DNA of 64,000 nucleotides from an uncultured Bacillota bacterium (lineage in GTDB: Bacteria; Bacillota; Clostridia; Oscillospirales; Oscillospiraceae). How positions within the stretch are numbered: the first letter of the stretch is position 1; the number at the start of each line of letters is the position of its first letter. Below are positions 1-64,000 of the stretch, piece after piece. The stretch covers positions 1 to 64,000 of the forward strand of contig CANSDP010000009.1 of NCBI GenBank assembly GCA_947645675.1, written 5' to 3'. Position numbers and translations under genes: made by a program. The notes under the pieces were generated by a model. That model saw nothing but the letters and a program-made list of their open reading frames with translations. It searched no databases and was not told where the DNA came from.

Positions 1-2
1 TA

Positions 3-1313
3 GACCAAAAATGGAGCGCAGGGTCACTCCTGCGCTTCGCATTTCCCACCATCGTTATGATGATTTTTATGGGACTATATACCATCGTGGACACGATCTT
101 TGTGGCGCAGTTTGTGAATACGGACGCGCTTTCCTCTATCAATATTGTCTGCCCCATTATCAATATCACGGTAGGGCTGGGGACAATGATTGCAACCGGC
201 GGAAACGCGATCATCTCCCGAAAAATGGGAGCGGATGAAAATCAGGAGGCCAAGGAAGATTTCACCTTGCTCATACTCACAGGGGCGGTGATAGGATTTT
301 TCATTCTTTTAGGCGGGACAATCTGGATTGACAAAATTGTTTATGCTCTTGGGGCCAGTGACCTGCTGTTTCCCTATTGCAAGGACTATCTCATGGTGCT
401 GTTTTGGTTCATTCCGGCCAATATCTTGCAAACGCTGTTTTCAAACCTGTTTGTGACAGCGGGAAAACCGGGCCTCGGTCTTGGGCTGTCTGTTCTGGCT
501 GGCGTGGCAAATATCATTTTGGATTACATTTTCATTGTCCCCTGCGGCCTGGGGATCCGGGGCGCTGCTTTGGGGACAGGCTTCGGCTATCTGATCCCTA
601 CGGCTGCCGGGCTGGTCTATTTTGCGGGTCGCAAAGGAACGCTGTCTTTCACAAGGCCAAAATTGAAATGGGCCGTGATTGGGGAGAGCTGTTTCAATGG
701 CTCCTCCGAAATGGTGAGCCAACTGGCAGCAGCCGTCACAACATTCCTGTTCAATCGCACCATGATGAACCTGCTGGGAGAAAATGGCGTTGCGGCGATT
801 ACCATTATGATCTACTCTCAATTCCTGCTGAACACACTGTATATCGGCTACTCTATGGGAATAGCGCCCATTATCGGGTTTAACTACGGAAACAGAAATG
901 ATGTCCAACAGAAACGGGTTTTCTCCATCAGTATGCGGTTTATCGGGTTGGCATCAGTGCTGATATTTTCGATTTCCATGTTCGGCGGCTCCTACATTGT
1001 GCGGCTGTTTGCGAATGATACATCAGAAGTCTATCAAATTGCGGCAGATGGTTTTACGATTTTCTCATACAGCTTTCTGTTCTGCGGCTTGAACAATTTT
1101 ACCTCCGCGATGTTCACAGCCTTGTCAAACGGGAAAGTATCGGCTGTTCTTTCCTTTTTGCGGACGTTCGGCCTGCTGGCGGTCGGCATCCTGTTACTGC
1201 CCCATATTTTGGGAATAGTGGGAGTATGGCTGGCTGTTCCAGCCGCAGAGGGAATTATGTTCGTTATATCTGCGGCCTGTCTTTTCCACTATCGGAAACG
1301 GTACTCCTACTAA
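3..1313 (+). CDS. MATE-family efflux transporter, 5' end outside window
   Basis: Multidrug and toxic-compound extrusion (MATE) family membrane transporter, which normally exports drugs or metabolites using a Na+ or H+ gradient. The open frame runs in from the left edge: codons before the first internal ATG (position 57) read LLRFAFPTIVMMIFMGLYT, which is typical MATE TM1, so the true start is outside the window. About 435 codons are visible, with the family's string of roughly twelve hydrophobic segments and the YTIVDTIFVAQFV signature after TM1. It ends at TAA 1311-1313. The substrate cannot be inferred. Mobile-element debris follows immediately, so it may be element cargo or simply the host gene at the insertion point. 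Confidence 0.9.
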   Translation, partial: DQKWSAGSLLRFAFPTIVMMIFMGLYTIVDTIFVAQFVNTDALSSINIVCPIINITVGLGTMIATGGNAIISRKMGADENQEAKEDFTLLILTGAVIGFFILLGGTIWIDKIVYALGASDLLFPYCKDYLMVLFWFIPANILQTLFSNLFVTAGKPGLGLGLSVLAGVANIILDYIFIVPCGLGIRGAALGTGFGYLIPTAAGLVYFAGRKGTLSFTRPKLKWAVIGESCFNGSSEMVSQLAAAVTTFLFNRTMMNLLGENGVAAITIMIYSQFLLNTLYIGYSMGIAPIIGFNYGNRNDVQQKRVFSISMRFIGLASVLIFSISMFGGSYIVRLFANDTSEVYQIAADGFTIFSYSFLFCGLNNFTSAMFTALSNGKVSAVLSFLRTFGLLAVGILLLPHILGIVGVWLAVPAAEGIMFVISAACLFHYRKRYSY

Positions 1314-1491
1314 AAATCTATCTAAAAAACATCTGCCCAGCGGCAGAAAAGAAAAACCGCCTGGAAAGCAAACTGATCCGCGCCATTCTCGGCGTGAACT
1401 GATAACCGGCCCTGGCCGGGGGAACAAGCTTACCCTTTCCCTCTTCCTCCTGTTTGCGGGCCTGGGTATTTCAAAGAAAGGCTGGTGAACT

Positions 1492-1698
1492 ATGGCCGAG
1501 GAAATCGGCATTTCGCTAAAGGAGAAATTCTGCCTTACTATTGAGAAAGCCTCCCGCTATTTCGGGATTGGCGAAAAGAAACTGCGCAGGCTGATAAACA
1601 GCAACCTGGACGCTGGCTTTGTCATTCAAAACGGAGTGAAAATTCTAATCAAACACCAGCGGTTCGAGCAGTTTTTTGATAAGCTGTCGTCGATTTAA
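1492..1698 (+). CDS. Tn916-type excisionase (Xis-like)
   Basis: A 68-residue basic protein resembling the small winged-helix excisionases of Tn916-family conjugative transposons. These bind the element ends and direct integrase towards excision. The N-terminal half (CLTIEKASRYFGIGEKKLRRL) matches the family's helix-turn-helix region, and the C-terminal part (GVKILIKHQRFEQFFDKL) its DNA-contacting wing. Length is normal. The next feature downstream is a decayed Tn916-type integrase, the usual xis-int order, which supports the call. The integrase is broken, so the pair is probably no longer active. Confidence 0.8.
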   Translation: MAEEIGISLKEKFCLTIEKASRYFGIGEKKLRRLINSNLDAGFVIQNGVKILIKHQRFEQFFDKLSSI

Positions 1699-1818
1699 GC
1701 GCCGCACTTTGCAAAAAGTTTCAAGAAAGCGGTCAGATTGGTATGGAAATCTAGCCTCGGTTATGGTATAATATGATTATATCGTGCCGGGGCTCTTTTC
1801 ACAAAAAGGAGCCTAGCC

Positions 1819-2275
1819 GTAAGCGAAAAGCGACGTGACAGCAAAAACCGCATTCTTCGCAGCGGAGAGAGCCAACGCAAGGACGGACATATGCGTACAA
1901 ATATATCGACGCCACCGTCAGGCCTCAGTTTGTTTACAGTTGGAAGCCACGGACACACGCCCCAGGGCAAACGGGACGGGCATTTCTGGAATTTGTAAAG
2001 GGTGACTCGCATTTTTCCCGGTACTACGACGGCATTTATATCCTGTTCAAGACGGGACTTCACATGAAGGTGCAGATGCCCAAAGTCACCCCCCACGTTT
2101 GCAGGCACACATTCTGCTCCAACATGCAAAGAGCGCCATGAACCCCAAGACGCCGCAATACCTCATGGGCCACTCGGATGTTGGCGTCACGTTGAACGCC
2201 TACACCCATCTGAGCTCTGAGGATGCGCAAAGGCAAATGCCGCAAAACACCTGCAATGCCCGGAATATCAACACG
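1819..2275 (+). pseudogene. Tn916-type tyrosine integrase remnant
   Basis: The coding remains match both ends of a Tn916-family integrase. The N-terminal part reads VSEKRRDSKNRILRSGESQ, then shifts frame into YAYKYIDA and QFVYSWK. The middle of the protein, normally about 400 residues in all, is deleted. The C-terminal catalytic part reads TPHVCRHTFCSNM, then after another shift MNPKTPQYLMGHSDVGVTL and NAYTHL. The catalytic R in the CRHTF motif is still visible, but the several frameshifts and the large internal deletion rule out function. A purine-rich ribosome site (AAAAAGGAG) precedes it, but the start codon has become GTA. This is the scar of a former conjugative transposon. Confidence 0.82.
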
Positions 2276-2293
2276 TTCAAGAGGTTTCAGGAT

Positions 2294-2755
2294 ATGACTA
2301 AAATACTTTTCGTCTGCCACGGCAATATCTGCCGGAGTCCGATGGCCGAATTTGTGATGAAGGATCTGGTAAGGAAAGCGGGGCTGGAGTCGGAATTCCT
2401 AATCGAGTCCGCAGCCACCAGCACCGAGGAGATTGGCAATCCGGTCTATCCTCCGGCCCGGCGCAAGCTGGCCGAGCACGGTATCGCTTGTGCCGGTAAA
2501 ACAGCCCGCCAGCTGAGAAACGAGGACTATGAGCGGTACGATCTCCTGATTGGAATGGATCGGGCCAACCTGCGGAATATGCACCGCATCTGCGGCGGCG
2601 ATTTCGATGGCAAGGTGCACCTGCTGATGGAATTTACCGGCCGCCCCGGCGACGTAGCCGACCCTTGGTATACGGGTGATTTTGAAACCACCTGGCATGA
2701 TGTGCTGGCCGGGTGCAAAGGGTTGCTGCAGGCGGTGAGAGAGGATCGGCTTTGA
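2294..2755 (+). CDS. Low-molecular-weight protein-tyrosine-phosphatase family
   Basis: A 153-residue cytosolic phosphatase of the LMW-PTP/arsenate-reductase fold. The CX5R phosphate-binding loop is at residues 8-14 (CHGNICR) followed by S15, and the general-acid aspartate lies in D123-P124, the family's DP motif. Length is standard. The frame stays open upstream into the integrase remnant (to 2099), but ATG 2294 follows an AAGAGG ribosome site and begins exactly at the conserved MTKILFVCHGN, so it is the real start. The next gene overlaps its stop codon (TGATG), implying translational coupling. The substrate is not inferable: tyrosine or arginine phosphate on proteins is known for the family. 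Confidence 0.9.
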   Translation: MTKILFVCHGNICRSPMAEFVMKDLVRKAGLESEFLIESAATSTEEIGNPVYPPARRKLAEHGIACAGKTARQLRNEDYERYDLLIGMDRANLRNMHRICGGDFDGKVHLLMEFTGRPGDVADPWYTGDFETTWHDVLAGCKGLLQAVREDRL

Positions 2756-2976
2756 TGTTTGGCAGACGAAAAAAACATATCATTCCGCCTTATAACAAAG
2801 CCGGGAAGGTTCCTATAATCCGCTCCAGTATATGCACAGGAGAACAGGTGGCGGGCTTTAAGGACCCTGTCAGCGGGAAGTTCGATGAAATGATGCTGAT
2901 TCGTGACAGCCATGACTTTGCGGAGTTCCTCTCTTTGTACCAGGTCGAGGAGAGCGATATCCAGCGGGAATGGTAG
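2755..2976 (+). CDS. Small conserved protein of unknown function
   Basis: A 73-residue soluble protein starting at the ATG that overlaps the phosphatase stop codon by one base. The N-terminus is basic (MFGRRKKHIIPPYN) and the rest is mixed, with IRSSICTGEQVAGFKD and an acidic C-terminus. I know similar short proteins from clostridial genomes as uncharacterised. There are no membrane segments, signal peptide or catalytic motif. The tight overlap suggests co-expression with the phosphatase. No function can be assigned. Confidence 0.65.
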   Translation: MFGRRKKHIIPPYNKAGKVPIIRSSICTGEQVAGFKDPVSGKFDEMMLIRDSHDFAEFLSLYQVEESDIQREW

Positions 2977-3197
2977 CTGATGTATCTCCCTCCCGTGAGG
3001 AGCATCTTGTTCCAATTCTTCACGAAAAAGCCTGACCGTCCTGGATTTCGTCTGCAAATCCGCGAACCACAGCAAGTCCGCCTCTCTCCCCGATGGGGGC
3101 GTGGCAAAGGCTCTGGAGCCGCTGAAGCGGTATGAGCTTGAAGTTAAATCACCTGACAGCCAGCCGCAAATAGAGAAACCGCAAAGAGGCTGCGTCC

Positions 3198-3385
3198 ATA
3201 ACAGATCCAATCAAGGAAAATCTGATTCCGCCGGAGCTTTCCGCAAAACAGATCTCTTTGGTCTATGCTGCAGGAGCAGATGTGCCCAATCAGTCTGTCT
3301 CTCAAATCTGAAAAACCCGAACGTCGTCTTTGTCAATAACTGTATTCCACGGCTTGCCGAACTGAACGCAATTGACGAAGCCTGT
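3198..3385 (+). pseudogene. Degraded KilA-N/phage-type protein remnant
   Basis: The roughly 400 bases between 2977 and 3384 contain no intact gene. Two stretches in different frames resemble the C-terminal region of phage KilA-N-type proteins: DPIKENLIPPELSAKQISLV plus YAAGADV from about 3204, then CLSNLKNPNVVFVNNCIP plus RLAELNAI from about 3295. The family pattern I compare with is roughly ISLIYASEADVLN then LSNLENLNAVFI. The piece that normally joins these is missing. Both the family match and the boundaries are from memory, so the call is moderate; the absence of a functional gene is clear. Confidence 0.45.
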
Positions 3386-3939
3386 CATTCCAGCCTGGGG
3401 TCGGGCAGGTCGATATAAACCGGGGTGTGGCCGGTGGACTCCACGAATTTGAGCAGGTCCTCCCGTCTCAGCTGAAGGGTGGATGTGGAGATACCCGGGT
3501 GGCCGCTGATGAGCTCGCTGGCCAGAAGGTCCTTGTCAATGACAAGCTGAACGTGCTTCCCCGTGTCAAACAGCAGCTCCATGGCGGAGACCGAGCCGGG
3601 AACAGTCTGCAAATAGTCCCGCATGTGGCCGTCATCGGCAAAGGACAGTCGGGAACAGCCCAGCTGAGCGGAGAGGAATTTGGTCTTGAAGGGCTTGTCC
3701 CCTGGCATCATCAGAAGATAGAACTCGGTCTGCTGACGGTTGCACAGGAACAGGTTTTTACAGATCTCAGAGCCCAGGACCTGTTCCACCTCATGGCAGA
3801 ACTCAATCGTGTCGGCGCGCTCATGGTCCACCCGGACATAGGGGATGGACAGCTCCTCCAGCCGGTCGTAAATGGCCAGCTCCTGGGGGATACGCTCGTC
3901 GGTGGGACGGGCGGTGTATCGGGTCGGGTCAATGCGCAT
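3385..3939 (-). CDS. ProX/YbaK-type prolyl-tRNA editing protein
   Basis: A 184-residue protein of the YbaK/ProX deacylase family, which hydrolyses mischarged aminoacyl-tRNA (typically Ala- or Cys-tRNA-Pro) in the cytosol. Supporting features are the N-terminal IPYVRVDHERADTIEFCHEV, the core CKNLFLCNRQQTEFYLLMMP, and the conserved lysine stretch in KPFKTKFLSAQLG, with length normal for stand-alone ProX. ATG 3939 follows a clear AAAGGAG ribosome site. The gene is monocistronic or loosely linked to the amidohydrolase gene upstream. Stand-alone editing is family knowledge; the exact tRNA specificity is not visible. Confidence 0.88.
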   Translation of the reverse strand: MRIDPTRYTARPTDERIPQELAIYDRLEELSIPYVRVDHERADTIEFCHEVEQVLGSEICKNLFLCNRQQTEFYLLMMPGDKPFKTKFLSAQLGCSRLSFADDGHMRDYLQTVPGSVSAMELLFDTGKHVQLVIDKDLLASELISGHPGISTSTLQLRREDLLKFVESTGHTPVYIDLPDPRLE

Positions 3940-3994
3940 GATATCGCTCCTTTGTCAAAATAGTCTCTCTCAGAGGGAGCCTTATTTCCTCCGC

Positions 3995-4840
3995 TTAAAG
4001 CCCCAGCAGCTTTTGGGCATATCCCCCTAAAATCCCGTCCTTCTCCTCTCGGGTGAGAGGGAGGTCCTCTATAAGCTGAACTCCCTCCTTCTGGTCCCGC
4101 CAGGGGATGTCGGTGCCGAACAGGACCTGGCCGGGAAATTCCCGGACCATGCGGACGAACTGCTCCACCTCCATGAGGGGCAGCTCAGAGGGGCCGTAGT
4201 AGCCGTCGCCCAGAGGGGAGATGCGGCCCAGGGCGAAGGCGGTGTCCAGATAGACCCCGGTGCCGGGCAGCAGGGCCTCCACCCGCTCCCACTCCCGCCA
4301 GCCCCCCATATGGGCCAGGATGAGCTTCACCGGCCCCACCTGGTTCAGGGCGTTGAGGGTCATCTCCGGGGTGCAGTTGTCCCGGAGCGGGAAGCCGATG
4401 TCCCGTCCGGCGTGGGTGAGGACGGTCAGCCCCAGCTCGCCGCATCGGTCCAATATGCGCAGATAGCGGGGGTCGTCAAAGTCCACCCCCTGATAGATGG
4501 GATGGATTTTGACCCCCTTCATCCCCAGGGCGGCCACCCGGGCCAGCTCGGTCTTCCAGTCGGGAAAGTCCGGGTGCATACAGCCGAAGGACCACAGGCC
4601 GGTCTCCCGGGCCCGGTCATTCATCCGGGCGGAGGCGTCGTTGACGTGGACCACCTGCCGGGCGCTGGTGGCCACCGGGAGGACCAGACAGCCGCCGATC
4701 CCCGCCCGGGCCATGGAGGCCCGCAGCCCCGCCTCGGTGCCGTCGGAAAAGGCCGTGGTATGGCACATGGACTGCAGCTTTTCAATGGTAGACCGGGCAA
4801 TTTTGTCCGGAAATATATGGGTGTGGATGTCGAAGATCAT
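3995..4840 (-). CDS. Amidohydrolase-family (TIM-barrel) metal hydrolase
   Basis: A 281-residue soluble protein of the amidohydrolase_2 group (decarboxylases and lactonases such as ACMS decarboxylase relatives). The metal-binding HxH is at residues 6 and 8 (FDIHTHIF). Further barrel histidines appear in LTHAGRDIGF and LILAHMGGW, and the late-strand aspartate in VLFGTDIPW. Length is usual. An AAAGGAA ribosome site precedes ATG 4840. The substrate is unknown. A palindromic repeat separates it from the symporter gene upstream. Confidence 0.85.
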   Translation of the reverse strand: MIFDIHTHIFPDKIARSTIEKLQSMCHTTAFSDGTEAGLRASMARAGIGGCLVLPVATSARQVVHVNDASARMNDRARETGLWSFGCMHPDFPDWKTELARVAALGMKGVKIHPIYQGVDFDDPRYLRILDRCGELGLTVLTHAGRDIGFPLRDNCTPEMTLNALNQVGPVKLILAHMGGWREWERVEALLPGTGVYLDTAFALGRISPLGDGYYGPSELPLMEVEQFVRMVREFPGQVLFGTDIPWRDQKEGVQLIEDLPLTREEKDGILGGYAQKLLGL

Positions 4841-4869
4841 GGGTACAGGGTTCCTTTCTGGGTTTGTAA

Positions 4870-4941
4870 TGTAGGGGCGGGTATTACCCGCCCGCGATAC
4901 GCGGCTCGGCCCCGTAAAAATGGGCGGATACTATCTCTACA
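4870..4941. repeat. GC-rich interspersed palindromic repeat, copy 1
   Basis: The element runs from TGTAGGGG to CTCTACA. The left half folds into a hairpin (GGGCGGGT, two-base loop, ACCCGCCC), and the right end is a decayed GGGCGGAT...CTACA. It closely matches the intact copy at 52263-52341 and lies in the gap between convergent-direction-neutral genes, outside any coding frame. Confidence 0.75.
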
Positions 4942-5014
4942 CGGTATAAAAACCGGCGAAGCCTGTTGTATCATACCACAGGCTCCGCCATTTGGGAAGG
5001 GAAAGAGAGAATTT

Positions 5015-6589
5015 TCATTGCGGGTCGCCCAGGGCCTGGCTTTTGCGGACGGTGACCTTCTCCTCATAGCAGGCGAATACATCATCCACCAGCTCCCTCC
5101 GGGGCTTGGCGGTGAACAGGGACACCACCGGCACGATCACCAGCCCGGCGATCATGCAGAACGCGCCGCAGTTGATGGGAGACACCAGAATAGCGGGGAA
5201 ATAGGCCTTCAGCGGGGAGATATCAGCCAGCATGACCGCGGTGGAGAACACAAAGCTGACCCAGCAGGCAATTTTGGTGGTTCCACGCCAGTACAGCCCG
5301 TAGAGGAAGGGGGCCAGGAAGGCCCCGGCCAGGGCGCCCCAGGATACGCCCATGAGCTGGGCGATGAAGGTGACACTGGATTTGTACTGGATGATCGCCA
5401 GCACCACCGAGATGGCGATGAACACCACGATAAGGCACCGCATGACAAAGACCTGACGCTTCTCGTCCATCTCCTTGACGATGTGGCCCTTGAGCAGGTC
5501 CAGGGTCAGGGTGGAGCTGGAGGTGAGCACCAGAGAGCTGAGGGTGGACATGGAGGCGGACAGCACCAAAATCACCACCACCGCCAGCAACAGGTCGGGC
5601 AGGCCGGAGAGCATAGCGGGAATCACGGCGTCGAAGCCGCCCACGGGGGTCCCGGCCTCGGTGACGCCCACCACGCCGGCGAACAGCCGCCCGAAGCCCC
5701 CCAGGAAGTAGCAGCCCCCGGATACCACCATGGCGAAGAGGGTGGAAATCACCGTGCCGGTGTTGATGGATTTCTCGCTCTTGATGGCGTAGAATTTCTG
5801 GACCATCTGGGGCAGGCCCCAGGTGCCCAGAGAGGTGAGGATCACCACCCCCAGCAGATTCACCGGGTCGGGGCCAAAGAAGGAGGCAAACACCCCCGGC
5901 GCCCCGGCGGCGGGGCCGGAGGCCGTCTCGCCGGACACCTGGGCCAGCTTGGTCAGGGCCGCCGTAAAGCCCCCCTGACTGCCCAGCACCGCCCCGATGA
6001 CGGCGCAGATGCCGAAGAGCATGATAATGCCCTGAATGAAGTCGTTGATGGCGGTGGCCATATAGCCCCCGGCGATGACGTAGACGCCGGTCAGAATCGC
6101 CATCACAATGACGCACACCGAGTAGTCGATGTCAAAGGCCATGCCGAACAGCCGGGACAGGCCGTTGTACAGGCTGGCGGTGTAGGGGATGAGGAAGATG
6201 AAAATAATCACCGAGGCGGCAATTTTTAAAGAGGCGGAGCCGAACCGCCGGCCGAAGAACTCGGGCATGGTGGCGCTGTCCAGGTGCTGGGTCATAATCC
6301 GGGTCCGGCGGCCCAGCACCACCCAGGCCAGCAGGGAGCCAAGAACCGCGTTGCCAATCCCCGCCCAGGTGGCGGCGACGCCGTACTTCCAGCCAAACTG
6401 CCCGGCGTAGCCCACAAAGACCACCGCCGAAAAATAGGAGGTGCCATAGGCAAAGGCCGTGAGCCAGGGGCCCACCGACCGTCCGCCCAGCACAAATCCG
6501 CTGACGTCGGCAGCACTTTTGCGGCAATACAGGCCAATGCCCACCATTACACCAAAAAATACCAGAAGCATGATAAGCTTAATCGCCAT
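5015..6589 (-). CDS. Sodium:solute symporter family transporter
   Basis: A 524-residue integral membrane protein of the SSF family (PutP/PanF relatives), coupling Na+ import to solute uptake. About thirteen hydrophobic segments are seen. Family landmarks are FVLGGRSVGPWLTAFAYG after TM1, the AGGYMATAINDFIQGIIMLF region in the middle and a late LSASMSTLSSLVLTSSS segment, which carries the SSF Na+-site serines and threonines. The frame extends 20 codons upstream, but ATG 6589 starts at the membrane segment and is preceded by GAGAGG, so I use it. Substrate could be proline, pantothenate or another carboxylate. No partner gene is present. Confidence 0.9.
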   Translation of the reverse strand: MAIKLIMLLVFFGVMVGIGLYCRKSAADVSGFVLGGRSVGPWLTAFAYGTSYFSAVVFVGYAGQFGWKYGVAATWAGIGNAVLGSLLAWVVLGRRTRIMTQHLDSATMPEFFGRRFGSASLKIAASVIIFIFLIPYTASLYNGLSRLFGMAFDIDYSVCVIVMAILTGVYVIAGGYMATAINDFIQGIIMLFGICAVIGAVLGSQGGFTAALTKLAQVSGETASGPAAGAPGVFASFFGPDPVNLLGVVILTSLGTWGLPQMVQKFYAIKSEKSINTGTVISTLFAMVVSGGCYFLGGFGRLFAGVVGVTEAGTPVGGFDAVIPAMLSGLPDLLLAVVVILVLSASMSTLSSLVLTSSSTLTLDLLKGHIVKEMDEKRQVFVMRCLIVVFIAISVVLAIIQYKSSVTFIAQLMGVSWGALAGAFLAPFLYGLYWRGTTKIACWVSFVFSTAVMLADISPLKAYFPAILVSPINCGAFCMIAGLVIVPVVSLFTAKPRRELVDDVFACYEEKVTVRKSQALGDPQ

Positions 6590-6702
6590 ATGTATCCATC
6601 CTCTCGATCGCTTTGCTTTTTCACTTTGTTCCGTTGAAGTGTAACGCAAAGAATCGCTAAAGTCAAGAGGTGTTTTTTATTTTCTCAAATTTTTTTGAAA
6701 AT

Positions 6703-6733
6703 TGCGGAGGCGCAACAATGATGCGCCTCCGCA
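6703..6733 (-). terminator. Hairpin after the 49-residue gene
   Basis: A perfect 12-bp stem (TGCGGAGGCGCA / TGCGCCTCCGCA) with a 7-base loop begins directly after the TAG stop of the leftward 49-residue gene. It is followed on the minus strand by ATTTTC, so it is a plausible weak intrinsic terminator. Confidence 0.65.
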
Positions 6734-6883
6734 CTATTCCTCCTCTAGAATTTGCTCCTCCGCCTTGACTTGCGCGCGCTCCAGCAGCCGCGCTGCGGCG
6801 GACACATCCAAGCGCCCCAACGCCTCCAGCGCATCGGTCGCGGCGTTGAACATCATGTGATACAGCATCTTGTAGTCGGTCAT
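6734..6883 (-). CDS. 49-residue acidic helical protein divergent from XRE regulator
   Basis: A short gene on the minus strand. ATG 6883 is preceded by a near-perfect ribosome site (GGGAGGAGGTAGGAAA) and the frame ends at TAG 6734-6736. The product begins MTDYKMLYHMMFNAATDALE and ends AEEQILEEE. It looks like two amphipathic helices with an acidic tail and has no membrane segment. I recall similar short proteins in clostridial genomes and prophages, with unknown function. A perfect-consensus promoter lies 45-70 bp upstream, flanked by an inverted repeat, so expression is probably controlled by the divergent XRE protein. Confidence 0.75.
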   Translation of the reverse strand: MTDYKMLYHMMFNAATDALEALGRLDVSAAARLLERAQVKAEEQILEEE

Positions 6884-6915
6884 TTTCCTACCTCCTCCCT
6901 ATATAATATTATCAT

Positions 6916-6979
6916 TCTATTGATATAATTATATATTAAAGTATGAGAATTGTCAATCAATAGATACGCCCTTTATTAT
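6916..6979. promoter_or_regulatory. Divergent overlapping promoters with 9-bp inverted repeat
   Basis: Minus-strand promoter: TTGACA (complement of 6951-6956), 17-bp spacer, TATAAT (complement of 6928-6933), a full consensus match driving the 49-residue gene. Plus-strand promoter for the XRE gene: TTGTCA 6950-6955, 18-bp spacer, TATTAT 6974-6979. The two -35 boxes overlap on opposite strands. The inverted repeat TCTATTGAT (6916-6924) and ATCAATAGA (6956-6964) brackets the minus promoter and falls in the spacer of the plus promoter, fitting an XRE repressor operator. Binding is inferred. Confidence 0.7.
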
Positions 6980-7002
6980 ACAGTTTAGGAAGGGGGTATT
7001 TC

Positions 7003-7212
7003 ATGAAGGTTGTTCGTTTTTGTTTGAAGGAATATTTAGACAGCCACAAGATCAGCCGCTATGAGCTGTCAAAACGAGCTGGTATTGGATACCCTATCAT
7101 CGACGGCTACTACAAAAACAAGGTTTACCGCCTGGACGGCTACAACCTGGGCCGCATCATTGAGGCGCTGGACTGTCAACTCACCGACATCCTCACCGTC
7201 GTGGAGGAATAA
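7003..7212 (+). CDS. XRE/Cro-C1 family helix-turn-helix regulator
   Basis: A 69-residue protein consisting of little more than one Cro/C1-type HTH domain. The motif ISRYELSKRAGIGYPIIDGY (about residues 17-36) is the HTH, and the C-terminus IIEALDCQLTDILTVVEE is the usual closing helix. AGGAAGGGGG precedes ATG 7003. It is divergently transcribed from the 49-residue gene across the operator-like inverted repeat and immediately followed by the tandem peptide/antisense-RNA units. A repressor role, including autoregulation, is inferred from the layout. Confidence 0.85.
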   Translation: MKVVRFCLKEYLDSHKISRYELSKRAGIGYPIIDGYYKNKVYRLDGYNLGRIIEALDCQLTDILTVVEE

Positions 7213-7255
7213 AACAGACCCGCCCTCAAAAAAGAGAGCGGGCCTGTTCCACACC

Positions 7256-7390
7256 TTGACACGCAGAGGAACTCTGTGATATAATCAAGATGTGTAGGGC
7301 ATTGCTGAGCTTCGGCGATTTGGCCCGACGCGAGGATCAGAGATTCTAAGTCAAAGCTTAGAAACCGTCACTTGGCCGAGTGGCGGTTTC
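7256..7390 (+). ncRNA. Candidate antisense RNA 1 with its promoter
   Basis: Promoter TTGACA 7256-7261, 18-bp spacer, TATAAT 7280-7285. An RNA starting near 7292 would contain CTGAGCTTCGGCG, a probable small stem-loop with a UUCG-like loop, and end around the hairpin GAAACCGTCACTTGG...GTGGCGGTTTC (7361-7390). No credible gene or ribosome site exists in this direction. It would be antisense to the 3' part of the leftward peptide transcript, as in known 3'-overlapping type I antitoxins. The 3' end is uncertain because no long T run follows the hairpin. Confidence 0.6.
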
Positions 7391-7460
7391 ACTTTACCTT
7401 GACCTGAATTGTTACGGTATACTTGCCGATATGGAATGTAACCGTCATTGTCAAAGGCAT
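7389..7460 (-). CDS. 23-residue peptide, unit 1 (candidate type I toxin)
   Basis: ATG 7460 lies nine bases after AAAGGGGG. The peptide reads MPLTMTVTFHIGKYTVTIQV followed by KVK and stop. It alternates hydrophobic and polar residues (beta-strand-like) with a basic end and is not a classical membrane helix. The frame after its TGA continues NRHSAK, matching the end of the unit 2 peptide, so this copy appears to be shortened by a nonsense codon. The downstream hairpin starts at the stop codon. I recall short Firmicute peptides beginning MTVTFHIG, but their function is not established. Confidence 0.6.
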   Translation of the reverse strand: MPLTMTVTFHIGKYTVTIQVKVK

Positions 7461-7526
7461 GGGCATTCACCCCCTTTGCAGAGGTGTAGCCAAACCGCCG
7501 CCGCTTTGCCAGCGCACCTTACCGTC

Positions 7527-7555
7527 ATTTTACCAGCGGTTTCCCGCTCTGTCAA
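7527..7555 (-). promoter_or_regulatory. Promoter of peptide 1
   Basis: On the minus strand: TTGACA (complement of 7550-7555), 17-bp spacer, TAAAAT (complement of 7527-7532). It predicts a leader of about 60 bases before ATG 7460, long enough to fold over the ribosome site. Confidence 0.75.
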
Positions 7556-7602
7556 CAAAAACAGACCCGTCCTCAAAAAAGAGCACGGGCCTGTCCCACG
7601 CC

Positions 7603-7736
7603 TTGACACGCAGAAGAACTCTGTGATATAATCAGGGTGTGTAGGGCACTGCTGAGCTTCGGCGGTTTAGCTCGACTAGGTTATTATTTACAGTGGAAAT
7701 CCCACAGAAACCGTCACTTGGCCGAGTGGCGGTTTC
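7603..7736 (+). ncRNA. Candidate antisense RNA 2 with its promoter
   Basis: Same design as in unit 1: TTGACA 7603-7608, 18-bp spacer, TATAAT 7627-7632, predicted start near 7639, CTGAGCTTCGGCGG early in the RNA and the GAAACCG...CGGTTTC hairpin at 7707-7736. The middle (about 7670-7705) differs strongly from unit 1, which could give each RNA specificity for its own partner transcript. Antisense function is inferred. Confidence 0.6.
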
Positions 7737-7806
7737 CGCTTACCTTGACCTGGAACGTCACCGTGTAACCACGGAAGTGGCATGTGAACGTAATTGTCAT
7801 AGGCAT
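7714..7806 (-). CDS. 30-residue peptide, unit 2 (candidate type I toxin)
   Basis: ATG 7806 follows AAAGGGGGTGAGG. The peptide begins MPMTITFTCHFRGYTVTFQV and ends KVSGNRHSAK. It shares the alternating pattern and the YTVT.QVKV core with the unit 1 peptide but runs seven residues further. Its last codons and stop lie inside the conserved terminator-like hairpin, so coding and RNA structure overlap. Conservation of start, ribosome site and core between diverged copies argues that the peptide is really translated. Confidence 0.62.
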   Translation of the reverse strand: MPMTITFTCHFRGYTVTFQVKVSGNRHSAK

Positions 7807-7872
7807 CGAGCCTCACCCCCTTTCGGAGGATGTAGCCAAACCGCCGCCGCTTTGCCAGCGCACCTTACCGTC

Positions 7873-7901
7873 ATTTTACCAGCGATTTCCCGCCCTGTCA
7901 A
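7873..7901 (-). promoter_or_regulatory. Promoter of peptide 2
   Basis: On the minus strand: TTGACA (complement of 7896-7901), 17-bp spacer, TAAAAT (complement of 7873-7878), the same as in unit 1. Confidence 0.75.
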
Positions 7902-7918
7902 CAAAAACAGACCCGCCT

Positions 7919-7955
7919 AAAAAAAGAGCACGGGCCGTCCCGGCTGGGGCGGCCC
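7919..7955 (-). terminator. pyk terminator
   Basis: GGGCCGCCCC / GGGACGGCCC stem with a four-base loop, just after the pyk stop, followed on the minus strand by GTGCTCTTTTTTT. Confidence 0.8.
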
Positions 7956-7963
7956 AATCTTTG

Positions 7964-9394
7964 TTACATATCCTCTTCGTCGATAATCTGCGCCTTGATA
8001 AGGTTGGTGTAGCCGGTCTTGCCCAGGGGGACGCCGGCGGTGATGACCACCACGTCATGGTTCTGGACCAGGCGCTCCTTCACGGCCACCTCGCTGGCCA
8101 GGGAGAAGATACGGTCGGTGGAGGTGACCTCGCCGGTGAGGAAGGGGATGATGCCCCAGGAGATATTCAGCTGGCGGCGGACCTTCTCATGCATGGTGAG
8201 GGCGGCGATGGGGCAGGCGGGCCGGAAACGGCAGATCATTCGGGCGCTGCGGCCTGAGTTGGTGGCGGCCAGGATGGCCCTGGCGTTCAGGTCCTTGGCG
8301 GTAAGGCAGCAGGTGTGGGTGATGGCGTCGTTGATGTTGGAGGCGGGGAGAACTCTTTGCTTCTGGAACTGCTTCCAGTAGTCGATGGCGCTTTCCGTCT
8401 CGGTGACGATGCCCACCATGGCCTGGAGGGCCTCCACGGGGTACTTGCCCCCGGCGGTCTCGCCGGACAGCATGACGCAGCCGGTGCCGTCATAGACCGC
8501 GTTGGCCACGTCGGACACCTCCGCCCGGGTGGGCCGGGGATTGCGCATCATGGAGTCCAGCATCTGGGTGGCGGTGATGACCGGCTTGCCCTGTTGGAGC
8601 CCCTTGCGGATCATCTGCTTTTGCAGGATGGGCACCCGGGCGGCTGGGATCTCCACGCCCAGGTCGCCCCGGGCTACCATGATGCCGTCGGCGGCGGTCA
8701 GGATCTCGTCCAGGTTGTCCACGCCCTCCTGATTCTCGATTTTTGCGATGATCTTCACGTCATCCCCGCCGCACTCATGGAGGACGGCCCGGACAGCCTC
8801 AACGTCGGCCGCCCGGCGGACAAAGGAGGCGGCGATAAAGTCAAAATCATTCTCCACGCCAAAGCGGATATCGGCGATGTCCTTCTCGGTGAGGGCGGGC
8901 AGCTGGATATGAACCCCGGGGATGTTGATGGACTTGTTGGCCGACAGAGTGCCGCCGTTCTCCACGGTGCAGATGATCCTGGTGTCCTCGATCCGGTCCA
9001 CCCGGACGGCAACCAGACCGTCGTCAATCAAAATTTCCTGGCCGGGCTGGAGCTCCTCATGGAGCCTGGGGTAGGTGACCGACACCCAGCCCTGGTTGCC
9101 CACCACGTCCTCGGTGGTCAGGGTGAAGGGGTCCCCCGCCTCCAGGGTAATGGACTTTGTGTCAAAGCTCTTGATGCGTATCTCGGGACCCTTGGTGTCC
9201 AGAATGGTAGCCACCGGCCGGCCCATGGCGTCCCGGACCGACTTGAGCCGGTTCAGCCGCTCCAGGTGCTCCGGGTGACTGCCGTGGGAAAAATTGAACC
9301 GGGCCGCGTCCATGCCGGTGCGGATGAGGGTGCGGATCATTTCCACATCGTCCACCGCGGGGCCCAGGGTACAGATAATTTTTGTTCTTCTCAT
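7964..9394 (-). CDS. pyk: Pyruvate kinase
   Basis: A 476-residue cytosolic glycolytic enzyme converting phosphoenolpyruvate and ADP to pyruvate and ATP. N-terminal RRTKIICTLGPA and the ARFNFSHGSHPEH substrate loop, the catalytic lysine region KIIAKIENQEG, the metal site MVARGDLGVEIP and CVMLSGETAGGKYPVEA are all intact. The length fits the short class without the extra C-terminal PEP-utiliser-like domain found in Bacillus. AAAGGAGG precedes ATG 9394. Transcribed alone, with its own terminator. Confidence 0.97.
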   Translation of the reverse strand: MRRTKIICTLGPAVDDVEMIRTLIRTGMDAARFNFSHGSHPEHLERLNRLKSVRDAMGRPVATILDTKGPEIRIKSFDTKSITLEAGDPFTLTTEDVVGNQGWVSVTYPRLHEELQPGQEILIDDGLVAVRVDRIEDTRIICTVENGGTLSANKSINIPGVHIQLPALTEKDIADIRFGVENDFDFIAASFVRRAADVEAVRAVLHECGGDDVKIIAKIENQEGVDNLDEILTAADGIMVARGDLGVEIPAARVPILQKQMIRKGLQQGKPVITATQMLDSMMRNPRPTRAEVSDVANAVYDGTGCVMLSGETAGGKYPVEALQAMVGIVTETESAIDYWKQFQKQRVLPASNINDAITHTCCLTAKDLNARAILAATNSGRSARMICRFRPACPIAALTMHEKVRRQLNISWGIIPFLTGEVTSTDRIFSLASEVAVKERLVQNHDVVVITAGVPLGKTGYTNLIKAQIIDEEDM

Positions 9395-9511
9395 ACTTGA
9401 TTACCTCCTTTGGGTATTCTGTCTTTCCTCTAACGCTTACACCACTATCATACAAGAAAAATTGCACCTTGGAAAGATGATATTTTCATAAAAATGAAGC
9501 TCCCACAAGAA

Positions 9512-9552
9512 AAAAAGTGTGCTGTCCCTCCAAGAGCGGCAGCACACTTTTC
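9512..9552 (-). terminator. metG terminator
   Basis: The stem AAGTGTGCTG / CAGCACACTT flanks a 12-13 base loop; on the minus strand a T7 run follows. It lies just after the metG stop. Confidence 0.85.
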
Positions 9553-9560
9553 ACACTTTT

Positions 9561-11603
9561 TCAACACATTTTCGCTCCGGCGGGGATTTTGTCGTCCAGG
9601 ATGAGTAGATTCAGGGCCTCCTCCCCCTTCTCGGTGTGGACGGCGGAGATGAGCATCCCCTGGCTCTCCTGGCCCATCATTTTCCGGGGGGGCAGGTTGA
9701 CGATTGCCATCAGGGTCTTGCCGATCAGGTCCTCGGGCTTGTACCACTTGGCGATGCCGGATAAAATCTGCCGGTCGGTGCCGGTGCCGTCGTCCAGGGT
9801 GAATTTGAGCAGCTTGTCGCTCTTCTTCACCGGCTGGCAGTCCTTCACCTTCACGGCCCGGAAGTCGGACTTGCAGAAGGTATCGAAGTCCACCTTCTCC
9901 TCCAGCTGGGGCTCGATCTCCAGGTTGGGGAGGGCGGCCTTTTTGGCGGCCTCGGCGGCCGCCTCCAGCTCCTTGAGGGCCTTGTCCGCGTCGATGCGGG
10001 GGAAGAGGTTGTCCCCCCGCTGGACGGCCACCGTCCCGGGCAGGGAGCCCCAGACGGCGGCGCTGTCCCAGGTGGAGCACTTCTCACAGGCGCCGATCTG
10101 CCGCAGCACCTCGGCGGCGGAGGAGGGCATAAAGGGGGTGAGCAGGATGGCGGACACCCGCAGGACCTCCAGGAGGTTGTACATGACGCAGGCCAGCCGG
10201 GGGCCGTTGGCCTCCATGTCTTTCGCCAGCACCCAGGGGGCGTTCTCGTCGATATACTTGTTGGCCCGGTCGATGACCTTAAAGATTTCCGTCAGGGCGT
10301 TCTGGAAGGCGAAGTGCTCCATAGCGTCCTCATAGCGGCTGCGCAGACCGGCGGCCAGACCGATGAGCTCGGCGTCGCAGGCGGTATCCCCCGGTTTAAC
10401 CGCCACACCGAAGCAGTTGGACTGGGCACAACACTCCGCAAGTCGAAGCTCCTCCTCGGACGGGCCGCAGCCGTCGGGCAGCTGTCCGCCAAAGTATTTG
10501 CCCACCATAGAGACAGTACGGCTGAGCAGGTTACCCAAATCGTTAGCCAGGTCCACGTTAATCGTCTGAATCAAGGCCTCGTTGGAGAAGCTGCCGTCGG
10601 AGCCGAAGGGGAAGGTGCGCAGCAGGAAGAAGCGCAGAGCGTCCACTCCGAACATCTCGGCCAGGATATAGGGGTCCACCACGTTGCCCTTGGACTTGGA
10701 CATTTTTCCCCCGTCCAGCAGCAGCCAGCCGTGGCCGAACACCTTCTTGGGCAGGGGCTCGCCCAAACTCATGAGCATGGCGGGCCAGATGATGGAGTGG
10801 AAGCGGACAATCTCCTTGCCCACAAAGTGGACGTCGGCGGGCCAGAACTTCTTGTAGTCGTCATACCGGTCGTTGCAGTAGCCCAGGGCGGTGATGTAGT
10901 TGGACAGGGCGTCCACCCACACATAGACCACATGGCCGGGGTCAAAGTCCACCGGGATGCCCCAGGTGAAGGAGGTGCGGGAGACGCACAGGTCCTCCAG
11001 GCCGGGCTTGATGAAATTGTTCACCATCTCGTTCACCCGGGAGCGGGGCTCCAGAAAGTCGGTGTCCTCCAGCAGGCGCTGGACCTTGCCGGCGTATTTG
11101 GACAGCCTGAAGAAGTAGGCCTCCTCCTCCGCGTCCTGGACCTCCCGGCCGCAGTCGGGACACTTGCCGTCCACCAGCTGAGATTCCGTCCAGAAGGACT
11201 CGCAGGGCTTGCAGTACTTGCCCTTGTAGGTGCCCTTGTAGATGTCGCCGTTGTCGTACATCTTCTTGAAAATCTTCTGGATGGCGGTTACATGGTAATC
11301 GTCGGTGGTACGGATGAAGCGGTCATTGGAAATATTCATCAGCTTCCACAGGTCCAGCACACCCCGGGGACCGGTGACGATGTTGTCCACATACTGCTGT
11401 GGGGTGACGCCGGCCTCCTTGGCCTTGTCCTCAATCTTCTGGCCGTGCTCGTCGGTGCCGGTGAGGAACATCACCTCGCAGCCGGTGAGCCGCTTGTACC
11501 GGGCCATGGCGTCGGTGGCTACGGTACAGTAGGTGTGTCCGATGTGCAGCTTGTCGCTGGGGTAGTAGATGGGGGTGGTGATATAAAAACGTTTGTTTTC
11601 CAT
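9561..11603 (-). CDS. metG: Methionyl-tRNA synthetase
   Basis: A 680-residue class I aminoacyl-tRNA synthetase charging tRNA-Met. The HIGH-type motif is in DKLHIGHTYC near the N-terminus. A zinc-knuckle insertion has CKPCESFWTESQ and CPDCG, and the KMSKS loop reads GKMSKSKGNVV. The C-terminal ~110 residues (from VDFDTFCKSDFRAVKV) form the tRNA-binding EMAPII-like domain that dimeric bacterial MetRS carries. Length is standard for the form with this appendix. No operon partner: a repeat and a membrane protein gene lie upstream. Confidence 0.97.
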   Translation of the reverse strand: MENKRFYITTPIYYPSDKLHIGHTYCTVATDAMARYKRLTGCEVMFLTGTDEHGQKIEDKAKEAGVTPQQYVDNIVTGPRGVLDLWKLMNISNDRFIRTTDDYHVTAIQKIFKKMYDNGDIYKGTYKGKYCKPCESFWTESQLVDGKCPDCGREVQDAEEEAYFFRLSKYAGKVQRLLEDTDFLEPRSRVNEMVNNFIKPGLEDLCVSRTSFTWGIPVDFDPGHVVYVWVDALSNYITALGYCNDRYDDYKKFWPADVHFVGKEIVRFHSIIWPAMLMSLGEPLPKKVFGHGWLLLDGGKMSKSKGNVVDPYILAEMFGVDALRFFLLRTFPFGSDGSFSNEALIQTINVDLANDLGNLLSRTVSMVGKYFGGQLPDGCGPSEEELRLAECCAQSNCFGVAVKPGDTACDAELIGLAAGLRSRYEDAMEHFAFQNALTEIFKVIDRANKYIDENAPWVLAKDMEANGPRLACVMYNLLEVLRVSAILLTPFMPSSAAEVLRQIGACEKCSTWDSAAVWGSLPGTVAVQRGDNLFPRIDADKALKELEAAAEAAKKAALPNLEIEPQLEEKVDFDTFCKSDFRAVKVKDCQPVKKSDKLLKFTLDDGTGTDRQILSGIAKWYKPEDLIGKTLMAIVNLPPRKMMGQESQGMLISAVHTEKGEEALNLLILDDKIPAGAKMC

Positions 11604-11654
11604 GGTAACCTTCTCCCTTACAATTCATAATGTTGGAAACGCCGTTCCCGCGTG

Positions 11655-11690
11655 GGGCCTGCGCGGGCGGACGGGGTCCGCCCCTATAAA
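11655..11690. repeat. GC-rich palindromic repeat, copy 2 (partial)
   Basis: GGGCGGAC, three-base loop, GTCCGCCC followed by CTATA: the right half of the TGTAGGGG...CCCCTACA repeat family, in the gap upstream of metG. Confidence 0.55.
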
Positions 11691-11697
11691 GCGCGGG

Positions 11698-12567
11698 TCA
11701 CGCGTCCTGTTCAGACGTATGTTCCTCCTCCGCGCGGGGCATTTGTCCCTCCAGCCGTTCGGGCCAGGCGGGACCCCAGGTGTTCCGCAGCAGCGCCCGG
11801 CCAAAGGTCAAGGCGGACAGCGAGAAGGCCAGGGTGGCGGCGGTTTGGAACAGACCGGCTCCGTCCGCCAGAGAGGTCAGCCCCAGGATGCCCCCCGTCA
11901 GGGCCAGAAAGGCCGTCCGCCGGCGGCGGGGCCGGCCAAACAGGAAAGCGGCGATATAGTAGTGCGCCAGGGTGAGGAGCAGAGCGGCGGCCAGCTGGGT
12001 ACCGTATTTCATCAGAACCGGCTCGATGCCGTTTTCCAGATGGACGGAGAAGAGCCACACCAGCCCTGCCAAAGCGGGCAGGGAAGCCAGACGGCAGGCC
12101 CAGTCGTTCAGCTCCCCCCGGTAGGCCATCCGGCCCATGAGCAGGATACCGCCCCCCGCGGGCAGGCACAGCAGAGAGGCCACCATCTGAGCGGCCAGGG
12201 TGGACATCTGATACTGGTCAGGATACGTCCGCCACAGGGACAGGCTGTCCAGACCGCTCCACAGGCCCAGGACCCCGGTGATCATCACCAGCAGTCCCGC
12301 CGCGGTCAGGATGGTGATCTGCCCCGTCTCGGGGCTGTGGAAGGCGGGCAGAAAGTCCTCCGGCCCCTCCTTAATGGGAAGGACCAACAGCAGAATGACC
12401 ACCCCGGCCAGCCCCAGCAGTCCCATCAGGACCAGGGTGGCGGGAGCGCCATGGGTGAACAGCCCGGTCTCCGGGACATAGGCGGAGGCCAGCTGCCACC
12501 GCCGGACCAGAAATCCGCCCACACCCCCGGCCAGCGCCAGGGCGGGCAGAGCAACATATTTTTTCAT
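11698..12567 (-). CDS. Multi-pass membrane protein of unknown function
   Basis: A 289-residue protein starting at ATG 12567 (MKKYVALPALALAGG), preceded by GAGAGG. A longer frame upstream lacks a ribosome site and does not look coding. About seven to eight hydrophobic segments are seen, with RRW, RRRR and PRAEEE loops; the C-terminus is acidic and cytosolic-looking. No catalytic motif or family signature is recognised. It is in the same direction as mnmA and the 99-residue membrane protein and could be co-transcribed with them. Confidence 0.75.
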   Translation of the reverse strand: MKKYVALPALALAGGVGGFLVRRWQLASAYVPETGLFTHGAPATLVLMGLLGLAGVVILLLVLPIKEGPEDFLPAFHSPETGQITILTAAGLLVMITGVLGLWSGLDSLSLWRTYPDQYQMSTLAAQMVASLLCLPAGGGILLMGRMAYRGELNDWACRLASLPALAGLVWLFSVHLENGIEPVLMKYGTQLAAALLLTLAHYYIAAFLFGRPRRRRTAFLALTGGILGLTSLADGAGLFQTAATLAFSLSALTFGRALLRNTWGPAWPERLEGQMPRAEEEHTSEQDA

Positions 12568-12638
12568 ACGCGATAAATTCCTCTCGAAAAGATTCCTTGC
12601 TATCATATACCAAAGCGCCGGGAAAATCAACCCGTTTC

Positions 12639-12938
12639 TTACAGCTTGGGCCCCCCGCTCCCCCTTCTCTTGGGTCCGAACTGGAGCCACAGGGCGATGA
12701 GCAGCATCGCCACGCCGATGAGGGTGCAGGCCCCGCTAATAACATCGGAGATCATCTCGTTGATGTCCAGCAGAGAGACCACCGCCAGAAACACCAGGTC
12801 AATCAGCAGCAGAGTCCGGGCGACGGGGTTCATCCGCTTTTTGGCCCGGTCCCTCTCCTCGGCTAGCTTCTCCTGCTCCATCTGCCGCTTCAGCTCCACT
12901 GTGCGGCTGTGCTGGCGTTTTTTCTTTTTCCTCGCCAT
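12639..12938 (-). CDS. Small two-helix membrane protein
   Basis: A 99-residue protein. ATG 12938 has the ribosome site AAGGAG eight to nine bases before it. The N-terminal 40 residues are very basic and probably coiled (MARKKKKRQHSRTVELKRQM then EQEKLAEERDRAKKR). Two hydrophobic segments follow (ARTLLLIDLVFLAVVSLL and SGACTLIGVAMLLIALWL), with a basic tail. No known function. It begins just after the mnmA stop. Confidence 0.75.
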   Translation of the reverse strand: MARKKKKRQHSRTVELKRQMEQEKLAEERDRAKKRMNPVARTLLLIDLVFLAVVSLLDINEMISDVISGACTLIGVAMLLIALWLQFGPKRRGSGGPKL

Positions 12939-12955
12939 TGCTTTTCTCCTTTCAG

Positions 12956-14002
12956 TCAAATGCTGGTTTCGATTACGGCCCCGCCCACCACCGTGTCCCC
13001 GTCGTAGAGGACCACGGTCTGGCCGGGGGTAATGGCCCGCTGGGGGCTGTCGAAGGTGAGGCGGAGGGTGTCCGCCCCCGTCTGCCAGACGGTGCAGGGC
13101 TGCTCCGCCATGCGGTAGCGGACCCTGGCCCGCAGACGGACGGGGCCGTCCAGCGCCGCGCAGGCGATGAGGTTCAGGCCGCTGGCGGTGAGGGTGCGGG
13201 CAAAGAGGCTGTCATTTCCCGACAGAATCACCGAGTTGTCCAACCGGCGGACCTCCTTCACGTAGAGCCGCCCCCGGCTGGAGGACACCCCCAGCCCCCG
13301 GCGCTGGCCCACGGTATAGTCGACGATGCCGGTGTGACAGCCCAGCACCGCCCCGTCCTCGTCCAGGTAGGGCCCCGGGGGGTAGTCCCGCCCGGTGTAC
13401 CGGCGGAGAAAGGCCCCATAATCCCCGTCGGGGATGAAGCAGATATCCTGGCTGTCCCTCCTGTGGGCCGACTCCAGTCCGGCCTGGGCGGCGATGGCCC
13501 GGACCTCCTCCTTGGCCAGCCCCCCCAGGGGGAAGAGGGCCCGGGACAGCTGGTCCTGGGTGAGGGACGCCAGCACATAGCTCTGGTCCTTCTCGGGCCG
13601 GAGGGCCTTGCGCAGCAGCCAGCGGCCCGCCCCGGCATCGTACTCCGTCCAGGCGTAGTGGCCGGTGGCCAGCTGGGAGCAGCCCAGCTCCCCCGCCCGG
13701 TCCAGCAGCGCGCCGAACTTCACCGCCCGGTTACACCTTACGCAGGGGTTGGGGGTGCGCCCCCCCTCATAGTCGGCGATAAAGGGCTCGATCACCCCGG
13801 CCCGGAATTCCTGGCACATATCTAAGGTCCGGTGGGGAAAGCCCAGCCGGGCCGCCGCGGCGGCGGCGTCCGACCCGTCCTCCCCGCCGTCGAAGAGGCG
13901 CAGGGTGAGCCCCAGCAGGCTCCGCCCCTCCCGCAGAAGGAGCAGCGCGGCGGCGGAGCTGTCCACACCGCCGCTCATGGCGACGGCAGTTAGATCGTTC
14001 AT
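12956..14002 (-). CDS. mnmA: tRNA-specific 2-thiouridylase
   Basis: A 348-residue enzyme that thiolates U34 of Lys, Glu and Gln tRNAs using ATP and a persulfide donor. The PP-loop SGGVDSS is at residues 10-16; the two catalytic cysteines are C87 (NPCVRC) and C188 ([12 protein letters not shown]). The LATGHYAW and [10 protein letters not shown] segments are also typical. Length is normal. No cysteine desulfurase gene is adjacent. Divergent from nrdD. Confidence 0.96.
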
Positions 14003-14119
14003 TCAAAACCTCCCATGGGCATTTTGCTGAATTTTCTCCCCGAGTATACCACATTTTCCCCGGCCTGGCAACTGAAACCCTTGAGGCGTGCGGAAAAGCG
14101 GAAGTCAAAGGCCAAAAAC

Positions 14120-14167
14120 ACATCTTGTATTATTTAGGATTATGATTCGCAAGACGGCACAAGATGT
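14120..14167. promoter_or_regulatory. Inverted repeat upstream of nrdD (NrdR-box-like)
   Basis: ACATCTTGT (14120-14128) and ACAAGATGT (14159-14167) form a 9-bp inverted repeat 30 bp apart. The right half ends two bases before the -35 box of the nrdD promoter. Read on the opposite strand the right arm is ACTACATCTTGTG, which resembles NrdR boxes (AT-rich, ACTATATCTTGTG-like). NrdR control of nrdD is known in many bacteria, but the arm spacing is larger than the usual NrdR box pair, so the assignment is tentative. Confidence 0.45.
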
Positions 14168-14169
14168 AG

Positions 14170-14198
14170 TAGACAAGGGGGCCGCGCTGTGCTATAAT
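14170..14198 (+). promoter_or_regulatory. nrdD operon promoter
   Basis: TAGACA 14170-14175, 17-bp spacer, TATAAT 14193-14198; start predicted near 14205. Confidence 0.7.
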
Positions 14199-14207
14199 CC
14201 CAAATGT

Positions 14208-14252
14208 GCTCCCGCCGGACTGGGACCGCCCTTTGGGGGAGCGCGGTTTTTT
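14208..14252 (+). terminator. Leader terminator/attenuator before nrdD
   Basis: GCTCCC (14208-14213) pairs with GGGAGC (14237-14242); an inner GC-rich stem is possible, and GCGG plus a T6 run follows (to 14252). It lies in the transcribed leader, a few bases after the predicted start and 30 bases before nrdD. No rightward gene upstream needs it, so attenuation of nrdD is the simplest reading. Confidence 0.6.
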
Positions 14253-14282
14253 AGCGTCTTTTACCAATGAGAGGAGTACAAT

Positions 14283-16409
14283 ATGAAAGTCATCAAACGG
14301 GACGGCACCAGTGTGGACTACGACCGCAGCAAAATCGTTATTGCCATAGAGAAGGCCAACGCCGAGGTAGCGGCGGAGGACCGGATCAGCCGGGGGGAGA
14401 TCGACGCCATCATCGACGGCATCGAGGCCCAGAAGCGCCAGCGCATCCTGGTGGAGGACATCCAGGATCTGGTAGAACAGGGGCTGGTGGAGCGGAACAT
14501 GTTCCACCTGGCCAAGACCTATATTATCTACCGCTATAACCGGGCCCTGGTCCGGAAGGCCAACACCACCGACGAGTCCATTCTGGCTCTGCTCCGCAAC
14601 GAGAACAAGGAGCTGGCTGAGGAGAACTCCAACAAAAACACCATGATCGCCGCCACCCAGCGGGACTACATCGCCGGCGAGGTGAGCCGGGACCTGACCC
14701 GGCGCATCCTCCTGCCCGAGCATATCTCCAAGGCCCACGACGAGGGGACCATCCACTTCCACGACGCCGACTACTTCATTCAGCCCATCTTCAACTGCTG
14801 CCTCATCAACATTGGCGATATGCTGGAGAACGGGGCCGTGATGAACGGCAAGCTCATCGAGAGCCCCAAGAGCTTCCAGGTGGCCTGCACCGTAGTCACC
14901 CAGATCATTGCCTGCGTGGCCTCCAACCAGTACGGCGGCCAGAGCGTGGACCTGCGCCACCTAGGCAAGTATCTGCGCAGAAGCCGGGAGAAATTCAAGG
15001 CCCATGTGGCCTATGAGTGCGCCGGCAAGGTGGACGAGGCCACCATGGACCGTCTGGTGGACGATCAGGTGCGCAGTGAGCTGAAAAACGGGGTTCAGAC
15101 CCTCCAGTATCAGATCAACACCCTGATGACCACCAACGGCCAGTCTCCCTTTGTGACGCTGTTTCTTAACCTTCAGGAGGGCGACCCCTATATTGAGGAG
15201 AACGCCATGATCATCCAGGAGGTTCTGCGCCAGCGGCTGGAGGGGATCAAGAACGAAGCTGGCGTCTATATCACCCCTGCCTTCCCCAAGCTGGTCTATG
15301 TGCTGGACGAGCACAACTGCCTCAAGGGCGGCAAATATGACTACCTCACGGAGCTGGCCGTGAAGTGCTCCGCCAAGCGGATGTACCCCGACTACATCTC
15401 CGCCAAGAAGATGCGGGAGAACTACCAGGGCAACGTATTCTCCCCCATGGGCTGCCGGTCCTTCCTGGCCCCCTGGAAGGACGAGGAGGGCAATTACAAG
15501 TTTGAGGGCCGTTTCAACCAAGGTGTAGTCTCCCTGAATCTGCCCCAGATCGGCATTCTTTCCGGCGGCGACGAGGACAAGTTCTGGTCCCTTCTGGAGG
15601 AGCGGCTGGACCTGTGCTTTGAGGCCATCATGTGCCGGCACGAAGCCCTGAAAAAGGTTCGCTCAGACTCCTCCCCCATCCACTGGCAGTATGGCGCCAT
15701 CGCCCGCCTACCCAAGGGGGCCTCCATCGAGCCTCTGCTCTACGGCGGCTACTCCTCCATCTCCCTGGGCTATATCGGTCTGTATGAGGTCACCAAGCTG
15801 GTCAAAGGGGTCAGCCACACCCAGGAGGGCGGCACTGAGTTTGCCCTGAAGGTGATGAACCGGCTGCGCAAGGCCTGCGACGACTGGAAGGCATCAACAA
15901 ATATCGGCTTCGCCCTCTACGGCACCCCCGCCGAGAGCCTGTGCTACCGCTTCGCCCGCATCGACAAGGAGCGGTTCGGGACAATACCTGATGTAACCGA
16001 CAAGGGTTATTATACAAACAGCTATCACGTGGATGTGCGGGAGCACATCGACGCCTTTGATAAATTCACCTTTGAGAGCCAGTTCCAGCGCATCTCCACC
16101 GGCGGCTGTATCTCCTACGTGGAGATCCCCAACCTGCGCCACAACCTGGAGGCCCTCAAGGACGTGGTCCGCTTCATCTACGACAACATCCAGTACGCCG
16201 AGTTCAATACCAAGAGCGATTATTGCCAGTGCTGCGGCTTCGATGGGGAGATCGAGATCAACGAGGAATTTCAGTGGGAGTGCCCCGCCTGCCACAACAC
16301 CGACCAGTCCAAGATGAACGTCACCCGGCGCACCTGCGGCTACCTGGGTGAGAACTTCTGGAACGTGGGCAAGACCAAGGAGATCAAGGCGCGGGTCCTG
16401 CATCTTTAA
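14283..16409 (+). CDS. nrdD: Anaerobic ribonucleoside-triphosphate reductase
   Basis: A 708-residue glycyl-radical enzyme making dNTPs without oxygen, using formate as reductant. It starts with an ATP-cone allosteric domain (VIKRDGTSVDYDRSKIVIAI). Near the end are the zinc-site cysteines (CQCCGFDG and CPAC) and the radical loop RRTCGYLGENFW, whose glycine is about residue 686. Full length. GAGGAG precedes ATG 14283. The activase gene nrdG lies 366 bp downstream, with one small gene between. It is oxygen-sensitive, which fits a strict anaerobe. Confidence 0.97.
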   Translation: MKVIKRDGTSVDYDRSKIVIAIEKANAEVAAEDRISRGEIDAIIDGIEAQKRQRILVEDIQDLVEQGLVERNMFHLAKTYIIYRYNRALVRKANTTDESILALLRNENKELAEENSNKNTMIAATQRDYIAGEVSRDLTRRILLPEHISKAHDEGTIHFHDADYFIQPIFNCCLINIGDMLENGAVMNGKLIESPKSFQVACTVVTQIIACVASNQYGGQSVDLRHLGKYLRRSREKFKAHVAYECAGKVDEATMDRLVDDQVRSELKNGVQTLQYQINTLMTTNGQSPFVTLFLNLQEGDPYIEENAMIIQEVLRQRLEGIKNEAGVYITPAFPKLVYVLDEHNCLKGGKYDYLTELAVKCSAKRMYPDYISAKKMRENYQGNVFSPMGCRSFLAPWKDEEGNYKFEGRFNQGVVSLNLPQIGILSGGDEDKFWSLLEERLDLCFEAIMCRHEALKKVRSDSSPIHWQYGAIARLPKGASIEPLLYGGYSSISLGYIGLYEVTKLVKGVSHTQEGGTEFALKVMNRLRKACDDWKASTNIGFALYGTPAESLCYRFARIDKERFGTIPDVTDKGYYTNSYHVDVREHIDAFDKFTFESQFQRISTGGCISYVEIPNLRHNLEALKDVVRFIYDNIQYAEFNTKSDYCQCCGFDGEIEINEEFQWECPACHNTDQSKMNVTRRTCGYLGENFWNVGKTKEIKARVLHL

Positions 16410-16424
16410 TCGGAGGTAACCTGT

Positions 16425-16655
16425 ATGAAACGACTGGTAGGCGGCGGCTTTACTGCTACGATCGGCTCTGTTTGGACCTCCTTTGCCATCCTCTATACAG
16501 ATGCCAGACTGGACGAGCTGACCGGCTGGGCCGAGCCGCCGGGAAAGTTCATCACGGGAGCCTTTGAATGCCTGGCAATCATTCCGCTGCTTATCGGTCT
16601 GGTCATGATGATCGTTGGCGGCTGTATCATGTACCAGGAGCTCCGAAAGCCCTGA
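16425..16655 (+). CDS. 76-residue two-helix membrane protein
   Basis: ATG 16425 follows CGGAGGTAACC, 15 bases after nrdD. Two hydrophobic stretches (FTATIGSVWTSFAILY and FECLAIIPLLIGLVMMIVGG) flank a short polar loop. It has no recognised family. It is placed between nrdD and nrdG and followed by a hairpin (16668-16692), so it is probably co-transcribed with nrdD. Confidence 0.7.
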   Translation: MKRLVGGGFTATIGSVWTSFAILYTDARLDELTGWAEPPGKFITGAFECLAIIPLLIGLVMMIVGGCIMYQELRKP

Positions 16656-16667
16656 ATGATTTCATGT

Positions 16668-16692
16668 GGGGCCCGCTCGGTTGGGCGGGCCC
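16668..16692 (+). terminator. Hairpin between nrdD unit and nrdG
   Basis: GGGCCCGCTC / GGGCGGGCCC stem with a short loop, followed by TCTTACATT. The T run is weak, so partial read-through into nrdG is likely. Confidence 0.55.
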
Positions 16693-16775
16693 TCTTACAT
16701 TGCTGTGTTTGGGAGATGACCTGATACACGACATGAAACAGCGCTGCCCCAAACTCAAAGTCAGGAGATAGACAA

Positions 16776-17297
16776 ATGAACTACGCTGATATTAAAAAGG
16801 TAGACGTGGCCAACGGCCCAGGGGTGCGGGTGTCGCTGTTTGTGTCGGGGTGTACCCACCGGTGCGAGGAGTGCTTCAACCCGGAAACTTGGGATTTTGG
16901 CTTTGGCTCCCCCTTCGGGGAGGCGGAGATGGAAAAAATCCTCTCCTTCCTGGCCCCGGACCACATCCGGGGGCTGTCCCTCCTGGGGGGCGAGCCCTTC
17001 GAGCCGGAAAATCAGGCCCCGGTGCTGGAGCTGGTCCACCGGGTGCGGGAAAAGCTGCCCCAAAAGACCATCTGGTGCTACACCGGCTATCTCTTTGAGC
17101 CGCTGGCCGCCGGGACGGTGGGGGACCACAGCCGGGCCCTGCTGGAGGGGCTGGACGTGCTGGTGGACGGCCCCTTTGTCCTGGCGAAAAAGGACCTGGG
17201 ACTGCGCTTCCGGGGCTCCTCCAACCAGCGGATCATCGACGTGCCCTCCTCCCTGGCGGCGGGAGAGGTCCGGCTGGCGGAAGAGTACATGAATTGA
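16776..17297 (+). CDS. nrdG: Anaerobic ribonucleotide reductase activating protein
   Basis: A 173-residue radical-SAM activase that installs the glycyl radical on NrdD. The CX3CX2C [4Fe-4S] motif is at residues 26-33 (CTHRCEEC), and the family's GGEPFEPEN segment follows (SLLGGEP). AGGAG precedes ATG 16776. Length is usual. Its partner NrdD is encoded just upstream. Confidence 0.96.
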   Translation: MNYADIKKVDVANGPGVRVSLFVSGCTHRCEECFNPETWDFGFGSPFGEAEMEKILSFLAPDHIRGLSLLGGEPFEPENQAPVLELVHRVREKLPQKTIWCYTGYLFEPLAAGTVGDHSRALLEGLDVLVDGPFVLAKKDLGLRFRGSSNQRIIDVPSSLAAGEVRLAEEYMN

Positions 17298-17310
17298 CCA
17301 TTTCGAGATT

Positions 17311-17343
17311 AAAAAACCTCGCCTGTACAGGCGAGGTTTTTTT
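17311..17343. terminator. Bidirectional terminator between nrdG and SLH gene
   Basis: A perfect palindrome: AAAAAACCTCGCCTGT pairs with ACAGGCGAGGTTTTTT. It gives a stem plus T run on both strands, serving the convergent nrdG and SLH-protein genes. Confidence 0.9.
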
Positions 17344-17358
17344 GACGCTTTTTTGCCC

Positions 17359-20300
17359 TTAGTAGGTCAACACCCGATGGAGGATGTCGGCCATATCAAT
17401 GCGGGTGAGGGGGTCTCCGGGGTTGAGATAGTTCCCGGAGGTGGGCAGGTAGCCCCGCTGGACGGCCAGGGCCATCGCGCCCTTGGCGTAGTCGGAGACG
17501 TAGCCCGCGTCGCTGTAGCTGGACAGGGCGCTGTAGGCGCCGTCGGGGGCGCTCTGGCCCACCGCCCGCATGGCCCGCTGGATCATGCAGATGGCGTCCT
17601 GACGGGAGACGTTGGCCGAGGGGGCGAAGTCCCCGTTGCCCACGCCGCTGACGACGCCCCTGGCGGACAGCGTGTTCACCGCCTGGGCGTAGTACTCGTT
17701 GGGGGGCACGTCGTTAAAGACCCAGGAGCCGCCGCTGGGGCTAAAGCCGAAGGCGATGTAGATCATCCGGGCAAAGTCTCCCCGGCGGATGGGCAGCTCG
17801 GGGCCGTACTCGGTGCTGCTCATGCCCGCGGTGATGCCCTTGTCGTATATATAAGACACCGCCGCCCGCTGCTGGTCGCTGTAGCCGCCCAGGTCGTTGA
17901 AGGTGTGGGAGATCACGGAGGATACGGTGATGATGACCTCACCGGAGAAGGTACTGCCGTTGGAGTTGGTCCCGGTGTAGGGCAGGATGACCGTTCCGGC
18001 GTAGCCCGCCCGGGGGACAAAGGTGAGGTCGGATATCTTGTTGCTCCCGCTCACGTTGTAGGAGGTGCTGGTGGAGGCCAGGCGGGTGTACTGGCTGGGG
18101 CTGGTGTACTGATAGTACAGCTTGCCCTCGCTGGAGGTGGGCAGGGAGGTGAACTTCACCGAGCGCAGGGTATAGCCGCTGCGGCGGAAGTCTTCGGCGT
18201 CAAAGTCCACCGGGTCGGTCTTGGTGCCGTACCGGACGGTTACCGCCGCGCTGGGCCGCTCCACCTCGATCTCAATGGTACCCTCGAAGGTGCCTCCGTC
18301 CTCCTGGGCGGTGGCGGTGTATTCGATATACACCGTGCCGGTGTAGGTGCTGGCGGGGATGAAGGCCACCCGGTCCAGGCTGGAGGCGGAGATGGAGGTG
18401 TTTTTGCTGGTAATCCGGCTGCCCTTGCTGCTGCTGGAGCGGTAATTCTGATACAGGTCGCCCCGGCTGGCGGTGGGGATGGAGAACTTGACCGATTTGA
18501 CCTTCTCGCCGGTCTCGTTCAGAGAGATCTCGTCAAAGTCATCCCGGTCAAAGACGGCGGCGGAGTCATAGTCGGTGTAGTAGCTGATGGTGGTGTCACC
18601 ATAGCTGCCGCCGGAGGCCTCAATCACGATGACGCCGTTGAAGGTGGTGCTGGTGCTGCTTGTGCCGGTGGTGTAGCCCACAAAGGGAATCTCCACCGTA
18701 CCGCTGAAGCCGCTGACCGCCCGGAAGGACAAATTGCTGATGCGGTAGGTGCCGGAGCCGTTGTTATACCGCGTGCCGGTGGAGGAGACCCGGGTGCTCT
18801 TGTGATAGATCGAGCCCTCCGTGCTCCGGTCGGGCAGGTCCTGGAGGATAATATAGCTCAGGGACTTGTCAGTCAGGTCGTCGCACAGCTCCCGGAAATC
18901 CTTTTCCACAAAATTCACTGTGCGGCCGGGGGCGCAGCTGTAGAGGATATCCCCATAGCCGTCGCCGCCGCCCTTGACATTGATCTCCAGCGTTCCAGGG
19001 AAGCGGTTGCCGTCCTGATCCCAGCCGGTGAAGGGGATATAGACGCTGCCGGTGAAGTCCTCGGCGGGGACGAAGGTGATCCGGTCCAGACGGGGATTGC
19101 GGGTGCCGCTGTAGTAATTGGTGTCCGTTCTGACCACGGTGCCCACACTGCTGGCGGAGCGATAGCCGTGGTAGAGCGTGCCCTCCCAGGAGGCGGGCAG
19201 GGAGTCGAAGCGGATATAGCTCAGCACCTTATCTCCATAAAAGTTGGTAAAATCCGCGTCGTCCAGGGTCTTGGTGGCTCCCTTGGAGATGCTGTAATAG
19301 ACATCGGTGCCCTGGCTGCTGTTCTCACGGGTGACGTTGATGTCCACCTGGCCGGCATAGCTGGCCACCGAGCCGCCCGCCATACTGCGGGCGGTGTAGT
19401 AGACGGTGACCGTCTCGCTCTTTCCATCCCGGGGGACGCCCTCGGCGGGGACAAAGACAATGCTGTCCAGCTGAGCCAGCCGGTACATAGCCCCGGCGGT
19501 GACCTTTCCGCCATAGTTATTGGCATCCACATAGCCAAAGTAGAGGGTGCCCTTGTTGGCCGGGGGGAGGGAGAAAATCACATAGTCCAGGGTGGAGCCG
19601 GTCTTTTGCTGGCACTGGCGGTTGAACAGGTTGCCACTGAAAAAGACCGGGGTGGAGTTGGGGGTGCCCAGGTTAATAACCGCCTTGCTGTCCTTCTCCA
19701 AATTGATGAGGATACGGCCGCTGGAGGTCTGGTTGGTGGTGGACACCACGGTATAGCTGATGACCGCCTGGGTGCCGCTGAACTGGGGATTGGGAATGAA
19801 GGTAATATCCCCCAAGGCCTTCTGGCCGGAGGAGGGGGCGTAGTAGTAGTTCTCCCGCTGGGCGACGCCGGCGTTGGGCTCGTCGGGGGAGGTGTATTTG
19901 TAATACAGCGTCCCCTGGCTGGGAGAGACGAATATACCGGTCACATGGGACAGCTTGCCCTCGCTGGCCTGATTCCGGATCTGCTCCAAAAGGCTGTCCC
20001 CAAAGTTCAGCTGGTCGGAAACCTTCATGTCCAGAGGCCCGATGGTGGTCTCCTTGTCGGCGCTGACGGTGACGGTGACCGACACCTGATAGCTGCCGCT
20101 CACCGAGGCGGTGATGGTGGTGGTGCCGGGGCCCCGGCCCGCCACGCTGTTTCCGCTGATCTGGGCGACGTTGGGGTTGGCGGACTGCCAGACCACCTTG
20201 CCGTTTTTGGCGGTCCCGTAGGCCGTCAGCTTGGGCAGGCCAACGGTCTCGTTCTCCTTTACCTCCAACTCGCTCTCGTCCAGAACAAGTCCGCTGACAT

Positions 20301-21339
20301 CAACCTGGATTCTTCTTGATTGGAAATTGAGACTCCCTTCGGAGCCGACCGAAACGGTCACCTCCGTTTTGCCGGGAGCCCTGGCGTAGAGGATGCCCTC
20401 CCGGCCCTTGCTGTCGCGGCTGCTCGCCTCCACGACATCTTCATCCTTGGACTTCCAGCTCACTACAGCGCTCTCAGGATTAGCGGTGGCTTTGATATAC
20501 TCATACTTCCCCACATCCATGACAAAGGGGCCGCTTTTGTCCAGTGTGAGGCCTTCGATTTTCTCCTCTACTTTGACAGTACACTTGGCGGTCGCTGACT
20601 TTCCATCGCAGGTCGCTGTCACCTCGATCTCTGTACTGCCCGCGGAAACAGGCTTTACAGTAGCTGTCCAGCCGGTGCTCTCTCCCGTGACAGTGGCCAC
20701 ACTAGGACTTGTGCTCTTCCAGGTGTAGGTCACGTTGGCAGGCTCACGCGTCCCGCCGTCGCTCCACGTCGCTTTTACTTTGGCGGTCAGTTTTTGAGAT
20801 GCATCGGTAAGCATGGATAGGGATGTATGGTCAAGCGTAACGGTCAGGCCAGTCAGCGTGGGCGCGGCGCTGACCGTAACCACACACTTCTCCTCGACCG
20901 TTTTCGTCACATCCGCCCGTGTGCCGGAACTCGAGCCTCCGCTTCCGGACCCACTACTGGACCCACTGCCGTCTCCGGGGTCCGGAGGGTCCGGGGTTGT
21001 GTCGGGGACGGTATAGGTATAGGTATAGGTCGCCTTGATGGTGGCGGTGCCCGCCGCAACGGCGGTGACGATACCGTTGTTGACTGTGGCAATAGCTTCA
21101 TTGCTGGAGCTCCAATCGACTTTTGCGTTTGGGACTTCTGTGCTGTTCTCCTTCACAGTCGCCGTTAAAGTTCCGCTCTCGCCCGCTGTCAACGACAAAT
21201 TGTTCTTGTTTAAGGTAATTTCTACTTTCGGCTCTTGCTGAGCAGGCGGGTCCTCCGCCCAGACCGCCTGGCTCAGGCCCAGGCACAGCACAAGCGTGAG
21301 AAGCAGGGACAGCCACCGCCGCCCTAACGTCGTTTTCAT
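17359..21339 (-). CDS. Large surface protein: Ig-like domains, six ~110-residue repeats, C-terminal SLH domains
   Basis: A 1,326-residue secreted cell-wall protein. ATG 21339 follows AAAAGGAG. The signal peptide is MKTTLGRRWLSLLLTLVLCL ending near VWAE. Residues ~35-420 hold bacterial Ig-like (Big_2) units with the VTWSS.N..IATV and GTATI patterns, interrupted by a Ser/Gly linker. Then come six repeats of ~105-120 residues with the pattern ...F...LPT...GTLYYGY....G.....Y...L..ITFVPA.GFTGTV.I.YTG...G..F.G.I.I.V. The C-terminal ~190 residues carry three SLH motifs (for example FNDVPPNEYYAQAV) that normally bind pyruvylated wall polysaccharide. Ligand unknown. Same direction as the second SLH protein. 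Confidence 0.9.
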   Translation of the reverse strand: MKTTLGRRWLSLLLTLVLCLGLSQAVWAEDPPAQQEPKVEITLNKNNLSLTAGESGTLTATVKENSTEVPNAKVDWSSSNEAIATVNNGIVTAVAAGTATIKATYTYTYTVPDTTPDPPDPGDGSGSSSGSGSGGSSSGTRADVTKTVEEKCVVTVSAAPTLTGLTVTLDHTSLSMLTDASQKLTAKVKATWSDGGTREPANVTYTWKSTSPSVATVTGESTGWTATVKPVSAGSTEIEVTATCDGKSATAKCTVKVEEKIEGLTLDKSGPFVMDVGKYEYIKATANPESAVVSWKSKDEDVVEASSRDSKGREGILYARAPGKTEVTVSVGSEGSLNFQSRRIQVDVSGLVLDESELEVKENETVGLPKLTAYGTAKNGKVVWQSANPNVAQISGNSVAGRGPGTTTITASVSGSYQVSVTVTVSADKETTIGPLDMKVSDQLNFGDSLLEQIRNQASEGKLSHVTGIFVSPSQGTLYYKYTSPDEPNAGVAQRENYYYAPSSGQKALGDITFIPNPQFSGTQAVISYTVVSTTNQTSSGRILINLEKDSKAVINLGTPNSTPVFFSGNLFNRQCQQKTGSTLDYVIFSLPPANKGTLYFGYVDANNYGGKVTAGAMYRLAQLDSIVFVPAEGVPRDGKSETVTVYYTARSMAGGSVASYAGQVDINVTRENSSQGTDVYYSISKGATKTLDDADFTNFYGDKVLSYIRFDSLPASWEGTLYHGYRSASSVGTVVRTDTNYYSGTRNPRLDRITFVPAEDFTGSVYIPFTGWDQDGNRFPGTLEINVKGGGDGYGDILYSCAPGRTVNFVEKDFRELCDDLTDKSLSYIILQDLPDRSTEGSIYHKSTRVSSTGTRYNNGSGTYRISNLSFRAVSGFSGTVEIPFVGYTTGTSSTSTTFNGVIVIEASGGSYGDTTISYYTDYDSAAVFDRDDFDEISLNETGEKVKSVKFSIPTASRGDLYQNYRSSSSKGSRITSKNTSISASSLDRVAFIPASTYTGTVYIEYTATAQEDGGTFEGTIEIEVERPSAAVTVRYGTKTDPVDFDAEDFRRSGYTLRSVKFTSLPTSSEGKLYYQYTSPSQYTRLASTSTSYNVSGSNKISDLTFVPRAGYAGTVILPYTGTNSNGSTFSGEVIITVSSVISHTFNDLGGYSDQQRAAVSYIYDKGITAGMSSTEYGPELPIRRGDFARMIYIAFGFSPSGGSWVFNDVPPNEYYAQAVNTLSARGVVSGVGNGDFAPSANVSRQDAICMIQRAMRAVGQSAPDGAYSALSSYSDAGYVSDYAKGAMALAVQRGYLPTSGNYLNPGDPLTRIDMADILHRVLTY

Positions 21340-21414
21340 ACAAAACACTCCTTTTCAAAAAGGTTCCTAAAGGGCCCGGCGGGAGCGGAGAGGCCCGCTC
21401 CCGCTGGGGGGTGG

Positions 21415-24400
21415 TTAGGAGTTAGCGCCGCCGCCGCCTATCACGTCATCGTATAGCGCACCCTCTATCCTGACAACCTGGCTTCCAAACCGGACCTCGC
21501 AATAAGGCTTCTTGATTGTCAAACCGCTGTTGCCCGGACTCACGATGTTGAATGTGATCGACAGCTTGTCATCTGTAGCGACTGTTGATTCGTTGGTGAA
21601 AAATCCTTTATCCAGTAACGTGATAGTTCCCGAAGTCACATTAACATCTTTAAACACCAGTGAAAAACCACTTCTTGGGCCTTCGCCATCACTTATACTC
21701 AATCCATTGGGGAACAACACCGAGGGGCTATTTCCAAGACCGATCGTACCAACGCCGCCGTTGGCACCGGCCGTTTCCCCAGTGTCCCCGCCTATCACCA
21801 TGTAAAGCTTATCGTCTTCCTTCGTTTTCCGCCAATACAGGTTTTTGTCAAACACAATCCGTACTGCGCCATTCAGCGTTTTCGTGGTTGGATCATAGTT
21901 GAGTGTGCCGGTAACATCATTTTCCTTCAGCTTTGGCGGCTTGCTGTCTCTCACAACAACATCGTTCAGCGCGGCAAAGCTGTCAACAGTGGCCCAGTCG
22001 GTCACGTTGCTGGCGGTGTTGTGTCCACATACCAGGATGAGGAATGTCGATGAGGAAGCCGGGGGAGTTTCAAGGTTGGCCTTCAGGAGCCAGTCCGCGA
22101 CACCGCTGTAGGATGGCGCTTCCGTTTTGGCCGTATACTTGCTGCTGTCACTAATCCGATCATAGCTTGCGGGAGTGGTGATCATGAGCTGCAAAGCGCG
22201 TTTCTGTGGTCCCGTAGCAAACATGTCAAAAACACTATACCCATTTTTTGTTCTATCAAATTTACTTTTCACCGCGTCGGTAGCACCAGTTGCAAACGTC
22301 ACTTTACTGTTATCGAAGGTAGTCGTCAAAGCATCCAATGGGGACATTGTCGCCTTACCGTCGTAGGTAGCCACAAACGCTTTATCGGGATTATCGGGGT
22401 CGCTGCTATCGTTTATTTTGATATCACCGATCTTTAATTCCTCCAATGTCGTCTTGCCTACATCCCGGGTAAAGACGATCCACGCCAGGTCAGACGGTAT
22501 GCTCTCTGTAGCGGAGTTCGCGCTGCTGGTATCAAGTGTGACATTACCATTCTTCCGGTCTGTAAGCTTGATCTTCGGCTTACTGGAGGCATTGGTGGTA
22601 AATCGGTAAGCATAGACCTGCGACGGCGTATCAGACACGCCCTTCAAGACAAAGTACAGGATATAGTCTCGTTCAGGCGTCAAGCCGCGCAGATTGATCG
22701 GAGTTGTAACGCCGCCGCCCTCGTAGGCGACCGTGCCGCGGACATAAGACTTGTAGTTGTTGGGATTCATCAGGTCCTGGGCGCTCGGGGCGGTGATCTT
22801 AATGGCCTCTTCTGTGTTACCGTTAAGCCAAAAATACTTTTCCTGAATAATGCCGTTCACCAGTTTATTTTGTCCTTTTTCCGGAAGCTTTTCCCAGAGG
22901 TCCTGGCCGGTAAAGCTGCCTGTACCTATGTTGCCCTGTGTATTAATTCCACCCAACGGGGCGGCGACATAGTAGATCGTACCCGCCCGGTCCATGGAGA
23001 CATTGATATCAGCGAAGCTGTCGCCCGGCTTAATCTCGGGGAAATTCTCATTGAACAGGGGAAGCCTGGTGTCGATGAACGTCTTGCCCAGTGCCAGGAA
23101 CTTCTCGCCGCTGGTGGTCTGGCCGATGGAGACCAGGCCCGCGCTGGTCAGCGGCTTGCTGGTATACTCATTCCGCCGCTTCTCAGTAACGTTGCTCGCC
23201 AGATTGAGCAGATCGTTGGACGCCCCCGCCAGAACATGAATCTGAATATCCACATCGCCTGTCCAGACGCCGCGCTCCTTCACGCCGGCCTGCGAGGTCA
23301 CCGTGACAACAAAGTCATAGGTATAGTTCTGGTTCAATTTATTGACGGAGGGGAAGTTTTGCAGGCCCCCCATGCCGTTGTTTCCGCCAACCGACACGCC
23401 GCGTATTCCAGAGCCCTCCGGCGGCTGAATGATCTCCCCGGAATTGCCCAGATAGAACCACTTGTTCTTGTCCGCGCCGTCTTTCGGGGTGATGCCGGCC
23501 TCTTTCGCAGCATTGGTGTCTGTAATATAGTCCCCTTTCCCGTCCTTACTGTTATTGATCCGGCAGTACAGGTCAAAGCCAATATTAGAGCCGCTGTAAA
23601 TTTGCAGGTCATAGGAGTTGGCCGCATCCACAGTCTTCGTGGAGTCGGGGATCATCCGGAAAGTATAGTCGATGAATGCCTGGTTATCCTTTCCAGTCAG
23701 GTCGGGGCTGCCAGCTCTGACAACCGGCCCATCGGTAGCCAGGGTAGGCACAGACAGATGTACCTGGGCGAACACGGTGGTAAAGGTGGGGATATTGTGG
23801 TCTGTCCCCATGGTCTCATAGTCCACCGGATTCGGTACAATCGCGTTCTGCGCGTCGGAGTTATCGGTGATATTTGCGATTCTGAAGAAATACGTGGACC
23901 CGCTGCCTAGACTGTGGGCGGACTTTGTTACTTCATCCCCATCGTAGGGGAGGGTGAGGAGCACCTTGCCGTTCTTCGAGGAAACGACAGCGTTATTGAA
24001 GTTGATCCAACTGGTGTCGGGAGGGTCGCCACTCCCATTCCATTCTGTGATCTTGATCGGCGTCGTGCTGGTGCTGGTCTGGTACAGGGTAATGCTCTTC
24101 TTCAGGAAGTCGGTCAGCTGAGACCGGGCCTGCGCGCTCGTGGTCTGGTCCGTCGATGCGACATCCGCGTAGAGGTCAAGCAGGCTCTTTCCTCCGCCCG
24201 CGCCGGTACTGGAACGGATATCCTCGCTGAACTCCAGGATAATATCGGTGGTCGCCAAGGGGTCGCGGGTGTTGTCCTTGCCGGCGTAGCGGCTGAAATA
24301 CTGCCTGACCGTGGGCGGGGTGTTGTCCAGGGTGTTGATGGCGATCACCTGCACCGCTTCGGTGAAATTGCCCGCGGCGTCCTGGCCCACATAGTACAGG

Positions 24401-26745
24401 TCATAGGCGGTCTCCTTTGCCAGACCGGTAATGTTCATCGGCACCTCGGTGCTGGCGTTGGTGATCCGTACCGAGCCCTTCTTGACGGCGAAACGGCCGT
24501 TTTTCACCTGGCCCTTGGCGTAATCCGTCGTCAATTTGGCGCGCAGAGTGCCGTCAGGACCCTCTTCATTGTCGTCATCGTGGCCCGTAGCCAGGTTCGG
24601 CTTGGGATACGCCTCGCCTCTGGGCACGACGGCCCAGTAGACCGTCCCTGGCTCATTCAGGCCGACGGTGAGGTTGACGTTGGTCTGTCCCACATCGGCC
24701 ACGCTGGCCTCCGGGTCAAACTTGGGCGGAGTGGCGTCCACGGTCTTGAATCTCAGGGACTGGACGTTGGAGCTGTTGACGCCGTCGGCGTCGCAGAGCC
24801 AGAGGTAGAGGACGTATTCCTTCAGCTCCTCCAGCTGGCGGCTGGCGATGAAGGTGAGCTCGGTGTTCTTAATCACGTCCAGCACGCCGTAGCCCAGGTT
24901 TCCGGTGACGGAGGCGGAGCGCAGCTCGTTGGTGGTGGGCGCGGGCGCTCCCTGGGGCAGGACGGCGTAGTAGAGCTTACAGCTCTTGGTGGGCATGACC
25001 ACGGCCTGAGCTAGGGTGTCGGTGACCAGGGTCATCTTGGGGTAGCCCTGAGCGAAGGCGGGCTTGGTGTTGTCCGGCGTGGTAAAGGAGATTACCTTTA
25101 CAGGACTGCGCACCCCCCGGCGGTCGGCCATCACGGCGGACAGGTAGTAAGAGCCCGACACGGTCAGCCCGGTAATCTGAGCGCTGGCCAGCGTCTCGGC
25201 GGTGGGCACGTCGATGGAGCCGTTCTTCAAAGCGGAGGAACCGTAGCTGGGCGGCTTAATCAGGTCGTCGGCGGAGACGGAGCCGTCGGTGATATTGCTG
25301 ACGGCCCAGTAGACGGTGCCCTTCTTATTGGTGGCGAAATCGGCCCGGAGGGAGGTGGGGGCGATGTCGCTGGCGATGGGGTAGCCCGAGAGGATCTTGG
25401 GGTCCCGGGAGTACTCCTCCGCGCCGGCGGAGTCCAGATCCTCCCCGCCCACGTTGCCGGTTATGCCGGGACGGATGTACAGCTTCTCCGGCAGGACGGT
25501 GGAGGTGACGCCGGGGGCGTTGATGTTCATCTGCTTCACGTCGCCGTCGCCGGTGACGCTGGAGGCCACGTCCAGGTTCAGCTCCTTGACCTCGGTGTTC
25601 CGGTTGACCTGAACGGTGGAGTTGGTGGCGGTCTCGTCCACGGTCAGCCGCTGGACGGTGCCCTTGGCCACCTGAACGGTCGTCATGGGTGCCTGGGCGA
25701 CGACCTCCTTCACCCGCCCGGCCAGGTCCAGCCGGCAGCCGGAGCCGTCCACGGTAATCAGGCGCAGGCCGTTCTCGTCGGGGGTATTGTCCTCCAAATA
25801 GGCGTTGGTACGCACGGAGGTGCGGCCGATCTCGGTCAGGCCCTCCGCCCGGACGGTGACCGTCTTGTCCCGCATGTTGTCCACCAGCATCTCCTGAGCG
25901 GTCACGTTGCGCAGGAGCACGCTGGCGTCGCCCTTCTCACTTTCGCCGGTGCCGCTGACGATAATCCGGCCCAGCACGGTGACGTTCTCCAGCTTCACAT
26001 CCCCCAGGCCCACACCGCCGGAGACGTACAGGTCGCCGCTGATGGTGGTATCCCGCAGGGTGACGTTGGAGCTGGTGATGGTGACGTTGTCAAACACGTC
26101 CCCCAGGGTATACTCCCCCGGCTCGTTGATGGGGGTGCCCACGCACCGGGTCACCAGCACGGCCATCTCGCCCATGGAGACGAAGCTCTGGGGGCGGAAG
26201 CTGTTGTCAGGATAGCCGGAGAGAACGTAGTTGTCCACGGCGGTCTTTACCAGGCCCCGGGCCCAGCTGCTGACCATCCAGCTGTCGGTGAAAGCCAGGC
26301 TTTCGGCGGGGCTGTCCTTCATCATCATGTTCCGGCCCAGGATGCAGGTGGCCATCTCCCGGGTCAGGTAGCCGTACGGGTCGGCGGTGGCGCTGGAGGT
26401 GCCCGCCATATAGCCGGCGGTATAGGCGATGGAAATATCGTCATAGAACCACTCGGTCTGGGGCACGTCGGCAAAAGGAATGGGGCCCATCTCGCTGTAG
26501 CCGTAGGCCCGGTTGATAATGGCCACAAACTGGGCCCGGTTGATGGGCTCGTCCGGGTTGCCGATCTGGTCGGCGCGCATAAAGCCCCAGTCCACCAGCT
26601 GATTCAGATACTCGTCGGCCCAGTGGGCGGCGGAGGCGGGCAGGACGGAGGCCGGGACGATCCCGACGAGCAGAATCAGCGCCAGGAAGGCGGACAGCGC
26701 CCGCCTTGCCCAGCTGCGGCTCCGGTTTTCGGTACTGTGAGGCAT
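21415..26745 (-). CDS. Giant surface protein with N-terminal SLH domains
   Basis: A 1,776-residue secreted protein. AAAGGAG precedes ATG 26745. The signal peptide region is RRALSAFLALILLVGIVPAS with cleavage near ASAAHW. Three SLH motifs follow at about residues 40-205 (INRAQFVAIINRAYGY; FADVPQTEWFYDDI; VLSGYPDNSFRPQSF). Next is a parallel-beta-helix-like stretch (SNVTLRDTTISGDLYVSG). The remainder is a string of Ig/fibronectin-like units with the pattern KKGTVYWAV and AYDLYYVGQDAAGN. The C-terminus ends DDVIGGGGANS. It is anchored at the N-terminus, opposite to its neighbour. Role could be S-layer or adhesin; not determined. Confidence 0.88.
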   Translation of the reverse strand: MPHSTENRSRSWARRALSAFLALILLVGIVPASVLPASAAHWADEYLNQLVDWGFMRADQIGNPDEPINRAQFVAIINRAYGYSEMGPIPFADVPQTEWFYDDISIAYTAGYMAGTSSATADPYGYLTREMATCILGRNMMMKDSPAESLAFTDSWMVSSWARGLVKTAVDNYVLSGYPDNSFRPQSFVSMGEMAVLVTRCVGTPINEPGEYTLGDVFDNVTITSSNVTLRDTTISGDLYVSGGVGLGDVKLENVTVLGRIIVSGTGESEKGDASVLLRNVTAQEMLVDNMRDKTVTVRAEGLTEIGRTSVRTNAYLEDNTPDENGLRLITVDGSGCRLDLAGRVKEVVAQAPMTTVQVAKGTVQRLTVDETATNSTVQVNRNTEVKELNLDVASSVTGDGDVKQMNINAPGVTSTVLPEKLYIRPGITGNVGGEDLDSAGAEEYSRDPKILSGYPIASDIAPTSLRADFATNKKGTVYWAVSNITDGSVSADDLIKPPSYGSSALKNGSIDVPTAETLASAQITGLTVSGSYYLSAVMADRRGVRSPVKVISFTTPDNTKPAFAQGYPKMTLVTDTLAQAVVMPTKSCKLYYAVLPQGAPAPTTNELRSASVTGNLGYGVLDVIKNTELTFIASRQLEELKEYVLYLWLCDADGVNSSNVQSLRFKTVDATPPKFDPEASVADVGQTNVNLTVGLNEPGTVYWAVVPRGEAYPKPNLATGHDDDNEEGPDGTLRAKLTTDYAKGQVKNGRFAVKKGSVRITNASTEVPMNITGLAKETAYDLYYVGQDAAGNFTEAVQVIAINTLDNTPPTVRQYFSRYAGKDNTRDPLATTDIILEFSEDIRSSTGAGGGKSLLDLYADVASTDQTTSAQARSQLTDFLKKSITLYQTSTSTTPIKITEWNGSGDPPDTSWINFNNAVVSSKNGKVLLTLPYDGDEVTKSAHSLGSGSTYFFRIANITDNSDAQNAIVPNPVDYETMGTDHNIPTFTTVFAQVHLSVPTLATDGPVVRAGSPDLTGKDNQAFIDYTFRMIPDSTKTVDAANSYDLQIYSGSNIGFDLYCRINNSKDGKGDYITDTNAAKEAGITPKDGADKNKWFYLGNSGEIIQPPEGSGIRGVSVGGNNGMGGLQNFPSVNKLNQNYTYDFVVTVTSQAGVKERGVWTGDVDIQIHVLAGASNDLLNLASNVTEKRRNEYTSKPLTSAGLVSIGQTTSGEKFLALGKTFIDTRLPLFNENFPEIKPGDSFADINVSMDRAGTIYYVAAPLGGINTQGNIGTGSFTGQDLWEKLPEKGQNKLVNGIIQEKYFWLNGNTEEAIKITAPSAQDLMNPNNYKSYVRGTVAYEGGGVTTPINLRGLTPERDYILYFVLKGVSDTPSQVYAYRFTTNASSKPKIKLTDRKNGNVTLDTSSANSATESIPSDLAWIVFTRDVGKTTLEELKIGDIKINDSSDPDNPDKAFVATYDGKATMSPLDALTTTFDNSKVTFATGATDAVKSKFDRTKNGYSVFDMFATGPQKRALQLMITTPASYDRISDSSKYTAKTEAPSYSGVADWLLKANLETPPASSSTFLILVCGHNTASNVTDWATVDSFAALNDVVVRDSKPPKLKENDVTGTLNYDPTTKTLNGAVRIVFDKNLYWRKTKEDDKLYMVIGGDTGETAGANGGVGTIGLGNSPSVLFPNGLSISDGEGPRSGFSLVFKDVNVTSGTITLLDKGFFTNESTVATDDKLSITFNIVSPGNSGLTIKKPYCEVRFGSQVVRIEGALYDDVIGGGGANS

Positions 26746-26809
26746 ATGAGGTTCTCCTTTCTTTGCATAAAGAGCGGTGCGGAGGAGCGCCCTCCGCGGG
26801 GACTTGCCG

Positions 26810-27394
26810 TCAGCTGGCGGTATTGATCTGGATACTGAACACCGCTTTGCGGATCAGGGCCTCCTCGTCGTGGATCAGGTCCACAAATTTAGAGGCGTAC
26901 AGGGGAAGCTTCGCCCCATCGTTGGGCAGGGAGCGGAGGACCTGGGTCCGCACCACCAGGGGAGAATCGGTGACGGGGAGGACCATCTCCACAATCTCCC
27001 GGTCCTCCAGCTGCACCTCGGAGTAAAAGGCGATGCCGCCGCAGCTCAGGTCCTTGGCCTTGATCCGCCGCTGACCCCTCCAGCGGCCTGAGATCGGGTA
27101 GGCCACGCTGTTAAAGTCGGTGGGGATGCGCAGGTTTTCCCGGGCGGCGGGGCCCAGGGCGGTGGTGGGCTGGACCACAATCTTGTCCTCCCGCTGGCGG
27201 ACAATCACACCCACCCGGTCGGGAGAGCCGTCGTCCACACCGATCAGCTGGATCTCCCGGTGGGCCATGACCTGCTCCACCTTGCCGCTCAGCACCTGGA
27301 GCTGAAGCACCTCGGAGCCGGGCGGTGACTCCAGCACCGCGTTGGCCAGGGGCGTTCCCTTGCTGTCTAGGATCAAATAGAGCCGTTCTTCCAT
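26810..27394 (-). CDS. PilZ-domain protein
   Basis: A 194-residue protein with an N-terminal YcgR-like half (to about residue 80) and a C-terminal PilZ domain, which binds cyclic di-GMP. The RxxxR motif is R85-R89 (RENLR) and DxSxxG is D115, S117 and G120 (DLSCGG). It lies between the FlhB-C-like gene and the SLH genes, beside chemotaxis genes, so a YcgR-like role linking c-di-GMP to motility or surface expression is likely. Only four bases separate it from the FlhB-like gene. Confidence 0.87.
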   Translation of the reverse strand: MEERLYLILDSKGTPLANAVLESPPGSEVLQLQVLSGKVEQVMAHREIQLIGVDDGSPDRVGVIVRQREDKIVVQPTTALGPAARENLRIPTDFNSVAYPISGRWRGQRRIKAKDLSCGGIAFYSEVQLEDREIVEMVLPVTDSPLVVRTQVLRSLPNDGAKLPLYASKFVDLIHDEEALIRKAVFSIQINTAS

Positions 27395-27397
27395 ACT

Positions 27398-27760
27398 TTA
27401 GGACTCTCCTTTCTCTTCCTGGGGCTCGGGCTTCCGGACGGCCTTCTCCGCCTGGGCGGCAAGGGCGGCCCGCTCCCGCCTGGCCTTGTCCGGGTCCTCC
27501 GGATCAAAGTTCAGGAAGTATACATATATTTCCACAATGGCCTGATACAGCGCGTCGGGGATCTCCTGTCCCAGAGCCAGCTGGGACAGCATGGTGGCCA
27601 GGGAATTATCCTCATAGATGGGCACGCCGCTCTCGGCGGCCACCTCCACCATGCGCTCGGCCAGATAGCCCATTCCGGAGGCCACCACCACCGGCGCCCC
27701 CTCGCCCTCATATTTCAGGGCCACGGCCCGGTTGGTGGCTCGATTATCATATTTTGACAT
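27398..27760 (-). CDS. FlhB C-terminal-domain-like protein
   Basis: A 120-residue protein matching the cytoplasmic domain of flagellar export protein FlhB (as in Bacillus YlqH), without the membrane part. Characteristic stretches are AVALKYEGEGAPVVVASGMG, IYEDNSLATMLSQLALGQEI and YQAIVEIYVY. The NPTH autocleavage motif of true FlhB is absent. ATG 27760 is preceded by GGGGGAG and lies inside the last codons of the upstream gene (14-base overlap), so the two are coupled. A role as accessory or spare FlhB-C is inferred. Confidence 0.85.
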   Translation of the reverse strand: MSKYDNRATNRAVALKYEGEGAPVVVASGMGYLAERMVEVAAESGVPIYEDNSLATMLSQLALGQEIPDALYQAIVEIYVYFLNFDPEDPDKARRERAALAAQAEKAVRKPEPQEEKGES

Positions 27761-29186
27761 TGATGCTGTTCTCCCCCTCAAAAATCCGGGGAAATACCCC
27801 GGAGATGGTCAGCGGCCGATCCATCTGCTGGACCTGGACCGCTCCGGCGGACAGGCCGTTGTCGGTCAGAATGCGGGTCAGCTCCCCCTGGACGGTCTGG
27901 GAGAAGGGAGCCACCTTTTCCGGGCAGAATACCTGGACGTCCACCTGCTCTCCCTGGCAGGTGAGCACCATGTCGAAGAAGCCCAGGTTCTGAATGTCGA
28001 TCTTGAACAGGAAGCGCAGGGTGTTGGGCCGGTCCTTCCGGCCCCGCTTCAAATTCTCCTCGGTGTCCGGGTCCACCCACATCTCGGAGAACACCATCCT
28101 CCCGTCCCACTCCAGGGGGAGGAGAATGTGGTTCAGCGGCATGTGGACGCTCTCGTTCACCAGGAAGGCGGCGACAATGTTGCGGAAAGCCTCCTGGACC
28201 TCGCTCCCCGCCCCTCCCTGGAGGGCCTTGTAGGCCGCCTGGGTCAGCTGGGAGGCGAACTGGTCCCCCTCTGCGGCCTTGGAGAAGCTTGTGCTGTCCA
28301 GAAGCCGAAGCAGAGCCTCGTCGCTCAGCCCGCCCAGCTTCTCCCGCAGGCCGGGGCTGCTGTTGAGCTGGTGGAAGGCCTGAAGCAGGCTCTCCTCCCC
28401 CCCGTTCTCATACCGGGAGATGTCCAGCGCCAGCATGGAGATCAGCGTCCGGGACAGGCCCATGTCGTTGGTCTTACTGGTATAAGACGACAAAAAGGGC
28501 AGAATGGTTCCCTGGAGCAGCTTCAGCGCGCCCGCCCGGTCTCCGGCGGTCAGCTTCCCCTCCAGCTGGGACACCATGGGCAGCAGCTGACTGCCGTAGC
28601 TGGCGGGGATGGCCCGGGTCAGCTTGGTCAGCGTCCGAAGCAGGTTGGTCTGGAGGTGGGGGGTGGAGGAATAGTCCCCGTATTTCTTCAAAAACTGGAG
28701 GATATTATTCCGCACCGCCTCGGAGTTGCTGGAGCTGTACGCCTCCCGGAGGAGGTTGAACAGCGCCCCGCCGAAGCGGGTGCCGTTGGCCAGCTGAGAC
28801 AGAAGGAACTTGCCCAGCTGGCTCTCGTCCATCTTCAGCATGTTGAGCAGGGCGCCCATCTCGGCGGCCAGGCCCTCCTCAATGCCGGAGGAAACCACCT
28901 TGCCCTCGATCAGGGCGAAGAGGGTGGCCAGGCTGTTCCCCATCTCCGGGGTGTTCATCAGCCGCTGGAGGAAGGCTCCGAAGTTGGAGTCGTAGCGCAG
29001 CGCCTGACTGCCCGTGGAGGCGTCGCCGGTATCCTGGCGCTCCGACCGGTTGTCCGGCCGGCTCACCCGGCTGGGGTCGGGGGCGTTCTGAATCCGGGGA
29101 TCGTTGGGGGAAACCGGCATATTCCGGTTTACATTGTTGCTATCATGACCCGGTACGGGGTTGGTAACACCAAGCAGGTCTGGCAT
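27747..29186 (-). CDS. FliK-like hook-length-control family protein (YlqG-type)
   Basis: A 479-residue soluble protein. The N-terminal ~60 residues are polar and disordered (NPVPGHDSNNVNRNMP), the middle is helical, and the last ~120 residues resemble the flagellar hook-length-control domain (LRFLFKIDIQNLGFFDMVLT; VDVQVFCPEK). It pairs with an FlhB-C-like gene exactly as ylqG-ylqH do in Bacillus. ATG 29186 follows TGGAG; a GTG nine bases upstream is an alternative. Its direct role is unproven. Divergent from cheA. Confidence 0.72.
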   Translation of the reverse strand: MPDLLGVTNPVPGHDSNNVNRNMPVSPNDPRIQNAPDPSRVSRPDNRSERQDTGDASTGSQALRYDSNFGAFLQRLMNTPEMGNSLATLFALIEGKVVSSGIEEGLAAEMGALLNMLKMDESQLGKFLLSQLANGTRFGGALFNLLREAYSSSNSEAVRNNILQFLKKYGDYSSTPHLQTNLLRTLTKLTRAIPASYGSQLLPMVSQLEGKLTAGDRAGALKLLQGTILPFLSSYTSKTNDMGLSRTLISMLALDISRYENGGEESLLQAFHQLNSSPGLREKLGGLSDEALLRLLDSTSFSKAAEGDQFASQLTQAAYKALQGGAGSEVQEAFRNIVAAFLVNESVHMPLNHILLPLEWDGRMVFSEMWVDPDTEENLKRGRKDRPNTLRFLFKIDIQNLGFFDMVLTCQGEQVDVQVFCPEKVAPFSQTVQGELTRILTDNGLSAGAVQVQQMDRPLTISGVFPRIFEGENSINVKI

Positions 29187-29233
29187 TGGCGACACTCCAT
29201 TTCAGTAAAACTTCTTTTTTTTTCTGGAAATCT

Positions 29234-29260
29234 TAATTTTCTAATTGACACAGCCGATAT
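29234..29260 (+). promoter_or_regulatory. Sigma-D (flagellar) promoter for the che operon
   Basis: TAAT 29234-29237, 15-bp spacer, then GCCGATAT 29253-29260. The -10 element is an exact match to the Bacillus sigma-D consensus, and the -35 has one mismatch to TAAA. Predicted start is near 29268, 80 bp before cheA. Confidence 0.8.
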
Positions 29261-29347
29261 AACGAGTATGATTATAAGCAGGCGGTGTACTATGCCCTCT
29301 CGAGGGCAGGAACCACCTCCAACCAAATGAGAAAAGGTGGCGTTTTT

Positions 29348-31450
29348 ATGGGCGACAGCATTCTGGATATGTACCTGTATGAGACCAATACCCTGTTGGA
29401 GCAGCTGGATGGCATCCTTCTGGCGGCAGAACAAGCGGATACGTTTTCTGAGGACAGCGTCAATGAGATATTTCGGATCATGCATACCATCAAGGGTTCC
29501 TCCGCTATGATGGAGTTCAGCTCCCTGATGACAGTGGCGCACCGGATTGAGGATTTGTTCTTCCTGATCCGCGAGAAGAGCATGGACGTGGTGCCGGAGC
29601 AAAACCGGCCCGAGCTGTTCGATATGCTGTTCCAGGCCGTGGACTTTTTCCGCGGCGAGATTGAAAAGGTTGAAAATGAACAACCCCTCTCTCAGTCTAT
29701 CGACCACATCGTAAATAAAATTAATAGCCTGATCGATAAAATTCAGGGCAATCCCGGCGCTTCCAGCGAGGACAGCGCCCCCGCCGCCGCCGGCGCGGCC
29801 GGCCAGGAGGAGGCCTCCGCCGCCCCCGCCGTGAACGTGGTCAGCGAGGACTATCTTTTCGGCGTCCACGTCTATTTTGACGAGGGCAGCGGAATGGAAA
29901 ATCTGCGGGCCTTTATGCTCATCAACGGCGTAAAGGACTACTGCGGCGACTTCCTGTACTACCCCGACAACGTGGAGACCGACCCGGCCACCTCCGACAT
30001 CATCGCCGACCAGGGCTTCCTGGTCTGGTTCCGCACCGCCGAGGACCGGGACGCGGCCATCCCCGCAGTGAAGAACGCCGGCTCCGTCCGGGAGTATCAG
30101 CCGGTGGACGCCTCTAAGCCCGCCGCCCCCGCACCCAAGGAGGACGGCGCCCAGGAGGAGAAGCCCTCCCAGGCCTCCGCCCCCTCCGCACCCGCCCCCA
30201 AGGCCGAGGCCCCCGCCGCCAAGCCCTCCGCCGCCCCCGCCCCCAGCGGCGGACAGCAGCACGCCAAGGAGAGCCTGATCAGCGTCAACCTGTCCAAGCT
30301 GGACCAGCTGATGGCGGTGGTCAGCGAGATCGTTATCACCGAGTCCATGGTCACCTCCTCCCCCGACCTGAAGGGGCTGCGGCTGGATAACTTTACCAAG
30401 TCCGCCCGCGACCTGCGCAAGCTCACCGACGACCTTCAGGACGTGTCCATGTCTCTGCGCATGGTCCCCGTGTCCGGCACCTTCCAGAAGATGAACCGCA
30501 TCGTCCGGGACATGAGCAAGAAGCTGGGCAAGCGGGCCAAGCTCACCCTCATCGGCGAGGACACCGAGGTGGATAAGACCATCGTGGACTCCATCGGCGA
30601 CCCCATCATGCACATCGTCCGCAACTCCATGGACCACGGCCTGGAGGAGCATGAGGCCGACCGCGTCGCCGCCGGCAAGGACCCGGTGGGCGAGGTGACC
30701 CTCTCCGCCCGGCACACCGGCAGCGAGGTCATCATCGAAATCAAGGACGACGGTCAGGGCGTGGACACCCAGGCTGTGCTGAACAAGGCCATCCGCCAGG
30801 GTCTGGCCGACCCCGGCCACGACTACAGTCAGAAGGAAATTCTCAACTTCCTGATGATGCCCGGCTTCTCCACCAACACCGAGGTTACCGAATACTCCGG
30901 CAGAGGGGTGGGCATGGACGTGGTAAAGAAGAACGTGGCCGATGTGGGCGGCACCGTGTCCATCACCAGCGAGTGGGGCCAGGGCATGACCACCACCCTG
31001 AAAATCCCCCTGACCATGGCTATCATGGACGGCATGGAGGTCAGCGTGGGCGAGTCCATGTTCACCATCCCCATCAACAGCATCTGCTCCTCCATGAAGG
31101 TCACTGAGAAGGAGGTCATTCACGACCCCGCTCAGGGCGAGATGGTCAAGATCCGGGACAACTTCTATCCCATCATCCGGGCCAAGGAGCTGTTCTGCAT
31201 GGAGCAGGGCCACGACAACATTGAGGACGGCATCCTCATGTGGGTGGAGTCGGGGGAACACTCCTACTGCCTGTTCGTGGATGAGCTCATCGGCGAGCAC
31301 CAGATCGTGGTGAAGCCCCTGCCCAACTATGTCAACAGCTTCGGCGTGAAGAACTATGGCATCACCGGGTGCAGCATTCTGGGCGACGGAAGCATCAGCA
31401 TCATTCTGGACGTGCTCAACGTCTACACCGCCACCCACAGCACCTTTTGA
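29348..31450 (+). CDS. cheA: Chemotaxis histidine kinase CheA
   Basis: A 700-residue cytosolic kinase that couples receptors to CheY and CheB. Domains in order: HPt with H46 (RIMHTIKGSS); a P2-like CheY-binding unit about residues 165-265; an Ala/Pro-rich linker; the dimerisation domain; the ATPase domain with N box HIVRNSMDHGLE and G boxes DDGQGV and GRGVGMDVV; and the C-terminal CheW-like regulatory domain. ATG 29348 follows AAAGGTGG. It opens the che operon behind a sigma-D promoter. No cheY is present in this cluster. Confidence 0.96.
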   Translation: MGDSILDMYLYETNTLLEQLDGILLAAEQADTFSEDSVNEIFRIMHTIKGSSAMMEFSSLMTVAHRIEDLFFLIREKSMDVVPEQNRPELFDMLFQAVDFFRGEIEKVENEQPLSQSIDHIVNKINSLIDKIQGNPGASSEDSAPAAAGAAGQEEASAAPAVNVVSEDYLFGVHVYFDEGSGMENLRAFMLINGVKDYCGDFLYYPDNVETDPATSDIIADQGFLVWFRTAEDRDAAIPAVKNAGSVREYQPVDASKPAAPAPKEDGAQEEKPSQASAPSAPAPKAEAPAAKPSAAPAPSGGQQHAKESLISVNLSKLDQLMAVVSEIVITESMVTSSPDLKGLRLDNFTKSARDLRKLTDDLQDVSMSLRMVPVSGTFQKMNRIVRDMSKKLGKRAKLTLIGEDTEVDKTIVDSIGDPIMHIVRNSMDHGLEEHEADRVAAGKDPVGEVTLSARHTGSEVIIEIKDDGQGVDTQAVLNKAIRQGLADPGHDYSQKEILNFLMMPGFSTNTEVTEYSGRGVGMDVVKKNVADVGGTVSITSEWGQGMTTTLKIPLTMAIMDGMEVSVGESMFTIPINSICSSMKVTEKEVIHDPAQGEMVKIRDNFYPIIRAKELFCMEQGHDNIEDGILMWVESGEHSYCLFVDELIGEHQIVVKPLPNYVNSFGVKNYGITGCSILGDGSISIILDVLNVYTATHSTF

Positions 31451-31486
31451 CCGGGAGCGGGACTTTAAAGAAGGGAGAACTTAACT

Positions 31487-31966
31487 ATGCAGCAAACTGA
31501 CGAAGGCTTGTTCGCCACCGAAGACCAGATGGACGACTACACCGAGCAGGTCCCTGAAATACAGACGGAAAAATACCTGATTTTCTCCTCCGACGGCCTG
31601 ATGTACGGCATCAAGGCCGAGCAGGTCAAGGATATCATCACCGATTACGCCATCACCTACGTCCCCCATGTGCCCAACTATGTCAAGGGCGTCATCAACC
31701 TCCGGGGCCAGATCATCCCCATGGTGGATATCCGCCTGCGCCTGGGCAAGCTGCCCAAGGACAACTTCTGCGGCATCGTGGTGGATGTGGACGGCAACAT
31801 GGTGGGCATTCTGGTGGACATGGTGGAACAGATGGTGGACGTGCCTCTGGATGCCATCCTGCCCGTCCCCACCAGCAAGGGCCAGGCCATGGTCTCCGGC
31901 ATGTGGACTCTGCCCGACGGCAACACCATGCTGGAGCTGGACTCCGAGCTGCTGCTCCATGAATAA
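31487..31966 (+). CDS. cheW: Chemotaxis coupling protein CheW
   Basis: A 159-residue adaptor linking chemoreceptors to CheA. It is one CheW/SH3-like domain: YLIFSSDGLMYGIKAEQVKD, VPNYVKGVINLRGQIIPMVD and DMVEQMVDVP are diagnostic. GGGAGAA precedes ATG 31487. Second gene of the operon. Confidence 0.95.
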   Translation: MQQTDEGLFATEDQMDDYTEQVPEIQTEKYLIFSSDGLMYGIKAEQVKDIITDYAITYVPHVPNYVKGVINLRGQIIPMVDIRLRLGKLPKDNFCGIVVDVDGNMVGILVDMVEQMVDVPLDAILPVPTSKGQAMVSGMWTLPDGNTMLELDSELLLHE

Positions 31967-31995
31967 GAAATTACCCCGCGAGGAGGTAGATTTGG

Positions 31996-32799
31996 ATGAT
32001 TCAATCCATCTCTGATAAGGATTTTCAGCGGCTGGTGCAGTTTATCAAGAGCAAATACGGCATTACCCTGTCTGAAAAACGGCAGTTGGTCACCAGCCGC
32101 CTGTCCTCTCTGCTCTCTGCGGAGGGTTACACCAGCTTTTCCGATTTTGTCACCAATCTTCTGGAGGAGCAGAACCCGCAGAAAATCGAAAAGGTGCTCA
32201 ACCGCCTGACCACCAACTACACCTTCTTCATGCGGGAGACCGAGCACTTCGACTTCTTCACCCGGGTCATCCTCCCCGACCTGGTGCGCAAGCACCAGAG
32301 CCGGAAGACCATGGCCATCTGGAGCGCCGGCTGCTCCAGCGGCGAGGAGCCCTACAACCTGTCCATGTACATCAAGGATTACCTGGGGGCTCAGGCCCGG
32401 TTCTGGGATACCCGTATCCTGGCCACCGATATCTCCCAGAAGGCGCTGGCCAACGCGAAAAAGGGCATCTATGAGCTCCCCGACACCCTGCCCCCCGCCT
32501 GGCGGAAGAAGTACTTCACCCGCGTGGAGGGCACCCGCTACGCCGTCAGCAAGGAGATCCGGGACAACGTGATTTTCCAGACCTTCAACCTCATGGACCC
32601 CATCAAGTTCCGCGTGAAGTTCGACGTGATTTTCTGCCGGAATGTCATGATCTACTTTGATCAGCCCACCAAGGACGCTCTGGTCCGCCGGTTTTACGAC
32701 GCCACCGTCCCCGGAGGGTACCTGATGATCAGCCACTCGGAAAACCTGAGCAAGGACGCCCCTTACCGGACGGTGGCCCCTTCCACGTTCCAAAAGTAA
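31996..32799 (+). CDS. cheR: Chemoreceptor methyltransferase CheR
   Basis: A 267-residue SAM-dependent methyltransferase that methylates receptor glutamates for adaptation. There is an N-terminal helical CheR domain (GITLSEKRQLVTSRLSSLL). The SAM-binding motif is WSAGCSSGEEPYNLSM, and FDVIFCRNVMIYFD is the conserved catalytic-domain strand. GAGGAGG precedes ATG 31996. Works with CheB encoded next. Confidence 0.95.
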   Translation: MIQSISDKDFQRLVQFIKSKYGITLSEKRQLVTSRLSSLLSAEGYTSFSDFVTNLLEEQNPQKIEKVLNRLTTNYTFFMRETEHFDFFTRVILPDLVRKHQSRKTMAIWSAGCSSGEEPYNLSMYIKDYLGAQARFWDTRILATDISQKALANAKKGIYELPDTLPPAWRKKYFTRVEGTRYAVSKEIRDNVIFQTFNLMDPIKFRVKFDVIFCRNVMIYFDQPTKDALVRRFYDATVPGGYLMISHSENLSKDAPYRTVAPSTFQK

Positions 32800-32866
32800 C
32801 CCTCTGTCCCGGCCCGGCCCGCGGGTCGGGACAGAGCATAACTGCCAGGCAAAGGAGAGACGGCTT

Positions 32867-33985
32867 ATGCCTATGTTTCCACCTACTCAAAAAATACGCG
32901 TGCTGGTGGTGGACGATTCTGTCCTCGCCCGCACCATGATTACCCAGGGCCTGTCCAAAAGCAGCAGAATCGACGTGGTCGGGACCGCCTTCAACGCTCA
33001 GGACGCCCGGACCAAGATCGACCGGCTCAAGCCGGATGTGATGACGCTGGACGTGGAGATGCCCGGCATGAACGGCATCGACTTTTTAAAGCAGCTCCTG
33101 CCTGTCGTGCCCCTGCCGGTGATCCTGGTCTCCTCTCTGAATCTGCGGGTGTTCGACGCCCTGTCCGCCGGCGCGGTGGATTTTGTCCGCAAGCCGGAAC
33201 CCGGCCAGAACGACACCTTCATTCAGAACCTGACCCAGAAGGTACTCACCGCCGCCGGCGCGAAGGTCCGCCCCCGGCCGGGCGGCCCGCTTTTGTCCAC
33301 GCCCCCCCTGTCCGCCGCCCCGACGGTGCCCAAGCCCGGCGCGCCCCGGCCCATCATCGGGAGCGGCCCCGCCTCCCCTCCCCCCCCGCTTCTGGGCAAC
33401 CACCCCTCCATGGACAATGTAATCATCGGACTGGGGGCCTCCACCGGCGGGACGGAGGCCACCCTGGAGGTCATGCGCCGCCTGCCCGCCGACATTCCAG
33501 GTATGCTCATCGTGCAGCATATGCCCGTCGGCTTCACCCAGATGTACGCTGACCGGCTCAACCGCCTGTGTCACATGGAGGTCCGGGAGGCCAAGAACGG
33601 CGATGAGATTCACCGCGGCCTGGCCCTTCTGGCCCCCGCCGACTTCCAGATGCGGGTGGTCCGCTCCGGCACCCGGTATACCGTCTCCTGCCAGCCCGGG
33701 GAGAAGGTCAGCGGTCACCGCCCCTCAGTGGACGCCCTGTTCTTCTCCATGGCAGAGCAGATCAAGTGCAAGATGGCCGGCATCATCATGACCGGCATGG
33801 GCCGGGACGGGGCTGACGGCCTGTTGAAGATGCGCCAGGGCGGGGCCTACACCATCGGCCAGGACAAGGAGTCCTCGGTGGTCTACGGCATGCCCATGGT
33901 GGCCTATAACATCGGCGCTGTCCAGATCCAGGGCTCCTGTGAGGACATCGCCGGCATCCTCCTGCGCCAGCTTCAGAAGTGGTGA
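32867..33985 (+). CDS. cheB: Chemotaxis methylesterase/response regulator CheB
   Basis: A 372-residue protein with an N-terminal receiver (VLVVDDSVLA; phospho-acceptor D62 in TLDVEMPGMNG) and a Pro-rich linker at about residues 135-180. The C-terminal methylesterase domain contains the catalytic Ser in GLGASTGGTEA, His in IVQHMP and Asp in MTGMGRDGADG. It removes receptor methyl groups. Two possible starts, ATG 32867 and 32873; GGAGAG favours the first. Confidence 0.95.
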   Translation: MPMFPPTQKIRVLVVDDSVLARTMITQGLSKSSRIDVVGTAFNAQDARTKIDRLKPDVMTLDVEMPGMNGIDFLKQLLPVVPLPVILVSSLNLRVFDALSAGAVDFVRKPEPGQNDTFIQNLTQKVLTAAGAKVRPRPGGPLLSTPPLSAAPTVPKPGAPRPIIGSGPASPPPPLLGNHPSMDNVIIGLGASTGGTEATLEVMRRLPADIPGMLIVQHMPVGFTQMYADRLNRLCHMEVREAKNGDEIHRGLALLAPADFQMRVVRSGTRYTVSCQPGEKVSGHRPSVDALFFSMAEQIKCKMAGIIMTGMGRDGADGLLKMRQGGAYTIGQDKESSVVYGMPMVAYNIGAVQIQGSCEDIAGILLRQLQKW

Positions 33986-33986
33986 G

Positions 33987-35192
33987 ATGAACAGCACCTG
34001 GTACCGCCGGAAAAAGCGGCTGTCTGAGATCATCGAGGTGGGCTACATCGACGATCCCATCAGCCGTCTGTATGACATCATCAACGCGCTGGCTATTGTG
34101 GTCAACCTGACCGCCAGCATCCTGTACACCTTCGCGGAGGTCCGCGCCCTGTGCGGCCCTCCGCTTTTGACGGTGGAGGCGGTCACGGTGGCCTTTTTTG
34201 CCGTGGACTACTGCCTGCGGCTCTGGACCGCTCCCGTGCTGGCCCCCAAGCTGTCCGGGGGGAGGGCGGCTTTAAAATACGCCGTCTCCTTCAGCGGAGT
34301 GGTGGACCTTCTGTCCTTCCTGCCCTACTATTTGCCCATCTTTCTGCCCGCCGGGGCGGTGGCCTTCCGGATGTTTCGGGTGGTACGGATCTTCCGGCTC
34401 TTCCGGATCAACGCCTATTACGACTCCCTCAACGTCATCACCCAGGTCATCGCCAGCAAGCGGCAGCAGCTGCTCTCCTCGGTGTTCATCCTCCTGGTGC
34501 TGATGCTGGCCTCCAGCCTGTGTATGTACAGTCTGGAGCATGAGGCCCAGCCGGAGGTGTTTACCAACGCCTTCTCCGGCATCTGGTGGTCGGTGTCCAC
34601 CCTGCTCACCGTGGGCTACGGGGACATCTACCCCATCACCAACCTGGGCAAGCTGTTCGGCATTGTCATCTCCTTTCTTGGGGTGGGCATGGTAGCCATC
34701 CCCACCGGCATCATCTCCGCCGGCTTTGTGGACCAGTACTCCCGGATTAAGCGCGTCAGCGAGTACGGCCGCGAGGCGGATGTCCACTTCATCAAGGTCC
34801 TCCTGTCCCCAAACGACCGGTGGTCGGGCAAAACCATCCAGTCTCTGGGCCTGCCCTCAGGCATCATCGTGGCCGCTATCCAGCGGAAGGGCCGCGTCGT
34901 GGTCCCCCGGGGCGGCGTTGAGCTGCTCCCTGGAGACACTCTGGTCCTGGGGGCGGAGTCGGTGGGGGACGACAAGCGCATCGACCTGAAGGAGGTGGTC
35001 CTGCGCCGGCAACACCCCTGGACCGGACAGGCCATCCGGGACCTGGACATCTCCCGCCAGACTTTCATCGTCATGGTCAGGCGCAAGGGCAAAATTCTCA
35101 TCCCCAACGGCGATCTGGTCCTTCTGGAGGGGGACAACGTGATCCTCTACACACAGTCCCATATTCGGGAGGCCAACAGCATCGAGATATAA
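33987..35192 (+). CDS. Voltage-gated-type K+ channel with TrkA-C domains
   Basis: A 401-residue channel starting one base after the cheB stop. The six-helix core has an S4-like arginine ladder (FRMFRVVRIFRLFRI) and the K+ selectivity filter TVGYGD before the last helix. The cytoplasmic C-terminus carries two TrkA-C-like units (SLGLPSGIIVAAIQRKG...LLPGDTLVLG and FIVMVRRKGKILIPNGD...LLEGDNVILY) that may sense a ligand. Operon position implies a link to motility or membrane potential, which is inference. A terminator follows. Confidence 0.9.
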   Translation: MNSTWYRRKKRLSEIIEVGYIDDPISRLYDIINALAIVVNLTASILYTFAEVRALCGPPLLTVEAVTVAFFAVDYCLRLWTAPVLAPKLSGGRAALKYAVSFSGVVDLLSFLPYYLPIFLPAGAVAFRMFRVVRIFRLFRINAYYDSLNVITQVIASKRQQLLSSVFILLVLMLASSLCMYSLEHEAQPEVFTNAFSGIWWSVSTLLTVGYGDIYPITNLGKLFGIVISFLGVGMVAIPTGIISAGFVDQYSRIKRVSEYGREADVHFIKVLLSPNDRWSGKTIQSLGLPSGIIVAAIQRKGRVVVPRGGVELLPGDTLVLGAESVGDDKRIDLKEVVLRRQHPWTGQAIRDLDISRQTFIVMVRRKGKILIPNGDLVLLEGDNVILYTQSHIREANSIEI

Positions 35193-35229
35193 AAAACCAC
35201 TGACTTCCCGAAGAAAGTCAGTGGTTTTC
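35193..35229. terminator. Terminator between che operon and Cdd1-like gene
   Basis: AAAACCACTGACTT pairs with AAGTCAGTGGTTTT across a nine-base loop; usable on both strands for the convergent genes. Confidence 0.88.
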
Positions 35230-35478
35230 TCAGTCCTTCCAGTCCCACCAGTTTTGACGGTCGGGCGGGCACTGTCCATGCTGGGCATAGTGGACGGCCA
35301 GACGGTAGACATACAGCACGCACCGGTCCACCGGGCCGCCCTGGGACAGGCAGTCCCGGCGGTACAGCTCCTCCGGGTCCTGGCCCCGCAGGGACTCCAG
35401 GGTGGGACAGCCAATCCGCTCCAGCCGCCGGGCCATGCTGGGCCCTACGCCGGGGATTTTCCGCAGCTCGGACTCCAT
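35230..35478 (-). CDS. Cdd1-like helix-hairpin-helix protein
   Basis: An 82-residue protein with a helix-hairpin-helix (RKIPGVGPSMARRLERIGC) followed by the Cdd1-family tail (DPEELYRRDC; CVLYVYRLAVHYAQ). Family members are called pathogenicity-locus or mitomycin-resistance-like proteins; DNA binding is plausible and the role is unknown. ATG 35478 overlaps the asnS stop codon by one base, so it is translationally coupled to asnS. Confidence 0.8.
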   Translation of the reverse strand: MESELRKIPGVGPSMARRLERIGCPTLESLRGQDPEELYRRDCLSQGGPVDRCVLYVYRLAVHYAQHGQCPPDRQNWWDWKD

Positions 35479-36872
35479 TAAAATTCCGCGTTGCCCACGG
35501 TGCGGGGGTGGGGCAGGGTATCCCGGATGTTGTTGATGCCGGTGAGGTACATCACCATCCGCTCAAAGCCCATACCGAAGCCGGCGTGACGGCAGGAGCC
35601 GTACCGCCGCAGATCGCAGTACCACCAGTAGTCCTTGGGGTCCATGCCCAGCTCCTGGATGCGGCCCTCCAGAAGGTCCAGCCGCTCCTCGCGCTGGGAC
35701 CCGCCAATGATCTCCCCAATGGCGGGCACCAGGCAGTCGGCGGCGGCCACCGTCTTGCCGTCGTCGTTGAGGCGCATATAGAATGCCTTGATCTCCTTGG
35801 GGTAGTCGGTGACAAAGACGGGGCGCTGGAACACCTGCTCGGTGAGGTAGCGCTCATGCTCGGTCTGGAGGTCTACCCCCCACTCCACCTTGAAATCAAA
35901 TTTGTCGTTGTTCTTTTTGAGGATATCCACCGCCTCGGTGTAGCTCACCCGGCCGAAGTCGGAGGAGGCCACATGCTCCAGCCGCTCCTTGAGGCCCTTG
36001 TCCACAAAGGAGTTGAAGAAGGCGATCTCGTCAGGGCACTTCTCCAGCACGGTTTTGATAATATATTTAATCATAGCCTCGGCGGTGTCCATATAGTCGG
36101 CGAGGTCGGCGAAGGCCATCTCGGGCTCGATCATCCAGAACTCGGCGGCGTGGCGCTGGGTGTTGGAGTTCTCCGCCCGGAAGGTGGGGCCGAAAGTGTA
36201 CACGTTGCCGAAGGCCATGGCGAAGTTCTCGGCGTTGAGCTGGCCGGATACGGTGAGGCTGGTCTGCTTGCCGAAGAAATCCTTGGAGTAGTCGATCCTC
36301 CCATCCTCCGTCCGGGGCGGGTTGTTCAGGTCGATGGTGGTCACCTGGAACATCTCGCCGGCCCCCTCGCAGTCGGAGCCGGTGACGATGGGGGTGTGGA
36401 CATAGACAAAGCCCCGGTCCTGGAAGAAGCAGTGGACGGCATGGGCGGCCACGCTCCGCACCCGGAAGGCTGCGGAGAACAGGTTCGTTCTGGGCCGCAG
36501 GTGCTGGATGGTGCGCAGAAACTCCACGCTGTGGCGCTTCTTTTGCAGGGGGTAGTCAGGGGCCGAGGGGCCCTCCACGGCGACGGACACAGCCTTGACC
36601 TCCAGAGGCTGCTTGGCCCCAGGGGTAAGCACCACCTCGCCGGTCACGATCAGGGCGGCCCCCACGTTCTGGCCGGCGATCTCTTTGTAGTTATTCAGGG
36701 TGTTGGCGTCCATGACTACCTGGAGGTTTTTGAAGCAGGAGCCGTCGTTGAGCTCAATAAATCCAAAGGTTTTCATGTCCCGGATGGTCCGGGCCCAGCC
36801 CATCACGGTGACAGCCTGTCCGCCCAGACGCTCCTGATCGGCAAAGATGGCGGCGATGGTTGTGCGTTTCAT
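35478..36872 (-). CDS. asnS: Asparaginyl-tRNA synthetase
   Basis: A 464-residue class II enzyme charging tRNA-Asn. There is an N-terminal OB-fold ([21 protein letters not shown]) and the class II core with [21 protein letters not shown] (motif 2) and [15 protein letters not shown] (motif 3). [14 protein letters not shown] is typical of AsnRS. ATG 36872 with GAGAGG is preferred over in-frame upstream ATGs. Full length. Confidence 0.95.
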
Positions 36873-37003
36873 TTTGATCCTCTCCATATTTCGCGTATTT
36901 TCCAAACCTTCCGGTTATGAATTCAGTTTTCTATTATAATGTTTTTCCAGCCGCTTGGCAAGCCCTCTTCACAGGAATTTGACAAAGAAAGAGAGGGTTG
37001 CCC

Positions 37004-37032
37004 TTTACAGCCGGAATCCGGTATGTTATAAT
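37004..37032 (+). promoter_or_regulatory. Promoter of the hybrid kinase operon
   Basis: TTTACA 37004-37009, 17-bp spacer, TATAAT 37027-37032. It gives a leader of about 100 bases before ATG 37136. Confidence 0.7.
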
Positions 37033-37135
37033 GTACGCTGGTATAAGTATTGACAGTTATTCTTCAGAGCCGTTCCGTTGAACGCGCTGGCCCGGCAAAG
37101 CGGACCGGGTCGGGATACGGAGGTGAATATATCAT

Positions 37136-39679
37136 ATGCGCCACATCAAAAACAGCGCCCGCGGCAGCTGGCAGATTCTCTGGCTGCTCCTGCTGCTGGT
37201 CGGGCTGGCCAGCTTCGGTCTTGTGAACAGCCGGAATCTGCTTTTGAACAACGCCCGCACGCTGGGCTCCAACCTGGTCTCCAGCTATTCCAATGACGAG
37301 GACAGCCAGCTCCACGAATACGACCGCATTCTCACCATGGCGATGTACTACCTTGAGGACATGGGCAGCGAGGGTGTGGACAACACGCGGTTCCGTGAGT
37401 GGCTGACGGACTATTTCAGCAAGAGCGCCTCCCTGCTCCAGACCGACAGTCTGGATATCTACGCCGTGCTGGACGGACAGGTCATCTCCGCCGGCGGAAT
37501 CCGGGACGCAGACTATGACTATGAGAGCCAGTCCTGGTACCAGCTGGCCATGGATGCCCAGGGAAAGGTGATTTTTACCGACGCCTATGCCAGCGACCTT
37601 TACGGCGGACAGCCGGTGGTCACGGTAGCGGTCTCCGCCGCCGGAAGCCCCAATGCCATCGCCTTTGACGTGCCGGTAAGCAGCTTCCGGGCGGGCCACA
37701 CCGTCCAGGACCTGCCCGAGGGGGGCGCCTATTATGTTCTGGATACCCAGGGCTTCCTGCTCTACTATAACATCCCCTTCACCGCCACCGAGGAGGAACT
37801 TCAGGTCTATACCGAGGACCTGTTCAACCGGATCAACCGGGGCGAGCTGGACGGCGAGGACAACGAGATTGTCGGAATGCAGAGGCTCAAGCGGGGACTG
37901 TATTATCAGCACGCCGCCAACGGCTGGCTGTGTATCCTCACCGTCCCCTATCAGACCCTTTTACAGGGCGTACAGGACATTTTGATCTGGTACGTCCTGG
38001 GTCTGGGCCTGTTTCTGGCCGTGGCCTTCGGTATGTGGCTGCGGGACCGCAGGCTCAGCCACAAGGCTCAGCGGGCCGCCGAGACGGTCCAGGTGCTGGG
38101 CAATATGTACTATGCCCTGTACCGGATCAATGTGGTGAACGGAACCTATGAAATGGCCACGGGCTCTGACCTGGTCCAACAGGAGCTGGCCAGCCCGACG
38201 GGAGACTACAGCGACCTGATGCGGGCCATTATCTCCAGCCTGGACGAGTGGACCGGAGCCGACTTTTCCGAAAGCTTCTCTCTGGATCGCGTCCGTCAGC
38301 TGGTGGAACAGCAGGTGGGCGACTACGGCGGCGAATTTCTCCGTAATATCAACGGCGAACAGCGCTGGATCAGCGTCCGTCTGCTCACCGACGCCCAGGA
38401 GATCCCCAACGAGGCCGTTCTCTGCTTCCGCGATGTGGAGAAGGAGAAGGAGGAACAGCAGCAGCAGGTCCGCCTGCTCAAGGGGGCCCTGTCCGCCGCC
38501 GAGCAGAGCGAGCGTTCTCAGAAGCAGTTCTTCTCCGTCATGAGCCACGACATGCGCACCCCCCTGAACATCATCATCGGTATGACCAATCTGGCCCTCC
38601 AGCCCGACTGCGAAATCAATAAAATTCGGGACTACCTCAACAAAATCGGCGGGGCGAGCCAGCAGCTGCTCGCCCTGATTAACGACCTTCTGGAAATTTC
38701 CCGTCTGGAGCAGGGAAACATCTCCATGGAGATCAAGTCCTTCGACCTCCAGGATTCCATGGAAACCTGGGCCTCCCCGTTCCTGACTCAGGCTACGGCC
38801 GATGGAAAGACCTTCTCCCTGTCCATCGACATCAAGGACCGGAATATCAAGGGCGACCCCGCCCGGCTGGGCCAGGTCATCAACAACCTGGTGTCCAACG
38901 CCATGAAGTTTACCCGGGCCGGAGACAGCATCACCGTCACCCTGCGCCAGATGGACGAGGGCCGGCGGAACAACTATCTCTTCACTGTGGCGGACACCGG
39001 CGCCGGTATGTCCGAGGACTTCCTGCCCAAGCTTTTCGAGCCCTATGAGCGGGAGGTTCGGTTCGGTGCGAAGACCGTTATGGGGACGGGGCTGGGTATG
39101 CCCATTGTGAAAAACCTGGTCAGCCGCATGGGCGGACAGATCACGGTAAACAGCGCCCTGGGCAAGGGCACCACCTTCTCCGTCACCCTGCCCTTCGACG
39201 TGGGGGAGGCCCCCCAGCCCGCTGCGGAAACCCTGCCCACCGCTCAGGTTCAGCTGGCAAACCGGCAGATTCTGCTGGCCGAGGACAATTTCCTCAACAT
39301 GGAGATCGCCACCGAGCTGCTCCAGATACGGGGGGCCAAGGTAACCCCGGCGGAAAATGGCCGGGAGGCCCTGGAGGCCTTTCAGAACGCCCCCCAATTC
39401 TTCTTTGACGCTATTTTGATGGATATGCAGATGCCCGAGATGGACGGCTGCCAGGCCGCGGAGGCCATTCGGGCCCTGGACCGCCCCGACGCCGGAAGCA
39501 CACCCATCATCGCGCTGACCGCCAACGCCTTCGCGGAGGACATCAGCCGCACCGCCCAGGCGGGCATGAACGCCCACTTGGCAAAGCCCATTCATATTGA
39601 ACAGCTCTGCGCGGTATTGACCAAGCTGATGTCTGAGCAGGACGAGGCCCGCGGAAAGAAACCAACGGAAGGGAAGTAA
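37136..39679 (+). CDS. Hybrid sensor histidine kinase with extracellular Cache-like sensor
   Basis: An 847-residue membrane kinase. TM1 is about residues 13-30 (LLLLLVGLASFGLVN), an extracellular Cache-like sensor spans about 35-275, and TM2 is about 280-300. A PAS-like segment and coiled coil lead to HisKA with H471 (SHDMRTPLNII), then HATPase with NNLVSNAMKFT and DTGAGM. A C-terminal receiver has phospho-acceptor D763 (LMDMQMPEMDG). GGAGG precedes ATG 37136. It probably passes phosphate to the HPt and HD-GYP proteins encoded next. Ligand unknown. Confidence 0.93.
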   Translation: MRHIKNSARGSWQILWLLLLLVGLASFGLVNSRNLLLNNARTLGSNLVSSYSNDEDSQLHEYDRILTMAMYYLEDMGSEGVDNTRFREWLTDYFSKSASLLQTDSLDIYAVLDGQVISAGGIRDADYDYESQSWYQLAMDAQGKVIFTDAYASDLYGGQPVVTVAVSAAGSPNAIAFDVPVSSFRAGHTVQDLPEGGAYYVLDTQGFLLYYNIPFTATEEELQVYTEDLFNRINRGELDGEDNEIVGMQRLKRGLYYQHAANGWLCILTVPYQTLLQGVQDILIWYVLGLGLFLAVAFGMWLRDRRLSHKAQRAAETVQVLGNMYYALYRINVVNGTYEMATGSDLVQQELASPTGDYSDLMRAIISSLDEWTGADFSESFSLDRVRQLVEQQVGDYGGEFLRNINGEQRWISVRLLTDAQEIPNEAVLCFRDVEKEKEEQQQQVRLLKGALSAAEQSERSQKQFFSVMSHDMRTPLNIIIGMTNLALQPDCEINKIRDYLNKIGGASQQLLALINDLLEISRLEQGNISMEIKSFDLQDSMETWASPFLTQATADGKTFSLSIDIKDRNIKGDPARLGQVINNLVSNAMKFTRAGDSITVTLRQMDEGRRNNYLFTVADTGAGMSEDFLPKLFEPYEREVRFGAKTVMGTGLGMPIVKNLVSRMGGQITVNSALGKGTTFSVTLPFDVGEAPQPAAETLPTAQVQLANRQILLAEDNFLNMEIATELLQIRGAKVTPAENGREALEAFQNAPQFFFDAILMDMQMPEMDGCQAAEAIRALDRPDAGSTPIIALTANAFAEDISRTAQAGMNAHLAKPIHIEQLCAVLTKLMSEQDEARGKKPTEGK

Positions 39680-39684
39680 CGATC

Positions 39685-41211
39685 TTGGTTCCAAGTGATA
39701 AACAGCGATACACCATTCTGGTCGCCGACGACTCAGAAATGAACCGTTCCATCCTCCGCTCCATGCTGGAGGAGTCCTACGACATCATTGAGGCGGAGGA
39801 TGGACTTCAGGCGGTGGCCCTGCTCCAGCAGATGGAGCAGGAGATTTCCCTGGTTCTTCTGGACATTGTGATGCCCAACATGGACGGCTTCGACGTGCTG
39901 TCCGCGATGAACAAGTACGAATGGATCACCAGCGTGCCCGTCATCATGATCTCGGCGGAGAACACCCGGGAGTTTATTGAGCGGGCCTATGACATGGGGG
40001 TTACCGACTACATCAGCCGCCCCTTTGACATGATGGTGGTCCGCCGCCGTGTCATCAACACCCTGATGCTCTACGCCAAGCAGCGCCGCCTGGCCAATAT
40101 GGTCAATGAGCAGATCTATCAGAAGGAGAAGGTCAACAATCTGATGATCTCCATCCTCAGCCACATTGTGGAATTCCGCAATGAGGAGAGCGGCCTGCAC
40201 GTCCTGCACATCCAGACCATGACCGAGCTGCTTTTGAAGAGTCTGATGCGCAAAACCGACAAATACAAGCTGGACCGGGAGACCATCAACCTGATCAGCA
40301 ACGCCTCCACCCTCCACGACGTGGGCAAGATCGGCATTCCCGTCGAGATCCTGAACAAACCGGGCAAGTTTACCCCCGAGGAATTCGCCGTTATGAAGGG
40401 CCACTCCCAGATGGGCGCGGATATGATGAAGGAGGTCCCCTTCCAGGACGAACCGCTGGTGAAATACGCCTATGAGATCTGCCGCTGGCACCATGAGCGG
40501 TACGACGGACGGGGCTATCCCGACGGCCTGGTGGGGGAGGATATCCCCATTTCCGCCCAGGTGGTCGCTTTGGCCGACGTGTACGACGCCCTGACCAGCG
40601 AGCGTGTCTATAAGCCCGCCCACTCCCACGAAAAGGCCCTGGCCATGATCCTCAACGGCGAGTGCGGCACCTTCCAGCCCCTGCTTCTGGAGTGCCTGGT
40701 GGAGAGCAGCGACATCATCCAGCGGGAGATGGCGGTGGACACCGTGGCCCGCGGCGATCAGCGGATCATCGAAAACACCGCCACCGAGCTGGCCCAGTAT
40801 GAGGAGCTGTCCAGCGCCGATCGCACCCTCCACATTCTGGAGTATGAGCGGAGCAAATACCGCTTCTTTATGGACATGTCCAAGGACATTCTGTTTGAGT
40901 ATACCTGCGATCCCCCCATGCTCGCCCTCTCCCCCTGGGGCGCGCGGCGGCTGGGACTGGAAGAGAGCATTGTGGACCCCCATGTCGGCGGCCGGCTCCA
41001 GGACCAGGTCGGCCCCCAGGAGCTGAGTGATCTTTTGCGGCACACCACCCCGGAGGAGCCCATTGTGGAATACCGCTGTCAGGCCCGTCTGGATGGGCAA
41101 ATCCGGCCCGTCCTCATCACCAGCCAGGCCATGTGGTCCTCGGACGAGCCGCCCCAGTATACTGGCGCAATCGGAAAGGTCGCCGAGTGTGAAGAGGAGG
41201 ATGCGTTATGA
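39685..41211 (+). CDS. Response regulator with HD-GYP domain
   Basis: A 508-residue protein. The N-terminal receiver has D60 (LVLLDIVMPNMDG). The HD-GYP-type domain keeps H211-D212 (TLHDVGKIG), the H269-H270 pair and the GYP triplet in DGRGYPDG (277-279), so it is likely an active cyclic di-GMP phosphodiesterase. The last ~110 residues resemble a PAS-type unit. Translation starts at TTG 39685, five bases after the kinase stop, behind AAGGGA. No ATG fits the receiver start. It would lower c-di-GMP in response to the upstream kinase. Confidence 0.9.
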   Translation: MVPSDKQRYTILVADDSEMNRSILRSMLEESYDIIEAEDGLQAVALLQQMEQEISLVLLDIVMPNMDGFDVLSAMNKYEWITSVPVIMISAENTREFIERAYDMGVTDYISRPFDMMVVRRRVINTLMLYAKQRRLANMVNEQIYQKEKVNNLMISILSHIVEFRNEESGLHVLHIQTMTELLLKSLMRKTDKYKLDRETINLISNASTLHDVGKIGIPVEILNKPGKFTPEEFAVMKGHSQMGADMMKEVPFQDEPLVKYAYEICRWHHERYDGRGYPDGLVGEDIPISAQVVALADVYDALTSERVYKPAHSHEKALAMILNGECGTFQPLLLECLVESSDIIQREMAVDTVARGDQRIIENTATELAQYEELSSADRTLHILEYERSKYRFFMDMSKDILFEYTCDPPMLALSPWGARRLGLEESIVDPHVGGRLQDQVGPQELSDLLRHTTPEEPIVEYRCQARLDGQIRPVLITSQAMWSSDEPPQYTGAIGKVAECEEEDAL

Positions 41212-41561
41212 CGCTGAAAGACTGCTATTTCGCCCTGGAGGGCGACTATGAGGAGGTCGTGGGCCGGCTGTACAGCGAGGCCCTGGTTCAGAAGTTCGCG
41301 GTCAAGTTCCTGGCCGACAAATCCTTTCAGCTTCTGGACGAGTCCTTGAAGGCGGGCAGCTATGAGGAGGCCTTCCGGGCCGCCCACACCCTGAAGGGCG
41401 TATCCCAGAACCTGAGCTTCACCAAGCTGTACCGCTCCAGCCATGAGATCACCGAGGCTCTGCGGGACAAAAGCTATGACAAGGCCGCCCAGCTGTTCAC
41501 CAAGGTAGAGGCGGACTATCTCCAGACCGTGGCCGCCATTCAGGCGTTCCAGGGGACATAA
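41208..41561 (+). CDS. Histidine phosphotransfer (HPt) protein
   Basis: A 117-residue four-helix HPt domain; phospho-accepting H60 is in AAHTLKGVSQNL. The start overlaps the previous stop (ATGA). It can shuttle phosphate between the hybrid kinase receiver and the HD-GYP regulator. Last gene of the three-gene operon, followed by a terminator. Confidence 0.9.
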   Translation: MTLKDCYFALEGDYEEVVGRLYSEALVQKFAVKFLADKSFQLLDESLKAGSYEEAFRAAHTLKGVSQNLSFTKLYRSSHEITEALRDKSYDKAAQLFTKVEADYLQTVAAIQAFQGT

Positions 41562-41569
41562 AAATTTTT

Positions 41570-41602
41570 AGCCCGTTTCCAGTTGGAAGCGGGTTTTCTT
41601 TT
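41570..41602 (+). terminator. Terminator of the phosphorelay operon
   Basis: CCCGTTTCC / GGAAGCGGG stem, four-base loop, then TTTTCTTTTG. Confidence 0.85.
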
Positions 41603-41662
41603 GTTGAAAGAATTTCCCGCCTGTGCTAAAATAGGGAAAAACACAGGAGAGGAAGTCGAGCC

Positions 41663-42502
41663 ATGCGAACCATTTCCGCCGCCCAAATCACCGGGACGGT
41701 CGCCCGGCTGTGCGTCCAGGCCAACACCCGTCTGCCCGGCGACGTGTCCGCCGCCCTGAAGGCCTGCCGCCGGTCCGAGCCCTGGCCCCTGGCCCAGGAG
41801 ACCCTGGGCCTTCTGGAGGACAACCTTTCCCTGGCCCGGGAGCGGGATCTGCCCATCTGTCAGGACACGGGGATGGCCTGCGTCTTTGTGGAGCTGGGCC
41901 AGGAGGTCCACATTGACGGGGGCTTCGAGGAGGCCATCCACCAGGGGGTCCGGCAGGGGTACACAGAGGGCTATCTGCGCAAATCCATCGTGTCCGACCC
42001 CCTGCGGAGGGTCAACACAGAGGACAACACCCCGGCCTCCATTACTGTCCGTATTGTCCCCGGGGACCGCTGCACCCTCACTGTGGCTCCCAAGGGCTTT
42101 GGCTCGGAGAATATGAGCCGGCTGGCTATGCTCAAGCCCGCCGACGGGGTGGAGGGCGTGAAGAGGTTCGTGGTGGACACCGTCCGGCTGGCCGGACCCA
42201 ACCCCTGTCCCCCCACCGTGCTGGGCATCGGTATCGGCGGCTCCTTCGACAAGGTGGCCGCTCTGGCCAAGCACGCCCTGCTCCGCCCTCTGGACGAGAA
42301 GAACCCCGACCCCTTCTACGCCGCCCTGGAGGCGGAGCTGCTGGAGGAGATCAACGCCCTGGGCATCGGCCCCCAGGGCTTCGGCGGCAGGACCACCTGC
42401 CTGGGACTGGCTATCGAGACCGCCCCCACCCACGTGGCCGGCCTGCCTGTGGCGGTGAACGTGAGCTGTCACGTCACCAGAAGAGCGACGGAGGTGCTGT
42501 GA
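41663..42502 (+). CDS. Class I fumarate hydratase (or tartrate dehydratase) alpha subunit
   Basis: A 279-residue [4Fe-4S] hydratase subunit that with the beta subunit interconverts fumarate and malate. The cluster-binding cysteines are in LPICQDTGM, AGPNPCPPTVLG and GGRTTCLGLAI. The split alpha/beta arrangement is common in anaerobes and archaea. The L-tartrate enzyme has the same fold, so the substrate is not fixed. GGAGAGG precedes ATG 41663. Confidence 0.9.
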   Translation: MRTISAAQITGTVARLCVQANTRLPGDVSAALKACRRSEPWPLAQETLGLLEDNLSLARERDLPICQDTGMACVFVELGQEVHIDGGFEEAIHQGVRQGYTEGYLRKSIVSDPLRRVNTEDNTPASITVRIVPGDRCTLTVAPKGFGSENMSRLAMLKPADGVEGVKRFVVDTVRLAGPNPCPPTVLGIGIGGSFDKVAALAKHALLRPLDEKNPDPFYAALEAELLEEINALGIGPQGFGGRTTCLGLAIETAPTHVAGLPVAVNVSCHVTRRATEVL

Positions 42503-42503
42503 G

Positions 42504-43133
42504 ATGGCCGGATACATGGTCTGCTGGCCCCAGGACCGGTGGAAGGAAATAAAAAAGGCGGGGGACGCCGGCCCCATCAAGGTGGTCTATGGCAGTATCC
42601 ACGCCAGGATGCCCACCATCGCCTCCGTCAAGGTGGGGGACGTGGTGTTTCCGGTTACTTACATGCAGAAGCACCTGTATGTGCTGGCCCGTCTGCCTGT
42701 CACCCACCGGGAGCGCGCCTTCGACTACTGTATGCGGGAGCTGGGAAGCCAGCACGGCGCCCTCATCCCCGAGGGCATTGTGGTAAAGCAGACCGAGACC
42801 TTTTATTGGAGCTGGGACTGTAAAAGCTACAACTGCGCTGAGGGCGTTCCAGAGGGACTTCAGGTCGTTACCCAGGAGGAAAAACCCCATCTGGAACATC
42901 AAAATCCCTTCAACTGCTGCTCCCAGTGGGCGGTGTGGGGGGAGGAGGGCTCCTCCATCGAGCCCCGCCAGCTCCCCGACGAGGTCCTGCCCGAGCTGCG
43001 CTTTGGCTATCCCAAAAGCAAGGAGAAACCCCTGAAATTCACCCCCAACGGCAGCGTGCTGTCCAGCAGCCTCACCGCCACCCGGCGGATGAGCGAGGAG
43101 ACGCTGGAGATTTTCGAGGATTTATTCCGGTAA
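42504..43133 (+). CDS. Unknown protein between fumarase subunit genes
   Basis: A 209-residue soluble protein. ATG 42504 comes one base after the alpha-subunit stop, so translation is probably coupled. The N-terminus MAGYMVCWPQDRWKEIKKAG and the VKVGDVVFPVTYMQKHLYVL segment suggest a PUA/EVE-like beta fold, but this is weak. Cysteines cluster at WSWDCKSYNCAEG and QNPFNCCSQW. No known catalytic motif. Its position splits an obligate heteromer's genes, implying an acquired or functionally linked gene. Confidence 0.7.
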   Translation: MAGYMVCWPQDRWKEIKKAGDAGPIKVVYGSIHARMPTIASVKVGDVVFPVTYMQKHLYVLARLPVTHRERAFDYCMRELGSQHGALIPEGIVVKQTETFYWSWDCKSYNCAEGVPEGLQVVTQEEKPHLEHQNPFNCCSQWAVWGEEGSSIEPRQLPDEVLPELRFGYPKSKEKPLKFTPNGSVLSSSLTATRRMSEETLEIFEDLFR

Positions 43134-43146
43134 GGGAGGATTTACC

Positions 43147-43707
43147 ATGCAATATAAACTGACCACTCCCGTCACCCGGGAGGATTTGGCCCCTTTGAAG
43201 GCGGGGGACACGGTGCTGCTGTCCGGGGTGGTGTACACCGCCCGGGACGCCGCCCACAAGCGGATGATGGAGCTGCTGGACCAGGGAAAGCCCCTGCCCT
43301 TCCCGGTGGAGGGCTCGGCGCTGTACTACGTGGGTCCCACCCCGGAGCGTCCGGGGGAGGTGATCGGCTCCGCCGGGCCCACCACCAGCGGGCGGATGGA
43401 CGCCTACTCCCCCCGGCTGCTGGACCTGGGCCAGGCCATTATGATCGGCAAGGGAGCCCGAAACGGGGCCGTCAAGGAGGCCGTTGTGAGGAATGGCGGG
43501 GTCTATCTGGCGGCGTTAGGGGGCGCGGGAGCCCTGATGTCGGCCAGCGTCAAGGCTCTGGAGGTCATCTGCTGGGAGGACCTGGGCTGTGAGGCGGTGC
43601 GCCGCCTGGAGGTGGAGGATATGCCTCTCACCGTCATTCTGGACTCCCACGGCGGCGACCTCTATGAGAGCGGCCCGGCGGCATACCTGAGCCGTCAGGA
43701 GAGCTGA
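43147..43707 (+). CDS. Class I fumarate hydratase (or tartrate dehydratase) beta subunit
   Basis: A 186-residue partner of the alpha subunit, forming the swivelling substrate-binding domain. Diagnostic segments are LLSGVVYTARDAAHKRM, YVGPTPERPGEVIGSAGPTT, SGRMDAYSP and MIGKGARNG. GGGAGG precedes ATG 43147. Complete. Confidence 0.92.
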   Translation: MQYKLTTPVTREDLAPLKAGDTVLLSGVVYTARDAAHKRMMELLDQGKPLPFPVEGSALYYVGPTPERPGEVIGSAGPTTSGRMDAYSPRLLDLGQAIMIGKGARNGAVKEAVVRNGGVYLAALGGAGALMSASVKALEVICWEDLGCEAVRRLEVEDMPLTVILDSHGGDLYESGPAAYLSRQES

Positions 43708-43710
43708 CCA

Positions 43711-43821
43711 AACAGGCTCCCTCCCCGAGGGAGCTGTCGCCGCCGCAGGCGGTGACTGAGGGAGTCTTTCGCGGCTCCCCGCTTGCCCCGCAAACGACGC
43801 CCCCCTCCCTGGGGAGCTTTA
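43711..43821. repeat. Second-family interspersed palindromic element
   Basis: GGCTCCCTCCCCGAGGGAGC hairpin (43715-43734), then GTCGCCGCC gca GGCGGTGAC, then TGAGGGAGTC and a closing CCCTCCCTGGGGAGCTT. I know this CTCCCT...GAGGGAG class from related gut Clostridia. It sits between the fumarase and immunity-like gene groups; a fragment (TCTCAGAGGGAGCC) is at 3969-3982. Confidence 0.65.
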
Positions 43822-43833
43822 GGAGGAACATGT

Positions 43834-45102
43834 ATGAGCATCGGGTTGACCTTTACCGGGCGGATCGAGGGCCCGGCCGTCCTAGCGGAGGCGGCGAAAA
43901 TTCTCGCGGAGCAGCAGGGCTGTTCTCTCAGCGTCAACCGGACCGGCCTGCGGCTGGAGCTGTGCCCTCTGGGCGGGCAGCTGAACGTGCTCTGGAGGCC
44001 GGGAGAGGCCCCGGAGGACCCCTGGCTGGTCCGGGGGGAGTGCGTCTCCACCCCCGCCGGGGCGGGGCTTCACCGGGCGGCGGTGGAGCTGCTGGACGGC
44101 CTGCCCATCCGGAGGCTGGCGGTGGAGGACGAGACCGGCTTCTTCCGCCACCGGGATTTTCAGCGGATGAAGGAGGAGCACTTCTACCCCTGGCTCAGGA
44201 CCCTGGTGGAGGTATGTGCCCAAGAGAGCGTCAAGGGGGTGTCCGGGATGCAGCTGTGCTGGGACCTGGAGCAGTACGCCCCGGAGGACATCCCGGACAC
44301 GGTGGTCACCCCTATGGGCCGCTTCCGCCTCGGCGAGCTGGCGGACATGGTGGAGCGGGACGGTATTGAGGTCCTGGCCGGGCGGTTCTTCCTGTGGAAC
44401 GGCCGAACTCAGGATGCCCGATTCTATCGCAACCGGGCCATCAACGCCCTGTGGGAACACTGCTGCTTCGCTCCCTCCTCCCGAAGTCAGGAGGACGAGG
44501 AGGTCAATGCCGCCATTCTGGACGACCTGGAGCGGGCGGCCAAGCTGGACCCCTCCCTGCCCCTGCCCCGGGCCTCCTATGAGGAGGTGTGCGCCCTGGC
44601 CGGGCGGGAGCCCGTCCTGCCCGAGGGCCCGGCGCTGGAGGAGGAATTTTCCCCCGGCTACCGCAAAGGCCCTGTGACCCACGCCCTGGGGGCGCTGCGC
44701 CTCACCCTCCCCGGCGGCTGCCTGTACCGCTGGGAGCAGTGGGACAGCGGCGGCGCTCATCTGTGGACCGACGGCGGCAGCGACAGCCCCGTCTGGCGGG
44801 TAAACGCCTATCACACCCGGGAGGGCGAGGCGCGGTTCACCGACAGCCTCGACACCCTCCACGGCGTGGAGGGCCGGGATCTGAAGGGCGGCGCTCTGCG
44901 CTGGGGCTGGAGGGAGGTCCAGGAGGACGGGGAAACCCTCTATCAGGCGGTGTGCGAGGTCATCGCCGGCCCCGCCCTGTACCTGCTCACCGCCACCTGC
45001 ACCGGCCCTGAGGGCCTGGGCCAGATTGCCCAGACCATCGAAGACATCTCCGTGGTGACCAACACCGCCCACAGAGAGACAATACAAACACAAAAGGAGT
45101 AA
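43834..45102 (+). CDS. Unknown protein, first of four-gene immunity-like cluster
   Basis: A 422-residue soluble protein starting at ATG 43834 behind TTAGGAGGAAC. The N-terminal ~330 residues are unrecognised, with GFFRHRDFQRMKEEHFYPWL and conserved-looking acidic stretches. The C-terminal ~100 residues (LTLPGGCLYRWEQWDSGGAH; YLLTATCTGPEG) resemble a small beta-sandwich. Five bases separate it from the DUF4261 gene. No signal peptide. Function unknown. Confidence 0.72.
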   Translation: MSIGLTFTGRIEGPAVLAEAAKILAEQQGCSLSVNRTGLRLELCPLGGQLNVLWRPGEAPEDPWLVRGECVSTPAGAGLHRAAVELLDGLPIRRLAVEDETGFFRHRDFQRMKEEHFYPWLRTLVEVCAQESVKGVSGMQLCWDLEQYAPEDIPDTVVTPMGRFRLGELADMVERDGIEVLAGRFFLWNGRTQDARFYRNRAINALWEHCCFAPSSRSQEDEEVNAAILDDLERAAKLDPSLPLPRASYEEVCALAGREPVLPEGPALEEEFSPGYRKGPVTHALGALRLTLPGGCLYRWEQWDSGGAHLWTDGGSDSPVWRVNAYHTREGEARFTDSLDTLHGVEGRDLKGGALRWGWREVQEDGETLYQAVCEVIAGPALYLLTATCTGPEGLGQIAQTIEDISVVTNTAHRETIQTQKE

Positions 45103-45107
45103 TCGTC

Positions 45108-46202
45108 ATGACCAATCAGAGACAGGCGGCGTTGTCCGCCATGACGGAGTGGCTTGCCCACCCCCAGGAGCTGGGCAAGGCCCCGGCCAAAATCGAGGTT
45201 GCGGGGGAATTCGACCTCCACGACTGCCATTATTACATCCTGAAATACAAAAAATCCCCGCTGGGCAAGTGGCTGGTGGGGGTGTGCGGCTTTGAGGACG
45301 GGGAGACCCTGGAGCCCTGCGGCCACACCTTCAGCCAGATGGAGCCCTACGACCCCGCCGGCGCTCAGGAGAAGTGCGAGGCCATGGTGGAGATGATCCG
45401 TCAGTACTGGATGGATCGGGCCAAGGAGGAGACGGAGCGGCAGAGCTCCGCCGGGCCCTTCGCCGGCTTTGTGCTGCTGTCCACCCCGGAGTGGGACCTG
45501 GAGGCCTTCAAGGCCCAGCTGAAAGCCGACTGGGACATCGACTATCCCCCCGCGGACGGGAAGCAGTCCGGAGAGAACGACGATAAAACCGTGGCGGTTT
45601 TCGATGTGGACGGGATGACGGCGGCGGCCTCCCTGATGGAGGCTCCCGTCCCCGACGGCGAGGCGGAGTACTGGGCCAACAGCAACTTCATGGACAGGGA
45701 GAACGCCCTGGCCGCCGCTCAAAGCCACAAGGCCCATGTGATGATCGCCGTGATGGACAAGGAGCATTCCCCCAGAGAGCGGGGGGAGCTGTATGTGAAG
45801 CTGGTATCCACCCTCCTCAAGGCCCCCAACGCCCTGGGGGTGTATACCAACGGCACCGTCTGGCTGCCCGACTACTTCATCCAGGTGTCGGAGGACCTGA
45901 AGGAAGGCAATCTGCCCCTGCTGGACCTGGTGTTTGTGGGGCTGGTCCAATATGAGAAGGGTATCTGCGGCTGGACCAACGGCCTGCGGTCCTTTGGCAA
46001 GGACGAGCTGGAGATTCGGGACAGCCAACAGTCCCCCCAGGATGTCCATGAGCTGCTGCTGAACATCTCCGGCTACCTGATTGAGGAGGATGTCACCCTT
46101 CAGGACGGGGAGACCCTGGGCTACACCGCCGAGCAGAAGCTCCATATCACCCGCTCCGAGGGGGTCAACGTGGAGGGAATGTCCCTGAAAATCGGGTTCT
46201 GA
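45108..46202 (+). CDS. DUF4261-domain protein
   Basis: A 364-residue protein. The second half matches DUF4261 (VFDVDGMTAAASLMEAPVPD; ENALAAAQSHKAHVMIAV; AVYTNGTVWLPDYFI-like). The first ~130 residues are a separate unit (KIEVAGEFDLHDCHYYILKY). DUF4261 is known mainly from predicted immunity proteins of polymorphic toxin systems. AAAGGAG precedes ATG 45108. The biochemical role is unknown. Confidence 0.75.
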   Translation: MTNQRQAALSAMTEWLAHPQELGKAPAKIEVAGEFDLHDCHYYILKYKKSPLGKWLVGVCGFEDGETLEPCGHTFSQMEPYDPAGAQEKCEAMVEMIRQYWMDRAKEETERQSSAGPFAGFVLLSTPEWDLEAFKAQLKADWDIDYPPADGKQSGENDDKTVAVFDVDGMTAAASLMEAPVPDGEAEYWANSNFMDRENALAAAQSHKAHVMIAVMDKEHSPRERGELYVKLVSTLLKAPNALGVYTNGTVWLPDYFIQVSEDLKEGNLPLLDLVFVGLVQYEKGICGWTNGLRSFGKDELEIRDSQQSPQDVHELLLNISGYLIEEDVTLQDGETLGYTAEQKLHITRSEGVNVEGMSLKIGF

Positions 46203-46218
46203 CTGGTGCGGCAAACTA

Positions 46219-46287
46219 TGCAGGGGCGGCCTGCGCCGTCCGTGGAAAACGCCGGTAACCGACGGGCGGCCACGGGCCGCCCCTGCA
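46219..46287. repeat. GC-rich interspersed palindromic repeat, copy 3
   Basis: TGCAGGGGCGGCC at the left pairs with GGCCGCCCCTGCA at the right end, a 13-base terminal inverted repeat; the inside is GC-rich. It lies between two genes of the immunity-like cluster. Confidence 0.8.
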
Positions 46288-46317
46288 AATTGTAATATTC
46301 GGAGGAAGGTGTTCCAA

Positions 46318-47832
46318 ATGAACGATTTAATGATCCGCCTGGAGCAGTGGAACGAGGAGGACAAGTACCAGGAGATCATCGACGCCATTGAGGCCCTGCC
46401 GGAAGGGGAGCTGAATTTCACCCTCATCAGTGCCCTGGCCCGGGCCTATAACAACCTGGCCATGGACCTGATGCCGCCGGAGGACCGGCCTCTGTACCAG
46501 CGGGCTCTGGACCTGCTCCTCCCCCTGGAGGACCAGCTGGAGGCGGCGGTGAAGGAGGACCCGGACGCGGCCCACACCTGGAATTTCCGGGTGGCCTACG
46601 CCTACTACTACCTGAACCAGGAGAGCCTGGCCCTGCCTTACTTCGAAAAAGCCCTGGAGGGCCGTCCCGGCGACGAGGACACCCTGGAGCTCATCGACCG
46701 CTGCCAGCAGGGCCTGACCCTGCCCCTGAATGTGAGGCCCTTCCGGGCACGGACCCAGGAGGCTTGGACCGCCTTCCTGGCGGGGGAGGGAGAGCTGCGG
46801 GCTCTGATGGACCAGGAGGACCGGGAGGCAGTTGGCCGGGAGCTGGTGGACCTGTGCAGTGAACTGCTGGCCCCCGCCTTCTCAAACCCCGCCTTCGAGC
46901 TGGGCCACAACGGGGAGAAGTACGAGCTGATCCTGGTCCCCGAGGGGGACCGGACCCGGCTGTTTCAGCTGGCCTACTTCCAAAAGCACGCCCCCAGGGA
47001 GCTGCTGGACAGGTGGAATATCCTGGTGGGCCGCACCCGGGCCCGGGGCTTCGGCCTGCGGATGAACGGACAGGACATCACCGAGGCGGATGTTCAGGTC
47101 TGGGCGGAACAAACTCCCGACAGCGGCGTGGGCTTGCGGATGTACTGCGAAAAACTGGCCCCTCTGTGGCGGGAGGACCAGAACCAGGTATACAACATCA
47201 TCTACATTCTCCTGGACCAGTCCCTGGGGGAGCTGGCTGCCATGCGGTATGTGGACTATCTGGACATTTTGGAGGCCCCGGCGGACGGCCCGTCCATGAC
47301 CCTGGACAAGCTGGCCGATTATGTAGCCGCGGAGGTGGACCCGGAGGGCTGGCCCCAGGCCAATGACCCGGAGCTGGCCGGCCAGCGGTACACCGCCTAT
47401 GAGGGCAAGCCCTCCGAGCAGGAGGACTGGCCCCTGCGGGCGGACGTGTATGTTGGGGTCACCTGCTGCGTCCCCCTCCTCAACGGCTATTTCCAGCAGG
47501 ACGACCGCTGCATGGACCGCCTCCATCGGGACGGGGTGGTCCCCGGCTTCTTCTACTACCCCCTGGACGGGGTAGAGCGGAAGGAAATCCTTGACCTGCG
47601 GGACCAGCTGGAGCAGGCCATCACCGCCCGGTGCGGCGAGGGGATTGTCACCTTCACTGGCGGAGCCACCGGCACCAGCCTCGGCTATCTGGACTTTATC
47701 GCCTGGGATCTGAGAACCCTCTTGGACGCCGCCGTGGAGGTATTCGCCGGAGCCCCCGTGGCCTGGGCCGCGTTCCACTCCTTCCGGTTCAACGTGAGCG
47801 GCATCAGTCTCAAACAGGAAGAGGAGGAATGA
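46318..47832 (+). CDS. TPR-containing protein of immunity-like cluster
   Basis: A 504-residue soluble protein. ATG 46318 follows GGAGGAAGG. The N-terminal ~140 residues form TPR-like helical pairs (ISALARAYNNLAMDLM; AHTWNFRVAYAYYYLNQESL; ALPYFEKAL). The rest is a mixed domain without known motifs, ending FRFNVSGISLKQEEEE. It lies in a four-gene set with DUF4261 and SUFU-DUF2185 proteins, a set I associate with immunity or intercellular-competition families. Confidence 0.72.
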   Translation: MNDLMIRLEQWNEEDKYQEIIDAIEALPEGELNFTLISALARAYNNLAMDLMPPEDRPLYQRALDLLLPLEDQLEAAVKEDPDAAHTWNFRVAYAYYYLNQESLALPYFEKALEGRPGDEDTLELIDRCQQGLTLPLNVRPFRARTQEAWTAFLAGEGELRALMDQEDREAVGRELVDLCSELLAPAFSNPAFELGHNGEKYELILVPEGDRTRLFQLAYFQKHAPRELLDRWNILVGRTRARGFGLRMNGQDITEADVQVWAEQTPDSGVGLRMYCEKLAPLWREDQNQVYNIIYILLDQSLGELAAMRYVDYLDILEAPADGPSMTLDKLADYVAAEVDPEGWPQANDPELAGQRYTAYEGKPSEQEDWPLRADVYVGVTCCVPLLNGYFQQDDRCMDRLHRDGVVPGFFYYPLDGVERKEILDLRDQLEQAITARCGEGIVTFTGGATGTSLGYLDFIAWDLRTLLDAAVEVFAGAPVAWAAFHSFRFNVSGISLKQEEEE

Positions 47833-47835
47833 TCC

Positions 47836-48885
47836 ATGGACGACACACGCTCCCTCGCCAACGAGGGGAATCAGAAGAGCGAAGCCCAGCAGTACCCCGC
47901 CCCGGAGATGTATGAGCAGGAGGACTGGGAGGCGGTGGAGGCCCACCTGGAACAATACTTCGGCCCCTGCGACAACGTATTTCACGAGATCATGTCCCCC
48001 GATATCCATGTGGATATCTACATCATGAAGCCCACCCCGGAGCGGAATTACTACGTCCTGTCCACCTTCGGCATGGGGGCCCACCGGATGAACGTCCCCG
48101 CCGAGCTGGCGGAGCACAAGCTGGAGCGGGCGGAGATCATTGTCACTCTGCCCCCGGACTGGCAGCTGGGCCAGGAGGGGGAGGAGTGGTACTGGCCCAT
48201 CCGTTGGCTGAAGATCCTGGCCCGCCTGCCCATCAATGAGGACGGCTGGCTGGGCTGGGGCCACACCGTCGCCAACCCGGACGACGCCCCCTTCGCGGAG
48301 AATACCCGGCTGTGCGGCCTGATGCTCACCGAGCCCCAGGGCTTCGACGAGGAGGCGGTGTGCTGTGAGCTCCCCGGCGGGGACGAGGTGAATTTTTACC
48401 AGATGATCCCCCTCACCTTCGAGGAGATGCAGTTCAAGCTGGCCCACGACGCCCAGACCCTGCTGGAGCGCTTCACCCCGGAGCAGCTGGCAGTGGTGGA
48501 CATCCACCGGGAGAGCGTCTGCGGCGACCTGCCCCAAAAGCAGTTCGCCATCCCTCAGACCGAGCTGAAGGACGTCTATCAGGGCGACGGCCCCCAGGGC
48601 TGTATCGCCACCGACCGCATCCTGGTTGACGGAGTCCCTGTGGGCTACTGCTACCGGGAGGAGCCCGACCCCGGCGACGAGGCCTGGGACAGCGGCTGGC
48701 GCTTCACCGCCGGGGACGAGAGCGACGATTACCTGGACGACCCGGACCGCTCCGGCGTCTACGCCCTGAATACCATCTGCAACTACGACCCCGACGTGAT
48801 CCCCCTGCTGGACTCCGATCCCGGCACCGCCTGGAGCCGGGGCGAGGACGGGGTGTTCCGGCCGGAGCTGTATGAGGAGGATTGA
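47836..48885 (+). CDS. SUFU-DUF2185 fusion protein
   Basis: A 349-residue protein. The first ~210 residues are a bacterial suppressor-of-fused (SUFU) domain (NVFHEIMSPDIHVDIYIMKP; YYVLSTFGMGAHRMNVP; AEIIVTLPPDW). The last ~95 are DUF2185/Imm33-like (GWRFTAGDESDDYLDDP; YALNTICNYDPDVIPLLDS). Both families occur as immunity proteins of polymorphic toxins. GAGGAGG precedes ATG 47836, only three bases after the TPR gene. No cognate toxin is visible nearby. Confidence 0.8.
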   Translation: MDDTRSLANEGNQKSEAQQYPAPEMYEQEDWEAVEAHLEQYFGPCDNVFHEIMSPDIHVDIYIMKPTPERNYYVLSTFGMGAHRMNVPAELAEHKLERAEIIVTLPPDWQLGQEGEEWYWPIRWLKILARLPINEDGWLGWGHTVANPDDAPFAENTRLCGLMLTEPQGFDEEAVCCELPGGDEVNFYQMIPLTFEEMQFKLAHDAQTLLERFTPEQLAVVDIHRESVCGDLPQKQFAIPQTELKDVYQGDGPQGCIATDRILVDGVPVGYCYREEPDPGDEAWDSGWRFTAGDESDDYLDDPDRSGVYALNTICNYDPDVIPLLDSDPGTAWSRGEDGVFRPELYEED

Positions 48886-48887
48886 CC

Positions 48888-48954
48888 TGTAGGGGCGGAT
48901 ATCATCCGCCCGGAAAAGCCGAATATATCAGGGGCGGCCTGTGGCCGCCCCTGC
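48888..48954. repeat. GC-rich interspersed palindromic repeat, copy 4
   Basis: TGTAGGGGCGGATATCATCC to GGCCGCCCCTGC: two hairpins (GGGCGGAT/ATCCGCCC and GGGGCGGCC/GGCCGCCCC) joined by a short AT-rich link, directly after the SUFU gene. Confidence 0.8.
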
Positions 48955-48960
48955 GCTCAG

Positions 48961-48985
48961 CCCCGGCGGTTTTTCACCGCCGGGG
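48961..48985 (+). terminator. Hairpin ending the immunity-like cluster
   Basis: CCCCGGCGGT / ACCGCCGGGG perfect stem with a five-base loop; the following bases are the -35 of the next gene, so the T run is poor. Confidence 0.6.
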
Positions 48986-49039
48986 TTGACATTTTCTTCC
49001 CTCTCGGGTATAATGCAAACTGTCTCAAATGAGACAGTT
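48986..49039 (+). promoter_or_regulatory. Promoter and palindromic operator of the Crp/Fnr gene
   Basis: TTGACA 48986-48991, 17-bp spacer, TATAAT 49009-49014. The palindrome AACTGTCTCA (49018-49027), two As, TGAGACAGTT (49030-49039) covers the predicted start. Symmetry and size fit a Crp/Fnr dimer site, and the location suggests self-repression. Confidence 0.82.
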
Positions 49040-49053
49040 CGGAGGTGGTGTCC

Positions 49054-49698
49054 ATGCCCCTCACCAAGGAGGAGCTTCATCTTCTGGCCGCCTGCCCCCT
49101 GTTCCTGGGGGTGGAGGAGGCCCTTCTGTACCGGCTGGCCCGGGAGGCCGGGCGGGCGGAATTTTCCTCCGGTCAGGTGGTCTACGACCCGGACCACTTC
49201 CGCCGCTGTCTGGGCGTGGTGCTCTCCGGTCGGCTCCAGGTGACCAAGGGGAGCCTGGCCGTCAGCCTGCTGGAGCCAGGGGACCTGTTCGGAGCCGCCG
49301 CGCTGTACAGCGGCGAGGCGGAGTTCGCCTCCACCATCACCGCCCAGCGCCCCAGCGCCTGCCTCATGCTGGAGCAGTCCCTGGTGGACCGCCTGCTGGC
49401 TGAACAGGGCCAGATCCAGGAAAACTACCTGCGCTACCTCACCGGCCGCATCCGGTTTCTCTCCGGACGGCTCCAGGCTCTTGCCCAGCCGGGGGCGGAG
49501 GGCAAGCTGGCCCGCTATCTGCTGGCGTCGGGGACGGGCGAGCTCACCTGCTCCGCCACCCAGCTGTCCCAGCGCCTGGGCCTGAGCCGCGCCTCCCTCT
49601 ACCGGGCCTTCGCCGCCCTGGAGGAAAACGGCCTCATCACCCGGCAGGGCAAAACCATCACCGTCGCCGACCCGGCGGGGCTGGAAGCGGTGATGTGA
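49054..49698 (+). CDS. Crp/Fnr-family transcription regulator
   Basis: A 214-residue regulator. The N-terminal cyclic-nucleotide-binding-like beta barrel has PLFLGVEEALLYRLA and LEPGDLFGAAALYSGEAEF; the C-terminal winged HTH is CSATQLSQRLGLSRASLYRA. The Arg-Ser phosphate-binding pair of true CRP is not evident and Fnr-type cluster cysteines are absent, so the signal is unknown. ATG 49054 follows GGAGG. Its palindromic operator at the promoter implies autoregulation; the ABC transporter downstream is a likely target. Confidence 0.88.
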   Translation: MPLTKEELHLLAACPLFLGVEEALLYRLAREAGRAEFSSGQVVYDPDHFRRCLGVVLSGRLQVTKGSLAVSLLEPGDLFGAAALYSGEAEFASTITAQRPSACLMLEQSLVDRLLAEQGQIQENYLRYLTGRIRFLSGRLQALAQPGAEGKLARYLLASGTGELTCSATQLSQRLGLSRASLYRAFAALEENGLITRQGKTITVADPAGLEAVM

Positions 49699-49713
49699 CC
49701 GGACCGCCGCCTC

Positions 49714-49798
49714 TGTAGGGCGCGACGACCCCGGCGCGCCGTATCCAACCACCGTACAAACCGCCAAAAAACGGGCCGCCGAGTCGTCGGCCCCTACA
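49714..49798. repeat. GC-rich interspersed palindromic repeat, copy 5 (variant)
   Basis: TGTAGGGCGCGACGACCC at the left and GGCCCCTACA at the right, with internal CGACGAC / GTCGTCGG complementarity. It has the same termini as the other copies but a different interior. Confidence 0.7.
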
Positions 49799-49827
49799 AA
49801 AAACCTCAACCGAAAGGAAGATCGACC

Positions 49828-50907
49828 ATGAAACGAACCCTCTCTCTTCTCCTCACCGCCGCACTCTCCCTCACCCTGCTGGCCGGCTGCGGGCCCAAGC
49901 CCGCCGCCAGCGGCTCCACCTCCTCCGCGCCCGGCGCCAGCTCCAGCCAGCCGGATTCCTCCGGGGCCTCCAGCTCCGGCCAGCCGGCGGGCTCCACCTC
50001 TGAGCCCGGTGATTCCAACGCCGCCAGCGGACCCAGGCTGATGGTCCTGTCCGGCCCCACCGGGGTGGGCGCGGCCAAGCTGATGGCCGATAAGGACGGG
50101 ATATCCTCTGTTGAGGTGGTCACCGACAACGCCGAGGTCCAGGCGGCCCTGAACAACAAGAGCGTGGACATCGCCGCCATCGCCACCAACGCCGCCGCCG
50201 TTCTGTCCGCCAAGAACGAGGGGAGCATTCAGGTGCTGGCCATCAATACCCTGGGGGTGCTCTATATCCTGGAGAAGGGGGACACGGTTCACTCCATGGC
50301 CGACCTGGCGGGCAAGACCCTCTACGCCCCCTCCAACACCAAGGGGGCCAACCCGGAGCACATTTTGAACCACCTGCTGGACGGGAACGGCGTGGACCCC
50401 TCCGAGGTCAGCATCGAGTGGCTCACCCCCCAGGAGATCACCGCCAAGATGACTTCCTCCGACGCGGGTATCTGCATGCTTCCCGTCCCCGCCGCCACCG
50501 CCCTGATGGTCCAGGACAGCGCCGTCCGGGAGGCGGTCTCCCTGTCCGACGCCTGGATGGACCTGGAGGGCAGTGAGCTGCCCATGGGCTGTGTCGTAGC
50601 CCGCACTGAGTTTATTGAGGAGCATCCCCAGGAGGTGGAGGCCTTCCTGACCGCCTATGAGCGGTCCATTGAGTATATGTCCGACCCCGCCAACGCCGCC
50701 GACGCCGCCGCCCTGGTGGCCGAATACGGCATCGCCCCCAACCCCAAGGTGGCCGAGAAGGCCATCCCCCAGTGTTCCCTGACTTATATCGCCGGTCCCG
50801 AGATGCGGAATATTTTGGAGAACTATTACAGCATTCTCTTCCAGGTGGAGCCCAAATCCATCGGCGGCGGACTGCCCTACGACAGCTTCTACTATGGCCT
50901 GTCCTAA
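49828..50907 (+). CDS. ABC transporter substrate-binding lipoprotein (NitT/TauT-type)
   Basis: A 359-residue lipoprotein. The signal peptide ends at lipobox LLAGC with lipidated C21. A Ser/Gly/Pro-rich spacer to ~70 precedes an NMT1/TauA-like periplasmic-binding fold (LMVLSGPTGVGAAKLMADK; DIAAIATNAAAVLSAK; SMADLAGKTLYAPSN). These proteins bind nitrate, sulfonates, or thiamine precursors; the ligand cannot be read here. AAAGGAAG precedes ATG 49828. Its last codons overlap the permease start by 14 bases. Confidence 0.88.
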   Translation: MKRTLSLLLTAALSLTLLAGCGPKPAASGSTSSAPGASSSQPDSSGASSSGQPAGSTSEPGDSNAASGPRLMVLSGPTGVGAAKLMADKDGISSVEVVTDNAEVQAALNNKSVDIAAIATNAAAVLSAKNEGSIQVLAINTLGVLYILEKGDTVHSMADLAGKTLYAPSNTKGANPEHILNHLLDGNGVDPSEVSIEWLTPQEITAKMTSSDAGICMLPVPAATALMVQDSAVREAVSLSDAWMDLEGSELPMGCVVARTEFIEEHPQEVEAFLTAYERSIEYMSDPANAADAAALVAEYGIAPNPKVAEKAIPQCSLTYIAGPEMRNILENYYSILFQVEPKSIGGGLPYDSFYYGLS

Positions 50908-51676
50908 GCCCCTGAAAAACCTGATCTATGTCCTGCTGCCCCCGGCCTTCTGGCTGGGGGTCTGGCAGGTCTGCGCCTTTTTGGTGGACCGCCGCCTGGA
51001 GGGCCGGGGCAACGAGCTTCAGCTACCCTACCCCGCCTCGGTGTGGACCGCCTTTACCGCTATGGTTGGGATGGGGGAGTTCTGGGCCACCGTGGCCGCC
51101 TCCCTGGGCCGGATCGCCCTGGGACTGGCCTGGGGCGTTGTCCTGGGGGCGGTCCTGGCCGTTTTGACCTGCGCCTCCCCCTGGGCCGACCGGCTCCTCT
51201 CCCCCGCAGTCCGGGTGGTGCGGGCCGCCCCGGTGGCCTCTTTTATCCTGCTGGTGGTGCTGTGGACGGGGCGGGACAACGTCCCGGCGGTGATTGCCGC
51301 CATGATGGTGGTCCCTGTGGTGTGGGACAGCCTGTTCCGGGGTATCCAGGCGGTGGACAGAAAACTGCTGGAGCTGGCCCAATGCTGCCGCTTCTCCCGG
51401 TGGAAAACTCTGACCCTGATCTATCTCCCCTCCCTGCGGCCCCATATCCTGTCCGCCCTCACCACCGCCGGGGGGCTGGCCTGGAAGTCGGGGGTGGCGG
51501 CGGAGGTCCTCTGCCTGCCCGAGCCCTCCCTGGGCCAGCGCATCTACTACACCAAGTACTATCTGGACATACCGGAGCTCTTCGCCTGGACGGCGGTGAC
51601 GGTGGCCCTCAGCCTGCTTTTAGAGCGCCTTCTCCGGGCCGGTCTGGCCCGCTGGGGAAGGGGGTGGGGGGTGTGA
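50894..51676 (+). CDS. ABC transporter permease (NitT/TauT-type)
   Basis: A 260-residue membrane permease with about six hydrophobic segments. The ATPase-contact EAA-like loop reads [20 protein letters not shown] followed by [20 protein letters not shown], typical of TauC/SsuC. It overlaps the binding-protein gene upstream and the ATPase downstream (GTGA), so the three are translationally coupled. Confidence 0.9.
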
Positions 51677-52257
51677 TCCGCTGTCATGAGCTGACCGTCA
51701 CCTTTGGAAGCAAGGCGGTATTGGACCGCTTCTCCCTCGACATCCCGGAGCGGGGCGTCACCGCCCTCTCCGGACCCTCGGGCTGCGGCAAGACCACCCT
51801 CCTGCGGGTGCTGGCGGGTCTGGAGCGGCCCCAGGGAGGCACGGTCTCCGGAGTGGCCCCCAGTCAGACCGCCATCCTTTTTCAGGAGGACCGCCTCCTC
51901 CCCTGGCGGACGGTGGAACAGCACCTTACCGACGTCCTCCCCCGGGAGCGCTGGGGGGAGGTCCCCGCCCTTCTGGCCCTGGCCGAGCTGGAGGGGGAGG
52001 AGAAAAGCTTTCCCTCCGCCCTGTCCGGCGGGATGGGCCGCCGGCTGGCCCTGGCCCGGTGTTTGGCCCTGGACGCACGGCTCTACCTCCTGGATGAGCC
52101 CTTCGCCGGCGTGGACCTCCCCCGGGCTTTGCGCATTCTGGACCGCCTGAACGCCCTCCCCGCCCCTGTCCTCCTGGTCAGCCACGAGCCCGCTGTCCTC
52201 GCCCGCGCCAGCGCCACCCTCACCCTGGACGGCCCGCCGCTGAGGCTGTCTTCCTAA
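51673..52257 (+). CDS. ABC transporter ATPase (NitT/TauT-type), short
   Basis: A 194-residue ATPase starting at GTG 51673, overlapping the permease stop by four bases. Walker A is GPSGCGKT (34-41), the Q-loop is [10 protein letters not shown], the signature LSGGMGRR and Walker [13 protein letters not shown]; the switch is LVSHEP. It is shorter than the usual 240-260 residues because it stops soon after the switch, but every catalytic motif is present, so it should work. It energises uptake by the two upstream proteins. Confidence 0.88.
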
Positions 52258-52262
52258 CAGCC

Positions 52263-52341
52263 TGTAGGGGCGGGTATTACCCGCCCGCCGCTATCCCGGG
52301 GCTGGTTGGCGTCCTGCGGGCGGATGATATCCGCCCCTACA
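52263..52341. repeat. GC-rich interspersed palindromic repeat, copy 6
   Basis: The best-preserved copy: TGTAGGGGCGGGTATTACCC...GGGCGGATGATATCCGCCCC followed by TACA. Each half is a hairpin and the ends are inverted (TGTAGGGG/CCCCTACA). Downstream of the ABC transporter. Confidence 0.85.
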
Positions 52342-52343
52342 AG

Positions 52344-52380
52344 ATTTCAAAAACCTCGCCAATAGCGAGGTTTTTGAAAT
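52344..52380. terminator. ABC operon terminator
   Basis: A perfect 16-bp stem, ATTTCAAAAACCTCGC with GCGAGGTTTTTGAAAT, five-base loop. Confidence 0.88.
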
Positions 52381-52384
52381 CAGA

Positions 52385-52416
52385 AAGAGCGCCTGTCCAA
52401 CTGGACAGGCGCTCTT
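52385..52416. terminator. Terminator of bcd-etfBA
   Basis: A perfect 14-bp stem, AAGAGCGCCTGTCC with GGACAGGCGCTCTT, four-base loop, 20 bp after the etfA stop. Confidence 0.8.
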
Positions 52417-52435
52417 GAGCTGTAGGAAAAATCCC

Positions 52436-53575
52436 TCACTTCGCAGCCTTGGCGGCCTTGATGGCCTCGATGAGCAGCGGGGTGACCTTGAACAGGTCGC
52501 CGCAGATGCCGTAGTCGGCGATCTCGAAGATGGGGGCGGTGTCGTTCTTGTTGACGGCGATGATGCACTCGGAGTCCTGCATACCGGCCTTGTGCTGGAT
52601 AGCGCCGGAGATGCCCAGAGCGACATAGATCTTGGGATGGACGGTCTTGCCGGTCTGACCAACCTGATGGTCGGCGGACAGCCAGCCGGAGTCGATGGTG
52701 GCACGGGAGCCGCCCACGACGCCGCCCAGAACCTCAGCCAGCTCCTCGGCCAGCTTGATGCCGCCCTCCACGTCCTTGGAGATGCCGCGGCCCACGGAGA
52801 CGACCACGTCGGCGCCGATCAGGTCCACCAGCTTCTTGGCGGCCTTGACCACCTCGACAACCTCGGTCTGCATGTCGGCCTCGGTCAGCTCGAAGTTGGG
52901 CTTGATGATCTCGCAGGCGTCGGCCTTGGCCTGGTCAAAGGCGGCCTTCTTCATGACGCCGGGACGGACGGTGGCCATGGCGGGACGGAACCGGGGGCAG
53001 ATGATGGAGGCCATCAGGTGGCCGCCGAAGGCGGGACGGGTCATCTTCAGATCCCGGGAGACGTCGTGCTTCTGGCCCAGCACCACGGCGTGGCTGGTGG
53101 CGTCGATGCGCTCGGGGGCCAGGGTGGAGTTCTCCTTCAGGAAGTCCTTGTAGATGCCCATGTCCACGTCCAGGTGGGTGCAGTCGGCGCACAGGCCGGT
53201 GTGCAGGCGGGCGGCGCACCGGGGGCCCAGGTCGCGGCCGATGTTGGTGGCGCCGATGAGCATGATCTCGGGCTTGTACTCCTCGATCACGTCGCAGATA
53301 ACCTTGGTGTAGCCGTCGGTGGTGTAGTTCTTCAGCAGGGGGTGGTCGCAGACGTACACGCCGTCAGCGCCGTAGCCGCCCAGTTCCTTGGCGATGCCCT
53401 CGATGCCGTCGCCCAGCAGGATGCCGTACAGCTTGGTGTCCAGCTCGTCGGCCAGCTTGCGGCCCTCGGAGATCAGCTCATAAGAGGTGGGCATCATGCT
53501 GCCCTGGCGCTGCTCACAGAATACCCAGACTCCGCCCTTGAAGGCGGCGACGTCGGAACTATTAAAAGTAGACAT
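52436..53575 (-). CDS. etfA: Electron transfer flavoprotein alpha subunit
   Basis: A 379-residue subunit that with EtfB carries electrons to butyryl-CoA dehydrogenase, in clostridia often with flavin-based bifurcation. The FAD-binding C-terminal domain shows VVSVGRGISKDVEGG, GGVVGGSRATIDSGW, HQVGQTGKTVHPKIYVALGI and SGAIQHKAGM. It is somewhat longer than mitochondrial EtfA, as usual in this group. AAGGGAG precedes ATG 53575. Third gene of bcd-etfB-etfA. Confidence 0.95.
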   Translation of the reverse strand: MSTFNSSDVAAFKGGVWVFCEQRQGSMMPTSYELISEGRKLADELDTKLYGILLGDGIEGIAKELGGYGADGVYVCDHPLLKNYTTDGYTKVICDVIEEYKPEIMLIGATNIGRDLGPRCAARLHTGLCADCTHLDVDMGIYKDFLKENSTLAPERIDATSHAVVLGQKHDVSRDLKMTRPAFGGHLMASIICPRFRPAMATVRPGVMKKAAFDQAKADACEIIKPNFELTEADMQTEVVEVVKAAKKLVDLIGADVVVSVGRGISKDVEGGIKLAEELAEVLGGVVGGSRATIDSGWLSADHQVGQTGKTVHPKIYVALGISGAIQHKAGMQDSECIIAVNKNDTAPIFEIADYGICGDLFKVTPLLIEAIKAAKAAK

Positions 53576-53593
53576 ATTCTTCTATCTCCCTTC

Positions 53594-54394
53594 TTAGATC
53601 ATGTGCTTCTTGGCCAGAATACCGGCCAGCTGCTCACAGGTAGCCTTGTCAGCGCCCTCCAGCATCATGCCGGCGCCCTTCTGGGGAGGCGTAAAGGAGG
53701 TCAGGATGTTGGTGGGGGAGCCGCTCAGGCCGATGGTGTCCTTGTCGATGAAGGGATGATCTTTCAGGGTGTTGTAATCAAAGATCTCATAGGGCTTGGA
53801 GTAGCACTCATAGATGCCGCCTACGCTCATGTAGCGGGGGGTGTTCAGCTCCTTGATGCAGGTGATGAGGCAGGGGGTTTTCACTTTGATGGTCATGTAA
53901 CCGTCCTCCAGCATGCGCTTGACGGTGATGGTGTCACCCTCCTTGGTGATCTCGGCGGCGTAGGACACCTGGGGCAGGCCCAGCTTCTCAGCGATCTGGG
54001 GGCCGACCTGGGCGGTGTCGCCGTCGATGGCCTGACGGCCGCACATCACGATGTCGTCCTTGTCCACGCCGATCTTGTCGATAGCGGCGGCCAGGATCTG
54101 GGAGGTGGCGTAAGTATCGGAGCCGCCGAACTCACGGGCGGACACCAGCACGGCGCGGTCCACACCCCGGGCCATGACCTCGCGGAGCATACCCTCTGCG
54201 GGCGGGGGGCCCATGGAGACAACGATCAGCTCGGCGCCGGTCTGCTCCTTCAGGACCAGAGCGGCCTCAACGGCGTTCAGGTCGTCGGGGTTGGTAATGG
54301 CGGCCATGGAGGCGCGGTTCAGGGTGCCGTCGGGGTTGACGGCCACCTTACCGGAGGTATCGGGGACCTGCTTGACACAAACAATAATTTTCAT
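53594..54394 (-). CDS. etfB: Electron transfer flavoprotein beta subunit
   Basis: A 266-residue EtfB. The N-terminal KIIVCVKQVPDTSGK, VVSMGPPPAEGMLREVMARG and CGRQAIDGDTAQVGPQIAEKLG are diagnostic; that last motif contacts the bifurcating flavin in clostridial EtfB. AGGAGG precedes ATG 54394. It sits 18 bases from bcd and 18 from etfA. Confidence 0.95.
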   Translation of the reverse strand: MKIIVCVKQVPDTSGKVAVNPDGTLNRASMAAITNPDDLNAVEAALVLKEQTGAELIVVSMGPPPAEGMLREVMARGVDRAVLVSAREFGGSDTYATSQILAAAIDKIGVDKDDIVMCGRQAIDGDTAQVGPQIAEKLGLPQVSYAAEITKEGDTITVKRMLEDGYMTIKVKTPCLITCIKELNTPRYMSVGGIYECYSKPYEIFDYNTLKDHPFIDKDTIGLSGSPTNILTSFTPPQKGAGMMLEGADKATCEQLAGILAKKHMI

Positions 54395-54412
54395 TTCAAT
54401 CTGCCTCCTATC

Positions 54413-55558
54413 TTATTTCACGCCCAGGTACTTGGCAATGACCATCCGCTGAACCTCGGAAGTACCCTCATAGATCTCGGTGATCTTGGCGTCACGCATC
54501 ATGCGCTCCACGGGGTACTCACGGGTGTAGCCGTAGCCGCCGAACAGCTGAACGGCGCGGCGGGTCACGTCGGAGGCGGTCTCAGCGGCAAAGAGCTTGG
54601 CCATAGCGGCTTCCTTGCTGTAGTCGCCGTGCTCCTGCTTCTTTATGGCGGCAGCATACACCAGATGCTGAGCGGCCTGCGTGCGGCACTCCATGTCAGC
54701 CAGCTGGAACTGGGTGTTCTGGAACTGGCTCAGGCGCTGACCAAACTGGACACGCTCCTGGGTATACTTCACGGCCTCCTGAATAGCGCCCTCAGCCAGA
54801 CCCAAAGCCTGAGAAGCAATGCCGATCCGGCCGCCGTCCAGGGTCATCATGGCGATCTTGAAGCCCTTGCCCTCCTGGCCCAGCAGATTCTCCTTGGGGA
54901 CGACGCAGTCCTCAAAGATCAGGTCACAGGTGGAGGAGCCGCGGATACCCATCTTCTTTTCGTGCTTACCGGTGGAGAAACCAGGGAAATCCTTCTCCAC
55001 GATGAAAGCGGAGATGCCCCGGTTGCCCTTGCTCTTATCAGTCATAGCCATGACCACGAAGGTATCGGCCACGTTGCCGTTGGTGATGAAGCACTTGGTG
55101 CCGTTGAGGACATAGTCGCCATTCCCATTTTTGGTGGCGATCGTCTGCTGGCGGGAAGCGTCGGTGCCGGCGCCGGGCTCGGTCAGGCCAAAGGCGCCGA
55201 TCTTCTTACCGCTGAGCAGATCGGGCAGATACTTTTTCTTCTGCTCCTCAGTGCCGTGCTCAAAGATGGGGGCGCAGCACAGGGAGGTATGGGCGGAGAC
55301 GATAACGGCGGTGGTGCCGCACACCTTGGCCAGCTCCTCCACGCACATGACATAGCTGAGCACGTCGCCGCCGGCGCCGCCGTACTCCTTGGGGAAGTAG
55401 ATGCCCATCATGCCCAGCTTGGCCATCTTCTCCACGGTCTCCATGGGGAAGCGCTCCTCCTCGTCGATCTCCTCGGCCAAAGGCTTGACCTCGGTCTCGG
55501 CGAACTCGCGGTACATCTTGCGGACCATCTCTTGCTCTTTAGACAGGTGAAAATCCAT
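54413..55558 (-). CDS. bcd: Butyryl-CoA dehydrogenase (short-chain acyl-CoA dehydrogenase)
   Basis: A 381-residue FAD enzyme reducing crotonyl-CoA to butyryl-CoA, working with EtfAB. FAD and substrate motifs are GAFGLTEPGAGTDAS, GTKCFITNGN and GGYGYTREYPVERMMRDAKI; the catalytic Glu is in EIYEGTSEVQRM. Length normal. AGGAGG precedes ATG 55558. The rest of the butyrate pathway (thiolase, hbd, crotonase) is not in the window. The leader holds a Rex operator and an attenuator-like hairpin. Confidence 0.93.
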   Translation of the reverse strand: MDFHLSKEQEMVRKMYREFAETEVKPLAEEIDEEERFPMETVEKMAKLGMMGIYFPKEYGGAGGDVLSYVMCVEELAKVCGTTAVIVSAHTSLCCAPIFEHGTEEQKKKYLPDLLSGKKIGAFGLTEPGAGTDASRQQTIATKNGNGDYVLNGTKCFITNGNVADTFVVMAMTDKSKGNRGISAFIVEKDFPGFSTGKHEKKMGIRGSSTCDLIFEDCVVPKENLLGQEGKGFKIAMMTLDGGRIGIASQALGLAEGAIQEAVKYTQERVQFGQRLSQFQNTQFQLADMECRTQAAQHLVYAAAIKKQEHGDYSKEAAMAKLFAAETASDVTRRAVQLFGGYGYTREYPVERMMRDAKITEIYEGTSEVQRMVIAKYLGVK

Positions 55559-55608
55559 TTTGCAGTCCTCCTACTTTGTAATTCCCGGTCCTGACCGGTT
55601 TTGATTGT

Positions 55609-55626
55609 TTGTTAGAAATTTAACAA
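55609..55626 (-). promoter_or_regulatory. Rex operator in bcd-etfBA leader
   Basis: On the minus strand TTGTTAAATTTCTAACAA differs at one position from the Rex consensus TTGTTAANNNNTTAACAA. It is also the core of a longer near-perfect inverted repeat (55595-55636, CCGGTTTTGATTG.../...CAATCCAAAACCG). Rex senses NADH/NAD+ and is known to control bcd-etf genes in clostridia. Binding here is inferred. Confidence 0.75.
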
Positions 55627-55636
55627 TCCAAAACCG

Positions 55637-55672
55637 AAAAAAGAGCAACACGGGGATCTCCCCCGCCGTTGC
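55637..55672 (-). terminator. Terminator-like hairpin in bcd leader
   Basis: On the minus strand GCAACGGCGGGG / CCCCGTGTTGC with a five-base loop, then TC and a T6 run. It lies upstream of bcd, between the predicted promoter and the Rex site, so read-through control is possible. Confidence 0.6.
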
Positions 55673-55715
55673 GGCACTTATCAGGGCCAGCATATGGGAT
55701 GCCTTAACCATAGAA

Positions 55716-55744
55716 ATTATATCGGTTTTTCTCCCCAGGCGCAA
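55716..55744 (-). promoter_or_regulatory. Candidate bcd-etfBA promoter
   Basis: On the minus strand TTGCGC (complement of 55739-55744), 17-bp spacer, TATAAT (complement of 55716-55721). It would give a ~150-base leader containing both the hairpin and the Rex site. Confidence 0.5.
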
Positions 55745-55975
55745 GAGGGACATCCCTGGCAAAATAGACATTTTTTATCTGTCAATTTTGTGCAAAAAAA
55801 CGAAAGAGAGAAAGCGGACTCTTTTTTCATCAGAACGGTTGACTGAAAGCCCCTTGACAAAGAATAAATGAAAACTGAATACGCCGCAGACGCGGCGTTT
55901 CTCTATCCCTATACAGGGAGAACAGGAACGCCGCTTTTTTGTGCCCTCATGTTACGAAGCAGGGGCCATGTCGTT

Positions 55976-56190
55976 ATGAGCAACCACCATTTACGAAATA
56001 AGGAGCTGACCTTAAAGCAAAAGGACTTTTGTCGCAAATGCTTTCCCTGCCCGAAGATTGGGACTATACCCTTGCGGGGCTGTCACAGATCAGCTGGGAG
56101 AAGATAGACGCTATCCGTGAAGCCATATGGGAAAATCCAATGCAAATTTCCTATGTTCTAATTCGGGAGTATATTACATCTGTTATGTAA
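55976..56190 (+). pseudogene. Replication-initiator (RepA-N-like) fragment
   Basis: MSNHHLRNKELTLK then, after a frameshift near 56020, AKGLLSQMLSLPEDWDYTLA and GLSQISWEKIDAIREAI. This matches the N-terminal helix-turn-helix region of replication initiators from plasmids and integrative elements as I know them; the C-terminal three quarters are missing. An element remnant beside tRNA-Gly. Confidence 0.6.
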
Positions 56191-56340
56191 TAGATTTCCC
56201 AAGTTCATAAGCGGCAGATACTTCGGGTTTTCCCTCAATATCTCCTATGTCTCCATTTCCTCCGGCAAGAACGTGGCCGAGATTTTCCCACTTCAAATGC
56301 TCCATCAAGTGATTATAGTAAAGAAGAACATCATCAAAGC
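56183..56340 (-). pseudogene. C-terminal fragment of a flavodoxin-like oxidoreductase
   Basis: The minus frame reads DVLLYYNHLMEHLKWENLGH, VLAGGNGDIGDI and EGKPEVSAAYELGKSI, the C-terminal part of NADPH-dependent FMN reductase/iron-sulfur flavoprotein-type genes. No N-terminal flavin-binding region precedes it; above about 56340 the similarity ends in unrelated sequence. A truncated gene left by rearrangement. Confidence 0.6.
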
Positions 56341-56442
56341 CGCGGCCCTCCGCAGCCATCAGCAGCGCAGAAGACCTGCTGTGTCCCCGCAGAAGATTGC
56401 CGTCCCCTTCTTCCAAAGCAAACAGGAGAAGAGGGTAAGAGT

Positions 56443-56664
56443 ATGACCCCAGAGGAGGCAAAGAGCAAATACCTAAACGTCTGGAAGGTAACCCAGGAGT
56501 TGGCCCGCTGTAAGCACCCGGAGAAGGTCTTAAGTGCCCTGGCCGTTATCGCCGCACAAGAGGCCTGGGAGACCTTCCCGGAACGATTCACGGGAAGGAC
56601 TGACCTGTATTTTGACCTGTCCGCTTCATGGGTTTTCCGCCATTTACACCGTTTTTCTTCCTGA
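56443..56664 (+). CDS. Small protein, probably from a mobile element
   Basis: A 73-residue frame starting MTPEEAKSKYLNVWKVTQEL with GGAGAAGAGG upstream. The region KHPEKVLSALAVIAAQEAWE and TFPERFTGRTDLYFDL looks like real protein, but the last ~15 residues may be a non-native end created by truncation. Unknown function; in a patch of element debris next to a tRNA gene. Confidence 0.45.
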   Translation: MTPEEAKSKYLNVWKVTQELARCKHPEKVLSALAVIAAQEAWETFPERFTGRTDLYFDLSASWVFRHLHRFSS

Positions 56665-56687
56665 ATTTTGAATTTATCCAGAGACGA

Positions 56688-56729
56688 GAAAAATCCCGCA
56701 ACCCTTGTAACTCTAAGGATTACGGGATT
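56688..56729 (-). terminator. tRNA-Gly terminator
   Basis: Minus-strand stem AATCCCGTAATCC / GGGTTGCGGGATT followed by TTTTCT, 11 bases after the tRNA 3' end. Confidence 0.75.
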
Positions 56730-56739
56730 ATTTCTGTGG

Positions 56740-56810
56740 AGCAGGTGAAGGGAATCGAACCCTCGTGTTCAGCTTGGGAAGCTGACATTCTGCCATTGAA
56801 CTACACCTGC
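56740..56810 (-). tRNA. tRNA-Gly (anticodon CCC)
   Basis: A 71-base cloverleaf on the minus strand. The acceptor GCAGGTG pairs with CACCTGC, the D arm is TAGTTCAATGGCAGA, the anticodon arm TCAGC-TTCCCAA-GCTGA gives anticodon CCC, and the T arm is GAGGGTTCGATTCCCTT. The CCA tail is not encoded. It lies at the edge of element debris, a typical integration neighbourhood. Confidence 0.95.
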
Positions 56811-56910
56811 ATCGTGTTCTTGGGGTATTATAGCACACCCGATTTGATTTTGCAAGCAAAATTTTGTCGGGTCGGGGGCGGGCGTCTCCGTCCCCGATCC
56901 GACGGCCCTT

Positions 56911-57420
<510 letters not shown>

Positions 57421-57597
57421 AGCGGCTCCCCCTTCCTTTTTCCCTATAGCAGTATTCAAAAATGCTGACAATAGATGCTGAGTTTTTTGTTTCCATCCCC
57501 TCCGGGGGTGGAAACAGTGCTAGCAATTCTGAAGATTGCTATAGTATACCCCACCGCCGGAAAAATTTCAAGACCGGGCGCTTGTGTATGTTTGGGA

Positions 57598-57626
57598 TTG
57601 TTTTTCTCCGTCGGAACGTGTATAAT
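57598..57626 (+). promoter_or_regulatory. Promoter of the Lrp-aminotransferase operon
   Basis: TTGTTT 57598-57603, 17-bp spacer, TATAAT 57621-57626, 45 bp before ATG 57671. Confidence 0.65.
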
Positions 57627-57670
57627 GCTAAGCAGCAAATTATTGACCGCATTACTTAGGAGGGACTATC

Positions 57671-58150
57671 ATGGAAAAGCTGTTGGAGCTGTTGGAGCAG
57701 GACTGCACCATGCCCGTTGGGGCGCTGGCCGCGGCGGCGGGCATGAGCGAGGCGGACGCGAAGGCCGCCATCAAGAAATATGAGGATGACCGGACCATTC
57801 TGGGCTACCAGGCCATTATCGACTGGGACCGCATCCGAAAGGAGACGGTGACCGCCCTCATCGAGGTCAACGTCACCCCACAGTCCATCGACGGCTTCGA
57901 CCGCATCGCCGAGCGCATCTATCAGTATGACGAGGTGGAGAGCATGTATCTGATGAGCGGCTCCTTCGACTTGACCGTCATCATCTCGGGCCGTACCCTG
58001 CGGGAGGTGGCCCAGTTTGTGGGTGAGCGGCTGGCCCCCATCCAGGGCGTCACCGGCACGGCCACCCACTTTATCCTGAAAAAATATAAAGAAAAGCATC
58101 TGGTGTTCCGTCCCCAGGACCCGGAGGAAAGGGAGTACATCTTCGTATGA
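57671..58150 (+). CDS. Lrp/AsnC-family regulator
   Basis: A 159-residue regulator with an N-terminal winged HTH (residues ~1-55, VGALAAAAGMSEADAKAAIK) and a C-terminal RAM ligand-binding domain (TALIEVNVTPQSIDGFDRIA; YLMSGSFDLTVIISG). It overlaps the aminotransferase start (ATGA), so it probably senses an amino acid and controls this operon. Confidence 0.9.
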   Translation: MEKLLELLEQDCTMPVGALAAAAGMSEADAKAAIKKYEDDRTILGYQAIIDWDRIRKETVTALIEVNVTPQSIDGFDRIAERIYQYDEVESMYLMSGSFDLTVIISGRTLREVAQFVGERLAPIQGVTGTATHFILKKYKEKHLVFRPQDPEEREYIFV

Positions 58151-59334
58151 ATTACGACAATATCCTCAACAAAAAGATTCAGAACGTGAAGCCCTCCGGC
58201 ATTCGGAAGTTTTTTGACATCCTGGAGGAGATGACCGATGCCATCTCCCTGGGCATCGGCGAGCCCGACTTTGTCACCCCCTGGCACATCCGGGACGCTG
58301 GCATCTACTCCCTGGAGCGGGGCCACACCAAATACACCTCCAACGCGGGAATGCTCCAGCTGCGCAGGGAGATCGCCGCCTATCTCAACCGCCGGTTCGA
58401 TTTACAGTACGACTATGCCAGTCAGATCCTGGTGACTGTGGGCGGAAGCGAGGCCATTGACCTGGCTCTGCGGGTGCTGGTCAACCCGGGGGATGAGGTG
58501 ATCGTCCCCGTCCCCTCCTTCGTCTGTTACGGCCCCCTGGCCGAGATGGCCGGGGGTGTGCCCAAATATCTGACATTGAAGGCGGAAAATGAGTTTCGCC
58601 TCACCCCGGAGGAGCTGAAGGCCGCCATTACCGACAGGACCAAGGTGCTGGTGCTGCCCTTCCCCTCCAACCCCACCGGGGGCACCATGGACCGCAAGGA
58701 CCTGGAGGCCATCGCCGAGGTGCTGAAGGACACCGATATCATGGTCATCTCCGACGAGATCTATGCCGAGCTGACCTATGGCCGCCGCCACGTCTCCCTG
58801 GCCAACATCACCGGCATGTACGACAGGACCATCGTGGTCAACGGCTTCTCCAAGAGCCACGCTATGACGGGCTGGCGCATGGGCTACGTCTGCGCTCCCA
58901 AGCCCATCATCGCCGCCATGACCAAGCTCCACCAGTTCGGCATCATGTCCGCCCCCACCACCAGCCAGTACGCCGCCGTGGAGGCCATGAGAAACGGCGA
59001 CGCGGACATTGAGCATATGCGGGAGGAGTACGACCGCCGCCGCCGGTATCTGGTGGAGAACCTGAACCGTATCGGCCTGAGCTGCTTTGAGCCCAAGGGG
59101 GCTTTCTATGTCTTTCCAGATATCCGTTCCACCGGACTGACCTCCGAGGAGTTCTGCGAGCGCTTCCTCCTGGAGGAGAAGGTGGCCGTCATCCCCGGCT
59201 CCGCCTTCGGCCCCGGCGGCGAGGGCTTCGTCCGGGCCTGCTATGCCGCCTCTATGAAGGACATCGCCGAGTCCATCGCGCGGATGGACAATTTCCTCAC
59301 CAATTTGAGAAGAAAACAGGGGAGAGAGGGGTAA
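58147..59334 (+). CDS. PLP-dependent class I aminotransferase
   Basis: A 395-residue fold-type I aminotransferase. Substrate/PLP motifs: SLGIGEPDFVTPWHI, FPSNPTGGTM, ISDEIYAELTYG and the PLP lysine K236 in NGFSKSHAMTGWRMGY. Amino donor not determined (aspartate, aromatic or alanine-like). The neighbour ThrH and the DUF1015 protein suggest serine or threonine metabolism. Confidence 0.9.
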   Translation: MNYDNILNKKIQNVKPSGIRKFFDILEEMTDAISLGIGEPDFVTPWHIRDAGIYSLERGHTKYTSNAGMLQLRREIAAYLNRRFDLQYDYASQILVTVGGSEAIDLALRVLVNPGDEVIVPVPSFVCYGPLAEMAGGVPKYLTLKAENEFRLTPEELKAAITDRTKVLVLPFPSNPTGGTMDRKDLEAIAEVLKDTDIMVISDEIYAELTYGRRHVSLANITGMYDRTIVVNGFSKSHAMTGWRMGYVCAPKPIIAAMTKLHQFGIMSAPTTSQYAAVEAMRNGDADIEHMREEYDRRRRYLVENLNRIGLSCFEPKGAFYVFPDIRSTGLTSEEFCERFLLEEKVAVIPGSAFGPGGEGFVRACYAASMKDIAESIARMDNFLTNLRRKQGREG

Positions 59335-59336
59335 TT

Positions 59337-59939
59337 ATGAACATCGTTTGCTTAGATATGGAGGGCGTTCTGGTCCCGGAAATCTGGATCGCCTTCTCCG
59401 AGGAGACCGGCATTCCCGAGCTGCGCCGCACCACCCGGGACGAGCCCGACTACGACAAACTGATGACCTGGCGGCTGGGCATCCTGAAGGAGCATGGCCT
59501 GGGACTGAAGGAAATTCAGGCCGTCATCTCCAAGATCGACCCGCTGCCCGGGGCCCGGGCGTTTCTGGACAAGCTGCGGGCTGAGACCCAGGTGGTCATT
59601 TTGAGCGACACCTTTGAGCAGTTCGCCAAGCCCCTGATGGAAAAGCTGGGTTGGCCCACCCTGTTCTGCAACACTCTGGAGGTGGCGGAGAGCGGGGAGA
59701 TCACCGGCTATCAAATGCGGTGCGAGCAGTCCAAGCTGACCACCGTGAGGGCCCTCCAGTCCATCGGCTACGACACCATCGCCGCCGGGGACAGCTTTAA
59801 CGATTTGGGAATGATTCAGGCCAGCAAGGCGGGCTTCCTCTTTAAGTCTACCGAGGCCATCAAGGCCGCCCACCCCGAGCTGCCCGCCTTTGAGGAGTTC
59901 GGCGACCTGCTGGCCGCCATCGAGGGAACGCTGGACTGA
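59337..59939 (+). CDS. thrH: ThrH-type phosphoserine phosphatase/homoserine phosphotransferase
   Basis: A 200-residue HAD phosphatase. The ThrH-specific DxEG start (LDMEGVLVPE, D7 and E9), ILSDTFEQFAKPLMEKLGWP and the acidic loop AAGDSFNDLGM are present. ThrH dephosphorylates phosphoserine or transfers phosphate to homoserine. Two bases separate it from the aminotransferase, implying a serine-family role. Confidence 0.9.
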   Translation: MNIVCLDMEGVLVPEIWIAFSEETGIPELRRTTRDEPDYDKLMTWRLGILKEHGLGLKEIQAVISKIDPLPGARAFLDKLRAETQVVILSDTFEQFAKPLMEKLGWPTLFCNTLEVAESGEITGYQMRCEQSKLTTVRALQSIGYDTIAAGDSFNDLGMIQASKAGFLFKSTEAIKAAHPELPAFEEFGDLLAAIEGTLD

Positions 59940-59960
59940 CGCTCAGAAAGGAGAGTCTCC

Positions 59961-60188
59961 ATGTTTTGGACCGTATTATTATTGTCGATATGCTTTTCTG
60001 CTATTGTGCTTTTGGGTACCTCATGGCTCGGGATGCTGATCGGGGAGTGGGCATTTTGGGTGGCGGGTGCGCTCCTGCTGTCAGGGCTCATCACGGTGGT
60101 CGTTTCGGCCTACCAGAAGCTTACGGTCCAACTGGACAGTGTGGAGAAGAAGCTGGACCGGCTGATAGAGCAAAAAGAAGAGGAGTGA
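59961..60188 (+). CDS. 75-residue membrane protein
   Basis: AAAGGAG precedes ATG 59961. Two hydrophobic helices (VLLLSICFSAIVLLGTSWLG; WVAGALLLSGLITVVVSAY) then a charged coiled tail (DSVEKKLDRLIEQKEEE). No known function. It lies between thrH and the DUF1015 gene in the same operon. Confidence 0.7.
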   Translation: MFWTVLLLSICFSAIVLLGTSWLGMLIGEWAFWVAGALLLSGLITVVVSAYQKLTVQLDSVEKKLDRLIEQKEEE

Positions 60189-60193
60189 CCTCC

Positions 60194-61459
60194 ATGAACA
60201 ACAATTTTGATGGTCTGCCCTTCAAACCGGCGAATATCCTTTTGCCCCGGGGGTGCGACCTGTCCCTTTGGTCGGTGGTGGCCTGCGACCAGTACACCTC
60301 CCAGCCCGAGTACTGGCAGAGAGTGGAGGAGCGGGTGGGGAGAGCCCCCTCGGCCCTGCGGCTGATTCTGCCCGAGAGCTGTCTGGAGGGCCCCAGCGTG
60401 GAGACCGACATCATGGAGATCAACAACACCATGAGCCGCTACCTCCGGGAGGGCCGCTTTCAGGAGTACCCAGACGCCCTGATCTATGTGGAGCGCACCC
60501 TGTCCAACGGGTGGGTCCGCCGGGGTCTGGTGGGCATGGTGGACCTGGAGCAGTACGACTATGAGCCGGGCTCCCACTCCGCCGTCCGGGCCACCGAGGG
60601 GGTGGTGATGCCCCGCATCCCGCCCCGGGTGAAGGTACGGAAAAACGCCCCCATCGAGCTGCCCCACGCCATGTTGCTGGCCGACTGCAACGACATAGTC
60701 CCGCCCCTGTCCCAGCAGACGGAGGAGATGGAGCTGCTCTACGATTTCGACCTGATGGAGGAGGGCGGCCATATCAAGGGCTGGCTGCTGACCCGGGAGC
60801 AGATGGAACAGACCGCCCAGGCCGTCCGGGAGCGGCAGGAATGGACCGCCCGGGAGCGGGACGGCCTGCTCTTTTTGGTGGGAGACGGCAACCACTCCCT
60901 GGCCGCCGCCAAGGAGTGCTATGAGCGGCGCAAGGGCCTCACCGACCCGTCCCAGTGGCCCGACCTGCCCTCCCGGTACGCCCTGTGTGAGCTTGTCAGC
61001 TTCTACGACGGCTCGGTGGAGCTGGAACCCATCCACCGGATGGTTTTCGGTGTAAAGCCGGAGGAGCTGCTGGATGACCTCATGCGTTATTACCCCTCCG
61101 TTGTCCAGGGGAGAGGAGAGGGGCATGTCCTCCCCTTTGCCATCAACCGCTGGAGCCAGGGGGAAATTACCGTGAAGGAGCCCGCCGCCCAGCTGCCGGT
61201 GGACACCCTCCAGTGCTTTTTGGACGACTACGCGGCGGCCAACCCCAGGGTCCGGATCGACTACATCCACGGGGAGGAGGAGGCCAGGCAGCTGGCTCAG
61301 GAGCGGGAGGACGCGGTGGCCTTCCTGCTCCCCCCGCCCGACTGGCAGGAGCTGTTTGATGCCATCGTGCGGGACGGCGTTCTGCCCCGGAAGACCTTCT
61401 CGGTGGGCCGGGCCCAGGACAAGCGGTTTTACTTAGAGGCGAGAAAGATAAGAAAATAA
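60194..61459 (+). CDS. DUF1015-family protein
   Basis: A 421-residue soluble protein with the DUF1015 hallmarks: FKPANILLP, VACDQYTSQPEYW, VGDGNHSLAAAK and the C-terminal FLLPPPDWQELFD. In Firmicutes DUF1015 genes lie beside serine-biosynthesis genes, matching the neighbours here; biochemical function is unknown. The frame is open further upstream, but ATG 60194 with GAGGAG is the family start. Confidence 0.88.
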   Translation: MNNNFDGLPFKPANILLPRGCDLSLWSVVACDQYTSQPEYWQRVEERVGRAPSALRLILPESCLEGPSVETDIMEINNTMSRYLREGRFQEYPDALIYVERTLSNGWVRRGLVGMVDLEQYDYEPGSHSAVRATEGVVMPRIPPRVKVRKNAPIELPHAMLLADCNDIVPPLSQQTEEMELLYDFDLMEEGGHIKGWLLTREQMEQTAQAVRERQEWTARERDGLLFLVGDGNHSLAAAKECYERRKGLTDPSQWPDLPSRYALCELVSFYDGSVELEPIHRMVFGVKPEELLDDLMRYYPSVVQGRGEGHVLPFAINRWSQGEITVKEPAAQLPVDTLQCFLDDYAAANPRVRIDYIHGEEEARQLAQEREDAVAFLLPPPDWQELFDAIVRDGVLPRKTFSVGRAQDKRFYLEARKIRK

Positions 61460-61465
61460 ATGTGG

Positions 61466-61487
61466 GCCCCGCCCACCTGGGCGGGGC
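61466..61487 (+). terminator. Hairpin after the DUF1015 gene
   Basis: Perfect GCCCCGCCC / GGGCGGGGC stem, four-base loop, followed by ATTCT: a weak terminator candidate ahead of ispE. Confidence 0.5.
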
Positions 61488-61508
61488 ATTCTAAAGAGGA
61501 GAGAGCTT

Positions 61509-62360
61509 ATGGAAGTACGGGCCAACGCCAAGCTGAATCTGACTCTGGACGTGCTGGGCAAGCGGCCCGACGGCTACCACGATCTGCGGATGATTATGCA
61601 GTCGGTGGAGCTGGCCGATGTTCTCAACCTGGAATACAACGAGACGGGGGAGCTGCGGGTATGCACCAACCTTCACTTCCTCCCCAACAACGACAAGAAT
61701 CTTGCCGCTCAGGCCGCCCTCCGCTGGTGGGAGGCCAGGGGGGAGAAGCCCCGGGGGCTGGACATCGCCATTGAAAAGAGGATACCCGTCTGCGCCGGAA
61801 TGGCCGGGGGGAGCAGCGACGCCGCCGCCGTCCTCCGGGCGCTGAACGCCCGGGAGCGCAGTCCCCTGTCCCCCGCCGAGGTCGCCAGAATCGGGGAGCG
61901 GGTGGGCTCCGATGTGCCCTACTGCGTCATCGGCGGCACCGCCCTGGCCGAGGGGAGGGGAGAGCTCCTCACCCACCTGCCCCCCCTGCCCCACTGCTGG
62001 GTGGTGCTGTGCAAGCCGGAGTTCTCCATCTCCACCCCAGCGCTGTTCGCCAAGATTGACAGCGTGCGCCTGCGCTGCCGCCCGGACACCCAGGGGGCAA
62101 TCGACGCCCTGGAGGCGGGGGATCTGACGGGGGTGGCCCGGCGGCTGTACAACGTCTTTGAGGACGCCCTGCCCGACCGCCAGCGGGCCCGGGTGAGCGA
62201 TATCAAGAATGTGCTGATTCAGTGCGGGGCCCTGGGGGCCAGCATGAGCGGCACCGGCCCCACTGCCTTCGGCCTCTTCGACAGCGAGGACAGGGCCCTG
62301 GAGGCCCAGGCCCGCCTGACCGGGCTCGGCGGCGAGATTTTCTTGACCCAGACGGTTTAA
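61509..62360 (+). CDS. ispE: 4-diphosphocytidyl-2-C-methyl-D-erythritol kinase
   Basis: A 283-residue GHMP-family kinase of the MEP isoprenoid pathway, phosphorylating CDP-methylerythritol. NAKLNLTLDVLGKRPDGYHD is the substrate-binding start, and PVCAGMAGGSSDAAAVLRAL the ATP-binding GHMP motif; SMSGTGPTAFGLF is motif III. AGAGGAGAG precedes ATG 61509. Normal length. Confidence 0.95.
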   Translation: MEVRANAKLNLTLDVLGKRPDGYHDLRMIMQSVELADVLNLEYNETGELRVCTNLHFLPNNDKNLAAQAALRWWEARGEKPRGLDIAIEKRIPVCAGMAGGSSDAAAVLRALNARERSPLSPAEVARIGERVGSDVPYCVIGGTALAEGRGELLTHLPPLPHCWVVLCKPEFSISTPALFAKIDSVRLRCRPDTQGAIDALEAGDLTGVARRLYNVFEDALPDRQRARVSDIKNVLIQCGALGASMSGTGPTAFGLFDSEDRALEAQARLTGLGGEIFLTQTV

Positions 62361-62372
62361 ATCCTCCACAAC

Positions 62373-62407
62373 CCGCCCATACTGTAAGAAATTTACAGTG
62401 CGGGCGG
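62373..62407 (+). terminator. Hairpin between ispE and spoIIR
   Basis: CCGCCC-ACTGTAA / TTACAGT-GGGCGG nested stem, six-base loop; no strong T run follows, so terminator function is uncertain. Confidence 0.5.
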
Positions 62408-62430
62408 GTCTTCCGCCCTAAGGAGGACAT

Positions 62431-63048
62431 ATGGACCGGAAGTTAAAGACTTGGGAGCTGGCGCTGATGCTGGGCGTTTTGATGGCGGTAGTGGCGGGGG
62501 GCTGGCTGGGCCAGGAGCAGAGAGAGCTGGCGGACAGTGTGATCCGCTTTCACGTGATCGCCAACTCAGACAGCGAGGCCGACCAGGCCCTGAAGCTGGC
62601 GGTGCGGGACCGGGTGCTGGAGGAAGCCCAGGACCTCTACCCGGAGGACGCCACCCTGGAGGAGGCCCAGGCGGCGCTGGAGGGCCACCTCAACGCCCTG
62701 GCCGCCGCCGGGCGGACGGTGGTGGAGGACGAGGGGTATGACTACCCCGTCACCGCCCAGCTCACCGACTGCTGGTTCCCCACCAAGGAGTATGAGGGCT
62801 TCGCCCTCCCCGCCGGGAGCTACACCGCCCTGCGGGTGACCATCGGGGAGGGCAAGGGCCAAAACTGGTGGTGCGTGGCCTTCCCGCCCCTGTGCCTGGG
62901 GGCGGCCAGCGAGACGGTGGACCAGGCCCTGGAGGCGGGGCACTTCACCCCGGAGCAGGGGGCGCTGGTCACCGGCGCGGACGAGGGCTACGTCCTCAAA
63001 TTCAAGGCCATGGAGTGGCTGGGCGAGCTCCAGGAATTTTTTGAATGA
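62431..63048 (+). CDS. spoIIR: Stage II sporulation protein R
   Basis: A 205-residue secreted signalling protein. In sporulation it is made in the forespore and triggers SpoIIGA to process pro-sigma-E in the mother cell. The N-terminal signal/anchor is WELALMLGVLMAVVAGGWLG; IRFHVIANSDSEADQALKLA and NWWCVAFPPLCLG are family signatures. AAGGAGG precedes ATG 62431. It supports a spore-forming lineage. Confidence 0.93.
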   Translation: MDRKLKTWELALMLGVLMAVVAGGWLGQEQRELADSVIRFHVIANSDSEADQALKLAVRDRVLEEAQDLYPEDATLEEAQAALEGHLNALAAAGRTVVEDEGYDYPVTAQLTDCWFPTKEYEGFALPAGSYTALRVTIGEGKGQNWWCVAFPPLCLGAASETVDQALEAGHFTPEQGALVTGADEGYVLKFKAMEWLGELQEFFE

Positions 63049-63099
63049 CTATCCCCCTCTCTTCCCGCATATTCTGTGGGAGGAGAGGGGGAATTTTCC

Positions 63100-63780
63100 G
63101 TGGTGGGACAGCTGATTATCACCCCCCGGGGCCGGGGGACGGCGGAGGTGGGCAGGCTGTACGGACTGCCCGTTCTGCGGGGGGCGGTGGACCCGTCGGG
63201 CTTCTGGGGGGAGCGGCGGCTGGCCCGGGCGGGGCGGAGCCTGCGCCGGGGCGGGGCCCTGCGGGTGCTGGTCCCCCGGGACTTTGCCCGCTGGCCCCTG
63301 CTGGAGCGGCTGGGCCTGCGGCCTGTGGAGACCGAGGGCTTTGTCCGGGCCCAGTCCGCCCCCCTGGCCCTGGCGGCGCTGGAGCGGCAGGGGGTGGCCC
63401 CCGACCGGGCCACCGTGGCGCTGCGGGGACGGCGTGCCGACTGGGATATGGCCCGGACGGCGGCGGAGCTTTGCCGGCGGGTACGCCGGCTGGTGGTGGA
63501 CGCCCCCTCCGGCGGAGAGGAGCTGGCGGTGTGGCTGCGGCGGGAGTTCGGCCTGCCCATTCTGCCCCCGGGGGAGGAGGGCCACGCCGCCCTGTACTTT
63601 CAGGAGGGCTGTCCCCGCCGGGAGGAGGGGGCGCTGGAGCTGTACGGCCCCCGTCCCGGGCTGGCCGGTCTGACCCTGAGCGCCCCCGGACTGGCCGGGG
63701 AGGACCGGGAGGATCTGCCCCTTCTGGCCACCCTGTGGGAGGGCGGGCGGCTGGACCCCGGAGCGGTAAAAATCACTTGA
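63100..63780 (+). CDS. Unknown Arg/Gly-rich protein downstream of spoIIR
   Basis: A 226-residue soluble protein. No ATG start exists; GTG 63100 is chosen because GGAGAGG lies 10-12 bases upstream (GTG 63076 has no ribosome site). Composition is rich in Arg, Gly and Leu. Repeated RxG-type turns, RADWDMARTAAELCRRVRRL, and ALYFQEGCPRREEGALELYG are visible; no family is recognised. Between spoIIR and the greA promoter; it could be sporulation-linked, unproven. Confidence 0.65.
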   Translation: MVGQLIITPRGRGTAEVGRLYGLPVLRGAVDPSGFWGERRLARAGRSLRRGGALRVLVPRDFARWPLLERLGLRPVETEGFVRAQSAPLALAALERQGVAPDRATVALRGRRADWDMARTAAELCRRVRRLVVDAPSGGEELAVWLRREFGLPILPPGEEGHAALYFQEGCPRREEGALELYGPRPGLAGLTLSAPGLAGEDREDLPLLATLWEGGRLDPGAVKIT

Positions 63781-63805
63781 CAGACGGCGGAGAAACACAT
63801 ATAAT
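63777..63805 (+). promoter_or_regulatory. greA promoter
   Basis: TTGACA 63777-63782, 17-bp spacer, TATAAT 63800-63805; both elements perfect. The -35 overlaps the last codons of the preceding gene. Confidence 0.88.
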
Positions 63806-63844
63806 GACACAGAATGCCCGATTATACTCATTTGAAACGAGAAG

Positions 63845-63865
63845 CCGGCGCCCCACTGGCGCCGG
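63845..63865 (+). promoter_or_regulatory. Stable hairpin in greA leader
   Basis: CCGGCGCC, five-base loop, GGCGCCGG: a perfect 8-bp GC stem between the greA promoter and its ATG, followed by TATATTTTG. It could be a weak early terminator or an RNA-stability element. Confidence 0.55.
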
Positions 63866-63895
63866 GACTATATTTTGAAAGGTTGCGGATGCTTC

Positions 63896-64000
63896 ATGGC
63901 GAAAGAGTATAAGCTGAGCCCCCAGCGGCTGAAGGAATTACAGGACGAAATGACCTACCTCAAGACGGTCCGGGAGAAGGAGGTGGCCGACCTGCTGAAG
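63896..64000 (+). CDS. greA: Transcription elongation factor GreA, 3' part outside window
   Basis: The first 35 codons of GreA, which enters the RNA polymerase secondary channel and rescues backtracked complexes by transcript cleavage. MAKEYKLSPQRLKELQDEM then TYLKTVREKEVADLLK matches the start of the N-terminal coiled coil. The gene continues beyond the right edge. Confidence 0.85.
   Translation, partial: MAKEYKLSPQRLKELQDEMTYLKTVREKEVADLLK

What the first reader, a model, noticed from the sequence alone, without database searches (positions are those of the whole stretch)
7211..7960. Duplicated type I toxin-antitoxin-like system with very short non-hydrophobic peptides
Two tandem ~347-bp units each carry two opposed consensus promoters: leftward TTGACA-N17-TAAAAT for a 23 or 30 residue peptide with a strong ribosome site, and rightward TTGACA-N18-TATAAT for an RNA with no coding potential that overlaps the peptide transcript's 3' part. 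This is the layout of 3'-overlapping type I modules such as txpA/ratA. The peptides (core YTVT.QVKV) are beta-like and basic, unlike the usual membrane-helix toxins, so this may be an undescribed family or a different kind of antisense-controlled peptide. The mid-regions of the RNAs differ, as expected if each pair is specific.
Basis: partly seen in the sequence, partly recalled or inferred. Interest (0 to 1): 0.85.

Follow-up and report, generated by a model that had tools for sequence, protein, structure and literature searches.

The report
Antisense-controlled beta-hairpin peptide toxin candidates
Two neighbouring copies of a tiny, unannotated gene module make a 23-30 residue peptide and an opposing RNA that should silence it; the module is widespread in gut clostridia and looks like a new kind of RNA-controlled toxin-antitoxin system, although toxicity has not been tested.

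Summary
In detail: two ~347-bp tandem units each carry near-perfect opposed promoters, a 23/30-residue ORF with a ribosome site, and a predicted rightward antisense RNA overlapping the ORF end and 3'UTR. They belong to a large unannotated family. Of 94 ORFs scored in them, 86 match a peptide profile built from the window's genus. The peptide frame is under purifying selection, AlphaFold gives a beta-hairpin, and the antisense promoter is strong in 87 of 93 ORF-bearing units. The mRNA is predicted to have a sequestered ribosome site and a coevolving 5'-3' clamp, as in some type I toxin mRNAs. Two of the 94 carry a hydrophobic toxin-like peptide in the same RNA frame. Tandem copies with identical leader and ORF can differ completely in the ~30-nt middle of the antisense RNA. 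Best reading: type I toxin-antitoxin-like family with beta-hairpin peptides, a new variant of a known kind. Transcripts and toxicity untested.

The parts
7527..7555 (-). Unit 1 peptide-mRNA promoter (TTGACA-17-TAAAAT)
7488..7505 (-). Unit 1 leader arm of the 5'-3' clamp (AGCGGCGGCGGTTTGGCT)
   Evidence: family coevolution
7470..7484 (-). Unit 1 possible hairpin over the ribosome site (CCTCT-GCAA-AGGGG); the minimum-energy fold pairs the site differently
   Evidence: sequence; family statistics
7389..7460 (-). Unit 1 ORF, 23 aa MPLTMTVTFHIGKYTVTIQVKVK, candidate toxin peptide
   Evidence: family
7361..7390 (.). Unit 1 hairpin at the ORF end; predicted terminator of the antisense RNA
   Evidence: family
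7330..7359 (.). Unit 1 middle region, unlike that of unit 2 (proposed pairing address)
   Evidence: family
7302..7329 (-). Unit 1 3'UTR arm of the 5'-3' clamp (ends approximate)
7256..7285 (+). Unit 1 antisense RNA promoter (TTGACA-18-TATAAT)
   Evidence: family
7292..7398 (+). Unit 1 predicted antisense RNA (ends inferred)
7212..7249 (-). Unit 1 terminator of the peptide mRNA, next to the antisense -35 box
7873..7901 (-). Unit 2 peptide-mRNA promoter (TTGACA-17-TAAAAT)
7834..7851 (-). Unit 2 leader arm of the 5'-3' clamp
7816..7829 (-). Unit 2 hairpin over the ribosome site
   Evidence: family
7714..7806 (-). Unit 2 ORF, 30 aa MPMTITFTCHFRGYTVTFQVKVSGNRHSAK, candidate toxin peptide
   Evidence: family
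7707..7736 (.). Unit 2 hairpin; encodes the NRHSAK tail and is the predicted antisense terminator
   Evidence: family
7677..7705 (.). Unit 2 middle region, unlike that of unit 1 (proposed pairing address)
   Evidence: family
7645..7676 (-). Unit 2 3'UTR arm of the 5'-3' clamp (ends approximate)
7603..7632 (+). Unit 2 antisense RNA promoter (TTGACA-18-TATAAT)
   Evidence: family
7639..7745 (+). Unit 2 predicted antisense RNA (ends inferred)
7560..7595 (-). Unit 2 terminator of the peptide mRNA

Best explanation
Each unit is a type I toxin-antitoxin-like module. The leftward mRNA encodes a 20-30 residue amphipathic, basic beta-hairpin peptide that probably stops growth when made in excess (inferred). 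The full-length mRNA is held untranslated by a local hairpin over its ribosome site and by pairing of its 5' leader with its 3'UTR (both predicted; the clamp coevolves), so it probably needs 3' trimming to become active (inferred from hok/aapA). The ~100-nt rightward RNA starts from a strong promoter inside the 3'UTR and ends at a hairpin that overlaps the end of the ORF. It is fully complementary to the mRNA, and the duplex would be destroyed by RNase III, as for txpA and yonT in Bacillus (inferred). Recognition would start in the ~30-nt middle region and the hairpin loop, which differ between copies, so that each antisense RNA guards mainly its own mRNA (inferred).
For: Peptide frame: pN/pS 0.18 in 28 sequences of the 25-aa class against 2.69 and 2.15 in the shifted forward frames; 0.39 in 21 of the 27-aa class against 0.94 and 1.62. 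86 of 94 ORF cores 5' of the fixed pattern match a profile from the window's genus, against 1 of 1880 shuffled. Antisense promoter at least 10 of 12 in 87 of 93 ORF-bearing units and 28 of 35 others, against 2.1% of shuffles; its distance from the hairpin has median 67 nt, range 51-79, in ORF-bearing units scoring 9 or more. Leader-3'UTR duplex: cognate mean -52.0 kcal/mol, non-cognate -38.8, 0 of 10000 permutations as low. Ribosome-site hairpin of 5 or more pairs in 80 of 94 against 24.7% of shuffles. Whole-mRNA folds z -8.3 and -6.5. Two of 94 units have a hydrophobic peptide in the same RNA frame. Units that lost the ORF start but keep the antisense gene. Same-genome copies with 100% identical leader and ORF and a middle region at chance identity. 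AlphaFold beta-hairpin, strands 3-11 and 14-22.
Against: No transcript, translation or toxicity data. The peptides lack the membrane helix usual in type I toxins (maximum 15-residue hydropathy 0.65 and 0.45 for the window peptides, against 3.09 and 2.62 for the two hydrophobic ones). The mRNA promoter is less regular: at least 10 of 12 in 47 of 90, shuffles 1.2%. The hydrophobic swap rests on 2 units. Ribosome-site hairpins also arise in a quarter to a third of shuffles, and the best fold of window unit 1 pairs its site differently. Some antisense reading frames score low too: 0.28 in the 25-aa class, 0.52 and 0.63 in the 27-aa class, as expected where third positions align. AlphaFold pTM is only 0.35. 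The antisense fold of unit 2 is only moderately stable (z -2.8, 2 of 200 shuffles as good).
Confidence: 0.77

Rival explanations
1. An antisense-controlled small peptide that is not a self-toxin: a secreted antimicrobial, a signal, or a regulator of membrane or ribosome.
For: Cationic amphipathic beta-hairpins resemble antimicrobial beta-hairpin peptides (recalled); no toxicity data; many copies per genome (15 profile matches in one).
Against: No export gene or signal sequence seen within the unit (by inspection, not searched). The layered translation block, the antisense-only remnants and the swap with hydrophobic toxin-like peptides in the same RNA frame are what a harmful peptide would need.
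Confidence: 0.15
2. A MITE-like or other repetitive mobile DNA element; the ORF is incidental.
For: Multi-copy, tandem and dispersed; the leader and the antisense 5' end are inverted repeats of each other.
Against: Frame-specific purifying selection and cognate leader/3'UTR pairing. The symporter / pyruvate-kinase locus holds units in several species, so part of the family is inherited in place. Element ends and target-site duplications were not tested.
Confidence: 0.04
3. A cis regulatory leader or attenuator for a neighbouring gene.
For: The unit lies beside an HTH gene and pyruvate kinase.
Against: Own promoter and own terminator; neighbours differ between copies.
Confidence: 0.02

Closest known systems
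txpA/ratA, bsrG/SR4 and yonT 3'-overlapping type I modules of Bacillus subtilis (layouts recalled)
   Same: Short ORF with its own promoter; convergent antisense RNA covering the ORF end and 3'UTR. RNase III silencing of txpA and yonT seen in a passage of PMC10100781.
   Different: Those toxins are hydrophobic membrane peptides (recalled); no Pfam or NCBIfam toxin family matches these peptides.
hok/sok and aapA/IsoA (mRNA with 5'-3' long-distance interaction)
   Same: Inactive full-length mRNA by 5'-3' pairing, ribosome site hidden in structure, antisense RNA; aapA in several chromosomal copies (passages of PMC6733600).
   Different: Here the clamp lies upstream of the ribosome site rather than on it; the peptide is predicted as a beta-hairpin.
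Clostridioides difficile type I systems (CD2517.1-RCd8 and others)
   Same: Clostridia; convergent overlapping toxin and antitoxin genes; several copies; mostly cognate-specific antitoxins (section 2 of PMC6563280).
   Different: 34-53 aa toxins with a hydrophobic membrane segment and charged end; not compared with these peptides residue by residue.
YrzI family small proteins (TIGR02413)
   Same: A weak N-terminal resemblance: 1 of 62 members at E 0.0093, others at 0.036 and 0.098.
   Different: 12.8-14.2 bits against a cut-off of 47.05; the model has 46 positions; not described as a toxin-antitoxin pair in the passages read.

Membership tests
Type I toxin-antitoxin system | Small ORF with ribosome site, under selection as protein | tested here: met
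Type I toxin-antitoxin system | Antisense RNA gene overlapping the toxin mRNA, with its own promoter | tested here: met
   promoter and terminator-like hairpin in sequence only; transcription itself not testable
Type I toxin-antitoxin system | Translation-blocking mRNA structure | tested here: met
   predicted, clamp coevolving; no biochemical test
Type I toxin-antitoxin system | Peptide toxic when overproduced | not testable with these tools
   needs inducible expression
Type I toxin-antitoxin system | Antisense RNA neutralises the toxin mRNA | not testable with these tools
   needs deletion and co-expression
Type I toxin-antitoxin system | Hydrophobic membrane-helix toxin (usual, not universal: RalR and SymE are cytosolic, PMC8309996 passages) | tested here: not met
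   beta-hairpin and low hydropathy; 2 of 94 units have a hydrophobic peptide
Curated type I toxin families such as TxpA, Fst, holin-like (names recalled) | Sequence match to a curated family | tested here: not met
   no Pfam match and no toxin family in NCBIfam at E 0.01 for 62 members; the two hydrophobic variants also reach no cut-off
YrzI family (TIGR02413) | Score over the curated cut-off | tested here: not met
   12.8-14.2 bits against 47.05
Known Rfam antitoxin RNA | Match to a covariance model | tested here: not met
   none in the units at gathering score; only matches with E 0.63 or more below it

The most novel reading that the evidence does not exclude
A large, unannotated class of type I toxin-antitoxin modules in gut clostridia whose toxin is a beta-hairpin, carried on an RNA chassis that can swap toxins (beta-hairpin or membrane helix). 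Each copy keeps a private ~30-nt antisense address while leader and ORF are homogenised, so that every copy in an array stays individually addictive and cannot be lost under cover of its neighbour.
Probability: 0.45. Interest if true: 0.85.

Novelty: new variant of a known kind. Interest (0 to 1): 0.75.

Why it matters
Gut clostridia, with a Faecalibacterium prausnitzii strain among them (one unit seen, L194), carry an unannotated RNA-controlled peptide gene, with 15 profile matches in one genome of the window's genus. In a 2019 review the validated type I systems of Clostridia were all from C. difficile, with hydrophobic toxins (PMC6563280, section 2). A beta-hairpin toxin would break the membrane-helix rule, and tandem copies that differ almost only in the antisense address are natural experiments on how RNA pairs keep apart.

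Tried and rejected
Family look-ups: Pfam and NCBIfam for the window peptides, with an HTH_26 hit only for the neighbouring gene, and for 62 peptides; PHROGs, 1 of 62 at E 0.003, an unnamed family; PDB, 0. Rfam gave nothing for the units. Phage records: no match. Plasmids: one record, Vescimonas fastidiosa. Both used one 25-aa query.

A sample of the class with the strict pattern found only 2 of 291 genomes, one of them the window's own, so that pattern is not a prevalence measure. The peptide profile gave 11 of 245 in the order and 15 of 33 in the genus, the own genome counted in both.

My prediction that near-identical units in different genomes would share the middle region was mostly not met: of 40 different-genome pairs with at least 90% upstream identity only 4 had at least 80% identity there. 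Those 4 look like orthologues, the rest like different copies. I therefore claim variability between copies, not conservation across species. Four of the 40 pairs involve L048, whose middle was cut to 4 nt by my expression.

The window's unit 1 has AAATCG where the scripts ask for AACCG, so the window pair itself is not in those counts; its middle is judged.

The wrong-frame ORFs printed for L012, L016, L031, L038 and L045 come from my expression taking the first ATG; the family frame is open there (read from the DNA). L014 appears twice in that list.

YrzI was followed and dropped as below cut-off. Paper searches gave no description of this family; one search searched literal peptide strings. 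bioRxiv, most subscription papers and all supplementary tables were out of reach, so earlier small-protein catalogues may list the ORFs.

Full report
WHAT IS THERE. Between a symporter-like gene plus a small HTH gene (7003-7212, Pfam HTH_26) and a pyruvate-kinase-like gene (7964-9394, -; both large genes named from their sequence, recalled) lie two tandem units, 7211-7560 and 7558-7906, 82% identical. Each has a leftward promoter (11 of 12) and a rightward promoter (12 of 12) facing it. The leftward RNA has a leader, a ribosome site, a 23- or 30-aa ORF and a 3'UTR, and would end at a 15-16 bp hairpin with a U-run just past the -35 box of the rightward promoter, so it reads across the whole rightward gene. 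The rightward RNA would run about 105 nt and end at the hairpin GAAACCGTCAC..GTGGCGGTTTC, which in the leftward RNA is the end of the ORF (NRHSAK in unit 2) or lies at its stop (unit 1).

A FAMILY. The same genome has eight peptide-profile matches at E 0.01 or better, the window's two included, six at 0.001. Of 99 sampled genomes, own included, 28 have DNA matches at E 0.001, some of them short, with 13 in one genome. With the peptide profile, 15 of 33 genomes of the genus have one, up to 15 matches in one genome, and 11 of 245 in the order, own included each time. By their record titles nearly all are Clostridia: Oscillospiraceae, Lachnospiraceae, Gemmiger formicilis, Evtepia gabavorous, Faecalibacterium prausnitzii ATCC 27768. 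A few are probably chance (a Proteobacteria MAG, L153; Pseudoflavitalea, L160). Nine IMG/VR contigs match too; seven show an intact peptide of the family, one a variant (L204), and in one no ORF ended at the hairpin (L198).

THE PEPTIDE IS A PROTEIN. Of the 129, 96 had a ribosome site and an ORF ending at the hairpin, 94 of them unique with enough leader. Cut to the codons 5' of the fixed pattern, 86 of 94 match a profile made from the genus only, against 1 of 1880 shuffled versions (85 of 94 and 2 of 1880 with the tails); a few of the 94 come from that genus themselves. In two classes picked from the 94 by length and start, pN/pS is 0.18 (28 sequences) and 0.39 (21 sequences), against 0.94-2.69 in the shifted forward frames; antisense frames gave 1.11, 5.80, 0.28 and 0.63, 2.03, 0.52. 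The hairpin-encoded tail behaves differently (0.66, 0.76), and its residues change in pairs: S with K 52, P with R 25, S with Q 4, Q with G 2, R with G 2, of 85. That is what base-pairing in the hairpin stem would give, and some peptides, unit 1's among them, lack the tail, so the core M-x-T-x-T-F-H-x-x-G-x-T-V-T-I-x-V-K is the peptide. AlphaFold with 62 relatives gives a two-strand hairpin, residues 3-11 and 14-22; pLDDT by blocks of ten 87, 92, 66; pTM 0.35. The strands alternate polar and apolar residues and are basic.

THE mRNA IS LOCKED (PREDICTED). Leader and 3'UTR pair: the cognate mean is -52.0 kcal/mol, non-cognate -38.8, and the lowest of 10000 permutations -41.1. The letters change together (GGTTTGGC with GCCAAACC, GGTTCAGC with GCTGAACC, GGTTTCGC with GCGAAACC, GGTCCGGC with GCCGGACC). 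A hairpin of at least 5 pairs covers the ribosome site in 80 of 94, against 24.7% of shuffles; of 84 hairpins scored with 4 or more pairs, 30 have a four-base GNRA loop. The window's two mRNAs fold with the clamp, the ORF-end hairpin and the terminator, z -8.3 and -6.5; unit 2 also shows the ribosome-site hairpin, unit 1 pairs that site with a nearby stretch. The same logic is known for hok and aapA (passages of PMC6733600).

THE ANTISENSE RNA LOOKS LIKE A GENE. Of 128 of the 129 matches with enough flank, its promoter scores at least 10 of 12 in 87 of 93 ORF-bearing units and 28 of 35 others (shuffles 2.1%), while the mRNA promoter does so in 47 of 90 (shuffles 1.2%); the distance from antisense -10 box to hairpin is 51-79 nt, median 67, in ORF-bearing units scoring 9 or more. 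The 12 nt that become its 3' tail hold 6.55 U on average, 3.21 expected, supplied in part by Lys codons: AAA 87, AAG 16 next to the hairpin, against 18 and 24 elsewhere. Several places keep the antisense gene and have lost the start of the ORF: L096 (1480), L097 (1158), L099, L117 (2129), L119 (3437), L129, L145, L148, L157, L170, L176, each with a promoter of 11 or 12. In L117 and L119 such an antisense-only gene follows a full unit. This is what antitoxin remnants would look like. The rest of the 35 are mixed: some cut by contig ends, some with an intact frame that my filter missed (L139, L161, L166, L167), one a duplicate (L106), and seven score under 9, some of them perhaps chance.

TOXIN SWAP. 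L107 and L175 have the same hairpin, a leader/3'UTR complement and an antisense promoter (read), but encode VSDFEIIMILLTIISLLISIHKK and MYVTFDAFFGFFDVIIGLLGLITSIASLIIAIINLQKK, toxin-like hydrophobic peptides with a Lys end. They reach no curated family cut-off. It is only 2 of 94, but it ties the beta-hairpin peptides to toxin-like ones through a shared RNA frame.

PRIVATE ADDRESSES. Among 20 pairs of units within 1.5 kb, 10 have leader identity over 0.7 and clamp identity over 0.8; over these, mean identity is 0.90 leader, 0.85 ORF, 0.90 hairpin, 0.94 clamp plus promoter, but 0.57 in the ~30-nt middle, where shuffled sequence gives 0.48. Three pairs (L042, L106, and Vescimonas fastidiosa L210) are identical over 116 nt of leader and ORF, with middles at 0.51, 0.56 and 0.47. 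Of all 7 same-genome pairs with at least 90% upstream identity, 6 have middles of 0.47-0.61; the seventh (L212/L222, both near contig starts) is identical there. Neutral drift should not leave synonymous sites untouched and scramble 30 nt beside them; selection on the antisense address, with conversion of the flanks, could (inference). Of 40 different-genome pairs 4 share the middle (0.83-1.00), which look like orthologues; I had expected more. The window's two units fit: their middles, 7330-7359 and 7677-7705, fall outside both repeat blocks.

MECHANISM, SHOWN AND INFERRED. Shown in sequence: frame under selection, two promoters, terminator, complementarity, coevolving clamp, private middle. 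Predicted: ribosome-site hairpin, beta-hairpin fold. Inferred: transcription, toxicity, need for 3' trimming, RNase III decay of the duplex (as for txpA and yonT, passage in PMC10100781), recognition through the middle region. The peptide target is unknown; an amphipathic cationic hairpin suggests the membrane.

COMPARISON. Layout as txpA/ratA (recalled), mRNA logic as hok and aapA, several copies and cognate specificity as in C. difficile (PMC6563280 section 2), but a beta-hairpin instead of a membrane helix (norm: PMC8309996 passages). No curated family over cut-off, Rfam model or paper found. Hence 'new variant of a known kind', conditional on toxicity.

Noticed in passing
window 6734-7212 and relatives L009, L012, L013, L015, L016, L019, L038, L044, L104: A 49-aa ORF and a divergent 69-aa HTH_26 protein stand beside the units in these loci; in L013, L015, L019, L038 and L044 the pyruvate-kinase gene is near too. 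A conserved small cassette of unknown function.
   Followed up: partly
L003 1060-1260 (own genome C2): A hydrophobic frame (...NITLSDIGIICGILGFLFQVVTYIHDHKKK) with a hairpin at its stop and an opposing promoter-like site lies directly beside a beta-hairpin unit: perhaps a second, different type I-like module. Its start codon is unclear; no family match.
   Followed up: partly
window 7904-7936: A third partial copy of the terminator block upstream of unit 2, perhaps the remnant of a further unit or now the terminator of pyruvate kinase.
   Followed up: no
L132 235-303, L189 235-318, L204 near 7018-7085: Peptides of the same frame with a different core (MKFTVTVVVEFLDCVLRIVFKKK, MEITLVIKFLEYNIRIVLKK..., VRLTITLTLRKLMLQIIVK...): possible further toxin classes.
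   Followed up: no
L210 3800-4700 (Vescimonas fastidiosa pMM35_01): Two full units with identical leader and ORF core and one facing antisense-only gene between a LysR gene and nadE, with no feature listed there in the PLSDB table, which is incomplete.
   Followed up: partly
own genome C5:12023-12058 and L080, L194: Weak resemblance of the core to the N-terminus of Bacillus YrzI small proteins; far below cut-off.
   Followed up: partly
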